This document shows, in pieces, positions 1 to 41,415 of a stretch of 41,415 nt of DNA. The notes under the pieces are model-generated. The model saw only the letters and a list, made by a program, of their open reading frames with translations, was not told the origin of the DNA and did not search any database. This DNA is from Psychrobacillus sp. BL-248-WT-3 (GTDB taxonomy: Bacteria > Bacillota > Bacilli > Bacillales_A > Planococcaceae): NCBI RefSeq assembly GCF_012843435.1, contig NZ_JABAFC010000033.1, forward strand, positions 1-41,415. Reading direction: 5' to 3'. Each line of letters opens with the position of its first letter. The first letter of the stretch is position 1. A program made the translations under genes and the position numbers.

Positions 1-81
1 CAACAGATCCTCCAGCTGTCCGGATCAACTGGAAATTCTATCGGAAAGAGCTCTTATTACTAATATACGAGGGGGATGGGA

Positions 82-366
82 ATGGAAATACAATGGATAA
101 ATGGTCAATACGCGGAGGATAATAGGATTTTCGATATGGAAATGGAAGTATACGAGTGGTCCGATTCATTGTATGTAGATTTCTTGGATTGCTTAGTAAA
201 TAAAAAGAATGTTGGATATGCCACTCCCGATGAAAAGGTGACCGCTAGTCTCAGTGAACTTCTACCAAAATGGGCTGATTACCTAAATGTGAAGGTTGCT
301 GTGCACAGAGATAAAATAAATGTAAACGATAAAATTTTATATAGAGTTTGGACTATGAATGATTAA
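82..366 (+). CDS. small hypothetical protein, acidic
   Basis: A 94-residue soluble protein that I do not recognise. It is rich in Asp, Glu, Trp and Tyr and has no signal peptide or membrane segment. The start at 82 is preferred to the ATG at 76 because GAGGGGG ends at 75, which leaves no spacing for the first ATG but six bases for the second. It lies 16 bases before a broken nucleotidyltransferase gene on the same strand and may have been co-transcribed with it. No function can be assigned. Confidence 0.6.
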   Translation: MEIQWINGQYAEDNRIFDMEMEVYEWSDSLYVDFLDCLVNKKNVGYATPDEKVTASLSELLPKWADYLNVKVAVHRDKINVNDKILYRVWTMND

Positions 367-382
367 AATGGGAGGAAACCTT

Positions 383-957
383 TTGTATGAGGATAGATTG
401 TTAGAAACACTAAAAAAAAGCAAATCTATGAGTAGTGTAGTGTATTGAGAGCTCTCATGCAATTAGATCCGCCATTTGAATATTATGTGGGAGCAGGTAG
501 TGTTACAAATACTATATGGAACGAAATATCAGGATATCCACTGGAGTATGGAATTTCAGACATCGACATTGTATATTACGATAAATATAATTTAGATGTA
601 CATCATGAAACAAAGCTAAAGAAAGAATTAGAGAGAATTCTTGGTGATTTTTCTTTTAAGTTAGACGTAAAAAATCAAGCAAGAGTACATTTTTGGTATG
701 AAAGTAAATTTGGATTTCCTATTAAACCATATATGTCGATTGAGACAGCAATTGACAGCTGGCCGACGACAGCGACTGCTATAGGGGTTAGGTTAGAGCA
801 TAATGGATTGTACACCATATATTCTCCGTATGGTTTTAATGATTTGTTCTCGATGGTTGTTAGACCTAACAAACTATTAGTTGCTCAAGAGATTTATGAG
901 AGCAAATCGACGAAATGGAAAGAAAAATGGCCATTACTAGAAATTATACCTTGGTAA
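383..957 (+). pseudogene. frameshifted nucleotidyltransferase-family protein (NTP_transf_6-like)
   Basis: GGAGG at 371-375 is followed seven bases later by a TTG start and LYEDRLLETLKKSKSMSSVV, which stops at TGA 446-448. The next frame continues as LRALMQLDPPFEYYVGAGSV and then ISDIDIVYYD, PYMSIETAIDSWPTTATAIG and VRLE to 957. This is the pattern of the bacterial nucleotidyltransferase-like family PF06042: the YVGAGsV start, the D-I-D metal-binding motif and the conserved WPTTATAIGVR block. Losing one base around 437-444 explains the break. Without it the protein would be about 190 residues, the usual size. The part from 445 has no ribosome site, so the gene is probably inactive unless the break is a sequencing error. 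Members of the family are largely uncharacterised. Confidence 0.75.
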
Positions 958-977
958 TACATAGGGGAGGGGCATAC

Positions 978-1382
978 ATGAACTTTTATATTGCTTCAAG
1001 CTTTCAGAATGTCCGGCAAGTAAGGGAGCTGGCAAAATTACTTAGACAAAAAGGATGGAACCATACATACGATTGGACTGAAAATCAAAAAGCGGAGTTA
1101 TATGCGTGTCTCGCTGATATCGGTAAAAAAGAGATGAAGGCTGTAAGTGAATCTGAGGTACTGATTGTGATACTTCCAGCTGGAAAGGGTAGCCACATAG
1201 AGATGGGGATAGCCTTAGCCTTGGGAAAAAGTATATATTTATTTTCTACATGCAAATCCTCATATAACTTCGATCAAACAAGTACCTTTTATCACGTAGA
1301 TGGAGTAAACCGCTACGTGGGAGATTTAAACTCCTTTGCTCAATCTATTTGGATGGAAAATGTGAAGAGCAGTTCAATATAA
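978..1382 (+). CDS. nucleoside 2-deoxyribosyltransferase-like protein
   Basis: A 134-residue soluble protein starting MNFYIASSFQNVRQVRELAK. The opening strand, the ASSF/N turn and the central DVLIVILPAGKGSHIEMGIA-like segment (here SEVLIVILPAGKGSHIE) match the Rossmann-like fold of the nucleoside deoxyribosyltransferase / YtoQ group, in which the Glu in the G-S-H-I-E-x-G motif is a candidate nucleophile. The start at 978 is chosen because AGGGGAGGGG at 963-972 gives proper spacing; the frame is open further upstream, into the preceding gene. Its substrate is unknown. Many Bacillales carry such short members as single genes near mobile DNA. Confidence 0.65.
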   Translation: MNFYIASSFQNVRQVRELAKLLRQKGWNHTYDWTENQKAELYACLADIGKKEMKAVSESEVLIVILPAGKGSHIEMGIALALGKSIYLFSTCKSSYNFDQTSTFYHVDGVNRYVGDLNSFAQSIWMENVKSSSI

Positions 1383-1420
1383 CTCGTTACAGAAATATGG
1401 CTGTCAGTAAATAGATAAAA

Positions 1421-1810
1421 TTATGTTACCTTAGGTCGATTGTTAGTAATTAAAAGAACAAGGCCAATGATTAGCGGAAATAAAAACATCCAAATTAGAT
1501 ATTCATTTAAATCATTAGTCATAGGACTATTAAATGAGGTCTTATGTTTAAAATATATAAAAGTTCTATAGGCTGTTATCAAAGCTACAATGCCTAAGTT
1601 TATTTTTAGGAATTTATCCGAAAATAATAAGAAGACGACTAGAACGAAGGAAGTAAGTAAAATTAAAAAGAAAAAGGAGTCCAATTCATGCATTTTGTAG
1701 TTAATAGGAAAATCAGCTAGCATGATCGCCTTTCTGATAAATATATAAATGAACAAATTGACCAATAAAATGAAGCTTACACACATTCCGATAATACTTT
1801 TCAAGTTCAT
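1421..1810 (-). CDS. small integral membrane protein, unknown
   Basis: A 129-residue hydrophobic protein with about four predicted membrane spans: residues 5-27, 45-65, 68-85 and 105-124. Two charged loops separate them, and a short basic tail follows. It has a strong AAGGAGGAGG ribosome site just upstream. I recognise no family. It is transcribed towards the deoxyribosyltransferase-like gene and lies beside the prophage remnant, so it could be accessory cargo. Confidence 0.6.
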   Translation of the reverse strand: MNLKSIIGMCVSFILLVNLFIYIFIRKAIMLADFPINYKMHELDSFFFLILLTSFVLVVFLLFSDKFLKINLGIVALITAYRTFIYFKHKTSFNSPMTNDLNEYLIWMFLFPLIIGLVLLITNNRPKVT

Positions 1811-1856
1811 AGGAAGCCTCCTCCTTACATGGGTTCACGTTAGTAGTGTTATACAA

Positions 1857-2303
1857 TCATTTCTTTATGATATTTAAAGGGTCAAAAAACAATTCATAAT
1901 TTTTATAGTGTATGGAAATCCCATAACGCTGCTTATAAACCTTTAATGCATCATTTAAAAAGCTTGGAGTAATCTCAAGATGTAAGCAAATTTCTTCTGC
2001 AGTCGTATACCCGTGAAGATAACATTCGACTAGATGATCGAGAGAGACTATTTTTTCGTACCCCCATCTTCTTGCAATTAGCTCATGCTTTTGATTGTTA
2101 GTATTATTTAAATCCGTAATGTTCCCAACAGTTGTTTCATAATGACCAAGCTCTTCAGCCAATATGCAATGTTTTTCATAGGAGGACTGTGACTTATTAA
2201 TTTCAATATTATTGTCATAGTATAGCCCTGAAAGTCCTTTTGGCAAATCCTTTTCTATAATGCAGATTTGTGGATATTCCATCAAAAGCTTTTCATAACT
2301 CAT
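1857..2303 (-). CDS. ImmA/IrrE-family (phage) metallopeptidase-like protein
   Basis: A 148-residue protein in the phage ImmA/IrrE (DUF955) family. In ICEBs1 this kind of protease cleaves the neighbouring repressor to induce the element. The core segment is HCILAEELGHYET (around residues 45-57), with a C-terminal helical part around ELIARRWGYEKIV. The metal motif reads EELGH rather than the canonical HExxH, so the first His ligand is a Glu; the LAEELGH form is known to me from other Bacillus phage proteins. It lies 27 bases downstream of, and in the same direction as, the CI-like repressor gene, the usual order in such control modules. Confidence 0.8.
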   Translation of the reverse strand: MSYEKLLMEYPQICIIEKDLPKGLSGLYYDNNIEINKSQSSYEKHCILAEELGHYETTVGNITDLNNTNNQKHELIARRWGYEKIVSLDHLVECYLHGYTTAEEICLHLEITPSFLNDALKVYKQRYGISIHYKNYELFFDPLNIIKK

Positions 2304-2330
2304 GCAAATACACCCCTATAATAAGAGAAT

Positions 2331-2657
2331 TTATTTTCTTTGGGACTTGATAAACTCAATATATTTTTTAATATCTTCCATCTCTTCCTCAGTGACATCC
2401 TCATCTATATGCGCAGCTATGGTTACGATGTTTTTTTCTTTTTTAGATTCCAATGGTGGGAAAAACTCATTAATGGACACATTTAAGATTTTAGCTAGCT
2501 CATATAGTATTTCTTGATTGGCCTTCCTTTCTCCTTTTTCGTAACGGGAAATAGTTTGTTTTGTCGTATGCAACTTTTCAGCCAATTCTTCTTGGTTCAT
2601 ATTTCTCATGATGCGCCATTTTTTAATCTGTTCTCCTACGTAATTAGTCAGTTCCAT
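2331..2657 (-). CDS. XRE-family phage repressor (CI-like)
   Basis: A helix-turn-helix repressor of about 108 residues. Residues 8-65 form the XRE domain (KKWRIMRNMNQEELAEKLHTT, KQTISRYEKGER), followed by a linker and an acidic helical C-terminus ending EDIKKYIEFIKSQRK. The ATG at 2655-2657 is preferred over an in-frame ATG seven codons upstream because AGGAGG lies between them. It is divergent from the gene at 2877, and the spacer holds three copies of a 17-bp operator. It should repress both directions and be relieved by the ImmA-like protein downstream. Confidence 0.85.
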   Translation of the reverse strand: MELTNYVGEQIKKWRIMRNMNQEELAEKLHTTKQTISRYEKGERKANQEILYELAKILNVSINEFFPPLESKKEKNIVTIAAHIDEDVTEEEMEDIKKYIEFIKSQRK

Positions 2658-2704
2658 ATTCTGTTTTTCCTCCTGCATTAGTGATTATTCAATTATATAA
2701 TAAA

Positions 2705-2855
2705 GTCACCAAAATGGGAATTAAATTTATAAGTAATGCTATTCTACCATTTACAAGTAACCAATATGGTGATATATTATTTCCACAAGTTCGATTAAGC
2801 AATTTGGTAAGTAGCAAAATAAAAAATTTTAAGTTAAAGTCACCAAAATGGTTAC
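2705..2855. promoter_or_regulatory. three-site repressor operator region
   Basis: Three 17-bp imperfect palindromes lie between the divergent repressor and early gene: GTCACCAAAATGGGAAT at 2705, GTAACCAATATGGTGAT at 2757 and GTCACCAAAATGGTTAC at 2839. The arms are GTnACCA and TGGTnAC with a 3-base centre. The first site abuts the repressor gene and the third lies just before the ribosome site of the rightward gene, so occupancy could control both promoters. They are not explained by any gene, and their symmetry fits dimeric XRE repressor binding. Confidence 0.8.
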
Positions 2856-2876
2856 TTTAATGAAGGGAGAAATAAT

Positions 2877-3071
2877 ATGAAGCAAGACGCCTATTTGTTA
2901 GATGTATGGTATTTCAATGATGGGAAGCTGAAGGATCCTTATGAAATGTGGTTTGTCGTTTCAAAAAGTAGGGGGTATGAGGAATATCTTAAAGTAAAGG
3001 AACAGTCGGGGGAGGCCAAATTTAATCACTACCATAAAAGCCTGCTAGCAAGTATGTTTAGTCGATGGTAA
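2877..3071 (+). CDS. small phage early protein, unknown
   Basis: A 64-residue soluble protein with many aromatic residues (DVWYFNDGKLKDPYEMWFVV) and no visible helix-turn-helix. It starts 21 bases after the third operator with GAAGGGAG as its ribosome site, so it is the first gene of the rightward, repressor-controlled transcript. Its position resembles that of cro or an antirepressor, but the sequence supports neither. No family recognised. Confidence 0.6.
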   Translation: MKQDAYLLDVWYFNDGKLKDPYEMWFVVSKSRGYEEYLKVKEQSGEAKFNHYHKSLLASMFSRW

Positions 3072-3137
3072 TAAGAATCTTTGAATAAAATCATTGTTTA
3101 TAAGCCTGCCATAGTTAGAGGAAGGGAGGAGATATGT

Positions 3138-3302
3138 ATGAAAAATGAAGAGAAGAGTCAAGTGGAACAAGCCGTATGTCTGATTAAGGACGGAAAGATG
3201 AAGTTAGTGGAAACCCCACAATATGGGTTCGGTAAACAAATTATCACATGGCAAAATGGAAAGCCTACCCATATTGAGATTCAATCAACTAAAAGAATAT
3301 AA
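3138..3302 (+). CDS. XtrA/YqaO-like small phage protein
   Basis: A 54-residue protein. The segment CLIKDGKMKLVETPQYGFGK followed by ITWQNGKPTHIEI is similar to the short XtrA/YqaO (DUF3954) proteins of PBSX- and skin-type prophages, which share a KDGKxKLvExPxxG...GKxxxIE pattern. The match is from memory of the family pattern. The ATG at 3138 follows GGGAGGAG; an open TTG at 3081 is less likely. The function of the family is unknown. A rho-independent terminator follows. Confidence 0.55.
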   Translation: MKNEEKSQVEQAVCLIKDGKMKLVETPQYGFGKQIITWQNGKPTHIEIQSTKRI

Positions 3303-3321
3303 TCGTTACTGGAATAACCAG

Positions 3322-3358
3322 GACACAAACTTGAATCCAAGTTTTGTGTCTTTTTTTA
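3322..3358 (+). terminator. rho-independent terminator
   Basis: GACACAAACTTG pairs with CAAGTTTTGTGTC (one bulged base) across a short ATC loop, followed by seven T. It ends the short early transcript of the prophage. Confidence 0.85.
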
Positions 3359-3359
3359 T

Positions 3360-3398
3360 TGTCTAGCTTCATCGCCTTGCCCCTCGGGGTCAAATGGG
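3360..3398. repeat. fragment of a common Bacillales intergenic repeat
   Basis: The stretch TGTCTAGCTTCATCGCCTTG, followed by CCCCTCGGGGTC, resembles the start of a dispersed repeat that I know from many Bacillaceae genomes (GTCTAGCTnCAGCGCCTAGCCCCTCGGGTC). Only the first 35-40 bases are present. It lies between the prophage terminator and the ArpU-like gene. The identification rests on memory. Confidence 0.45.
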
Positions 3399-3435
3399 AA
3401 AAATGCTTTTACTATTTTAAAGGAGGGTATTTAAT

Positions 3436-3912
3436 ATGAACTCACAAATAGATTCTAAAAAGACCAAAAAGGCAGTAGAATGTTCTATTGCAGAATTCAG
3501 GATGTATATGCTTCAATCTTCTCTCGATAAAATGCCTACTATCACAACTCAGTATTCTCTAGTCCCTCCCTCAGGTGGTTTTAATGGTTCATCCACAGAA
3601 AAATCTGCTTTGAAAAATGTTGATTATGCAAGAAAAAGAGAAAAAGTGATGGAGAAAACAATAAGTGCGGTTAATAAATTATCCTATAAAGAAAGATCGA
3701 TCATCACGATGAAATATTTTGGTAAGGAAGAGGTATATGATTATGAAGTTTACACCGAACTACATCTGTCTCATCGTCAGTATTACCGTATTAAAGCATC
3801 TGCCTTTCAGAAGCTTGCAATAGCTATGGACATAGTTGTATGGAAAGAAAAAAGGGAGAGTTTAAATAATGAGTTGAGTGTATTAAAAGGAGAATTAGAA
3901 TGGCACTTTTAA
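3436..3912 (+). CDS. ArpU-family phage late transcription regulator
   Basis: A 158-residue protein like the ArpU / RinA-type regulators that control late (packaging and lysis) genes in Gram-positive phages. The N-terminal half (SIAEFRMYMLQ...PPSGGFNGSSTEKSALKN) is typical. The C-terminal part has a sigma-factor-like helical domain, INKLSYKERSIITMKYFG then LHLSHRQYYRIKASAFQKLA, for DNA binding. AAAGGAGGG precedes the ATG. In an intact phage it would be followed by terminase genes; here a repeat copy and the lysis genes follow instead. Confidence 0.75.
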   Translation: MNSQIDSKKTKKAVECSIAEFRMYMLQSSLDKMPTITTQYSLVPPSGGFNGSSTEKSALKNVDYARKREKVMEKTISAVNKLSYKERSIITMKYFGKEEVYDYEVYTELHLSHRQYYRIKASAFQKLAIAMDIVVWKEKRESLNNELSVLKGELEWHF

Positions 3913-4149
3913 GGCACACTATTTTGTTTAAAGTATGATTTAATATAACCTATAGAATATTTGACAAAAATCCTTTGGGGGATGATAGATTTTTAGAAAT
4001 AATTATCCTGTTGAATTTTGACTAAAAATTTTGCTTTTATCATGACCGTAACCAGTACAAAGGTACAATTCAAATGTGATCAGAGTAAGCTATTCTTTTC
4101 TTTTTATGTAAGATAATTTTATAAATGGATTCTATGAATGAAGCTTGCG

Positions 4150-4306
4150 TTCCCCATTTATTGATTGGAGCGAAAGACGGCGACTCCTGTGGGATGAGTG
4201 AGACAGTTAAGACATCACATCCGCGCGCGTAAGCGACGGGTGATGGCTTAACGCTCACCCCACGAAAAAGCGTCCGGCTGGCGCGGAAATCAATTCTGCT
4301 TTCTGA
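4150..4306 (+). repeat. dispersed structured repeat, copy A (157 bp)
   Basis: A GC-rich block in an AT-rich gap. It begins TCCCCATTTATTGATTGGAG, contains GACGGCGACTCC, GGGATGAGTGAGACA and GGTGATGGCTTAACGCTCAC, and ends GCGTCCGGCTGGCGCGGAAAT. The same block, inverted, occurs at 32358-32514. The two ends are partly complementary (GCGAAAGACGGCG against CGTCCGGCTGGCGC) and an inner CATCAC/GTGATG stem is present, so a transcript could fold as one branched hairpin. Most of the 566-base gap before the lysis genes is this element. Confidence 0.85.
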
Positions 4307-4424
4307 TATAGAAATTTTTTTGAAATCCTTCCACAAAAGATGGCACATTGATGGCACAAATTTTCGATATTAATATGTTTTAATATAAATTAGGAAGAGA
4401 TAAAAAAATAACGGAGAAACAAAA

Positions 4425-4458
4425 AGGACGTTCCTATTTTGAGAACGTTCTTTTTCTT
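4425..4458 (+). terminator. rho-independent terminator-like hairpin
   Basis: AGGACGTTC pairs with GAACGTTCT over a 9-base loop and is followed by TTTTTCTTT. It lies just upstream of the lysis genes, so it would end any transcript entering from the left. The lysis genes might need antitermination or their own promoter. Confidence 0.65.
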
Positions 4459-4478
4459 TCCCCAAAAGGAGTGAGGGA

Positions 4479-4772
4479 ATGGAATTATTTATCGGGATGG
4501 GATGTACAGTATTAGGTTTTCTTGTAGGATTACTCACTTATAGCCGCAACAGAGACAAGGATGTGAAGGCGGAGGCTGCTAGAACTGCGGTGATTGAAAC
4601 AAAGCTCGATACGATCAGCAGGGGAGTGGAGGTAATTCAAAGAGAAATAAAGGCGTTGGAAACGCAACGGGAGAGTTTATCGGAAAGATTAACTCGAATA
4701 GAGGAAGGTAATAAACTAGCGAACAGACGAATCGAAGAATTGTCGCTTATACAGGAGGTGGCAAATGTATGA
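4479..4772 (+). CDS. phage lysis-module membrane/coiled-coil protein
   Basis: A 97-residue protein with an N-terminal membrane segment (MELFIGMGCTVLGFLVGLLT) followed by a charged coiled coil, KLDTISRGVEVIQREIKALE to the C-terminus. This is common among small proteins encoded before holins, and has the reverse topology of XhlA. AAAAGGAGTGAGGGA is the ribosome site. Its stop overlaps the holin start by four bases (ATGA), indicating translational coupling. It may assist the holin, but a specific family is not clear. Confidence 0.65.
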   Translation: MELFIGMGCTVLGFLVGLLTYSRNRDKDVKAEAARTAVIETKLDTISRGVEVIQREIKALETQRESLSERLTRIEEGNKLANRRIEELSLIQEVANV

Positions 4773-5038
4773 ACATTAACTGGAAGGTTCGTTTGCAAAA
4801 TAAGATTTGGGTCATGGGCTTCCTATCCCAATTGTTTATTTTAACAGAGCTCTTGCTTATTGCTTTCAAACACCTAAAGATTACAGAATATACTTTATCT
4901 CATGAACTAGAGACGTGGATGCTAGCGGTTGTAAATGTAGTGTTTGGTCTGTTTTCTATGATTGGGTTGGTACAAGATCCTACGACACAGCATTTATCTG
5001 ATAGTAAAAGAGCATTAACATATAGAAAACCAAATTGA
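4769..5038 (+). CDS. phage holin, phiLC3 family
   Basis: An 89-residue protein with the hallmarks of the phiLC3/Phage_holin_1 family: an N-terminal INWKVRLQNK motif, two membrane segments (about residues 13-34 and 48-66), and the C-terminal VQDPTTQHLSDSKRALTYRK signature. It would form lesions in the cytoplasmic membrane that release the amidase encoded 114 bases downstream. The spacing region contains only a short hairpin (GAGCTGCCCTC...GGGTGGCTC) with a short T run. Confidence 0.9.
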   Translation: MNINWKVRLQNKIWVMGFLSQLFILTELLLIAFKHLKITEYTLSHELETWMLAVVNVVFGLFSMIGLVQDPTTQHLSDSKRALTYRKPN

Positions 5039-5152
5039 GCTGCCCTCTATGGGTGGCTCTTTTTATTGAAAGGGGTGATTCCATTGGTGTAGTAAAAAGT
5101 AAGAAAAAATGTCTTTGATAAAAAACAAAAAAATTAGAAGAGGTGATTGATT

Positions 5153-5842
5153 ATGGTAAAAATTTTTATTGATCCAGGTCATGGAGGAACAGATCCAGGA
5201 GCAGTGGGGAATGGCTTACAGGAGAAAAATTTAACGCTGCAAATTGCGACACGTGTAAAAAATATCCTTTTGGCAGAATACAACAACGTAAGTATTTTGA
5301 TGAGTCGGACGGGAGATTCATTTTTGTCTTTACAGGAGCGCACGAACCAAGCAAATGCTTGGGGAGCCGATTATTTTGTTTCAATTCATATTAATGCTGG
5401 AGGTGGGACAGGCTATGAGGATTATATATATCCAGGTAGCGGCTCTCCTACTACTACGTATCAAACGAATATTCACTCTGAAATATTGAAGCTTGTCAAT
5501 TTTTCGGATAGAGGAAAGAAAACAGCTAATTTCCATGTCCTACGTGAATCGAATATGCCTTCGATTCTTACAGAAAACGGGTTTATTGATAATGCCAACG
5601 ATGCAGCTAAGCTCAAGACTTCCTCTTTCATTGAATCTTTAGCTAGAGGTCATGTAAATGGTATCGTAAAGTCCTTTGGGCTTCCTAAAAAGGCTACAGC
5701 TGTTTATCACACGGTTGTAAGCGGAGACACTGTCTATGGACTTAGCCAAAGATACGGTAGTACAGTTCTGCAGATAAAAGATTGGAATGGTCTAGACTCC
5801 AATTATACGATTTATGTTGGTCAAGTATTAAGAGTAAAATAA
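5153..5842 (+). CDS. N-acetylmuramoyl-L-alanine amidase endolysin with LysM domain
   Basis: A 229-residue endolysin. Residues 1-175 are an Amidase_3 zinc amidase: FIDPGHGGTDPGAVG carries the first His ligand, QEKNLTL the Glu, SIHINA the second His, and ILTENGFIDN the catalytic Glu. Residues 185-229 are one LysM wall-binding module (YHTVVSGDTVYGLSQRYG to YVGQVLRVK). There is no signal peptide, as expected for a holin-dependent lysin. The ATG at 5153 follows GAAGAGGTGA; a TTG six bases earlier overlaps that site. It appears intact. Confidence 0.92.
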   Translation: MVKIFIDPGHGGTDPGAVGNGLQEKNLTLQIATRVKNILLAEYNNVSILMSRTGDSFLSLQERTNQANAWGADYFVSIHINAGGGTGYEDYIYPGSGSPTTTYQTNIHSEILKLVNFSDRGKKTANFHVLRESNMPSILTENGFIDNANDAAKLKTSSFIESLARGHVNGIVKSFGLPKKATAVYHTVVSGDTVYGLSQRYGSTVLQIKDWNGLDSNYTIYVGQVLRVK

Positions 5843-5861
5843 GAAGGATGCATCAAAAAGA

Positions 5862-5893
5862 AAAAGCGCGGGGTATATTTACTCCACGCTTTT
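5862..5893. terminator. bidirectional terminator
   Basis: AAAAGCGCGGGGTA pairs with TACTCCACGCTTTT. T runs are available on the plus strand, and A runs before the stem serve the minus strand, so it can end both the endolysin transcript and the converging gene at 5900. Confidence 0.8.
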
Positions 5894-5899
5894 CTTCCT

Positions 5900-6583
5900 C
5901 TACTTTGTATTAATGGTTACACCTTGCAGCTTCAAATACTGACCATCTGAAACAGTTAAATAAGTATCAGCTTGTACATTTTCATTCGTTACGATATCTT
6001 CCAGCTGATGAGAGCTGCTCTTAGATACTTCGTAATAACCTAATTCAGAATCTGTACCTAAAGTGATCTTATATTCTCCTGCAGGGAGATCTTTTCCAAT
6101 CTTATACATACCATCCGTGTAGACATTGTCTTCTGGAATAACTGAAGGTGCCTGGTCTACCGCATACATTTCTCCATCCTGGAATTTAAAATATTCCCCA
6201 TCTTTAAGAGTCACATAGGAATTTGCACCCTTACTTAAGTTATCGTTGAAAATAATACTTTCCAATGCTCCGGAGCTATCTTTAGAGCTCTCGATATACG
6301 TGTAGCCTTTTGCAAACACTATATATTCTCCAGCTGGAATATCGGTCCCAACCTTGTAAGTCCCCGATTTAATCTTCCCGTCATCCTTCTTTTTGGTTTC
6401 CTCCTTTTCCTCTGTAGGTTTGTCAGAGGTAGTGGTATCATCCGTTTTGTTTGTAGTTTGATCGGTTGCGGTATCATTTGTAGCGTCTTCATCTCCGCCA
6501 CCTGTAGTTAATACAATGATTATAATAATGACGATTACCCAGAACCACCACTTTTTATAAAACGGCTTTTTTGACTTTCCCAT
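5900..6583 (-). CDS. membrane-anchored protein with two tandem surface repeats
   Basis: A 227-residue protein. A basic N-terminus (MGKSKKPFYKKWW) and one hydrophobic anchor (FWVIVIIIIIVLTT) are followed by a Thr/Asp/Lys-rich linker of about 45 residues. Two homologous modules follow, each with a Y-K-V/I-G-x-D-x-P-A-G-E-Y motif (GTYKVGTDIPAGEYIVF and GMYKIGKDLPAGEYKITLG) and a closing V-x-D-G-x-Y-x-K block. Such modules are common in extracellular Firmicutes proteins of unknown role. The ATG at 6583 follows GGTGGAG; an in-frame TTG five codons upstream lacks spacing. Confidence 0.7.
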   Translation of the reverse strand: MGKSKKPFYKKWWFWVIVIIIIIVLTTGGGDEDATNDTATDQTTNKTDDTTTSDKPTEEKEETKKKDDGKIKSGTYKVGTDIPAGEYIVFAKGYTYIESSKDSSGALESIIFNDNLSKGANSYVTLKDGEYFKFQDGEMYAVDQAPSVIPEDNVYTDGMYKIGKDLPAGEYKITLGTDSELGYYEVSKSSSHQLEDIVTNENVQADTYLTVSDGQYLKLQGVTINTK

Positions 6584-6883
6584 ATATTTCTCCACCAATC
6601 ATAAGAAAAGATTTGTTTAAACATTAAGAGGTTGCCCAATAATGTTATTTTTTATGAGTTATGATAGAGATTTAATTACTAAAAAAGGAAAGATAAAGGA
6701 GTTCATTGTTAGAAAGGAGAATAGTGTATGAAGACGTGCCGAGAATAAAATTATTTTGGTGATTTTTTTACAGGGGATATATGAAGTGTCTACTTCTATA
6801 GATTAGGGGGAGAAAGATACATTCCACTATAAATATTATGCGTAATAGATATTGCAGCAGGTGGTGTAAAAGGTTCATCAGGA

Positions 6884-7147
6884 ATGCGACAAATGAAGAG
6901 GTGCATTGATTTAGAAAAAATAAGAGTAACCTTGTTGGTATGTGCAATTGTATTTGGAGTTTTAGATTTACTAACCGAACTGAATTTATTACCTTTTATG
7001 GCGTTGTTCATAGGTGCAAATTGTTTTCTATTAGGGTTAAACGATTTAAAAAAAGAGAACAAAGCATTTATGGGTTATACATTTATGATGATCTCTTTGA
7101 TACTAGTTTTAATGGCTATAATCAGTTTATTTAAACCTTATTATTAA
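6884..7147 (+). CDS. DUF3953-like small membrane protein
   Basis: An 87-residue protein with three hydrophobic segments (about residues 13-28, 33-50 and 64-84) and the pattern LNLLPFMALFIGANCFLLGL, then NDLKKENKAFMGY, that I associate with DUF3953 proteins of Bacillales. The ATG at 6884 has only a weak ribosome site. A better AAGAGGTG lies at 6896-6903 but is followed only by non-start codons in frame, so the true start is unclear and may have been damaged. Upstream (6599-6883) I see no gene, only short open frames. Confidence 0.5.
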   Translation: MRQMKRCIDLEKIRVTLLVCAIVFGVLDLLTELNLLPFMALFIGANCFLLGLNDLKKENKAFMGYTFMMISLILVLMAIISLFKPYY

Positions 7148-7186
7148 AAAATGAGCTTGGCAAAATGTTTACCAGCCCATTTTTTA
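7146..7186. terminator. bidirectional terminator
   Basis: AAAAATGAGCTTGG pairs with CCAGCCCATTTTTT (one mismatch) across CAAAATGTTTA. It separates the plus-strand DUF3953-like gene from the converging lipoprotein gene. Confidence 0.8.
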
Positions 7187-7210
7187 TGTTCTTTCTTTGT
7201 TATAGCTATA

Positions 7211-7807
7211 TTAATCTATTCCATATTCCTTGATGAGTGTCTCCATTTTTCTGCCGAACTCACGATCCAATTTTCGTACTTCATTTAAAATTTCATTTGC
7301 TTTTGTGATTTTATCGGGATCGTTGGCATCCATGCCTGCAGCAACCTCACTAAATGCAATGTGTTGCTTGCTAATGGCATCTATTAGTAACTCATGGGTA
7401 GCTGCAATATCATCATTAGGGGGAATGATTGCTTCTATGTTTTCTAGTACAAACATATTTTGGGGCAGTATTTCTTCATAAATGGCAGTAGCAAATGTAT
7501 AGCTATCGATTTCACCATTTGATGCACCCATTCTAAGTTCATCCCACTGTACCGCTAAGTCAGATACCTGCATATAAGCGTCTCGTACATCATCAACATA
7601 ATACTGTATCAATTCCTTGTCGGCTGTCACAACTTCTGTTTTTTCTTCTTCCTTCGTAACTTCTTTTTCTACTTTAGTTTCAGACTCTTCTTCCTTTTTG
7701 ACGACTTCCACCGTTTCCTTCTCGGGCTTTGCTTCCTTTGAAGATGGAGAACAGGCAGTCACTCCTAGAATAAGGGAAATTAACCCTATCATGAACCATT
7801 TCTTCAT
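7211..7807 (-). CDS. lipoprotein, paralogue 1
   Basis: A 198-residue secreted lipoprotein. Its signal peptide MKKWFMIGLISLILGVTACS has a lipobox (GVTAC) with Cys19. A Lys/Glu/Val-rich linker (residues 25-62) leads to a helical domain (64-198) with QWDELRMGASNGEIDSYTFA, LPQNMFVLENIEAI, PPNDDIAATHELLIDAISKQ and NEVRKLDREFGRKME. This domain is repeated in the neighbouring gene at 8324-8911, with the same order of blocks. I know no function; the all-helical fold and paired arrangement suggest a cell-surface sensor or binding protein. GGAAGGGG lies eight bases before the ATG. Confidence 0.75.
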   Translation of the reverse strand: MKKWFMIGLISLILGVTACSPSSKEAKPEKETVEVVKKEEESETKVEKEVTKEEEKTEVVTADKELIQYYVDDVRDAYMQVSDLAVQWDELRMGASNGEIDSYTFATAIYEEILPQNMFVLENIEAIIPPNDDIAATHELLIDAISKQHIAFSEVAAGMDANDPDKITKANEILNEVRKLDREFGRKMETLIKEYGID

Positions 7808-8137
7808 TTTATTAACCCCTTCCTGTAATTGGAAAGTACTATATTTTTAGTACACGGATCTTTCATACATCTTTTAAACGGGCTAACAAATGCGATACCA
7901 GTGAAGGACATACTAAGACCTTCCTAAGCTGATTTCTTTTTATTTTCGATGAATAAAAAATCACTTACTTAATATATTCAGATGAAAAAATGAAGTCACT
8001 GCTATTTGGTTAATGATCGCTTGTAAAATAGCTTTTGTGTGTTGGTAATAGGGTGTTTTAAGGGGATATAAAAATATAAAGATGAGTATTTTCTTAAATA
8101 GCAAAATCCTGATTAAACGCTAACATTTACAAATAAG

Positions 8138-8206
8138 TGATTGTAGCGGCAGGTCACGACATCAGGATGATGGCTTAACCTGAACAACTGAAAGCGTCTG
8201 TCAGAA
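8138..8206 (+). repeat. dispersed repeat, internally deleted copy D
   Basis: GATTGTAGCGGCAGGTCACGAC is followed directly by GGATGATGGCTTAACCTGA and AAAGCGTCTGTCAG. It matches the left end, the GTGATGGCTTAAC centre and the AAAGCGTC right end of copy A, with about 75 bases missing between left end and centre. It sits in the 516-base gap 7808-8323, in which I otherwise see only a terminator and AT-rich sequence. Confidence 0.6.
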
Positions 8207-8254
8207 ATATATTCACTCAGATGTTATGAAAAAGGGAAGGAGGTTCTTTGGAAA

Positions 8255-8292
8255 TAAAAAAAGATGGACATGAATATATCATGCCATCTTAA
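8255..8292 (-). terminator. terminator of the second lipoprotein gene
   Basis: Read on the minus strand, AAGATGGCATGATATATTCATGTCCATCTTTTTTT forms a hairpin with a bulge followed by a T run, 32 bases after the stop of the lipoprotein gene. Confidence 0.8.
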
Positions 8293-8323
8293 TGTCTTTT
8301 GGTGTATGTGATTTTTTTACAAA

Positions 8324-8911
8324 TCAATCTATATTATATTCAAGTAGTAAATTCTCCATCTCTCTTCCAAATTCGCGATCAAGTTTTCTTACCTCACTCA
8401 AAATTTCGTTCGCCTTAGTCATTTTATTGGAATCGTATGTGTCCATAGCAGTAGCAACCTCACTAAATGCTATATGCTGTTTATTGATTGCGTCTATGAA
8501 AAGTTCATGGGTACGAGCAATTTCATCATTCGGAGGGACTATTGCTTCAATTACTTCAATAATAGCCATGTTTTGGGGTAACAAATCTGTTCTGATTACT
8601 TCAGCGAATTCAGGAGGAGTTACCTCTCCTGTGGAGGAGCCTATTCTTAGAGCATCCCACTGAGCTCCTAAATTAGTAGTCTCCATATAAATTTCCCTAA
8701 CTTCCGTGACATACGTTTCAACAGCTTCTCGATCTTTAAAATTTTCAGGTACTTTAGTAGATACCATTTCTGCCTCTGTCTTACTAGCTTTAAGTTCTAT
8801 TGGTCGTTTTTCCTTGTCAGCTATTGGGGGAGTAACCTCTTCATTTGAATTACAGGCAACTAAGTAAATAGTGCACGAAAGTAAAAATAATAATTTTAGT
8901 CCTTTCCTCAT
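8324..8911 (-). CDS. lipoprotein, paralogue 2
   Basis: A 195-residue lipoprotein homologous to the gene at 7211. Its signal peptide MRKGLKLLFLLSCTIYLVAC has lipobox YLVAC with Cys20, followed by a shorter linker and the same domain: QWDALRIGSSTGEVTPPEFA, LPQNMAIIEVIEAIVPPNDE, HELFIDAINKQHIAFSEVAT and SEVRKLDREFGREME. The start at 8911 follows AAGGAGAG; an ATG 11 codons upstream has no such site. The N-terminal linkers have diverged while the domains remain close, as in a tandem duplication. Both genes have their own terminator and are therefore separate units. Confidence 0.75.
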   Translation of the reverse strand: MRKGLKLLFLLSCTIYLVACNSNEEVTPPIADKEKRPIELKASKTEAEMVSTKVPENFKDREAVETYVTEVREIYMETTNLGAQWDALRIGSSTGEVTPPEFAEVIRTDLLPQNMAIIEVIEAIVPPNDEIARTHELFIDAINKQHIAFSEVATAMDTYDSNKMTKANEILSEVRKLDREFGREMENLLLEYNID

Positions 8912-9082
8912 ATTTTCTCTCCTTTTCTTTGGGTTATAACACACATGGATGGAAGGTTTTTCTTGAACTATAAAACTTTACCCTTCACCTTAAGAAGAAA
9001 AACCAAAAAAGGAGAAAATTGTATAAAATAAATGAAAAATAGAGTATTTAATATTTTTCAGTAGAAATGTATGTAATAGTTG

Positions 9083-9532
9083 TTAGAATAATGGTTTTTC
9101 AAATTGGTTCAGATGGGCAATCACAGCTAGTTGACCAATATGGTAGGCCTCATGACCATACACATGCTGAAATACCCAACGAATTGTCGGAACTGATGGA
9201 GGGATCCACCCATCTGAAAATGATGGCACGTCTATAAGCTGGTCAAATTGTAAAACATCCAAAGAGTTAAGAATAAAATCAGTTTCCATTCTGATTTCCT
9301 CGTAAGCTGTTAAGATTTCTCGAGGTGGTGAATAAGCATCAACAGTAACTTTAGGTTTCTTTTTAAAAGCTATTTCATTGATCCAGAAATCCTCACTGGT
9401 GGCTATATGAGATACTACCCAGGCTACATTATTAGAGTAATTAGGGTGAACTTTCACCCAATTTTCTTCAGACAAATTTTTAAGGTAAGGTATTAAGGTT
9501 TTTCGAAAATCGTTACGATAAGGAAATTGCAA
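9083..9532 (-). CDS. DinB-family protein
   Basis: A 149-residue four-helix-bundle protein of the DinB/YfiT-like superfamily. The expected metal-binding histidines are visible: one in WVVSHIATSEDFW (about residue 42), then the pair in FQHVYGHEAYHIGQLA (H-x-x-x-H, about 126 and 130). Such proteins include metal-dependent thiol transferases and uncharacterised stress proteins; B. subtilis dinB is SOS-induced. It lies downstream of lexA but is separated from it by a strong terminator, and I see no clear LexA box before it. Confidence 0.8.
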   Translation of the reverse strand: MQFPYRNDFRKTLIPYLKNLSEENWVKVHPNYSNNVAWVVSHIATSEDFWINEIAFKKKPKVTVDAYSPPREILTAYEEIRMETDFILNSLDVLQFDQLIDVPSFSDGWIPPSVPTIRWVFQHVYGHEAYHIGQLAVIAHLNQFEKPLF

Positions 9533-9655
9533 TTTGGATCTTCCTTTCCACGGTTAGTAGATTATGATTCTCTTTGTTAAGTTCTTTCATAAAAAGACGA
9601 GGGGAAAGTGTAGACTTAAGGTGTAAAAGCAAGATAAGAAATTATTAGTAAAAAC

Positions 9656-9690
9656 AAAACCCCCTCACATATAAATGTGAAGGGGTTTTT
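9656..9690. terminator. strong bidirectional terminator
   Basis: AAAACCCCCTCACAT pairs with ATGTGAAGGGGTTTTT across a short ATAA loop. On the minus strand it ends lexA. Confidence 0.85.
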
Positions 9691-9783
9691 CGATGATCTA
9701 AACAGAAATGTCCACTTTCTAGTTTAGATATGATATCGGCTCTACGTAATCATACTATGATACGGAAATAAGTCAAGAGATTA

Positions 9784-10413
9784 TTAGTGGATATGTCGGT
9801 AAACTCCAACTACTTTTCCTAAAATCGAAACTTGGTTCACAATAATAGGGTCCATAGTCGAGTTTTCTGGTTGTAATCTAAAATATGTTTTTTCTTTAAA
9901 GAACCGTTTCACAGTAGCTTCGTCGTCCTCAGTCATTGCAACTACAATATCCCCATTATTAGCAGATTGTTGTTGTTTAACCACAACATAATCTCCATTC
10001 AAGATTCCAGCTTCAATCATACTGTCACCCATAATTTCTAACATGAATAGATGGTCGTCCGATGTACCAAACGTTTCAGGTAAAGGAAAGAATTCTTCAA
10101 CATTTTCAATAGCTGTTATAGGCATACCGGCAGTAACTTTACCAACCAAAGGTACATGCACAACACCCTGTCTTTCCACAGAAACTTCCAAACCGTCCAA
10201 TATTTCAATAGCGCGTGGTTTTGTAGGATCTCTCCGAATTAACCCTTTACTCTCTAATCTTGCTAAGTGACCATGCACTGTAGAGCTTGAGGCAAGTCCA
10301 ACAGCCTCGCCAATTTCACGTACGGAAGGTGGATAGCCTTTTTTACGAACCTCTTCTTTTATAAAAGCTAAAATATCTTCCTGTCTTTTCGACGCTTTCT
10401 TCAATGAGTTCAC
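9784..10413 (-). CDS. lexA: LexA, SOS transcriptional repressor
   Basis: A 209-residue LexA (also called DinR), close to the usual 205-207. Residues 1-70 are the winged helix ([36 protein letters not shown]). The cleavage site is Ala95-Gly96 in GKVTAGMP, and the catalytic dyad is Ser131 (MGDSMIEAG) and Lys169 (ATVKRF). It binds SOS boxes and cleaves itself when RecA filaments form on single-stranded DNA. It is divergent from yneA, and three SOS-box-like sites lie in the spacer, as in B. subtilis. Confidence 0.97.
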
Positions 10414-10482
10414 CTCTTTTAGTAATAAATTACCTACTATATTAATACTTGTTAATAGTATAACAGTGTCCTATACAATATG

Positions 10483-10560
10483 CAAACATAGGTTCTAAAA
10501 TATGTTGACAAAAACAAATGTTCGCATTAGTATTAAATTATAGATACGAACAAACATTCT
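10483..10560. promoter_or_regulatory. lexA-yneA divergent promoter with three LexA boxes
   Basis: Three 14-mers resemble the B. subtilis consensus CGAACRNRYGTTYC: CAAACATAGGTTCT at 10483 (11/14), AAAACAAATGTTCG at 10511 (11/14) and CGAACAAACATTCT at 10547 (12/14). A TTGACA -35 at 10505-10510 with TAGTAT 17 bases on (10528-10533) can drive yneA, and the second box lies inside that promoter. LexA should therefore repress both itself and yneAB. Confidence 0.8.
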
Positions 10561-10577
10561 TATTTGGAGGTTTTAAC

Positions 10578-11558
<981 letters not shown>

Positions 11559-11598
11559 CATACCTTTATATAAGAGATAGCTGAAAGGATGAAATTAA

Positions 11599-11832
11599 AT
11601 GTTAAGTAAAGAAAAATTAGCACGTATAAACGAGCTGTCAAAGAAATCTAAGTCTAGTGGATTATCTATTGAAGAGGCAAAAGAACAAAGTGCACTACGC
11701 AAAGAATATTTGGAAACGTTTAGAGCGACGATGAGAGATACAATTGAACATGTGAAAGTTATTGACCCTTCTGGAAATGATGTAACGCCAGAAAAGGTTC
11801 AGCAAGCAAAAAAGGGTAAATTTCTGAATTAA
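11599..11832 (+). CDS. ynzC: YnzC, DUF896 family protein
   Basis: A 77-residue protein of the DUF896 family. The N-terminal helical hairpin [40 protein letters not shown] is diagnostic, and the C-terminal half ([14 protein letters not shown]) is flexible. It follows yneAB as in B. subtilis, where the three genes form an SOS-induced operon; here the terminator before it suggests at least partly separate expression. Its molecular role is not established. Confidence 0.9.
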
Positions 11833-11918
11833 CTAATCATTTTAGAAACCTTGATAATACAGAGATTGTTGTCTACACTAATAATATAGAAAAAAATTTG
11901 TTCGAGAGGATGTCATTC

Positions 11919-13919
11919 ATGTCATTACAATCAGATTTATTAGCAATTACGACTATACGTACTCTTTCTATCGATGCAATCGATAAAGCAAACTCTGGTC
12001 ACCCTGGTCTTCCAATGGGGGCTGCACCAATGGCTTATACGTTATGGACAAAACATTTACGCCACAACCCGAGCAACCCTAATTGGTTTAACCGCGACCG
12101 CTTTGTTTTATCTGCTGGTCATGGCTCTATGCTGTTATACAGCTTGCTACATCTTGGCGGATATGATCTTCCAATGGAAGAGATTAAAAACTTCAGACAG
12201 TGGAACTCTAAAACTCCCGGACATCCAGAATTCCGCCACACTGCTGGGGTAGAAGCAACTACTGGTCCATTAGGACAAGGAATTGGTATGGCTGTAGGTA
12301 TGGCAATGGCCGAGGCTCATTTAGCTGCCACTTATAATAAAGAAGGACACTCTGTTGTTGATCACTATACGTACGCGTTATGTGGCGATGGGGATTTAAT
12401 GGAAGGTGTAGCTGCTGAAGCTATTTCACTAGCAGGCCACTTGAAGTTAGATAAATTAATCGTATTGTATGATAGTAATGATATTTCATTAGATGGAGAT
12501 TTACATAAATCTTTCTCTGAAAATATAGCTAAGCGTTTTGAATCTTATGGATGGAATCATATATACGTAGAAGATGGAAATGACATCGAAGCTATTTCTG
12601 CTGCTATCGATAAAGCTAAATCACAAAATGATAAACCAACAATCATCGAAGTTAAAACAGTAATTGGTTTTGGTTCTCCAAACCGATCAGGTAAAGCAGA
12701 TGCGCATGGTATGCCACTTGGAAAAGAAGAATCTCTTTTAGCTAAAGCAGAGTATAAATGGTTATTCGAGGAAGATTTCTATGTTCCAGAGGAAGTATAC
12801 GAGACTTTCAAGGAAGCTGCAGAACGTCAAGGCGTTCAAGAAGAAGCATCTTGGAATGATAAATTTGCAGCATATGAAAAAGAATTCCCAGAATTAGCAG
12901 CAACTTTAAATCAAGCGATTAAAGGAGAAATGCCTGCAAACTTTGCAGATGCTCTTAAATCATATGAAGAAGGTTCTTCACAGGCAAGTCGTGCTGCTTC
13001 AGGAGAAGCAATTAACGCAATTGCTCAGAATCTACCTTCTTTCTTTGGAGGAAGTGCTGACTTAGCTGGTTCTAACAAAACTACTATTAAAAATGCTGGC
13101 GATTTCTCTGCTGAAAACTATGCAGGCAAAAACATCTGGTTTGGAGTACGTGAATTTGCAATGGGAGCTGCACTTAACGGTATGGCATTACATGGTGGTC
13201 TTCATGTATTTGGCGGTACATTCTTCGTATTTAGTGATTATGTTCGACCAGCAATTCGTCTATCTGCCTTAATGGGATTACCAGTTACTTATGTATTTAC
13301 ACATGACAGTATTGCAGTAGGAGAAGATGGTCCAACTCATGAGCCAGTTGAGCACTTAGCATCACTAAGAGCGATGCCAGGTCTATCAGTTATACGACCA
13401 GCTGATTCGAACGAAACTGCTGAAGCATGGAAGCTAGCTGTTTCTTCTAAAGATCAACCGACTGTATTAGTTCTATCACGTCAAAATCTACCAACACTAA
13501 AAGGTTCTGTGGAACAAGCAAGTGAGGGAGTTGCAAAAGGTGCTTATGTCGTTTCTCCAGCAGAAAATGCAGAAGGTATCTTACTTGCAACAGGTTCAGA
13601 GGTTGGACTAGCAGTAGAAGCTCAAAAAGCTTTAGCGGCAGAAGGAATTCAAGTTTCTGTAGTTTCTATGCCTTCATGGGATAGATTTGAAAAACAAGAT
13701 GCGGCATATAAAAATGCAGTACTACCTTCTAATTTAACAAAACGTCTTGCGATTGAGATGGGATCTTCTCTTGGTTGGCATCGTTATGTTGGATTCGAAG
13801 GGGACGTAATTGCAATCGATACATTCGGTGCAAGTGCTCCTGGTGAAATCGTTATGAAAGAATACGGATTTAATGTAGAAAATGTTGTTTCTAAAATGAA
13901 AAACTTACTACAAAAATAA
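11919..13919 (+). CDS. tkt: transketolase
   Basis: A 666-residue thiamine-diphosphate enzyme of the pentose phosphate pathway that moves two-carbon ketol units between sugar phosphates. The N-terminal part has [17 protein letters not shown] and the ThDP/metal motif GDGDLMEGV...[11 protein letters not shown]. The pyrimidine domain has [13 protein letters not shown] and [15 protein letters not shown]. Full family length. The ATG at 11919 (MSLQSDLL) is chosen because GAGAGG at 11904-11909 lies nine bases before it, whereas the ATG at 11910 abuts it. Neighbours match the lexA-tkt-yneF order of Bacillus. Confidence 0.97.
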
Positions 13920-13930
13920 TATTCTTATGT

Positions 13931-13976
13931 GCAATTCGAATACTTGGTCTTAAAAGTATTCGAATTGCTATTTTTT
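13931..13976 (+). terminator. terminator after tkt
   Basis: A perfect 15-bp stem, GCAATTCGAATACTT with its complement at 13954-13968, is followed by TATTTTTT. Confidence 0.9.
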
Positions 13977-14068
13977 AAAAGAAATTATATAGAATGCCTA
14001 GCCAATTTATAGTATAATTTCAATTGGTGTCTTGTACACGTAGAGAAGTTGGTAAAGGAGGAAAAACA

Positions 14069-14290
14069 TTGGATACTTGGATATGGGTTGTTATAGTAAT
14101 TGTTGCTTTAATCGGTGGTGTTGTAATTGGATTTTTTGCAGCACGTCAATATATGATGAAATATTTGAAAGAAAATCCACCAATCAACGAACAAATGCTA
14201 CGTATGATGATGGCACAGATGGGTCGTAAACCATCCGAAAAACAAGTGAAACAAATGATGAACCAAATGAATAAAATGCAAAATAAATAA
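14069..14290 (+). CDS. yneF: YneF, UPF0154 membrane protein
   Basis: A 73-residue protein with one N-terminal membrane span (TWIWVVIVIVALIGGVVIGF) and a conserved cytoplasmic tail, ARQYMMKYLKENPPINEQML followed by RMMMAQMGRKPSEKQ, typical of UPF0154. A TTG at 14069 after AAAGGAGG is the start; earlier codons are open but have no ribosome site. The family is nearly universal in Bacillales and Lactobacillales; its function is unclear. It is transcribed separately from tkt because of the strong terminator between them. Confidence 0.92.
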   Translation: MDTWIWVVIVIVALIGGVVIGFFAARQYMMKYLKENPPINEQMLRMMMAQMGRKPSEKQVKQMMNQMNKMQNK

Positions 14291-14316
14291 TAAAGACACT
14301 TAGCAAAGTGCTTTCT

Positions 14317-14363
14317 GACTATAGACAACTCATTTATATTTGAGTTGTCTATAGTCTTTTTTT
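14317..14363. terminator. terminator after yneF
   Basis: A 16-bp perfect stem, GACTATAGACAACTCA with TGAGTTGTCTATAGTC, has an 8-base loop and seven T after it. Confidence 0.9.
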
Positions 14364-14494
14364 ATGAACAATCGGGCCAAATTATAGAATATTGTAGTTG
14401 AAACTTAATATTGCTTAAATCGTAATAAGTATTAGAGTGAGGGATATAAAAAATGTATAACTATGAATAAGCCACTGAGAAAGGTGAGATACAA

Positions 14495-15028
14495 ATGAAA
14501 CAATATCAATTCACTGATGTGTTATACATGAAAAAAAAGAATGTTATTCAAGTGGAAAACAGGGAGAAAGAAAGTGTTGGAACCATTGAAGAAGCAGATA
14601 TTTTAAGATGTGAAAAGGGAAGTGTAGTGTCATTTACTGCTCACAAGGGATCCGAAGTTAAGATCGGGATTAAAAAACGAAATATCAAAAACTTTCTAGT
14701 TGCTACATACATCATTGAAACAGAAGAGAAGACCTATTTTTTGAAAGATAAGCAAGGGAATAGCCTACTCTACTTTTGTGTTATAGGAAATATTGATGAA
14801 CAAGACATACGAATTGAGGAAAATTGGAGCAACGAGATAGAAGTGAAAATAAATCAAATTCATATCGCTACTATTAAACCAAATGAATTCACGCTTAAAA
14901 CAACTATACTCACTGAGGACCACATTTGCGAATCATCTTTACTTTTTGCTGTTATTATTTTGATGTACTTTATGTATAAAATTTATATGAATGAATCCGA
15001 ATCCTTTGAAAATATATTTTTTGATTAA
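14495..15028 (+). CDS. tubby C-terminal-domain-like protein, tentative
   Basis: A 177-residue protein of mostly beta-strand sequence, starting YQFTDVLYMKKKNVIQVENR and containing DILRCEKGSVVSFTAHKGSE and YFLKDKQGNSLLYFCVIGNI. Near the C-terminus is one membrane segment, SLLFAVIILMYFMYKIYM. The strand pattern and length recall tubby-like (YxjI/LURP) proteins of Bacillales, which often end in a membrane helix, but no diagnostic motif is visible. AAAGGTGAGAT precedes the ATG. It appears to be a single-gene unit after the yneF terminator. Confidence 0.5.
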   Translation: MKQYQFTDVLYMKKKNVIQVENREKESVGTIEEADILRCEKGSVVSFTAHKGSEVKIGIKKRNIKNFLVATYIIETEEKTYFLKDKQGNSLLYFCVIGNIDEQDIRIEENWSNEIEVKINQIHIATIKPNEFTLKTTILTEDHICESSLLFAVIILMYFMYKIYMNESESFENIFFD

Positions 15029-15142
15029 TACGGGTACATCTAGGTACTCAAGTATAATCTTAAACTCTTAATATAGAAGCATTCAATTGGGTTCATTGTA
15101 GTAAAGGTGTTACTCTGCGTATCGAGTAATGTCGAACGTTAT

Positions 15143-15294
15143 TTACAAATCCAATAATGCTTTTCTTAATTTCGCTAATTCAAAGTACTCTGCATCATTT
15201 CATACCTTTCAATATCATACGGATTATGTGTATATTCTATCCCGAACTGAGCTGTCGAGCGAACATGTTCTAATAACTTTAATTTATTTTCCAT
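15143..15294 (-). pseudogene. remnant of a Nudix hydrolase N-terminal domain
   Basis: On the minus strand an ATG at 15294, six bases after GAGGA, begins MENKLKLLEHVRSTAQFGIE, then YTHNPYDIERYE. This matches the helical domain that precedes the catalytic part in a group of Nudix hydrolases (pattern AQxGLxYxxNPYDxERYEEL). The frame stops after 39 codons at 15175. Another frame continues AEYFELAKLRKALLDL to TAA 15143, consistent with a frameshift. No Nudix box follows; the sequence runs into unrelated AT-rich DNA. It is a dead fragment in the 492-base gap 15029-15520. Confidence 0.55.
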
Positions 15295-15400
15295 ATATAA
15301 TCCTCGTCTTATTAATGCAAAATCCCCAATTGATATAACTCCTTTTATTACATTGTTAAAATAGAATATTTTTCTTATACTATCTAAAAACCAAATGGAA

Positions 15401-15448
15401 ATGATTTCAAAGCTTCTAGCGGACGTTTTCCATGAAATGAGCGTTAAG
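15401..15448 (-). repeat. dispersed repeat, right-end fragment E
   Basis: Read on the minus strand, CTTAACGCTCATTTCATGG, then AAAACGTCCGCTAGAAG and GAAATCAT, match the right third of copy A (CTTAACGCTCACCCCACGAA, AAAGCGTCCGGCTGG, GGAAATCAA). Only this third remains. It lies between the Nudix remnant and the YqkD-like gene terminator. Confidence 0.6.
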
Positions 15449-15461
15449 ATCCAGCTACATT

Positions 15462-15500
15462 AAAAGAAGATGACCCAAGTATTAAAGGTCATCTTCTTTA
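15462..15500 (-). terminator. terminator of the YqkD-like/HMG-CoA lyase unit
   Basis: AAGAAGATGACC at 15464-15475 pairs with GGTCATCTTCTT at 15488-15499. On the minus strand the stem is followed by TTTTA. It lies 21 bases beyond the stop of the hydrolase gene. Confidence 0.8.
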
Positions 15501-15520
15501 TCTGTTAGAAATATTTAGAA

Positions 15521-16489
15521 TCAGTTATTCGTAAAAGTTTGTATCGGATTCTCTTCTCCTAGCAGGTCATATTGCTTTAAGAAATCTGAGACGATTTCCT
15601 CATATTCCTTGCTGTTCTCATTAAACGATTTAGCATGAGCCCCAATATCAAATAGCTTTAACATCTTTGGACCTCTTTTCTTTTCATATAAGTCCTCAGT
15701 CATTTTCGGTAGTATAAAATCGTCCTCCAGGCTATGAATAAATAGGACAGGCTTTTCAATTTTGTCTACTACATCAATGGGGGATACCAAATTCAGGGTG
15801 TACCCATCTCGAAACTTTAAGAAAAAATTTGCAAATCGGATTGCTAAGCTTGAACGAAGAGGGGTTGTTTGAGTCATAATGTGATACACTTGCTCTTCAA
15901 AGTTGGAAAATGCACAATCGGAGATATAGAAATCTGCATCATCCACAATGGAACCAGCATAGAGAAGGGTGGTGGCTGCGCCCATGGATTCTCCATGTAT
16001 ACCAATAACTGCATTTTCACCTGCCCTTTCTCTAACGGCTTCCACAATAGCCTGTAAATCCATTTTTTCATAGTAACCGAAGCTTGTCGTTTTTCCACCA
16101 GAATCCCCATGTCTACGGTGGTCATATACAACACTATTAAATCCCAGTCGTTCAAACATCCTAACAAATCTAAGTGAATTGATCTTGTTCTCTGTAACGC
16201 CATGACAAATAATAACGTAGTTACTCGTTTCTAATGGCTCGATGAAAATCGCTTTAAGTGAGTATCCGTTTTTCGAGGGGATCCATCGCTCTAATTTATT
16301 TACTGCTGTATACCAAGCTTCATCAAATCGTTTGGATGTAAGCTCCCGGTTATAAATAAAATCATCTTCTTTTTTCTTCATATACATAAGTTTGTTTGTA
16401 AGAAAAAAGCCGAATATAGTAGCAACAGCAGAAATAATACTTGTAAAAATACTCGTCCAAACAATTACTCTTTTTCTCAAGGTCAACAC
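15521..16489 (-). CDS. yqkD: YqkD-like membrane-anchored alpha/beta hydrolase
   Basis: A hydrolase of about 322 residues. An N-terminal membrane anchor (VIVWTSIFTSIISAVATIFG) is followed by an alpha/beta hydrolase domain with ICHGVTENKINSLRF, YDHRRHGDSGGKTTSFGYYE, the nucleophile motif GIHGESMGAATTLLYAG (Ser in G-E-S-M-G), Asp in FIHSLEDDFILP and His in DIGAHAKSF. These blocks match B. subtilis YqkD closely. Substrate unknown. The stop of the HMG-CoA lyase gene directly precedes the GTG at 16489; TTG codons at 16486 and 16480 are alternatives, the last giving better spacing from AGGTG. The two genes form one unit. Confidence 0.85.
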   Translation of the reverse strand: MLTLRKRVIVWTSIFTSIISAVATIFGFFLTNKLMYMKKKEDDFIYNRELTSKRFDEAWYTAVNKLERWIPSKNGYSLKAIFIEPLETSNYVIICHGVTENKINSLRFVRMFERLGFNSVVYDHRRHGDSGGKTTSFGYYEKMDLQAIVEAVRERAGENAVIGIHGESMGAATTLLYAGSIVDDADFYISDCAFSNFEEQVYHIMTQTTPLRSSLAIRFANFFLKFRDGYTLNLVSPIDVVDKIEKPVLFIHSLEDDFILPKMTEDLYEKKRGPKMLKLFDIGAHAKSFNENSKEYEEIVSDFLKQYDLLGEENPIQTFTNN

Positions 16490-17386
16490 CTACTTGCTTT
16501 TAAATAGTTTATACATACCTGTTTCAATTGGTCTGGACACATAAGGAGAAATTATGTCGACAGCGTTTAATAATTCATCTATGTCGATATTGGTGGTAAT
16601 ATCCATTTTATGTAGCATATTCACGACATCCTCAGTTGCTACATTGCCTGTTGCACCCGGCGCAAAAGGACAACCTCCTAAACCACCAGCCGAAGTATCA
16701 AATCGAGATACACCTGCTTGTAACGCTGCAAATATATTGGCAATACCCATTTTGCGAGTATCATGAAAATGGGCAGTAATTAATGTATGAGGAAACTCAT
16801 TTATTAACGTATGGAAAAGTGCGTAGCTTTCTTTTGGATTCGCCATTCCAATAGTGTCCGCCACGCTAAGCTCTTGTACACCCCATGACACAAATTCCTT
16901 ACATAGTTCAGTTACTTTTTCCGGATCGACTGCACCCTCAAAAGGACAATAAAAAGCAGTGGAAATACATGCACGGACAAAATATCCGTCTTCTATTAAT
17001 TTTTCTACAAGAGGCTTTAATTCATTCATACTTTCTCTAGTAGTTTTGTTAATATTTTTTTTATTAAAGCTATCTGAAACGCCTACAAAAACAGCGACAC
17101 TTTTAGCTCCATTTTCCAATGCTAGGTCTATTCCTTTTTTGTTTGGTGTTAGTACAAATTGTCTACCCACTTTTTTCACATTTGTAACAATTTCTTTTGC
17201 ATCACTCATTTGTGGTACCCATTTAGGTGACACAAAGGAGCTTAGTTCCATTTCCTCTACACCGGCTTTTTGAAGTTGCTCGATAAATAACAGCTTTACG
17301 TCAGTTGGTACTACATTTTTTTCATTTTGTAGACCATCCCGTGGACCTACCTCGATAATTGTCACTTTTTTTGGTAAACTATACAT
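16490..17386 (-). CDS. hydroxymethylglutaryl-CoA lyase
   Basis: A 298-residue enzyme that splits HMG-CoA into acetoacetate and acetyl-CoA, the last step of leucine breakdown (YngG/MvaB family). Visible motifs are IIEVGPRDGLQNE with the catalytic Arg-Asp, the metal-binding HFHDTRKMG, and the glycine-rich loop with catalytic Cys, GGLGGCPFAPGATGNVATED. The ATG at 17386 is chosen because GAGGGAGGG ends six bases before it. Acetoacetate from this enzyme could, after activation, feed the divergent thiolase gene. No other leucine-pathway genes are in the window. Confidence 0.93.
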   Translation of the reverse strand: MYSLPKKVTIIEVGPRDGLQNEKNVVPTDVKLLFIEQLQKAGVEEMELSSFVSPKWVPQMSDAKEIVTNVKKVGRQFVLTPNKKGIDLALENGAKSVAVFVGVSDSFNKKNINKTTRESMNELKPLVEKLIEDGYFVRACISTAFYCPFEGAVDPEKVTELCKEFVSWGVQELSVADTIGMANPKESYALFHTLINEFPHTLITAHFHDTRKMGIANIFAALQAGVSRFDTSAGGLGGCPFAPGATGNVATEDVVNMLHKMDITTNIDIDELLNAVDIISPYVSRPIETGMYKLFKSK

Positions 17387-17496
17387 ATTCATCCCTCCCT
17401 CTTTTATTGTAAAGAAAGGTTGGTTGAACAAGCAAATTTTAAAATTTTTGTTTCATAGTTTTATTGAAAATAGGGGATATGAAGGAGGAAATTCAC

Positions 17497-18681
17497 GTGA
17501 CAAATGAAGTTGTAATCGTAAGTGCAGTTAGAACTGCTATTGGTTCTTTTCAAGGTGCACTAAAGGATGTTCCGGCAACAAAGCTTGGAGCAATTGTAAT
17601 TGATAAGGCTTTAGAAAAAGCTGGAGTTTCTAAGGAATCAGTGGATGAAGTAATCATGGGGAATGTGCTTCAGGCTGGTCTTGGACAAAACCCTGCTAGA
17701 CAGGCTTCTATACAAGCAGGTTTACCACAATCCGTTTCGGCTTTAACTATAAATAAAGTATGTGGTTCAGGTCTTAAAGCAATACATTTGGCAACACAAG
17801 CGATTATTGCTGGAGATGCAGATATAGTTGTTGCTGGTGGTATGGAGAATATGAGTCAAGCTCCATATCTATTAAAAAATGCTAGAGAAGGGTTCCGAAT
17901 GGGCGATCAAAAAGTAGTAGACAGTATGGTTTCTGATGGTTTATGGTGTGCTTTTAACGATTACCATATGGGAATAACGGCAGAAAATCTTTGTGACCGC
18001 TATGACATTTCACGTGAGGAGCAGGACAAATTTTCTGCTCGGTCTCAAGCAAGAGCAGCAGAAGCTGTAGAGACTGGCAAGTTTAAGGATGAAATAGTTC
18101 CTGTTGAGATTCCTCAAAGAAAAGGCGAGCCTGTTATCTTTGATAAGGATGAATATCCGAAAAAAGGGTCAACAGAGGAAAAGCTAGCTGGTTTGCGTCC
18201 TGCTTTTAAAAAGGACGGTTCAGTTACGGCTGGAAATGCTTCGGGTATTAACGACGGCGCAGCAGCTGTTGTCGTAATGTCCAAACAAAAGGCTGAGGAA
18301 CTAGGCTTAAAACCATTAGCTACAATTCTTGCTAATGCATCTGCTGGAGTAGATCCAAGCGTGATGGGAATTGGACCTGTGGAAGCAGTGAAAAAAGTGT
18401 TGAATAAATCAAAACTATCCTTAAGTGAAATCGAGCTAATTGAAGCAAATGAAGCTTTCGCTGCTCAATCTATAGCAGTAGATAGAGAGCTTGCCTTCAA
18501 TCATGATATACTAAATGTAAATGGTGGAGCAATTGCTTTAGGTCATCCAATCGGTGCAAGTGGTGCTCGAATTTTCGTTACTTTACTTCATGAAATGGAG
18601 AAAAGAGATGCTAAAACGGGGCTTGCGACACTTTGCATAGGTGGAGGACAAGGAGTAGCCACTATTGTGAAACGCTCATAA
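17497..18681 (+). CDS. acetyl-CoA C-acetyltransferase (thiolase)
   Basis: A 394-residue thiolase. The active-site Cys89 lies in [23 protein letters not shown] carries the His and CIGGGQG the second Cys. The length and the [20 protein letters not shown] start fit biosynthetic or degradative acetoacetyl-CoA thiolases (MmgA/YhfS/ThlA group). The start is GTG 17497, eight bases after AAGGAGG. It is divergent from HMG-CoA lyase with a shared spacer of about 110 bases, so the two may be co-regulated, but I saw no clear operator there. Confidence 0.93.
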
Positions 18682-18696
18682 AGTAGGTGAATAATA

Positions 18697-18960
18697 TTGG
18701 CTAAGAAGAAACAAAAAAGACAGCAACAGCCTAACTTTAAATCTTCAGCTGTAAAAGAAGATGGGAATTCTCTTTCAGATCAGCTTTCTATGGATGTGCT
18801 TGCTAAGTTAAAAGAAACTAAGAAGCAATTAGTAACAGCTGAGCAAGAGAAGGAAGAAGAAAGACAGGCACAGCTTGCTTTTGAAAAGAAACAAAAAGAA
18901 AAAAACAAATCCTTCGAAGAATTGCTCGATGAGTATGGCTTTGGTGGTTCTAAGTTCTAA
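18697..18960 (+). CDS. yqkE: YqkE-like small charged protein (DUF3886-like)
   Basis: An 87-residue, highly charged helical protein. A basic N-terminus, AKKKQKRQQQPNFKSS, leads to MDVLAKLKETKKQLVTAEQE and a Glu/Lys/Gln-rich helix, ending NKSFEELLDEYGFGGSKF. The last block (K-x-F-E-E-L-L-x-E...) is what I recall of YqkE. It starts at TTG 18697 after TAGGTGA, 15 bases behind the thiolase. In B. subtilis yqkD, yqkE, yqkF and nudF are adjacent; here yqkF is about 15 kb away. Function unknown. Confidence 0.7.
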   Translation: MAKKKQKRQQQPNFKSSAVKEDGNSLSDQLSMDVLAKLKETKKQLVTAEQEKEEERQAQLAFEKKQKEKNKSFEELLDEYGFGGSKF

Positions 18961-18969
18961 AAAAAATGA

Positions 18970-19017
18970 ATGGCCCCTAGAATTTTGCAGACAGCAAAAT
19001 TTTAGGGGCCATTTTTG
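18970..19017. terminator. very strong terminator
   Basis: A 19-bp near-perfect stem, ATGGCCCCTAGAATTTTGC with GCAAAATTTTAGGGGCCAT, has a 5-base loop and is followed by TTTTT. Confidence 0.9.
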
Positions 19018-19131
19018 AATCATAATGAGTGAAAATTTACAACGATACTGACCAGGTAATTTACTTCAGAGGACTAAAGTTTTTTCACTGATGAACTAGA
19101 AATTGATTATATGAACTTATATTTATCTTCA

Positions 19132-19182
19132 CTTTAATGTAAGAAATACTTTACTTTATGTCTGGTTTACTTTACATTGAAG
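19132..19182. promoter_or_regulatory. inverted operator-like pair before the XRE gene
   Basis: CTTTAATGTAAG at 19132 and CTTTACATTGAAG at 19170 are imperfect inverted copies of each other. They lie 25-80 bases before the start of a small XRE regulator gene, in AT-rich promoter-like sequence. Autoregulation is the simple explanation; this is an inference. Confidence 0.45.
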
Positions 19183-19209
19183 GTAATTAACAAACAGTGG
19201 AGGTAATAA

Positions 19210-19416
19210 ATGGGGATAAAGAATCGTTTAAAAGAACTGAGAGCAAGGTCTAACCTTACACAAAAGGACTTATCAGAAAAAGTAGGTGTAACGCGTCAGA
19301 CTATTGTCTCGCTTGAGAAAGGAACCTATGTGCCATCGCTGTTACTCGCGATGAATATAGCGGAAGTGTTTCAGGAGCCAATTGAAAAAATCTTTTTCAA
19401 GGGGGATGACAAATGA
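19210..19416 (+). CDS. small XRE-family regulator (YozG-like)
   Basis: A 68-residue protein that is almost entirely a helix-turn-helix domain: LKELRARSNLTQKDLSEKVG, VTRQTIVSLEKGTYVPS, then AMNIAEVFQEPIEKIFF. This compact type is usually encoded with a small membrane protein and controls that pair. GTGGAGGT is the ribosome site. Its last bases overlap the next gene by four (ATGA), so the two are coupled. It is the first gene of the island after the yqkE-like gene. Confidence 0.85.
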   Translation: MGIKNRLKELRARSNLTQKDLSEKVGVTRQTIVSLEKGTYVPSLLLAMNIAEVFQEPIEKIFFKGDDK

Positions 19417-19895
19417 AGATTGTTCTATTTGAAAGTATCAGCAAAATCATTATTATAGGGGTGCTTGCATTTGCAATGGGATTTGCTTATGAAAACATCT
19501 GGTTGATGGATGAATTTGATAGAGGGTTATCAAACGGTGAAGTTATAAACGTGGATGTAAAATTTAGTTGGTGGCCATTTATCCTCAGTATTTTATTAAT
19601 GATACTTCAATCAATTCTGTCTCTAAGATTGAAGTCAAAAAAACGGGCAGACATACTTTTGAAGTTTGGAGAATTTCAAGATGGAGATGAACGGGAGCTG
19701 AGCATCACCAATAAAGCATCCAGAGCTTCTCATGTTGCTTTTACATTGAGTGCAATTACTGCAATGTTGATTATGGTTCTTTCTACAAATTACATTTATT
19801 TACATCCTGCATTTCCTATCTATTTATTTGCAGGAACAATAGCAACTTCAAGCATTGCTTATGCTATAGCATGGTGCGTTGAATATTATAAGTGA
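19413..19895 (+). CDS. membrane protein partner of the XRE regulator (DUF2178-like)
   Basis: A 160-residue protein with about four membrane segments: residues 8-28, 50-72, 104-124 and 130-155. A cytoplasmic loop between the second and third carries FGEFQDGDERELSITNKASR. The D-E-R-E...I-x-x-K-A-x-R loop is typical of DUF2178-like membrane proteins encoded beside YozG-type regulators. It is translationally coupled to the regulator. Such pairs may sense membrane or envelope state, but no function is demonstrated. Confidence 0.65.
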   Translation: MKIVLFESISKIIIIGVLAFAMGFAYENIWLMDEFDRGLSNGEVINVDVKFSWWPFILSILLMILQSILSLRLKSKKRADILLKFGEFQDGDERELSITNKASRASHVAFTLSAITAMLIMVLSTNYIYLHPAFPIYLFAGTIATSSIAYAIAWCVEYYK

Positions 19896-19927
19896 ATGAG
19901 GATGAGAGAAAGGTAAATGAAAGAAAT

Positions 19928-19958
19928 GTGAAATCTGTAGTTTGATTTCACGTTTTAT
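19928..19958 (+). terminator. terminator after the XRE/membrane pair
   Basis: GTGAAATC pairs with GATTTCAC over TGTAGTTT, followed by GTTTTATTT. Confidence 0.7.
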
Positions 19959-20003
19959 TTGTTTAAGAAGCCAGCTGATTCTTGTAAGACAATCTCATTG
20001 TTC

Positions 20004-20112
20004 GTAGAAAAAGCAGCGACTCCTCGCCGCCAAGTGCGTGAGAGGGACTACAGGCTCGAGGCGTACCCCAAGAAAGCGGCCACCGTAGCGGAGAACTACT
20101 GAGTTCGAATTT
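20004..20112 (+). repeat. dispersed repeat, diverged copy C
   Basis: A GC-rich block, GTAGAAAAAGCAGCGACTCC ... CTCGAGGCGTACCCCA, AGAAAGCGGCCACCGTAGCG and GAGAACTAC, has the same architecture as copy A (A-rich entry, GCGACTCC, CCCCA-GAAAGCG, terminal complement) but much lower identity. It resembles another subtype of the Bacillaceae repeat. The 466-base gap 19896-20361 consists of a terminator, this repeat, a second terminator and the promoter of the next operon. Confidence 0.55.
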
Positions 20113-20165
20113 CTTATCGATTATGAACTTTCAGTTAAGCAAAAAATAAAGCATTAAAACTTATT

Positions 20166-20196
20166 AAGCTTGGAGATATATTTCCAAGCTTTTTTA
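20166..20196 (+). terminator. rho-independent terminator
   Basis: AAGCTTGGA pairs with TTCCAAGCTT across GATATAT, followed by TTTTT. It isolates the carbohydrate-type operon from upstream transcripts. Confidence 0.8.
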
Positions 20197-20270
20197 TGTG
20201 CATGTAAAACAACCTGTAAAACCCGTGCTCCTCTAAAAGTTTATAAAATGTAAAATTTTCAAATAACTAA

Positions 20271-20335
20271 TTGATAAAAATACCCAGTTATACTATGATT
20301 ATCATAACAATATTATAGACAGGTAATATACATGT
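20271..20335 (+). promoter_or_regulatory. promoter and candidate operator 1 of the four-gene operon
   Basis: TTGATA (20271-20276), a 17-base spacer and TATGAT (20294-20299) form a good sigma-A promoter. Twenty bases after the -10 lies ACAGGTAATATACATGT (20319-20335), inside AGACAGGTAATATACATGTC with near-dyad ends. The motif is 15/17 identical to one placed in the same way before the permease genes at 28570. I infer that it is the operator of the GntR-type regulator encoded at 26248. Confidence 0.65.
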
Positions 20336-20361
20336 CTTTTTTATAGAGGAGTGACCGTTAA

Positions 20362-22032
20362 ATGAGGATGGCAAAAGTGGGGGTTCTTTTAGATAGAGAG
20401 GAAACCGAAAAACAGTGGAAGAAAGGGGAAAATGTATTTGACCGCTATTTGGAAGAGATTCTTGATCATGTAAGACTGCCTTATAAAAAAATAGATTCAA
20501 TCGAGGAGCTTGACTCCTTTGATTTAATGATTGTGGCTTGTTGCCCTAATACAGAAGCTGCTAAAACTAAAATTTTAGATTATGTAGAAAATGGAGGTAC
20601 AGTAATTTCATATGGCAATCTTCATTGTCTAAAAGAAAGGTTAGGCTTCAGTTCTCATTCTATTCCTGCTATAGGCTATGCAGAGCTTTCTTCTTTTCTT
20701 AACCAGTCAACGTCTCTTCGTTATTTACACGCGGATCCATGGGTCTATTTTGGAGATCAGTTAGAGATCCAACAATTTGGAGCGTTACTAGAGGGCAATG
20801 GAGATGCCCTGCTTCAAATTAAATATGGAAAAGGGACTATTGAACGCTGGGCCGTCTCTATTCCCCAAACAATTGTAGGCTTACAGCAAGGTACTGCTCC
20901 TATAACAGAAGACGGAGTTCCTGCTCCCGACGGAAGTGCAAACTTGGATGAGGAGATATTAAAGGCGGACGACGGCTTTATGCTCGATTGGGACCTAGAC
21001 CGAACGGTTACTGAAACAGGTATGCCTTATTTTCCCCATCCGTATGCTGATTTATGGAGAGAAGCGTTAATAGAGCATTTGGTAAAGTGTGCTCTCGATA
21101 AAAATCTTACGCTTCCTTTCATTGATTATTGGCCAGCAGGAGTAGAACATGTTGCTTTAATCTCTCATGATAGTGACTTGAACGTGGACGAATCAGCACA
21201 AATAACGTTAGATACCCTAAAGGAAGAAGGCGTGCAATCGACTTGGTGTATGATTGTGCCTGGATATAATCCTTCTATTTACAATCAAATCAAGGCAGAT
21301 GGGCATGAGCTAGCTCTACACTATAATGCATTAGAATCAGATAATGGAATTTGGTCAGAAAGTGCCTTTCATGCACAGCTTACTTGGTTGCAGCAGACAG
21401 TGGGTATAGAACAAGTGACGTCCAATAAAAATCACTATACGAGGTTTGAAGGCTGGGGAGAATTTTTTACTTGGTGTGAGAAATATGGAATACAGGCTGA
21501 TCAATCGAGAGGTCCTAGCAAAAGAGGAAACATAGGCTTCTTATTTGGCACGTGTCAGCCTTATTTCCCTATCGCTTGGGCCGATGAAAAAAATCGAATG
21601 TATGATGTGCTAGAGATTGGTTTTCTGACCCAAGACTTGAACCATAATACGTTAGCGGATGCGACGGTTATCGAACCATTTTTGGAAGGAGTCAAACGAG
21701 TGAATGGAGTTGCTCATTTCCTATTTCATCAAATACACATCTATCAGCAACCGCCAGTACGCGAAGCGATTATTCAACTAATCCGTATGGCAAGGCAGCA
21801 AGGCTTCTCGTTTTGGACTAGTAAGCAAATTAATGATTGGGAGAGAGCGAGACGCCAGGTTAAAATTATAGATGTATCTGAAGAGAATGGTGTGGTACTT
21901 AATGAAAATTCGATTGACGATAAGCTCGTTATTCTAATGCCTGTTTCAGAAGAAGGTGCACAAACGGTCAAACGTTTTGGGCTGAACTGTAAGATGGTTT
22001 CTGTTACGAATCACCTTTTAAAGGAAGCGTAA
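20362..22032 (+). CDS. GATase-like/NodB-like two-domain protein, cytoplasmic
   Basis: A 556-residue protein without signal peptide. Residues 1-175 resemble a class-I glutamine-amidotransferase-like (ThuA/beta-galactosidase-trimer type) fold: VGVLLDREE, DLMIVACCP, LDYVENGGTVISYG. From about residue 255 it resembles a polysaccharide-deacetylase (NodB/CE4) barrel: VALISHDSDLNVD (residues 264-276, with Asp/His suited to metal), QSTWCMIVPGY, and GHELALHYNA (314-323). The canonical CE4 H-S/T-x-x-H motif is not exact. Function could be deacylation of an imported sugar. First gene of a tight four-gene operon; GAGGAGTGA precedes the ATG. No close family recognised. Confidence 0.65.
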   Translation: MRMAKVGVLLDREETEKQWKKGENVFDRYLEEILDHVRLPYKKIDSIEELDSFDLMIVACCPNTEAAKTKILDYVENGGTVISYGNLHCLKERLGFSSHSIPAIGYAELSSFLNQSTSLRYLHADPWVYFGDQLEIQQFGALLEGNGDALLQIKYGKGTIERWAVSIPQTIVGLQQGTAPITEDGVPAPDGSANLDEEILKADDGFMLDWDLDRTVTETGMPYFPHPYADLWREALIEHLVKCALDKNLTLPFIDYWPAGVEHVALISHDSDLNVDESAQITLDTLKEEGVQSTWCMIVPGYNPSIYNQIKADGHELALHYNALESDNGIWSESAFHAQLTWLQQTVGIEQVTSNKNHYTRFEGWGEFFTWCEKYGIQADQSRGPSKRGNIGFLFGTCQPYFPIAWADEKNRMYDVLEIGFLTQDLNHNTLADATVIEPFLEGVKRVNGVAHFLFHQIHIYQQPPVREAIIQLIRMARQQGFSFWTSKQINDWERARRQVKIIDVSEENGVVLNENSIDDKLVILMPVSEEGAQTVKRFGLNCKMVSVTNHLLKEA

Positions 22033-22050
22033 AGTTGGAGGGTCTAAAAA

Positions 22051-23286
22051 ATGATAAACAATACTTTAGCGATTTTAGGTGGGCAAAAGGTTAAAACGAC
22101 TCCATTCGGAACTGGGAAACGCTTTGGTGCAGAGGAAGCAACGGAGCTACTAGGGGCACTAGAGCAAAATACACTCTTTTATCATTTCGGTAGCAAGGTT
22201 AAGAAGTTTTTAGCAGATTTTAATGATTTATATCATGTGAAGTATAGTGTGGCTACCTCATCAGGAACTGCTGCGCTGCATGTTGCTCTAGGAGCAGCGG
22301 GTGTTACAGTCGGTGACGAGGTCATAACTAGCCCAATTACAGACCAGGGTACTGTAATAGGTATCTTATATCAGAACGCCATTCCTATATTTGCCGATTT
22401 AGAGCCAAATAGCTATAACATGACTGCTGAAGCCATTGAAAAGGTAATCTCACCTAAAACAAAGGCGATTATTGTTGTTCATCTTGCTGGAAACCCATGC
22501 GACATGGATTCCATAATGGAACTGGCTAGAAAATACAATGTAAAAGTGATAGAGGATTGTGCCCAAAGCTATCTCACTACTTACAAAGGGCACTTAACTG
22601 GCACAATTGGTGATTATGGATGCTTTAGTACAAACGACTTTAAGCATATATCAACAGGCGATGGCGGGATTGTTACTGTAAATTCTGGAGATGAGGAAGA
22701 TTACTTTACCACTCATGCATTTGCAGATAAAAACTATAAAAGACATGACAAGGAAGTTGTAAAAGATATTCTCTATCTGGCACCTAACTATCGCATGACA
22801 GAACTTCAAGGTGCTGTTGGTATTGCTCAGTTAAAAAAACTGGAATGGATATGCACGCGAAGAAATGAGCTTGGAGAACGATTGAGTAGTGGATTACAGA
22901 ACGCTAAGGGTATACGGCCAATGAAAATAACAGCTGGCGGATGGTGCAGCTACTGGTTTTATATGCTAACGCTCGATTTAGATGTGTTAAGCTGCACCCG
23001 TGAAGAGTTCTCAGATGCACTTACAGCAGAGGGTATTCCTAATTCACCAGGGTACATTTCACAAGTGTTATATGCACAAAGCCTATTCCAACAAAAACAG
23101 GCATACTTAAATAGCGAATATCCATTTAGTCTAGGCGAATATAGTTATGAAGCTGGTAGCTGTCCAAATGCAGAAGAAATTTTGAAGACAGCGATACGGT
23201 TAGATATAAATGAGTTTTTTAGTGATCATGATATAGAGGATATGATTACTGCCTTAAACAAGGTAGCTGCCCATTATTGCGTCTAA
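22051..23286 (+). CDS. DegT/DnrJ/EryC1/StrS-family PLP aminotransferase
   Basis: A 411-residue fold-type I PLP protein. Recognisable parts are ATSSGTAALHVALGA (phosphate cup), GDEVITSPITDQGTVIGILY, the VVHLAGNPCDMDSIMELA block, VIEDCAQSYL (Asp that binds the pyridine nitrogen), and the Schiff-base Lys in CFSTNDFKHISTGDGG. Sugar aminotransferases of this family act on keto-sugars with glutamate as donor; a few have other activities. In a catabolic cluster it might remove or add an amino group on an unusual sugar. It lies 18 bases after the first gene and 12 before the next; GGAGG is its ribosome site. Confidence 0.88.
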   Translation: MINNTLAILGGQKVKTTPFGTGKRFGAEEATELLGALEQNTLFYHFGSKVKKFLADFNDLYHVKYSVATSSGTAALHVALGAAGVTVGDEVITSPITDQGTVIGILYQNAIPIFADLEPNSYNMTAEAIEKVISPKTKAIIVVHLAGNPCDMDSIMELARKYNVKVIEDCAQSYLTTYKGHLTGTIGDYGCFSTNDFKHISTGDGGIVTVNSGDEEDYFTTHAFADKNYKRHDKEVVKDILYLAPNYRMTELQGAVGIAQLKKLEWICTRRNELGERLSSGLQNAKGIRPMKITAGGWCSYWFYMLTLDLDVLSCTREEFSDALTAEGIPNSPGYISQVLYAQSLFQQKQAYLNSEYPFSLGEYSYEAGSCPNAEEILKTAIRLDINEFFSDHDIEDMITALNKVAAHYCV

Positions 23287-23298
23287 AGGAGAGCCTAT

Positions 23299-25098
23299 AT
23301 GTATAACGAACTTATAGATCATGGAACTCCGGTTGTCGCGGAGGAGGAGCGAACAGCTGCTATATGTACGAAGGAAGAAGAGAGTAGATTTGTAATTGCA
23401 GCCAAAGGATTTGTATTAATAGTCGATTTAGAAAAGGGAACAAGCAAGCAAGTTTCCTTTCCACTAGCAAATAAGGAATACCCTTTTGCCTCTTTTAGTA
23501 GTGGAGGCTTATTTTATACGGGGGCAGGTAAGATGCTGCTCGTGTTAGACCCTTTCAAAGAGTGCTTTGTGGATTATCAAGTAATAGAGAACGGTGAGGA
23601 AATAGTCGGTTTTAGCTTTGCAGAGGACAGTGAGGGAATGATTTATTTCACTACATACCCTCACTGTCACTTGCTTTCCTATGATAGCAAATCGCAGCAT
23701 GTTGCAGATTACGGCTCTATGCATGCCGAGGAAAAATATCCAGGAACAGTAGCTCTTGATACGCACGGATGGGCTTATATGGGAATTGGAACTGAGAAAA
23801 GAGATATAATAGCCTACCATTTAATAACTGGCCAGAAAAAGAGTTTGCTTTCCTCTCATCAAAGGCAGAAGGGAGCAGGCTATTTATATCTTGGAACCGA
23901 TGGTACTGTCTATGGACACATAGAGGCATCCGACTTAAAGAATGTGTTAACGGCCTCTCAGTGGCTAAAGTTTTCTCAGGGAGAATGTAATCCAGCAGCG
24001 GACGTTGCACCTTCTAGTTTTGTAGGAACAGGATTTCAAAAAGTCCACATTCCAGATGAATCAAATTATCAGATTGAGCACTACAGCTTATCTGAAGGGC
24101 TTGTTCAAATTAGTCATAAGGATAGTGGGATACAGAAAACGATTCATTTAGTATACCATTCGGAGGGAGCGGAGCTTTCAAGTCTTTTTCTCGCTCCAGA
24201 CGGATATATCTATGGTACGTCCATGCACCCTCTACAATTTTTTCGGTATGTTCCAACCAAAAACTCTCTTCAAAATTTTGGAGCACTAGAAAAGGGAGGG
24301 GGAGGAAATATTTGTGCCTATGCTTCCCATGAAAATCTGTTAGTGGGAGTGGCATACGCAGGTGGAAAGCTATATGTTCACGATTTAGATCAGCAATCTT
24401 CTATTCCTCGTTTAGTTTTAGAAGAGGATCAGATTCATCGACCTCGCTGTGCCCTTGCCTTGAGTGGAACGAAAGAAGTCATATGGGGTGGGTTTCCGGG
24501 CTATGGACTAGTTGGTGGTGCCTTGGCAATTTATAATATGGATACAGAAAAGCAGGTCGTAATACGCAATGAAGATATATTACCCTTTCACAGTACTATT
24601 TGTCTTAGTGAGCTCAGTAACGGAGATATTATAGGGGGCACAAGTGTAGAGGCACCTGGGGGAGCAGTATCAAAAGAACAGGATGCACGCTTATATGTGC
24701 TTGATCGAACAACCATGCAACTAAAATGCAGTTTCGTACCCTTTAAAGGGACACGAGAAATTATTGCTATTTATACAGATATGTATAATCGGGTGCATGG
24801 TGTTACTGGGCTAGGAATGTACTTTATATGGGATACTGAAATGAATACTATTCTTTCCGGAAAAGATCTATCCAGTTATGGGGAACCGATTCGTTCAGGC
24901 TTTGTTTATGACGAGCCTAATCACACGCTTTACTGTCTTATGTCAGACGCACTTATTGCGATTGATGTTAAGAAACCATGCCCCGAACCAATACTTAAAA
25001 AAGGGTTAGTAGCTAAAGCGAGCAGTGGTACTGTTCTATTTAATGGAAGAGTTTACTATGGTAGTGACAGTCATTTATATAGTGTAATTATAGAATGA
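23299..25098 (+). CDS. large cytoplasmic beta-propeller protein, unknown
   Basis: A 599-residue protein without signal peptide or membrane segment. About nine or ten blade-like repeats are visible, each with an aromatic/Gly-rich strand and a D-x-x-T/K turn: GMIYFTTYPHCHLLSYD, GWAYMGIGTEKRDIIAYHLI, GYIYGTSMHPLQFFRYVPT, NLLVGVAYAGGKLYVHDLD, GDIIGGTSVE...ARLYVLDRTT, NRVHGVTGLGMYFIWDTE, GRVYYGSDSHLYSVIIE. Propellers in sugar clusters include lyases such as oligogalacturonate lyase (PL22), but I see no signature that fixes an activity. AAAGGAG is the ribosome site. Its place between the aminotransferase and a hydrolase suggests an intracellular enzyme or scaffold for the same substrate. Confidence 0.7.
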   Translation: MYNELIDHGTPVVAEEERTAAICTKEEESRFVIAAKGFVLIVDLEKGTSKQVSFPLANKEYPFASFSSGGLFYTGAGKMLLVLDPFKECFVDYQVIENGEEIVGFSFAEDSEGMIYFTTYPHCHLLSYDSKSQHVADYGSMHAEEKYPGTVALDTHGWAYMGIGTEKRDIIAYHLITGQKKSLLSSHQRQKGAGYLYLGTDGTVYGHIEASDLKNVLTASQWLKFSQGECNPAADVAPSSFVGTGFQKVHIPDESNYQIEHYSLSEGLVQISHKDSGIQKTIHLVYHSEGAELSSLFLAPDGYIYGTSMHPLQFFRYVPTKNSLQNFGALEKGGGGNICAYASHENLLVGVAYAGGKLYVHDLDQQSSIPRLVLEEDQIHRPRCALALSGTKEVIWGGFPGYGLVGGALAIYNMDTEKQVVIRNEDILPFHSTICLSELSNGDIIGGTSVEAPGGAVSKEQDARLYVLDRTTMQLKCSFVPFKGTREIIAIYTDMYNRVHGVTGLGMYFIWDTEMNTILSGKDLSSYGEPIRSGFVYDEPNHTLYCLMSDALIAIDVKKPCPEPILKKGLVAKASSGTVLFNGRVYYGSDSHLYSVIIE

Positions 25099-25110
25099 TG
25101 GGGTGAAGAA

Positions 25111-26172
25111 ATGTATGCATTGTCCACTTTACATCAACAGGGTGCGCCTTCTCTTTTGCGATTAATGGAACGTAAAAGAGATTGGGAGAACAAAAGAGAT
25201 GCAATCGAAAAAACTTGGCTACAATGTATTGGTGGGCTCCCACCTTTAGTACAAATAAATTTTGATATAATCTCTTGGGAGTCGTATGAGGACTACTATT
25301 TATTTAAGATAAAGTACGACACTGTTTTCAACGATACGGTTCCAGCAAACCTGCTAATACCGAAAGCAAGTAACAGCAAAAAAGGTTCTACTAAAGACGA
25401 CGCCATAGAGGTTTTGAACTCTAGTCACAAACATTATCCCTCCGTTATTGCGCTTCATCCAACGAGCGACAACGGGAAGGATGATGTAAGTACAACAGAG
25501 GGACGGCAAAACAGACAATATGGACTTGAGCTTGCTAAGAGAGGCTATGTAGTACTTGCCCCGGATACGATAACAGCTGGAGAACGGGTGCGACAGGACG
25601 AAAAGCCTTTTCAGACAGCAAGCTTTGACGCCGCACATCCGAACTGGTCTGCAGTAGCCAAAATGATTGTGGATCATCAGCAAGGAATAAGTTTATTAGA
25701 GAGCTTAAATTGTGTAGACAGCGATAAAATAGGGTTAATCGGACACTCACTTGGAGGCTACAACGGTTACTTTTTAGCTGGCGTAGACCGTAGAATAAAG
25801 GCAGTAGTATGTAGTTGTGGATTTTCAACATTTGCAGGAGATCCGGAGTTACATCGTTGGGGAAAACGAGATTGGTTTAGTCATATCCCTCAGTTAAGTA
25901 ACTACATAAATGATGATAAGGTTCCTTTTGAATTTACTGAAATAGCTGCATTAGTAGCACCTACTCCTTTTTTTCTATGGATGGGGCAAAATGATTCTAT
26001 ATTCCCCCATTGGAAACCAGCTGCTGAAGGACTTTTTGAACTAAATTCATTGTATAATTGGATGGATTGTACAGAAAAAATCCAAACATTAATAGGGAAC
26101 TCGGGTCATGACTTTCCCTATGAAATTAGGCAAGCAGCTTATTTATTTTTAGATAAATGGTTAATGAAATAA
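25111..26172 (+). CDS. alpha/beta hydrolase of the dienelactone hydrolase/acetyl-xylan esterase type
   Basis: A 353-residue cytoplasmic hydrolase. A helical N-terminal part (residues 1-60) precedes the core. The nucleophile is in LIGHSLGGYNGYFLAG (about residue 213), the Asp candidate is in FLWMGQNDSIFP, and the His is in NSGHDFPYE. ALHPTSDNGKDD is the oxyanion strand and YVVLAPDTITAGER the next. Related bacterial proteins remove acetyl or other acyl groups from sugars, which would fit the deacetylase-like first gene. Last gene of the four-gene operon, 12 bases after the propeller gene. No obvious terminator follows it. Confidence 0.8.
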   Translation: MYALSTLHQQGAPSLLRLMERKRDWENKRDAIEKTWLQCIGGLPPLVQINFDIISWESYEDYYLFKIKYDTVFNDTVPANLLIPKASNSKKGSTKDDAIEVLNSSHKHYPSVIALHPTSDNGKDDVSTTEGRQNRQYGLELAKRGYVVLAPDTITAGERVRQDEKPFQTASFDAAHPNWSAVAKMIVDHQQGISLLESLNCVDSDKIGLIGHSLGGYNGYFLAGVDRRIKAVVCSCGFSTFAGDPELHRWGKRDWFSHIPQLSNYINDDKVPFEFTEIAALVAPTPFFLWMGQNDSIFPHWKPAAEGLFELNSLYNWMDCTEKIQTLIGNSGHDFPYEIRQAAYLFLDKWLMK

Positions 26173-26183
26173 AACTACCAACC

Positions 26184-26232
26184 TTGCACATGTTATGATA
26201 GATTCATATCTTTATATAGCGCCAATTTTGGC
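26184..26232 (+). promoter_or_regulatory. possible promoter and palindrome of the regulator gene
   Basis: TTGCAC at 26184 and TATCTT at 26207 are spaced by 17 bases. The perfect dyad GCCAATTTTGGC at 26221-26232 lies between this weak promoter and the ribosome site of the regulator gene. It differs from the ACAGGT motif found at the two operons, so it may bind another protein or be incidental. Confidence 0.35.
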
Positions 26233-26247
26233 AGGGGAGTTGTATGC

Positions 26248-27654
26248 ATGATAAAACGACAAAGTGACTTTGAAAGTCGTTATAACAAGTTTATCCATGA
26301 GGTAAAACAAGAGATTATTACAGGGAAGATTAAACCTGGGGAATTTATATTGCCAGAAAATACATTAAGTAAAGAATATGCGCTTAGTCGAGTTTCCATA
26401 AGAAAAGCGTTAGCAGAGCTAGTGGAAGAAGGGCTTATAGAAAAAATAGCAGGAAAGGGAAACCGGGTAACCTTGCCTGACGACACACAAAAGCAAACTT
26501 TAACGCTCGGTTGGTTTTCTAACTCCTATGAGATTGAGATTATTAATCTAATCATTCAGAGATTTGAACAATTGAATCCTTATATTAAGATAAATCTTGA
26601 AATTTTACCAAATGATCAGTACGTTTATAACCTTATGCAGTCATTTAAACACGGTTCTGGCCCGGACGTTTTTATAGTTTCAGACTATCATTATAGACAG
26701 CTGATGGAGAAGGATCACTTAGATCTTATAGAACCCTATTTACCAGCGCATATAGATCCGATGAAGGATAGTTATCACCAAGTTTTTCAAATGTTTTCAA
26801 CGGAAAACAAAATGCATGTAACCCCGTTTGTTTTCTCGCCAGTAATGATTTGCTACAACAAACGGATATTTGAAAAAGCAGGCGTTCTAAACGATTTTCA
26901 TATAAAAGATTGGAATGATCTGTTAGAGGTGTCCCGAAAAACAACAAATGATCTAAATGAGGATAATTTAGTGAATGAGTATGGTTTTTGTTTTTCGTCC
27001 TCGACTAACAGATGGCCAGTTTTTCTATTACAAAATAAAGGAAGCTTTAAGGATTCCACAGGAACTAAGCCGGTGATGAACAGTAAGGAAAATATAGAAG
27101 CGTTAGAGTTTTGTGTTGATTTAATGTACAAACATCAGGTATCCCCTATTTTTTCACATGGTAGCAACGACCTCGCTGAGAACCTGTTTATGCGAGAAGG
27201 GGCAGCGATGATCTTAACTACCTATTATTTTATGAATGAATTCAGAGACCATAAGATACAATGGGATGTAATTCCACCGCCTAAAAATAAAGATGCAGGC
27301 ACACTTTTACTTGGAGGGGCACTTGGTGTCCATGTAGATAGTCCAAATAAGCCAGCCGCACATGCACTGATCGATTTTATGGTTAGTGAAGAGGCGCAAA
27401 TATTGATAAAGAAAAATGGATGTACGATTCCAATGCTGCGAAAGGTTGCAGAAGACAATAGACTCCTCCAGCCTGATATTCATCCAGAGCATTACAATGC
27501 CTTTATTGAAACGATGCCAGTCGCTAAAACGATCAAGGATTTACACCTAACGATTGAAGAATTTGAGTTAATTGAACGAGAAATGCATTTTTTATGGGCA
27601 AATATGGAGAAACCAGAGGAAACATGCCAAAGAATACAACAGCTTTTAGAATAA
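26248..27654 (+). CDS. GntR DNA-binding domain fused to a solute-binding protein
   Basis: A 468-residue protein. Residues about 8-75 are a GntR winged helix: GKIKPGEFILPENTLSKEYA, SRVSIRKALAELVEEGLIEK, IAGKGNRVTLP. Residues about 85-468 are a full extracellular-type (family 1, cluster B) solute-binding protein: LTLGWFSNSYEIEIINLIIQ, PDVFIVSDYHY, MLTPF-like HVTPFVFSPVMICYNKRIFE, and GGALGVHVDSPNKPAAHALI. It has no signal peptide or lipobox, so the binding domain must act in the cytoplasm as the effector sensor, as the LacI-type sensor does in GntR/LacI hybrids. AGGGGAG lies eight bases before the ATG. It lies between the enzyme operon and the importer and is the likely regulator of both. Confidence 0.9.
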   Translation: MIKRQSDFESRYNKFIHEVKQEIITGKIKPGEFILPENTLSKEYALSRVSIRKALAELVEEGLIEKIAGKGNRVTLPDDTQKQTLTLGWFSNSYEIEIINLIIQRFEQLNPYIKINLEILPNDQYVYNLMQSFKHGSGPDVFIVSDYHYRQLMEKDHLDLIEPYLPAHIDPMKDSYHQVFQMFSTENKMHVTPFVFSPVMICYNKRIFEKAGVLNDFHIKDWNDLLEVSRKTTNDLNEDNLVNEYGFCFSSSTNRWPVFLLQNKGSFKDSTGTKPVMNSKENIEALEFCVDLMYKHQVSPIFSHGSNDLAENLFMREGAAMILTTYYFMNEFRDHKIQWDVIPPPKNKDAGTLLLGGALGVHVDSPNKPAAHALIDFMVSEEAQILIKKNGCTIPMLRKVAEDNRLLQPDIHPEHYNAFIETMPVAKTIKDLHLTIEEFELIEREMHFLWANMEKPEETCQRIQQLLE

Positions 27655-27868
27655 GATTAAGTAGTTTTAAAGGTAAATAATCATTTATTGGTATAAGAGA
27701 TGAATTGAAATTCTAAGCGACTAGCCTGAGAATATGAATTCTATTGTATAAAAGTATGATTCTCTAATTGAATTCATAAAGTAATAAGAAATAAATAAGA
27801 GATTGTTGAAGATTTTAGATGGAGAAGATTGAATCTTTAAAAGGTTAGATAAACAAGAGGTGAATGGT

Positions 27869-28510
27869 ATGGAGCTGACAGGCTGGAGAGGAACGCTATA
27901 TCGATATATGGACTGGGGAATGCGGCTTGCCTATATAAATATCCTTTGGTTAGGCGGAATCATCTTAGGTCTAGGCGTTGTAGGTTTTTTCCCAGCTACA
28001 GTTGCTATGCTATCGGTTATACGCAAATGGAGCTATGGTGAAGAGGATATAAAAACCTTTCGTTACTTCAATGATATATATAGAAAAGAATTATTAAAAT
28101 CTAATATCTATGGTTATATTTGGCTGATTATAGGCGTTATTCTTTTCGTAGATTTGCAGTTTTTTCGTAGCCTGCCAAATATAGCAGCCTTAATAGCATC
28201 ATTTTTCTTCTTTATATTAGGTGTAATTTATTTGATCGCTTTATTGTATGCTTTTCCACTTTATGTCGGTTATCAGATGAAGCTTTCCCAGTATTTTAAG
28301 GATTGTATTTATATCGTTTTGGCCCATCCTTTGTTTGCGGTGTTCATGGTTTTAGGTTTTTATTTCCCCTATTATTTAGTCATGAAAATTCCTGGACTCA
28401 TACCTTTTTATAGCGGAAGTTTAATAGGCGTTACTTTAATATTTCTATCCAATAAACTGTTTAAAATTATTGAATCAAAACAGCAAGAGCCCATTGAATA
28501 TAAGAAATAA
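27869..28510 (+). CDS. DUF624 (YesL-like) membrane protein
   Basis: A 213-residue protein with about five or six membrane segments and the N-terminal signature LYRYMDWGMRLAYINILWLG, then GVVGFFPATVAMLSVIRKWS, of DUF624/YesL. In Bacillus and Paenibacillus this family is regularly encoded with LplB/YtcP-type oligosaccharide permeases (as in the yes rhamnogalacturonan locus); its role is not known. The ATG at 27869 follows AAGAGGTG by six bases; the ORF-extending GTG at 27860 overlaps that site. It is separated from the regulator by 214 bases in which I see nothing clear. Confidence 0.85.
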   Translation: MELTGWRGTLYRYMDWGMRLAYINILWLGGIILGLGVVGFFPATVAMLSVIRKWSYGEEDIKTFRYFNDIYRKELLKSNIYGYIWLIIGVILFVDLQFFRSLPNIAALIASFFFFILGVIYLIALLYAFPLYVGYQMKLSQYFKDCIYIVLAHPLFAVFMVLGFYFPYYLVMKIPGLIPFYSGSLIGVTLIFLSNKLFKIIESKQQEPIEYKK

Positions 28511-28527
28511 ATAATTTTAGAAAAATA

Positions 28528-28586
28528 TTGAATAAATGTAAAAATTAAACTAAAATTGGTAATATAAATACAGGTATTATACAGGT
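28528..28586 (+). promoter_or_regulatory. promoter and candidate operator 2, before the permease genes
   Basis: TTGAAT (28528-28533), 17 bases and TAAAAT (28551-28556) give a promoter. Fourteen bases after the -10 lies ACAGGTATTATACAGGT (28570-28586), 15/17 identical to the motif at 20319 and including a direct repeat of ATACAGGTA. The same promoter-then-motif layout at both operons suggests one repressor for both. Confidence 0.65.
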
Positions 28587-28628
28587 AAATAAATTGGCAA
28601 AAAGCTTCAAGGAAAGGGGAAATAAGTT

Positions 28629-29612
28629 ATTGTTACTCAAAATAAAGACGCTGAGACAGTTGTTCCGACATTAGCTCACGTCAAGGAAAAACCAAAGCCC
28701 CCAAATAAAAATTCTATTAAGCAAAAACTGTGGCGGGATCGGTATCTATTGCTACTTCTTTTGCCAGGTGCCCTTTACTTTTTAATCTATCGATATATTC
28801 CGATGATTGGATTATTGTTAGCATTTAAAGATTATAGTCCATTCCAAGGATTTCTTAAGAGCCCTTGGGTTGGATTAAAACATTTTCAATCCATTTTTGA
28901 AGACTCGGAGGTTATACAAGTAATTTGGAATACACTTCAGATTTCCATGTTACAAATTATTTTTGCATTTCCTATTTCCATTATTTTAGCACTTATGCTG
29001 AATGAGTTAAGAAACCAAATGTATAAACGATTTCTGCAGTCTGTTGTATATATGCCTCACTTTCTTTCTTGGGTTGTGGTAGTTGGAATAACTGTTATCT
29101 TTCTACGAAGTGAAGGTTTAATAAATAACTTTCTTGGATCTTTTCTAGATATGAATCCTATACCTTTTCTAACGGATCCGGCACTGTTTAAACCGATTGT
29201 TGTATTGCAGGTCATCTGGAAGGAGTCTGGATGGGGTACTATATTGTTTCTAGCTGCCTTATCCGGCATCAGCCCTCATCTATATGAGGCAGCTGTCATG
29301 GATGGTGCGAGTCGCATGAGACAAATTTGGCATATAACATTGCCTGCATTAAAAAGTACGATTGTTATTTTATTAATCCTTCGTTTAGGAAACGTGATGG
29401 ATAGTGGTTTTGAACAAATCTTTCTAATGCTAAATCCTTTTAATATGGAATCGGGTAATGTTCTCGATACGTATGTTTATTTTAAAGGAATACAGCAGGC
29501 GAATTTTAGTTTTGCAACCGCTGTTGGTCTATTTAAAGGAATAATTGGCTTGATTTTAGTGGTTCTTGCAAATAGGCTTGCTAAACGATTTGGTGAGGAA
29601 GGTCTATATTGA
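28629..29612 (+). CDS. ABC sugar permease, LplB-type, probable ATT start
   Basis: A permease of 327 residues with six membrane spans. The first spans YLLLLLLPGALYFLIYRY-like sequence and is followed by MIGLLLAFKDYSPFQG, the conserved LplB block. The EAA loop is EAAVMDGASRMRQIWHITLP. The only ATG/GTG/TTG in frame before the first span is a TTG at 28749 inside that span with no ribosome site. AAAGGGGA at 28613-28620 is eight bases before an in-frame ATT at 28629, giving a hydrophilic N-terminus ending KQKLWRDRY, normal for the family. It pairs with the next permease; no ATPase is encoded nearby. Confidence 0.85.
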   Translation: MVTQNKDAETVVPTLAHVKEKPKPPNKNSIKQKLWRDRYLLLLLLPGALYFLIYRYIPMIGLLLAFKDYSPFQGFLKSPWVGLKHFQSIFEDSEVIQVIWNTLQISMLQIIFAFPISIILALMLNELRNQMYKRFLQSVVYMPHFLSWVVVVGITVIFLRSEGLINNFLGSFLDMNPIPFLTDPALFKPIVVLQVIWKESGWGTILFLAALSGISPHLYEAAVMDGASRMRQIWHITLPALKSTIVILLILRLGNVMDSGFEQIFLMLNPFNMESGNVLDTYVYFKGIQQANFSFATAVGLFKGIIGLILVVLANRLAKRFGEEGLY

Positions 29613-29684
29613 CCATATGAAAGATTGAAAGATTCAAGATGACATGTCTTTATGGGAGACTCTCGTCTGGAAGGGGGTATGTTC

Positions 29685-30557
29685 ATGTTTAGGTCTTCAG
29701 GGGAAAAAGTAATGGATTTTTTCAATGGTACAGTTCTCTTGATTATAGCAGCAGCCATGCTTTTTCCTTTTCTATATATTTTCTCGGTTTCGTTTTCTAG
29801 TGTTAGTGATGTATTAAATAGTGATTTCTTGTTATGGCCAAAGGAATGGGTGACTGATGCTTATACGTATATATTAGGCTCTGATCAATTTATTCGTTCG
29901 TTGTTCGTAACGGTCTATATTACTGTCGTTGGAACATTAGTAAATCTATTTTTTACTACGACGATGGCTTACTCGCTAACTAGAAATATTTTAGGGCAAC
30001 GAACAATTCTTTTTCTAGTATTGTTTACGATGCTATTTTCAGCAGGGATGATCCCTACCTATATTATTGTAAAGGAAACGGGATTATTAAATTCCTTATG
30101 GGCTCTTATAATTCCTGTGGCGATTAGTCCATTTAATCTGATCATTATTACACAGTTTTTTAAAGGAATTCCAGAGGAACTGACAGAGGCGGCATTAATA
30201 GACGGTGCAAACGATATCCAAATATTTACTCGCATTATTTTACCTTTGTCGAAGCCAGCCTTGGCAGCATTCGGTTTATTTTACGCAGTAGGTCATTGGA
30301 ACAGTTATTTCTCAGGGGTTCTATATTTAAATGATCCTGCAAAATGGCCGATTCAAGTAATTTTAAGGCAAATTGTAATAGTCAATGAGCCTAATGCGGC
30401 ACTAGGGGGGCATGCAGCAATGCTGGAAAATCTTCCACCTCCTGAAACCGTTCAGATGGCTGCTATATTGTTAGCTACTTTACCGATTTTAATCGTCTAT
30501 CCATTCTTACAAAAACACTTTGCTAAAGGAGTGATGCTTGGATCTGTTAAGGGGTGA
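29685..30557 (+). CDS. ABC sugar permease, YtcP/LplC-type
   Basis: A 290-residue inner-membrane permease with six spans: NGTVLLIIAAAMLFPFLYIF is the first, followed by SVSFSSVSDVLNSDFLLWPK, typical of YtcP/LplC. The EAA loop reads EAALIDGANDIQIFTRIILP. The C-terminus ends FLQKHFAKGVMLGSVKG, the standard ending of the family. The ATG at 29685 follows GGAAGGGGGT; an ATG 33 bases earlier is open but less well placed. It should form a heterodimer with the upstream permease and be energised by a multitask ATPase such as MsmX encoded elsewhere. Confidence 0.92.
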   Translation: MFRSSGEKVMDFFNGTVLLIIAAAMLFPFLYIFSVSFSSVSDVLNSDFLLWPKEWVTDAYTYILGSDQFIRSLFVTVYITVVGTLVNLFFTTTMAYSLTRNILGQRTILFLVLFTMLFSAGMIPTYIIVKETGLLNSLWALIIPVAISPFNLIIITQFFKGIPEELTEAALIDGANDIQIFTRIILPLSKPALAAFGLFYAVGHWNSYFSGVLYLNDPAKWPIQVILRQIVIVNEPNAALGGHAAMLENLPPPETVQMAAILLATLPILIVYPFLQKHFAKGVMLGSVKG

Positions 30558-30622
30558 CTTTCTATCGCAATGGACATCGAGAATTTATTTACACCAGACA
30601 AAATAGTAATGGAGGGGTTAAT

Positions 30623-32248
30623 GTGAGAAGTAAGCAGTGGTTTTATGGTTTTCTAATTCTTATCATTGGTCTAATTTTAGTAGCTTGTACCGATGAAAAT
30701 GCCCAAACTGAACCAGCGAAAGAGCCGGAAAAAGAGACAAATAGTGCAGAACCAAACAAAGAGGAACCGGCAGTAGATCCGTTTGATCATACAGAAAAGT
30801 ACACGATTACGGGAATGACATTTCGTTTCGGTGATCCACCACCACTGAAAAGCCCGGGTCTTGATATGATAAATGAACGCTTTAACGTGGACTATAAGCC
30901 GGAAATTATTCCTCAGGGAGACTATATTGAAAAGTCGTCTGCTATAGTTGCTTCTGGATCTATGCCAGACCTAATCGGATTTCCAGGAACAGACACTCGT
31001 TTTTATCAATGGGCAGAACAGGGAGCATTCCTGCCTTTAGATGATTATCTTAAGCATTATGACACACTAGGGAAAATCCCAGAATACGTTTACAACTCTT
31101 TTAAAGTGAACGGGAAGATCTATGGTATTCCACGTTACTCTCAACCGTACCCTGTAACACCAGTTATTCGTAAGGATTGGTTAGATAAGCTTGGTTTAGA
31201 AGTTCCTACTTCTTATGAGGAACTGGAGAAGGTAGCGATAGCTTTTACGAAGGAAGATCCAGATGGTAATGGAAAAGATGATACTTACGGCGTTGCAATT
31301 GGTGAAAATATTAACCCGAACTTTAATATGGGAACTTACTGGGACTTTAACGCTTGGTATCACCAAGATAAAGAAGGAAATTACATCCCAGGAATTATTT
31401 CTGACGGTAGAAAAGACTTGATCCAATTTTTTGCTAACCTTTATAAAGAAGGAGCGATGACGAAGGATTTTGCAGTTCTTGATTGGGCTAGCACGAACAC
31501 GGAGTTTTACTCTGGAAAAGCTGGAATCTTTGTTGGGGGAGTTTCAGGTATGTCTGAAGCCTATTTCGAAGGTCTTTTAGCAGCAAATCCAGATGCACAT
31601 TTAATAGCAATACCTCCTTTTGAGGCTCCAGATAAATCCAAGGGCTTCACTATTGGATCTGGTTATTCAGGTATTTTAGCTTTAAATGCTAACATGGCTG
31701 GAGACGAAGGTAAGATTTTCCGTGCTTTAGAAATGGTTGACTTTGGTAAAACATATTACCCAAGGGATACAAAAAATCCGGATAACGCTGATTTTGATTT
31801 CTATTTAGGTGGAGAAGGAAAAGGGTATAACATGGAAAATGGGCAGGCAGTTCAATTGCCAAACTTCTCATCTGATGGACTTTCACCTTCGACTTACTTC
31901 TTAGACAATCGTGAGCAAGTACCAGAAGATGCAAATATCACATATGCAGATGATTACAAAATGCCAGAAATGAAGGAAATGGTTCAATCTCTTCAGGAAA
32001 TGTTTGAATCTAACAAGCTTTATGTAGATCCTTCATACGGAGTAATGTCTCCAACAAATCAGGAGAAAGGCACTGATTTAACACAATTCATCATGAACGA
32101 GCAAGCAAAAATGATTGCTGGCCAAAGACCAATCTCTGAATGGGATAGCTTGGTTGAGGAATACATGAAACGTGGAGGAGAACAAATTATTAAGGAAACG
32201 AACGAAGGAATTAAGGCAAAGGGTTACACAGAAAGAGAATGGAAATAA
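30623..32248 (+). CDS. ABC oligosaccharide-binding lipoprotein, LplA/YtcQ-type
   Basis: A 541-residue solute-binding lipoprotein. The signal peptide VRSKQWFYGFLILIIGLILV ends in lipobox LVAC (Cys23), followed by a Glu/Pro/Lys linker. The large mature domain (family-1 cluster type, about 500 residues) has GSMPDLIGFPGTDTRFYQWA, LPLDDYLKHYDTLGKIPEYV, the calcium-binding-like loop DPDGNGKDDTYG, and GKAGIFVGGVSG. The GTG at 30623 follows GGAGGGG; the earlier open codons encode no signal peptide. It captures the substrate outside the membrane for the two permeases. Size and linker resemble binding proteins for complex oligosaccharides. Confidence 0.92.
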   Translation: MRSKQWFYGFLILIIGLILVACTDENAQTEPAKEPEKETNSAEPNKEEPAVDPFDHTEKYTITGMTFRFGDPPPLKSPGLDMINERFNVDYKPEIIPQGDYIEKSSAIVASGSMPDLIGFPGTDTRFYQWAEQGAFLPLDDYLKHYDTLGKIPEYVYNSFKVNGKIYGIPRYSQPYPVTPVIRKDWLDKLGLEVPTSYEELEKVAIAFTKEDPDGNGKDDTYGVAIGENINPNFNMGTYWDFNAWYHQDKEGNYIPGIISDGRKDLIQFFANLYKEGAMTKDFAVLDWASTNTEFYSGKAGIFVGGVSGMSEAYFEGLLAANPDAHLIAIPPFEAPDKSKGFTIGSGYSGILALNANMAGDEGKIFRALEMVDFGKTYYPRDTKNPDNADFDFYLGGEGKGYNMENGQAVQLPNFSSDGLSPSTYFLDNREQVPEDANITYADDYKMPEMKEMVQSLQEMFESNKLYVDPSYGVMSPTNQEKGTDLTQFIMNEQAKMIAGQRPISEWDSLVEEYMKRGGEQIIKETNEGIKAKGYTEREWK

Positions 32249-32259
32249 TATAAAAAGAG

Positions 32260-32305
32260 AGCAGCTCCAAAAGTCATTTAAAGACTTTGGTGCTGCTTTT
32301 TTTTG
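32260..32305 (+). terminator. terminator of the transporter operon
   Basis: AGCAGCTCCAAAAGTC pairs with GACTTTGGTGCTGCT across ATTTAAA, followed by eight T. Confidence 0.9.
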
Positions 32306-32357
32306 AAATAGCTATGTAAAAGGGTATGGTTGATTAATGTTGCAAGGAATCTTTAAG

Positions 32358-32514
32358 TCAGAAAGTAGAATTGATTTTTCACACCAGCCGGACGCTTTTT
32401 CGCGGAGTGAGCGATAATCCATCACCCATCGCTTACGTGTGTGGCTGTGATGGCTTATGTGTCTCACTCATCCCTGCTTATGTCGCCGTCTGGTGCTCCA
32501 ATCAATAAATGGGA
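32358..32514 (-). repeat. dispersed structured repeat, copy B (157 bp)
   Basis: The inverse of copy A at 4150. On the minus strand it reads CCCATTTATTGATTGGAGCA, GACGGCGAC, GGGATGAGTGAGACACATAAG, CCATCAC...GTGATGG, AAAAAGCGTCCGGCTGG and ATCAATTCTACTTTCTGA. Terminal stem CACCAGCCGGACG/CGCCGTCTGGTG and the inner CCATCAC/GTGATGG stem are preserved although bases differ from copy A. It occupies part of the 577-base gap 32249-32825; the remainder (32520-32815) is AT-rich with no feature I can name. Confidence 0.85.
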
Positions 32515-32825
32515 ACGGCTTTAATTCATCGATAAAGTGCTTATAAATTTACTTGCATAAACAAAATTTATGTTCTTAATAGTCATTTGAATGTCACTTC
32601 TGTAATGTTTACAATCACTTTAAAAAAAGAAGTTTTAATCAAAATTAACCAATAACTTTAAAAAGCTTTAGAAATAAACAAATATTGACTTCGTTTAAGA
32701 AATTTAACTTTCTAATGCAGAACTCTCATTTATTTATTGAATATTTTGAAACTAAAATTTTAGATATACGTAAATTTATGACGAGAAAGTTATTATACTT
32801 TCATATAGCAAAGGGGGAATGATTA

Positions 32826-33383
32826 ATGAAGAAAAAATTACTTTTGGTTTTTATAGTGTTACTGCTACAGACAGGCTGCTCATATACTTTTAGCATAAAT
32901 AGTACGGAGGACTTTATAGAAAGCGTTCCACATCCAAATTCAACTGAGATATTGGATAAACTGCAAAAGGAAGATTATGAAGTTGTGTTTTATGAAGATG
33001 AAACAGGATTCCGTACTGGATATAAAAAGTCGGTTGATGAATATTGGACACATACTGGAAACGGTGAGATAGATCCTGGTGACGGTATGGACTGGGTAAT
33101 GTTTAATAATCCAAAAGTACCTTTAACATTGTTTGGAGGAATTATCACAAATGATCAAATTACAACCGTGCTTGTGAAGCAAAAAACAATAGAGAAGGGA
33201 GCTACAATTGTTGAGATTTCTGAAGGATTAAGATGTTGGTTTGTTACCTTTGATGCTTTAGAAGAAGCAGATGCTGGGGAACCCGACCCATTGAAAATCG
33301 AAGCATTTGATAGTAATGGAAATGTTTTATGGAAAGAGGGTGTTTATGAAGGTGGGCATTTTAGTGGGAAAATAACTAATTAA
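32826..33383 (+). CDS. small lipoprotein, unknown
   Basis: A 185-residue lipoprotein. The signal peptide KKKLLLVFIVLLLQTGC has its lipobox (LQTGC) at Cys18. The mature part is acidic, with VVFYEDETGFRTGYKKSVDE, DPGDGMDWVMFNNPKVPLTL and EISEGLRCWFVTFDALEEAD, and is probably beta-rich. No family recognised. AAGGGGGAATG lies before the ATG. It follows the repeat and a long AT-rich stretch, so it is separate from the transporter operon. Confidence 0.7.
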   Translation: MKKKLLLVFIVLLLQTGCSYTFSINSTEDFIESVPHPNSTEILDKLQKEDYEVVFYEDETGFRTGYKKSVDEYWTHTGNGEIDPGDGMDWVMFNNPKVPLTLFGGIITNDQITTVLVKQKTIEKGATIVEISEGLRCWFVTFDALEEADAGEPDPLKIEAFDSNGNVLWKEGVYEGGHFSGKITN

Positions 33384-33457
33384 ATTCTACTTTCTCATCC
33401 AATTACTTATAGAACTAATTAAAGAGCCGTTATACTATGTTATGGGGGACAAAACTA

Positions 33458-33988
33458 GTGAAAATACATATATTTGGTGCTTCTGGATCTGGAACAACTA
33501 CCTTAGCGAAAGCATTATCCGATGAAATTTGCTGGACCCATTTGGACACAGATGATTATTTTTGGTTAACAAAATATACAGAGATAAGAGAACTGGAAGA
33601 AAGAAAAGACCTCCTGGAAAGAGATTTAAACTCACATGGAAATTCAATCTTATCTGGAGCAGTATGTGGTTGGGGAGAAGATTTAAAAACTTATTTTGAT
33701 GTGGTCATTTTTTTATGGATACCACCGAATATTAGATTAGAAAGACTTGAAAAAAGAGAGTTTCAAAGATACGGAAATGATATTTTAGCAGGTGGACCCA
33801 AGCACGAACAATACAAGGAGTTTATGGAGTGGGCTGGGCTATATGATCATGCAGGAATGGAAGTGAGAAGTAAAGCTTTACATGAAGAATGGTTGACGAC
33901 ATTGACTTGTCCGGTTTTGCGGATAGAAGGAGATTATACAGTCCAAGAACGTGTAGATATGACAAAGAGCTTTTTGCAGAAAAAATAA
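33458..33988 (+). CDS. P-loop kinase-like (adenylate kinase fold) protein
   Basis: A protein of about 176 residues with a Walker A loop in IHIFGASGSGTTTLAKALS, a substrate-site Asp pair in HLDTDDYFW, and Walker B-like YFDVVIFLWIPP. A LID-like Arg cluster, RLERLEKREFQRYG, is followed by the C-terminal CPVLRIEGDYTVQERV. Such stand-alone P-loop proteins are common in Bacillales and annotated as AAA or adenylate-kinase-like; their substrate is unknown. GTG at 33458 after GGGGGAC is preferred to ATG 33437, which lacks a ribosome site. Confidence 0.75.
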   Translation: MKIHIFGASGSGTTTLAKALSDEICWTHLDTDDYFWLTKYTEIRELEERKDLLERDLNSHGNSILSGAVCGWGEDLKTYFDVVIFLWIPPNIRLERLEKREFQRYGNDILAGGPKHEQYKEFMEWAGLYDHAGMEVRSKALHEEWLTTLTCPVLRIEGDYTVQERVDMTKSFLQKK

Positions 33989-34007
33989 GGATTACTAAAA
34001 TAACCTA

Positions 34008-34088
34008 CTAGATTACGACAATGACCAAGTAGTTTACTACAATCAGAAGCTATTTTACGACAATCAACTAACTATTTACGATAATCCT
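34008..34088. repeat. four-unit direct repeat, exact 21-bp period
   Basis: TTACGACAAT (34013), TTACTACAAT (34034), TTACGACAAT (34055) and TTACGATAAT (34076) are spaced by exactly 21 bases, with a looser shared context of CTATTT before and CAnnA after. The array lies between the P-loop kinase stop and the terminator of the converging yqkF. The frame is interrupted, so it is not coding. The spacing of two helical turns would place all motifs on one face of the DNA. Confidence 0.75.
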
Positions 34089-34095
34089 CCTTTTC

Positions 34096-34132
34096 ATAAG
34101 AAAAGCTCCTTGATTTGAACAAATTCAAGGAG
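34096..34132 (-). terminator. terminator of yqkF
   Basis: On the minus strand, CTCCTTGAATTTG and CAAATCAAGGAG form a stem with a tiny loop followed by CTTTTCTTAT. It starts 14 bases after the yqkF stop. Confidence 0.8.
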
Positions 34133-34145
34133 TCTATTGCTATTT

Positions 34146-35042
34146 TTATATTCGATGCTCTGTATAAGTAGATATTTTAGTTATTTCAGAAGCTTTTGCT
34201 AGTAATTCATCAGGTATCTTAGCTTGATACGCTTCAATTGTCTCCATTAATTGTTCAGATGAGCTTGCTCCAACGATTGCAGCACCACTTTGCAGGACAT
34301 AGTGAAGAGCTATGCTAGTTAGTGATGCATCTAAAGACTTTAGTTCCCCTATCGTGTCTAGTAGCTCCTTGTTTGTATAAGAGAGGTAGTCGCCCGCTTT
34401 TTTAGCACGAATAAGCCCTTCATCTTCGGTCAGCATACCTTTTGCAAGCGAGCCTCTACTAAGCAGGGTAGTCCTGTTTTGTTCCAGTAAGTGTAACCAC
34501 TCCTCTGGTCTTCTATCTAGCAAGCTATATTGCATCATAACCGATACTGCATTGCTTTTTTGTAGGAAGCGGTTAATAACATTCGGTCTGATAGAAGAGA
34601 TGCCGTATTCTCTAATTAGGCCTTCCTTTTTTAAAGATTCCATCGTATCGATCACTTCATCCACATTGTCATCCATTGTCCCGCCGTGTAGCTGGTACAC
34701 ATCAATATAATCTGTTTGAAGGCGTTTTAGGGATTCATGTATCGCCGTTTGAATCCATTCTTTTGAGGCATCCCAATGCCAGCCATCACCATTTTCGTTT
34801 AGTCGATTACCGACCTTAGAGGCAATAACTATGTCCTGACGATGAGGTTTAAGAAGAGTACCTAGAATCTTTTCGTTTTCTCCACGGTCATACAAATCTG
34901 CCGTGTCATAATACGTAATACCATGTTCCATAGCCGTTTGAATAATCTTTTCGGCTTCTGTAATGTTTGTGGGTAGTGACATACAACCAAGTCCGATTTC
35001 TGAAATAGAGATTTCACTTTTTCCTAATTGTCTTTTTTCCAA
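34146..35042 (-). CDS. yqkF: YqkF, aldo/keto reductase
   Basis: A 298-residue NADPH-type aldo/keto reductase: RQLGKSEISISEIGLGCMSL start, catalytic Asp/Tyr in YYDTADLYDRGENEKILG, Lys in DIVIASKVGNR, and His in DVYQLHGGTMDD. A TTG at 35042 is the start, with AAAGGAAG eight bases before it; the open ATG at 35072 has no ribosome site and falls in the shared promoter spacer. It is divergent from nudF here, whereas B. subtilis has yqkF and nudF adjacent in the same neighbourhood. Its natural substrate is unknown. Confidence 0.9.
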   Translation of the reverse strand: MEKRQLGKSEISISEIGLGCMSLPTNITEAEKIIQTAMEHGITYYDTADLYDRGENEKILGTLLKPHRQDIVIASKVGNRLNENGDGWHWDASKEWIQTAIHESLKRLQTDYIDVYQLHGGTMDDNVDEVIDTMESLKKEGLIREYGISSIRPNVINRFLQKSNAVSVMMQYSLLDRRPEEWLHLLEQNRTTLLSRGSLAKGMLTEDEGLIRAKKAGDYLSYTNKELLDTIGELKSLDASLTSIALHYVLQSGAAIVGASSSEQLMETIEAYQAKIPDELLAKASEITKISTYTEHRI

Positions 35043-35110
35043 GATTATCACTTCCTTTCCTACATGGTACAATGAGAATTAGATAGATTCAAATGAGAGG
35101 AAGAAAATTA

Positions 35111-35653
35111 ATGAAAAAATTTGAAGAAAAAACAGTTACAACTGATTTAAAATATACTGGTCGAATTATTACATTACAGGTAGATGATGTTCTTTTACCG
35201 AATGGGAAGCAAGGTAAAAGAGAGATTGTGAAGCACCCGGGAGCAGTTGCAGTAATAGCTGTAACTGACGATAAAAAAATAATTTTAGTAGAACAGTATA
35301 GAAAAGCACTGGAACGCTCTATTATTGAAATACCGGCTGGTAAAATTGAGCCAAATGAGGCCCCAGAGCTTACAGCAATGCGAGAGCTTGAAGAGGAGAC
35401 AGGCTATACTTGTAGTAATCTGAAGTATATACAATCTTTTGCAACCTCACCTGGATTTGCTGATGAGATTATACACCTTTACTTGGCTGAAAATATTGTG
35501 AAAATGGAGAATCCAGCTGATTTAGACGAGGATGAGTTCGTTGAATTATTGCATGTCAGTCTTGAAGATATGGAACAAATGGTAATCTCTCAACAGATCT
35601 TTGATGCAAAAACAGCTTTCGCGTATATTTGGTTAAAAGATTATTTAAAATAA
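35111..35653 (+). CDS. nudF: ADP-ribose pyrophosphatase (Nudix)
   Basis: A 180-residue Nudix hydrolase that cleaves ADP-ribose to AMP and ribose 5-phosphate. The Nudix box is complete: GKIEPNEAPELTAMRELEEE with TGY following (G-x5-E-x7-R-E-x-x-E-E-x-G). EQYRKALERSIIEIPAG upstream and FATSPGFADEIIHLYLA downstream are characteristic of the NudF subgroup. The ATG at 35111 follows GAGAGGAAG. The context yqkF|nudF...fur agrees with B. subtilis. Confidence 0.93.
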   Translation: MKKFEEKTVTTDLKYTGRIITLQVDDVLLPNGKQGKREIVKHPGAVAVIAVTDDKKIILVEQYRKALERSIIEIPAGKIEPNEAPELTAMRELEEETGYTCSNLKYIQSFATSPGFADEIIHLYLAENIVKMENPADLDEDEFVELLHVSLEDMEQMVISQQIFDAKTAFAYIWLKDYLK

Positions 35654-35708
35654 GCATGTTTGAACCTAGTACAAGCATAAGATGAAAATAGATAGGGGGG
35701 ATTCCAAG

Positions 35709-36176
35709 TTGAACCAGTCTTATACTATTTTCGTATCTTTTTGTGTACTAGTAGTTAGTTTTATAGGAGGATTAATACTTTTTGAACGTAGCTCACCAGA
35801 ACAGCAGCAGTGGATTATCAACCTTTTGGATGCACGAGTCTTATTGGAAGGGCCACCTAGTTTCCTAGAGACGATTTTTCCTCACTTGATGATTGCGGTC
35901 GTTTTTTTCTTGTTTTATCAGCATCGCTACTTACAAAGATTCATCTTAGTCATTTGCGCATTCAAAATTACCTTTTATGGATTCTGTTCCAGTTTTTTGC
36001 TGCAAACTCAAGAAAGTACTTTTCCGTATGTATTTTGGTGGTTCCCATTTCAACTCGTCTACTGTATCCTATTACTTGCATTGGCAAGAAGAGTAAATCT
36101 CTTTACACTTGGCTTCTATATAATTACTATTATAATAGAGTTTATTCTTTTACCATTTATCGTATTTAATAATTAG
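35709..36176 (+). CDS. four-span membrane protein in the spoIIM position
   Basis: A 155-residue protein with four hydrophobic segments: about residues 5-24, 55-74, 78-100 and 112-150, the last probably two. It includes SFLETIFPHLMIAVVFFLFY. In Bacillus the gene between nudF and fur is spoIIM (about 214 residues). This one is shorter and I cannot see convincing identity, so it may be a highly diverged SpoIIM-like protein or an unrelated replacement. The start is TTG 35709, preceded by GGGGGGA; the ATG at 35682 has no ribosome site. Confidence 0.6.
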   Translation: MNQSYTIFVSFCVLVVSFIGGLILFERSSPEQQQWIINLLDARVLLEGPPSFLETIFPHLMIAVVFFLFYQHRYLQRFILVICAFKITFYGFCSSFLLQTQESTFPYVFWWFPFQLVYCILLLALARRVNLFTLGFYIITIIIEFILLPFIVFNN

Positions 36177-36183
36177 TATTTAT

Positions 36184-36238
36184 TAATAATTATTATTATG
36201 TGAATCTCTTGTAATGAGAAAACACTTCTTGTTATAAT
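36184..36238 (+). promoter_or_regulatory. fur promoter with PerR/Fur-like box
   Basis: TAATAATTATTATTA (36184-36198) matches the PerR consensus TTATAATNATTATAA, and equally the Fur consensus TGATAATNATTATCA, in 12 of 14 defined positions. Downstream, TTGTAA (36209) and TATAAT (36233) with an 18-base spacer form the promoter. In B. subtilis fur is under PerR control, so a PerR site is the likelier reading. Confidence 0.6.
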
Positions 36239-36261
36239 AGTGGTAGTTAAGGAGGCGTCAT

Positions 36262-36702
36262 ATGGAGAGCCGTATTGATCGTATTAAAAAACAATTATCT
36301 GGTGCGGGCTATAAACTGACGCCACAGCGTGAAGCGACAGTTCGAGTATTGCTTGAAAATGAAGAAGATCATTTGAGTGCGGAGGATGTTTTTCTACTAG
36401 TTAGAGAAAAATCACCTGATATAGGACTAGCGACTGTTTATCGAACATTAGAGTTATTAAATGAATTGAATGTAGTAGATAAAATTCAATTTGGAGATGG
36501 CGTATCACGCTATGACTTAAGACAAGAAGGCGCTGCACATTTTCATCATCATCTTGTATGTATCGAATGCGGAGCTGTGGATGAAATTCAAGAGGACTTG
36601 CTAGAGGATGTAGAGGCAATCGTGGAAAAAAGATGGAATTTTATTATAAAAGATCATCGTTTAACGTTCCATGGGATCTGCCATCGTTGCCAAGATAAAT
36701 AA
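36262..36702 (+). CDS. fur: Fur, ferric uptake regulator
   Basis: A 146-residue Fur-family repressor. The winged helix contains KLTPQREATVRVLLENEEDH and GLATVYRTLELLNELNVVDK. The metal sites include HFHHHLVCIECGAVDE (His cluster and the first Cys pair) and the second pair in CHRCQDK, which together hold the structural zinc. With ferrous iron as corepressor it silences iron-uptake genes. AAGGAGG precedes the ATG. Position before xerD and after nudF supports Fur rather than PerR or Zur, although the B. subtilis yqzK between fur and xerD is absent. Confidence 0.93.
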   Translation: MESRIDRIKKQLSGAGYKLTPQREATVRVLLENEEDHLSAEDVFLLVREKSPDIGLATVYRTLELLNELNVVDKIQFGDGVSRYDLRQEGAAHFHHHLVCIECGAVDEIQEDLLEDVEAIVEKRWNFIIKDHRLTFHGICHRCQDK

Positions 36703-36703
36703 C

Positions 36704-36738
36704 CAAAAAGGATAGCTAAAATATGCTATCCTTTTTTT
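36704..36738 (+). terminator. terminator after fur
   Basis: AAAAAGGATAGC pairs with GCTATCCTTTTTTT over TAAAATAT. Confidence 0.85.
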
Positions 36739-36770
36739 AATTGCATAATTATTTAATAGGAGGTTTTTTG

Positions 36771-37670
36771 ATGAAAGAGGGTCTGCTTCATTTAGAAGAT
36801 TATTTGCATTTCCTCCGCATAGAACGACAGCTAGCAGAGAATACATTAGTTTCCTATAAAAATGATTTAACGGAATATTTAAAGTCTATATTTACCATAC
36901 AGCAATTAAGTAGTTTATCAGTCGTTGAACGGCATCATATCATTTTACATTTAAGAGATTTAAAGGAACAAGGCAAATCAGCTCGAACAGTTTCTCGACA
37001 TATTTCGTCTATCCGTTCCTTTCATCAGTTTTTGTTGCGGGATAAAGTGACAACAACCGACCCTACTATTCATTTAGAGCTTCCTCAACTAGAGCAGAAG
37101 CTACCGAACTTTTTGTCAGTTGAGGAGTTGAACACCCTTTTAGCGAGCATTGATGTGTCCAAGCCCCAGGGAGTGAGAGACCTCGCAATGTTTGAACTTA
37201 TGTATGCAAGTGGTATGCGTATAAGTGAGTGTCTAAATTTAAATTTAGAGGATTTACATTTGTCGATGGGATTTGTCCGTGTGTTTGGTAAGGGAGGGAA
37301 GGAACGTATTATTCCACTTGGTGGAGCAGCATTGCGTGCCTGTAGCAATTATATCGAACATGCACGACCTGCACTACTCAAAAAAGAACGTACAGATGCT
37401 ATTTTTATCAATCAAAGAGGGAAACGTTTAACAAGACAGGGAATATGGAAATTACTAAACAAGCATGTCCTTGCTGCTGGCATTAAAAAAGAAATTACAC
37501 CACATATTTTACGGCATTCTTTTGCCACTCACTTGATTGAGAATGGGGCAGATCTAAGAGCTGTTCAGGAAATGTTAGGACATGCTGACATCTCTACGAC
37601 ACAGATTTACACCCACGTAAGTAAAAAGCGATTAAAAGAAGTTTACAAACAATACCATCCTCGTGCATAA
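36771..37670 (+). CDS. xerD: XerD, site-specific tyrosine recombinase
   Basis: A 299-residue tyrosine recombinase that with XerC resolves chromosome dimers at dif. The N-terminal SAM-like domain (HLEDYLHFLRIERQLAENTL) precedes the catalytic domain with Arg in YASGMRISECLNL, Lys in VFGKGGKERIIPL, HILRHSFATHLIENGADLRA (His-x-x-Arg), and LGHADISTTQIYTHV with the nucleophile Tyr. The ATG at 36771 follows AGGAGG. Between fur and deoB this is the housekeeping gene (ripX in B. subtilis), not a phage integrase. Confidence 0.95.
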   Translation: MKEGLLHLEDYLHFLRIERQLAENTLVSYKNDLTEYLKSIFTIQQLSSLSVVERHHIILHLRDLKEQGKSARTVSRHISSIRSFHQFLLRDKVTTTDPTIHLELPQLEQKLPNFLSVEELNTLLASIDVSKPQGVRDLAMFELMYASGMRISECLNLNLEDLHLSMGFVRVFGKGGKERIIPLGGAALRACSNYIEHARPALLKKERTDAIFINQRGKRLTRQGIWKLLNKHVLAAGIKKEITPHILRHSFATHLIENGADLRAVQEMLGHADISTTQIYTHVSKKRLKEVYKQYHPRA

Positions 37671-37696
37671 TGTCAGAGGTCTGACATTTATTTTCG
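37669..37696 (+). terminator. palindrome/weak terminator at the xerD stop
   Basis: AATGTCAG-AGGT-CTGACATT is a perfect 8-bp stem with a tetraloop that begins at the xerD stop codon and is followed by TATTTT. It could end xerD transcripts, or be an operator for deoB-pdp, whose first gene begins 50 bases downstream. A sequence check alone does not separate the two. Confidence 0.55.
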
Positions 37697-37742
37697 GAGA
37701 TTTTTTGGTACACTAATAAAGAACAAGTAGGAGGTAGAAATT

Positions 37743-38921
37743 ATGGGAAAATTTAAACGTATACATGTCATTGTGATGGACTCTGTCGGAATTGGTGAAG
37801 CACCAGATGCTGCAGCCTTCGGTGACGTTGGCTCACATACACTTGGACACATTGCAGAAAAAATGAATGGATTGAAAATGCCAGAAATGCAAAAGCTAGG
37901 GCTAGGAAATATTGAAGCTATTAAAGGTATTGCTCCAGCAGATCAACCAACAGCTTATTACGGGAAGATGCAAGAAGCTTCTGTCGGTAAAGATACGATG
38001 ACTGGCCACTGGGAGATTATGGGGTTAAATATCGACAAACCATTTAAAGTATATCCAAACGGATTTCCTGAAGAGCTTATCACTGCTTTAGAGGAGAAAA
38101 CAGGGCGTAAGGTAATTGGTAACAAGCCAGCGAGTGGTACAGAGATTTTAGACGAGCTAGGGGAAGAGCATATGAAAACGGGAGCAATAATCGTTTATAC
38201 TTCCGCTGATCCAGTTCTTCAAATTGCTGCACACGAAGAAGTGGTTCCATTAGAAGAATTATACCGAATTTGTGAAATCGCAAGAGAATTGACGTTGTCT
38301 CCTGAATTTTTAGTTGGTCGTATCATTGCACGTCCATTTATTGGAGAGCCAGGAAGCTTTGTTCGTACTTCAAATCGTCATGACTATGCTCTAAAACCGT
38401 TCGCTCGTACAGCAATGAATGAATTGCAAGATGCTGGTTTAGAAGTAATGGCGATTGGTAAAATTAATGACATTTTTAATGGGGAAGGTATTACTTCCAC
38501 AGTTAGAACAAAAGATAACATGGATGGTATGGACAAATTTATCGTAACGTTGGATAAAGACTTTACAGGTATTAGTTTCTTAAACCTAGTAGACTTCGAT
38601 GCTTTATATGGTCACCGCAGAGATCCAATTGGCTACGGTAAGGCTCTAGAAGAGTTCGATGCTCGCTTGAAGGAAGCGCTTCCTAAGCTAACAAGTGATG
38701 ATTTATTAATCATTACAGCTGATCACGGAAACGACCCTACAATGCCAGGAACAGACCATACGCGTGAATTTGTTCCATTAACTGTTTATTCACCTAGATT
38801 TACAGAAATTAAAGAATTGCCTTTACGTATGACATTTGCAGATATAGGAGCAACAATTGCAGATAATTTTGATGTAAAGCCAACTGCATTTGGTGAAAGC
38901 TTCCTATCTTTATTAAAATAA
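37743..38921 (+). CDS. deoB: phosphopentomutase
   Basis: A 392-residue metal-dependent mutase of the alkaline phosphatase superfamily (also called drm) that interconverts (deoxy)ribose 1- and 5-phosphates. Motifs are [12 protein letters not shown] (metal Asp), [15 protein letters not shown] (with the active-site Thr), DIFNGEGI, and [19 protein letters not shown] (metal His/Asp). AGTAGGAGG is the ribosome site. It precedes pdp by nine bases, so together they release and process pentose phosphates from nucleosides, ending at the level of transketolase and glycolysis. Confidence 0.97.
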
Positions 38922-38930
38922 AGGACGTGT

Positions 38931-40241
38931 ATGAAAATGAGAATGAATGACATTATTGAAAAGAAAAGAGATGGCCATGCTCTAACAAAAGAGGAAATTA
39001 GTTTCTTTATTGATGGCTATACAAACGGTTCTATTCCTGATTATCAAGCTAGTGCATTACTAATGGCAATCTACTTCAAAGATATGAATGATGAGGAACG
39101 TGCCAACCTAACGATGGCTATGGTTAACTCAGGAGAACAAATTGACCTATCAGCGATCGAGGGTGTAAAAGTTGATAAGCATTCTACTGGTGGGGTAGGC
39201 GACACAACTACTTTAGTTTTAGGACCTCTAGTAGCTGCTTGTGGCGTTCCAGTAGCAAAAATGAGTGGACGCGGTTTAGGTCACACTGGTGGAACAATAG
39301 ACAAGCTAGAAGCAATTGAAGGCTTCCACGTAGAATTATCTTCTGAGCAATTTGTAAAACAAGTAAATGAAATAAAAGTGGCTGTAATCGGTCAAAGCGG
39401 TAACTTGACTCCAGCAGATAAAAAACTGTATGCACTTAGAGATGTAACGTCAACAGTTAATAGCATTCCGCTTATTGCAAGCTCTATAATGAGTAAAAAA
39501 ATTGCAGCAGGTGCTGGTGCAATTGTGCTTGACGTTAAAACTGGTGATGGAGCATTCATGAAAACGGCTGAAGATGCTCGTAACCTAGCAAAAGCTATGG
39601 TGCAAATCGGTAATAGTGTTGGACGTCAAACAATGGCAATTATTTCTGACATGAGTCAACCACTAGGCCGAGCAATCGGAAACGCTCTAGAGGTACAGGA
39701 AGCGATTGATACGCTTAAAGGAAATGGCCCAGAGGATTTAACGGAACTGTGCTTAACTTTAGGTAGTCAAATGGTTGTCGTTGGAGAAAAAGCAGAGACG
39801 TTAGAAGAAGCTCGAGCAATGCTGAAAAAGGTAATCGACGATGGATCTGCTTTAGAAATCTTTAAGCAATTCATCAAATGGCAAGGCGGAAATGAAAATG
39901 TAGTCGATAACACTGATTTGCTACCTAAGGCTGCTTTTGTTACAGAATTAACTGCTAAGGAAGCAGGCTACGTAACTTATATGGAAGCGGATGAAATTGG
40001 TACTGCAGCTATGTTACTAGGAGCTGGCAGAGCAACGAAAGAGTCAGAAATCGATTTAGCAGTAGGAATTATCCTTAACAAAAAGGTAGGAGATCGTGTA
40101 GAAAAAGGCGAATCACTAGCTACCATCCATGCTAACTCTGAAGATATCCAAGATGTTGTCAATAAATTGCACAAAAACATCCAAATTGAAGCAGCACAAA
40201 AAGATGCACCGCCTTTAATTTATGAAGTAATCACAGAATAA
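38931..40241 (+). CDS. pdp: pyrimidine-nucleoside phosphorylase
   Basis: A 436-residue enzyme that phosphorolyses uridine and thymidine to the base and (deoxy)ribose 1-phosphate, the substrate of DeoB. Diagnostic blocks are [20 protein letters not shown], the family signature [20 protein letters not shown], and [15 protein letters not shown] for phosphate. Its C-terminal domain ends with [20 protein letters not shown]. The ATG at 38931 lies after AAAGGAC; ATG 38937 is the alternative and gives the usual MRMNDI start. A purine nucleoside phosphorylase gene, often found between deoB and pdp in related genomes, is not here. Confidence 0.95.
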
Positions 40242-40264
40242 CAGTAAAATCTTTCTCGAAATTG

Positions 40265-40313
40265 ATAAGACCCTGATAACTTTACTAACATAAGGTTTTC
40301 AGGGTCTTATTTG
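40265..40313. terminator. terminator after pdp
   Basis: ATAAGACCCTGATAAC pairs with GTTTTCAGGGTCTTAT (one mismatch) across a 17-base loop, followed by TTGT. The T run is weak. Confidence 0.7.
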
Positions 40314-40399
40314 TCTAATATTACAATCCTTCGTGATGGATTCATCGGTTGAACTACAGGAAATTGAAACTTTGATGTGCTCAGTTTCTACACTCAATA

Positions 40400-40424
40400 A
40401 AAAACATCATCACGATGTTTTTAC
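40400..40424. terminator. small hairpin, possible terminator
   Basis: AAAAACATC pairs with GATGTTTTT over ATCAC and could act on either strand. The surrounding gap 40242-40541 otherwise shows no gene. Confidence 0.5.
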
Positions 40425-40541
40425 TTTTCTTATTTCATTTAGGCGGTCTTCCAAGAAGGGATTAATACCCCTTTTGTTGAACCTATTTACTAAATGGACA
40501 GCTTAGTGGAAAAGGAACGAAAATAGAATGGGGGGGTAATT

Positions 40542-40946
40542 ATAGCAAAGCGATGGGGATTTACATATATATTTTGTAACGACTTGGAGAAAATGAAGTG
40601 GTTTTACTCAGACATACTTCAGTTAATACTCATATGGGATGATAAAGGTTCCATAGGTTTTAAAATTGGTGAACACCAATTAAGTATTGATTACAATGAA
40701 GAATTTAACCCACCATCAAGCAAGTTTTCCATTCAACCAGGATGGAAAGGTGGAACAGAACCAAGGATAGGTTGGTCGTTAGAATGTGATAAAGATAATT
40801 ATAAAAAAATTGTAAATTCTGTATTAAAAAATGATATAACAAAATATTACAATAAGCCCATATGGAAGGGATATTGGAGTTTTCCTATTTTAGACCCTAT
40901 GAATAATACAATAGAAATTACATGTACTGAAAAGATTATGAACTAA
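40542..40946 (+). CDS. VOC-superfamily (glyoxalase/bleomycin-resistance-like) protein with ATA or ATT start
   Basis: A 134-residue protein. The VOC pattern is clear: FTYIFCNDLEKMKWFYSDIL at the N-terminus, then GSIGFKIGEHQLSI, and PIWKGYWSFPILDPMNNTIE at the C-terminus with the terminal Glu metal-ligand position. The reading frame has no ATG, GTG or TTG until a TTG at 40584 that would remove the first beta strand. GGGGGGG at 40530-40536 lies five bases before ATA 40542 and two before ATT 40539. The gene either uses a rare start or has lost its ATG by one mutation. Substrate unknown. Confidence 0.65.
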   Translation: MAKRWGFTYIFCNDLEKMKWFYSDILQLILIWDDKGSIGFKIGEHQLSIDYNEEFNPPSSKFSIQPGWKGGTEPRIGWSLECDKDNYKKIVNSVLKNDITKYYNKPIWKGYWSFPILDPMNNTIEITCTEKIMN

Positions 40947-41164
40947 AAATTACGACATGAATTTTTTAACATAGCCATTTTCTTCTAGAGGATAATTTAT
41001 GTGTTTACCTTGAATGGTCAAAAGTTAATTGTAAGTCACTCACCTTGAGCTCATTTAACCCTGAGCTTATTTTAGGAAGAAGAGAAATTTATTCATTCAT
41101 TTATATTTTTTAGAATCACTTTCATAAATTAGTGATTTACCATTCCCATACAACATATTCTCCT

Positions 41165-41193
41165 GTTGATTGAAGCGGCAGGCGGCGACTCCC
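41165..41193 (+). repeat. dispersed repeat, left-end fragment F
   Basis: GTTGATTGAAGCGGCAGGCGGCGACTCC matches the left end of copy A (ATTGATTGGAGCGAAAGACGGCGACTCC), after which similarity ends. It lies in the final gap 40947-41232, where I see no other feature except an AATCACT/AGTGATT hairpin at about 41114-41140. Confidence 0.6.
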
Positions 41194-41232
41194 TCTTAAA
41201 ATGTAGTCGTACCAATGGTTTCATTACGTATT

Positions 41233-41415
41233 TTAAAGTGAAAAAAATTTTTTTAACTCGTCTAACTGATCTTTTGCGCCCTTATTAAACCACTTATTAA
41301 AAATATTGGAAACGAAGGCTGTGCTCCGCTAAAAATCTTGGTTAAAAATTCCATAAATATACTATTCTTGGATGCACTCTGTTTCTCTGCAGAACTTATG
41401 ATGACGTACCCTCCC
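41233..41415 (-). pseudogene. 3' part of a gene, apparently frameshifted, runs off the window
   Basis: On the minus strand, one open frame entering from the window edge encodes GGYVIISSAEKQSASKNSIF followed by MEFLTKIFSGAQ, and then turns unlike protein. An adjacent frame takes over with TAFVSNIFNKWFNKGAKDQL, DELKKFFSL and a TAA at 41233. The two together look like one C-terminal region broken near 41323-41330. I recognise no family. The switch of coding quality is a judgement by eye, so confidence is low. Confidence 0.35.

Follow-up and report, generated by a model that had tools for sequence, protein, structure and literature searches.

We suggest, with moderate confidence, that a nine-gene array in Psychrobacillus sp. 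BL-248-WT-3 is a self-contained catabolic regulon for a glycan containing uronic acid and an N-acylated amino sugar. That it is a regulon, and that a NodB-like protein is paired in it with a DegT-family aminotransferase, is well supported. As a glycan-utilisation locus the cluster is of a known kind; what sets it apart is the NodB-DegT pair, a fusion regulator that goes with an operator, and the absence of the classical enzymes.

Gene content and conservation of the cluster

The window, the whole stretch of 41,415 nucleotides that was analysed, carries the nine genes on the positive strand, and all nine frames are open. In brief, the first four genes encode the NodB-like protein (20362..22032), with an N-terminal GATase/GH42-trimerisation-like part and a CE4/NodB domain, the DegT-family aminotransferase, here called DegT1 (22051..23286; Pfam DegT 1.2e-81), a cytoplasmic, apparently double beta-propeller (23299..25098; no signal seen by eye, no Pfam match) and a DLH-type alpha/beta hydrolase (25111..26172; Pfam DLH 1.6e-7). 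These are followed by GntR-SBP, a single protein fusing a GntR domain (1.2e-11) to an SBP_bac_1 domain (5.4e-30) and the presumed operator regulator (26248..27654), a DUF624 membrane protein (27860..28510; Pfam DUF624 6.7e-26), two ABC permeases with BPD_transp_1 domains, one of LplB type (28749..29612; start codon uncertain) and one of YtcP type (29652..30557), and a binding lipoprotein (30554 or 30623..32248; SBP_bac_1 4.2e-16). The open frames and Pfam matches confirm the nine genes and families of a first-pass annotation made from the sequence, and its reading of the locus as an oligosaccharide importer with accompanying enzymes is supported, both being under common control.

A search with the propeller (identity at least 54%) found the gene set in 10 of 19 Psychrobacillus genomes; within the fetched stretches, some of which are cut off at the ends, the gene order is identical. 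Elsewhere in the order, of which 261 genomes were searched in all, propeller matches were weak and partial only. Conserved co-occurrence in other genomes had been set beforehand as a test of the annotation, and it is observed; since ten genomes of the genus carry the array and it recurs in other genera, it is not a chance arrangement. No published operon with the same gene set was found among open-access PMC papers.

The predicted structure of the propeller protein (mean pLDDT 90.7) has 51 strands. It resembles a pair of propellers with some seven blades each, a tentative reading because the Foldseek superpositions of the whole chain are loose (TM 0.29-0.42); the ten blades proposed in the first-pass annotation are not borne out. 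No useful sequence relative of the propeller was found in the PDB. In the DLH-type protein S213, D295 and H333 are invariant in the nine aligned rows and fit a putative Ser-Asp-His triad, assigned from a GHSLGG motif, which agrees with the hydrolase proposed earlier.

A shared operator and the fusion regulator

A 19-bp operator, TACATGTNNNATACATGTA, precedes both the NodB-like gene (20318) and the LplB gene (28569). Operator 1, GACAGGTAATATACATGTC (20318..20336, positive strand), lies 25 bases before the NodB-like gene, and operator 2, TACAGGTATTATACAGGTA (28569..28587, positive strand), lies before the permease operon; both match the core exactly. The exact core, ACAKGTNNNATACAKGT, occurs at 23 sites in the 19 Psychrobacillus genomes, and all 23 are within the cluster. 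They stand before NodB, before LplB or, in four genomes where a gene for a secreted CBM4_9/propeller protein (BIGP) adjoins the cluster, before BIGP. The core is present in all ten carriers of the cluster and in none of the nine other genomes, and a reversed core gave zero sites in the same 19 genomes.

The operator also precedes the same genes in other Bacillota. For comparison we used 80 NodB loci of named genomes (L049-L128), the best 80 of 201 NodB relatives. With at most two mismatches allowed, 51 of these 80 loci contain operator sites (93 in total), and 83 of the 93 have a labelled cluster gene as their closest neighbour. An intergenic operator is found in 23 of 23 loci whose GntR-SBP has at least 45% identity, in 14 of 19 with a remoter GntR-SBP, and in 11 of 38 with no GntR-SBP in the stretch, all within this best 80 of 201; a rough test counted 42 GntR-SBP fusions in 40 of the 80. 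We infer that GntR-SBP binds the 19-bp operator. The link between regulator and operator is nevertheless incomplete, given the 11 loci that have an operator and no GntR-SBP in the stretch. Regulators with an ABC binding-protein domain as sensor seem to be common beside these importers.

A putative promoter of the enzyme operon, TTGATA-17-TATGAT (20271..20299, positive strand), matches the consensus at 10 of 12 positions. The region holds 39 sites of this consensus against 40.7 expected, so the match is weak alone; the promoter block was also seen by eye in the closest relative. Just upstream, at 20013-20103, lies a 91 bp stretch of 64% G+C in surroundings of about 30%, which may be a dispersed repeat.

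The NodB-DegT pair

By sequence the NodB match is weak (Polysacc_deac_1 0.0017; 18.8 bits, cut-off 23.1), whereas the structure search firmly places the protein in the NodB fold, supporting the deacetylase-type fold first proposed. Residues D270, D272, H315, H320, H358, H452 and H456 are invariant in 59 aligned rows. In a weak alignment to 5zns, the first His of the CE4 metal triad is kept, the position of the second is Leu, and that of the metal Asp is Ser with an Asp next to it; the Asp of the base position and the His of the acid position are conserved. The N-deacetylases PelA and NDST1 (9cgy, 8ccy), in the sections of PMC10864358 drawn on here, likewise combine a Rossmann-like N-terminal part with a NodB-type domain. 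The present protein differs from them in being cytoplasmic and part of an import regulon, and in lacking, by that weak alignment, the second metal His. Rather than an N-deacetylase, it could be a hydrolase of a different kind or a protein that uses this fold to bind sugars, which we consider rather unlikely in view of the conserved base and acid residues, the PelA-like architecture and the amino-sugar genes that surround some NodB copies. A candidate N-deacylase is the likeliest reading, though an unproven one.

DegT1 scores 275.1 bits against the Pfam DegT/DnrJ/EryC1/StrS family (cut-off 19.8), and K198, the presumed PLP lysine assigned from its motif, is invariant in nine rows. It falls below the curated NCBIfam cut-offs of the named subfamilies PseC (193.7 of 423.5 bits), LegC (190.2 of 420) and PRK11658 ArnB type (148.3 of 631). 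The products of most known DegT enzymes are nucleotide-linked amino sugars, and the named families nearest to DegT1 (PseC, LegC, perosamine) are biosynthetic, as would be expected if the pair were biosynthetic and DegT1 made an amino sugar destined for a signal or a surface polymer. This is improbable: the operator of DegT1 also precedes importer genes and, in some relatives, a lyase gene, and the nine genes include neither a glycosyltransferase nor a nucleotide-sugar gene. We infer a catabolic use instead. The kanosamine enzymes NtdA and NtdC likewise pair a DegT with a Gfo/Idh enzyme, acting on a sugar that carries no nucleotide, and NtdA (4k2b) is among the relatives of DegT1; their direction, however, is biosynthetic, and the similarity of NtdA to DegT1 is remote.

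The DegT genes found near NodB form two separate classes: measured by identity to the DegT of the window, 26 lie at 29-33%, 53 lie at 64-84%, and none falls in the gap. The close class, DegT1, is present in 53 of the 80 NodB loci (best 80 of 201) and stands within two genes of 49 of their 82 NodB genes. The other 27 loci have no DegT1 in the stretch. Some of these are on short contigs, 19 are near full length or longer than 20 kb, and eight hold a remote DegT; the missing DegT1 of L113 may be an ORF-calling artefact. In another family, probably Paenibacillaceae, with 245 genomes searched, both genes are present in 15 genomes, NodB alone in one, DegT1 alone in none and neither gene in 229, at thresholds of 1e-90 for NodB and 1e-130 for DegT1; NodB was found at 28 places and DegT1 at 20. 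The NodB-DegT1 link is thus tight at genome level and looser at locus level. A contig of an Anaerolineae MAG also carries the pair (DegT1 67% and NodB 49% identical), suggesting that the two genes were transferred together, provided that the bin is clean.

We found no description of a joint role for such a pair among open-access PMC papers. DegT enzymes have so far been known mainly as builders of amino sugars, and a catabolic DegT regulon, if true, would show how unusual amino sugars, which would belong to cell-wall or matrix polymers, are dismantled. The tie between DegT and a deacetylase-like protein extends across Bacillota and is seen once more in the Anaerolineae MAG; new enzymes for glycan processing can be drawn from the pair. 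At L082 9992-13440, L111 9989-13418 and L126 10001-13415 the NodB-like gene is duplicated in tandem, the copies each adjoining a DegT of the remote class, with no DegT1 in the stretch.

Substrate, lyase and proposed pathway

The closest relatives of the binding lipoprotein in the PDB include AlgQ2 (3.9e-18), the ABC binding protein 5g5z (7.5e-16), AlgQ1 (4.8e-15) and Smon0123 (5gub; 9.8e-15), which places it with the AlgQ/LplA-type importers of uronate oligosaccharides. AlgQ proteins bind alginate, and Smon0123 binds unsaturated chondroitin disaccharide (PMC5430744).

Six of the ten carriers have a gene of approximately 757 amino acids between GntR-SBP and DUF624, a position that is empty in the window (27655..27859, positive strand). 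Its product is of heparinase II/III type (PF07940 4.2e-18; DUF4962 1.7e-7). A C-terminal remnant is kept in G126, and the window genome, G135 and G131 show none; a PF07940 search of the window genome, 99.86% complete, gave no match. Aligned to GAGase II (8khv), the lyase of L050 keeps Asn192, Tyr246, His401 and His403 (hand-counted numbering, chain index plus 22) and has His at the position of Asn191, as in GAGase III and alginate lyases. It thus shares Asn192, Tyr246 and His401 with the PL35 GAG lyases (GAGases), whose catalytic residues are named in the portion of PMC12088678 used here; it differs from these in being remote (E about 1e-12) and in the His at Asn191, and the window genome has no such lyase.

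With the lyase absent, a remnant of it in a near relative, and no BIGP gene adjacent to the cluster in the window, the cluster in this species might be taken for a decaying remnant that has lost its lyase and its neighbouring secreted partner. We consider this highly improbable. All nine frames are open and both operators are kept, and dN/dS against G126 is 0.016-0.147 for the eight genes with finite dS (LplB being saturated), ratios that are rough because dS is near saturation. Within the species (window against G135) dN/dS is 0.135-0.39 from few changes, highest for the propeller at 0.39. The cluster genes of the window genome are still under purifying selection.

One locus, L072, combines a lyase, DUF624, an importer, GH88 (2.7e-17), KduI (445.7 bits, cut-off 250), KduD (378, cut-off 369) and NodB in a row, with operator sites before the lyase, LplB and KduI. 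Together with the lyase and the lipoprotein relatives it points to uronate as a probable component of the substrate. Amino sugars are suggested as another by the neighbours of NodB in the 80 loci (best 80 of 201), namely GH123 in 4, GH20C in 6, NagA-like genes in 8 and NagB-like genes in 7.

The same evidence, a lyase in six of ten carriers, an AlgQ/Smon0123-type binding protein and the GH88, KduI and KduD of L072, would also fit an uptake locus for uronate glycans of a known type, such as those that serve alginate or GAG, in which the classical lyase route is the core and NodB and DegT are accessory. The GAG cluster of Streptobacillus moniliformis, as covered in the parts of PMC5430744 cited here, shares the AlgQ-type binding protein, two aldouronate-type permeases and a heparinase II/III-family lyase, and has KduI, KduD and GH88 as in L072. 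By the same parts of the source, Smon0117-0128 include no deacetylase, aminotransferase, propeller or GntR-SBP, and the word deacetylase is absent from its main text. The window genome, in contrast, has neither GH88 nor KduI, the two enzymes by which the canonical unsaturated-uronate pathway was judged. GH88 is found in none of the 19 Psychrobacillus genomes and the KduI/IolB family in one, while the control searches gave matches in 3 and 5 of 14, respectively. GH88, KduI and KduD occur together in one of the 80 NodB loci, and a lyase is labelled in 18 against 53 with DegT1 (best 80 of 201). We therefore regard a classical core as doubtful; the products of the lyase may take another route, GH88 and KduI being mostly absent. 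DhuI and DhuD are alternative uronate enzymes described in the portion of PMC12838403 used here.

A second operon, encoding Nramp, epimerase-like, DHDPS-like, GGDEF_GdpP-like and Gfo/Idh proteins, adjoins the cluster in G139, L053 and L059. It is located elsewhere in G135 and in the window genome, where it reads Gfo/Idh, GGDEF_GdpP-like, DHDPS-like, epimerase-like, Nramp (C24:15143-20693, equal to L163 7144-12694). The epimerase-like gene is present in all ten carriers and in one of the nine other genomes (Fisher 1.2e-4). None of the 23 exact operator cores in the 19 Psychrobacillus genomes lies at this operon, which could supply reductase and aldolase steps.

In the catabolic reading that we favour, the AlgQ-like lipoprotein would capture oligosaccharides and the LplB and YtcP permeases would import them. 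Cytoplasmic GntR-SBP would sense the imported sugar and then leave the two operators. The NodB-like protein would remove the N-acyl group in the cytoplasm, and DegT1 would then transaminate the amine so uncovered, giving a keto sugar that a Gfo/Idh-type reductase would reduce; N-deacylation followed by loss of the amine is the likeliest, if unproven, sequence. The DLH-type enzyme would remove ester groups, the double propeller may bind or cleave the oligosaccharide, and in relatives the heparinase II/III-type lyase would cut at the uronate, a step for which the window genome has no lyase. More tentatively, it is possible that a cytoplasmic PelA/NDST-like N-deacetylase and a reversed DegT remove the acyl group of an amino sugar, probably a C3- or C4-amino sugar, in an imported oligosaccharide and afterwards its nitrogen, and that with the epimerase/DHDPS/Gfo-Idh operon they replace the GH88/KduI-type steps. 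The operator offers a handle for finding the inducing glycan and further genes of the pathway.

At L066 9097-13107 and L098 2807-8584, NodB and DegT1 have as neighbours large proteins of heparinase II/III type that also contain CBM4_9 and FIMAH or SLH domains; these proteins are possible extracellular counterparts of the missing lyase. The window genome has a second sugar locus on C13 (L129 14023-17103; L130 1-10443), with GNAT-, FAD- and Gfo/Idh-like genes and, farther along, NagA/NagB-like genes, all named by eye only, and with a secreted 1026-aa CBM4_9/propeller protein beside an LplB/YtcP-type importer.
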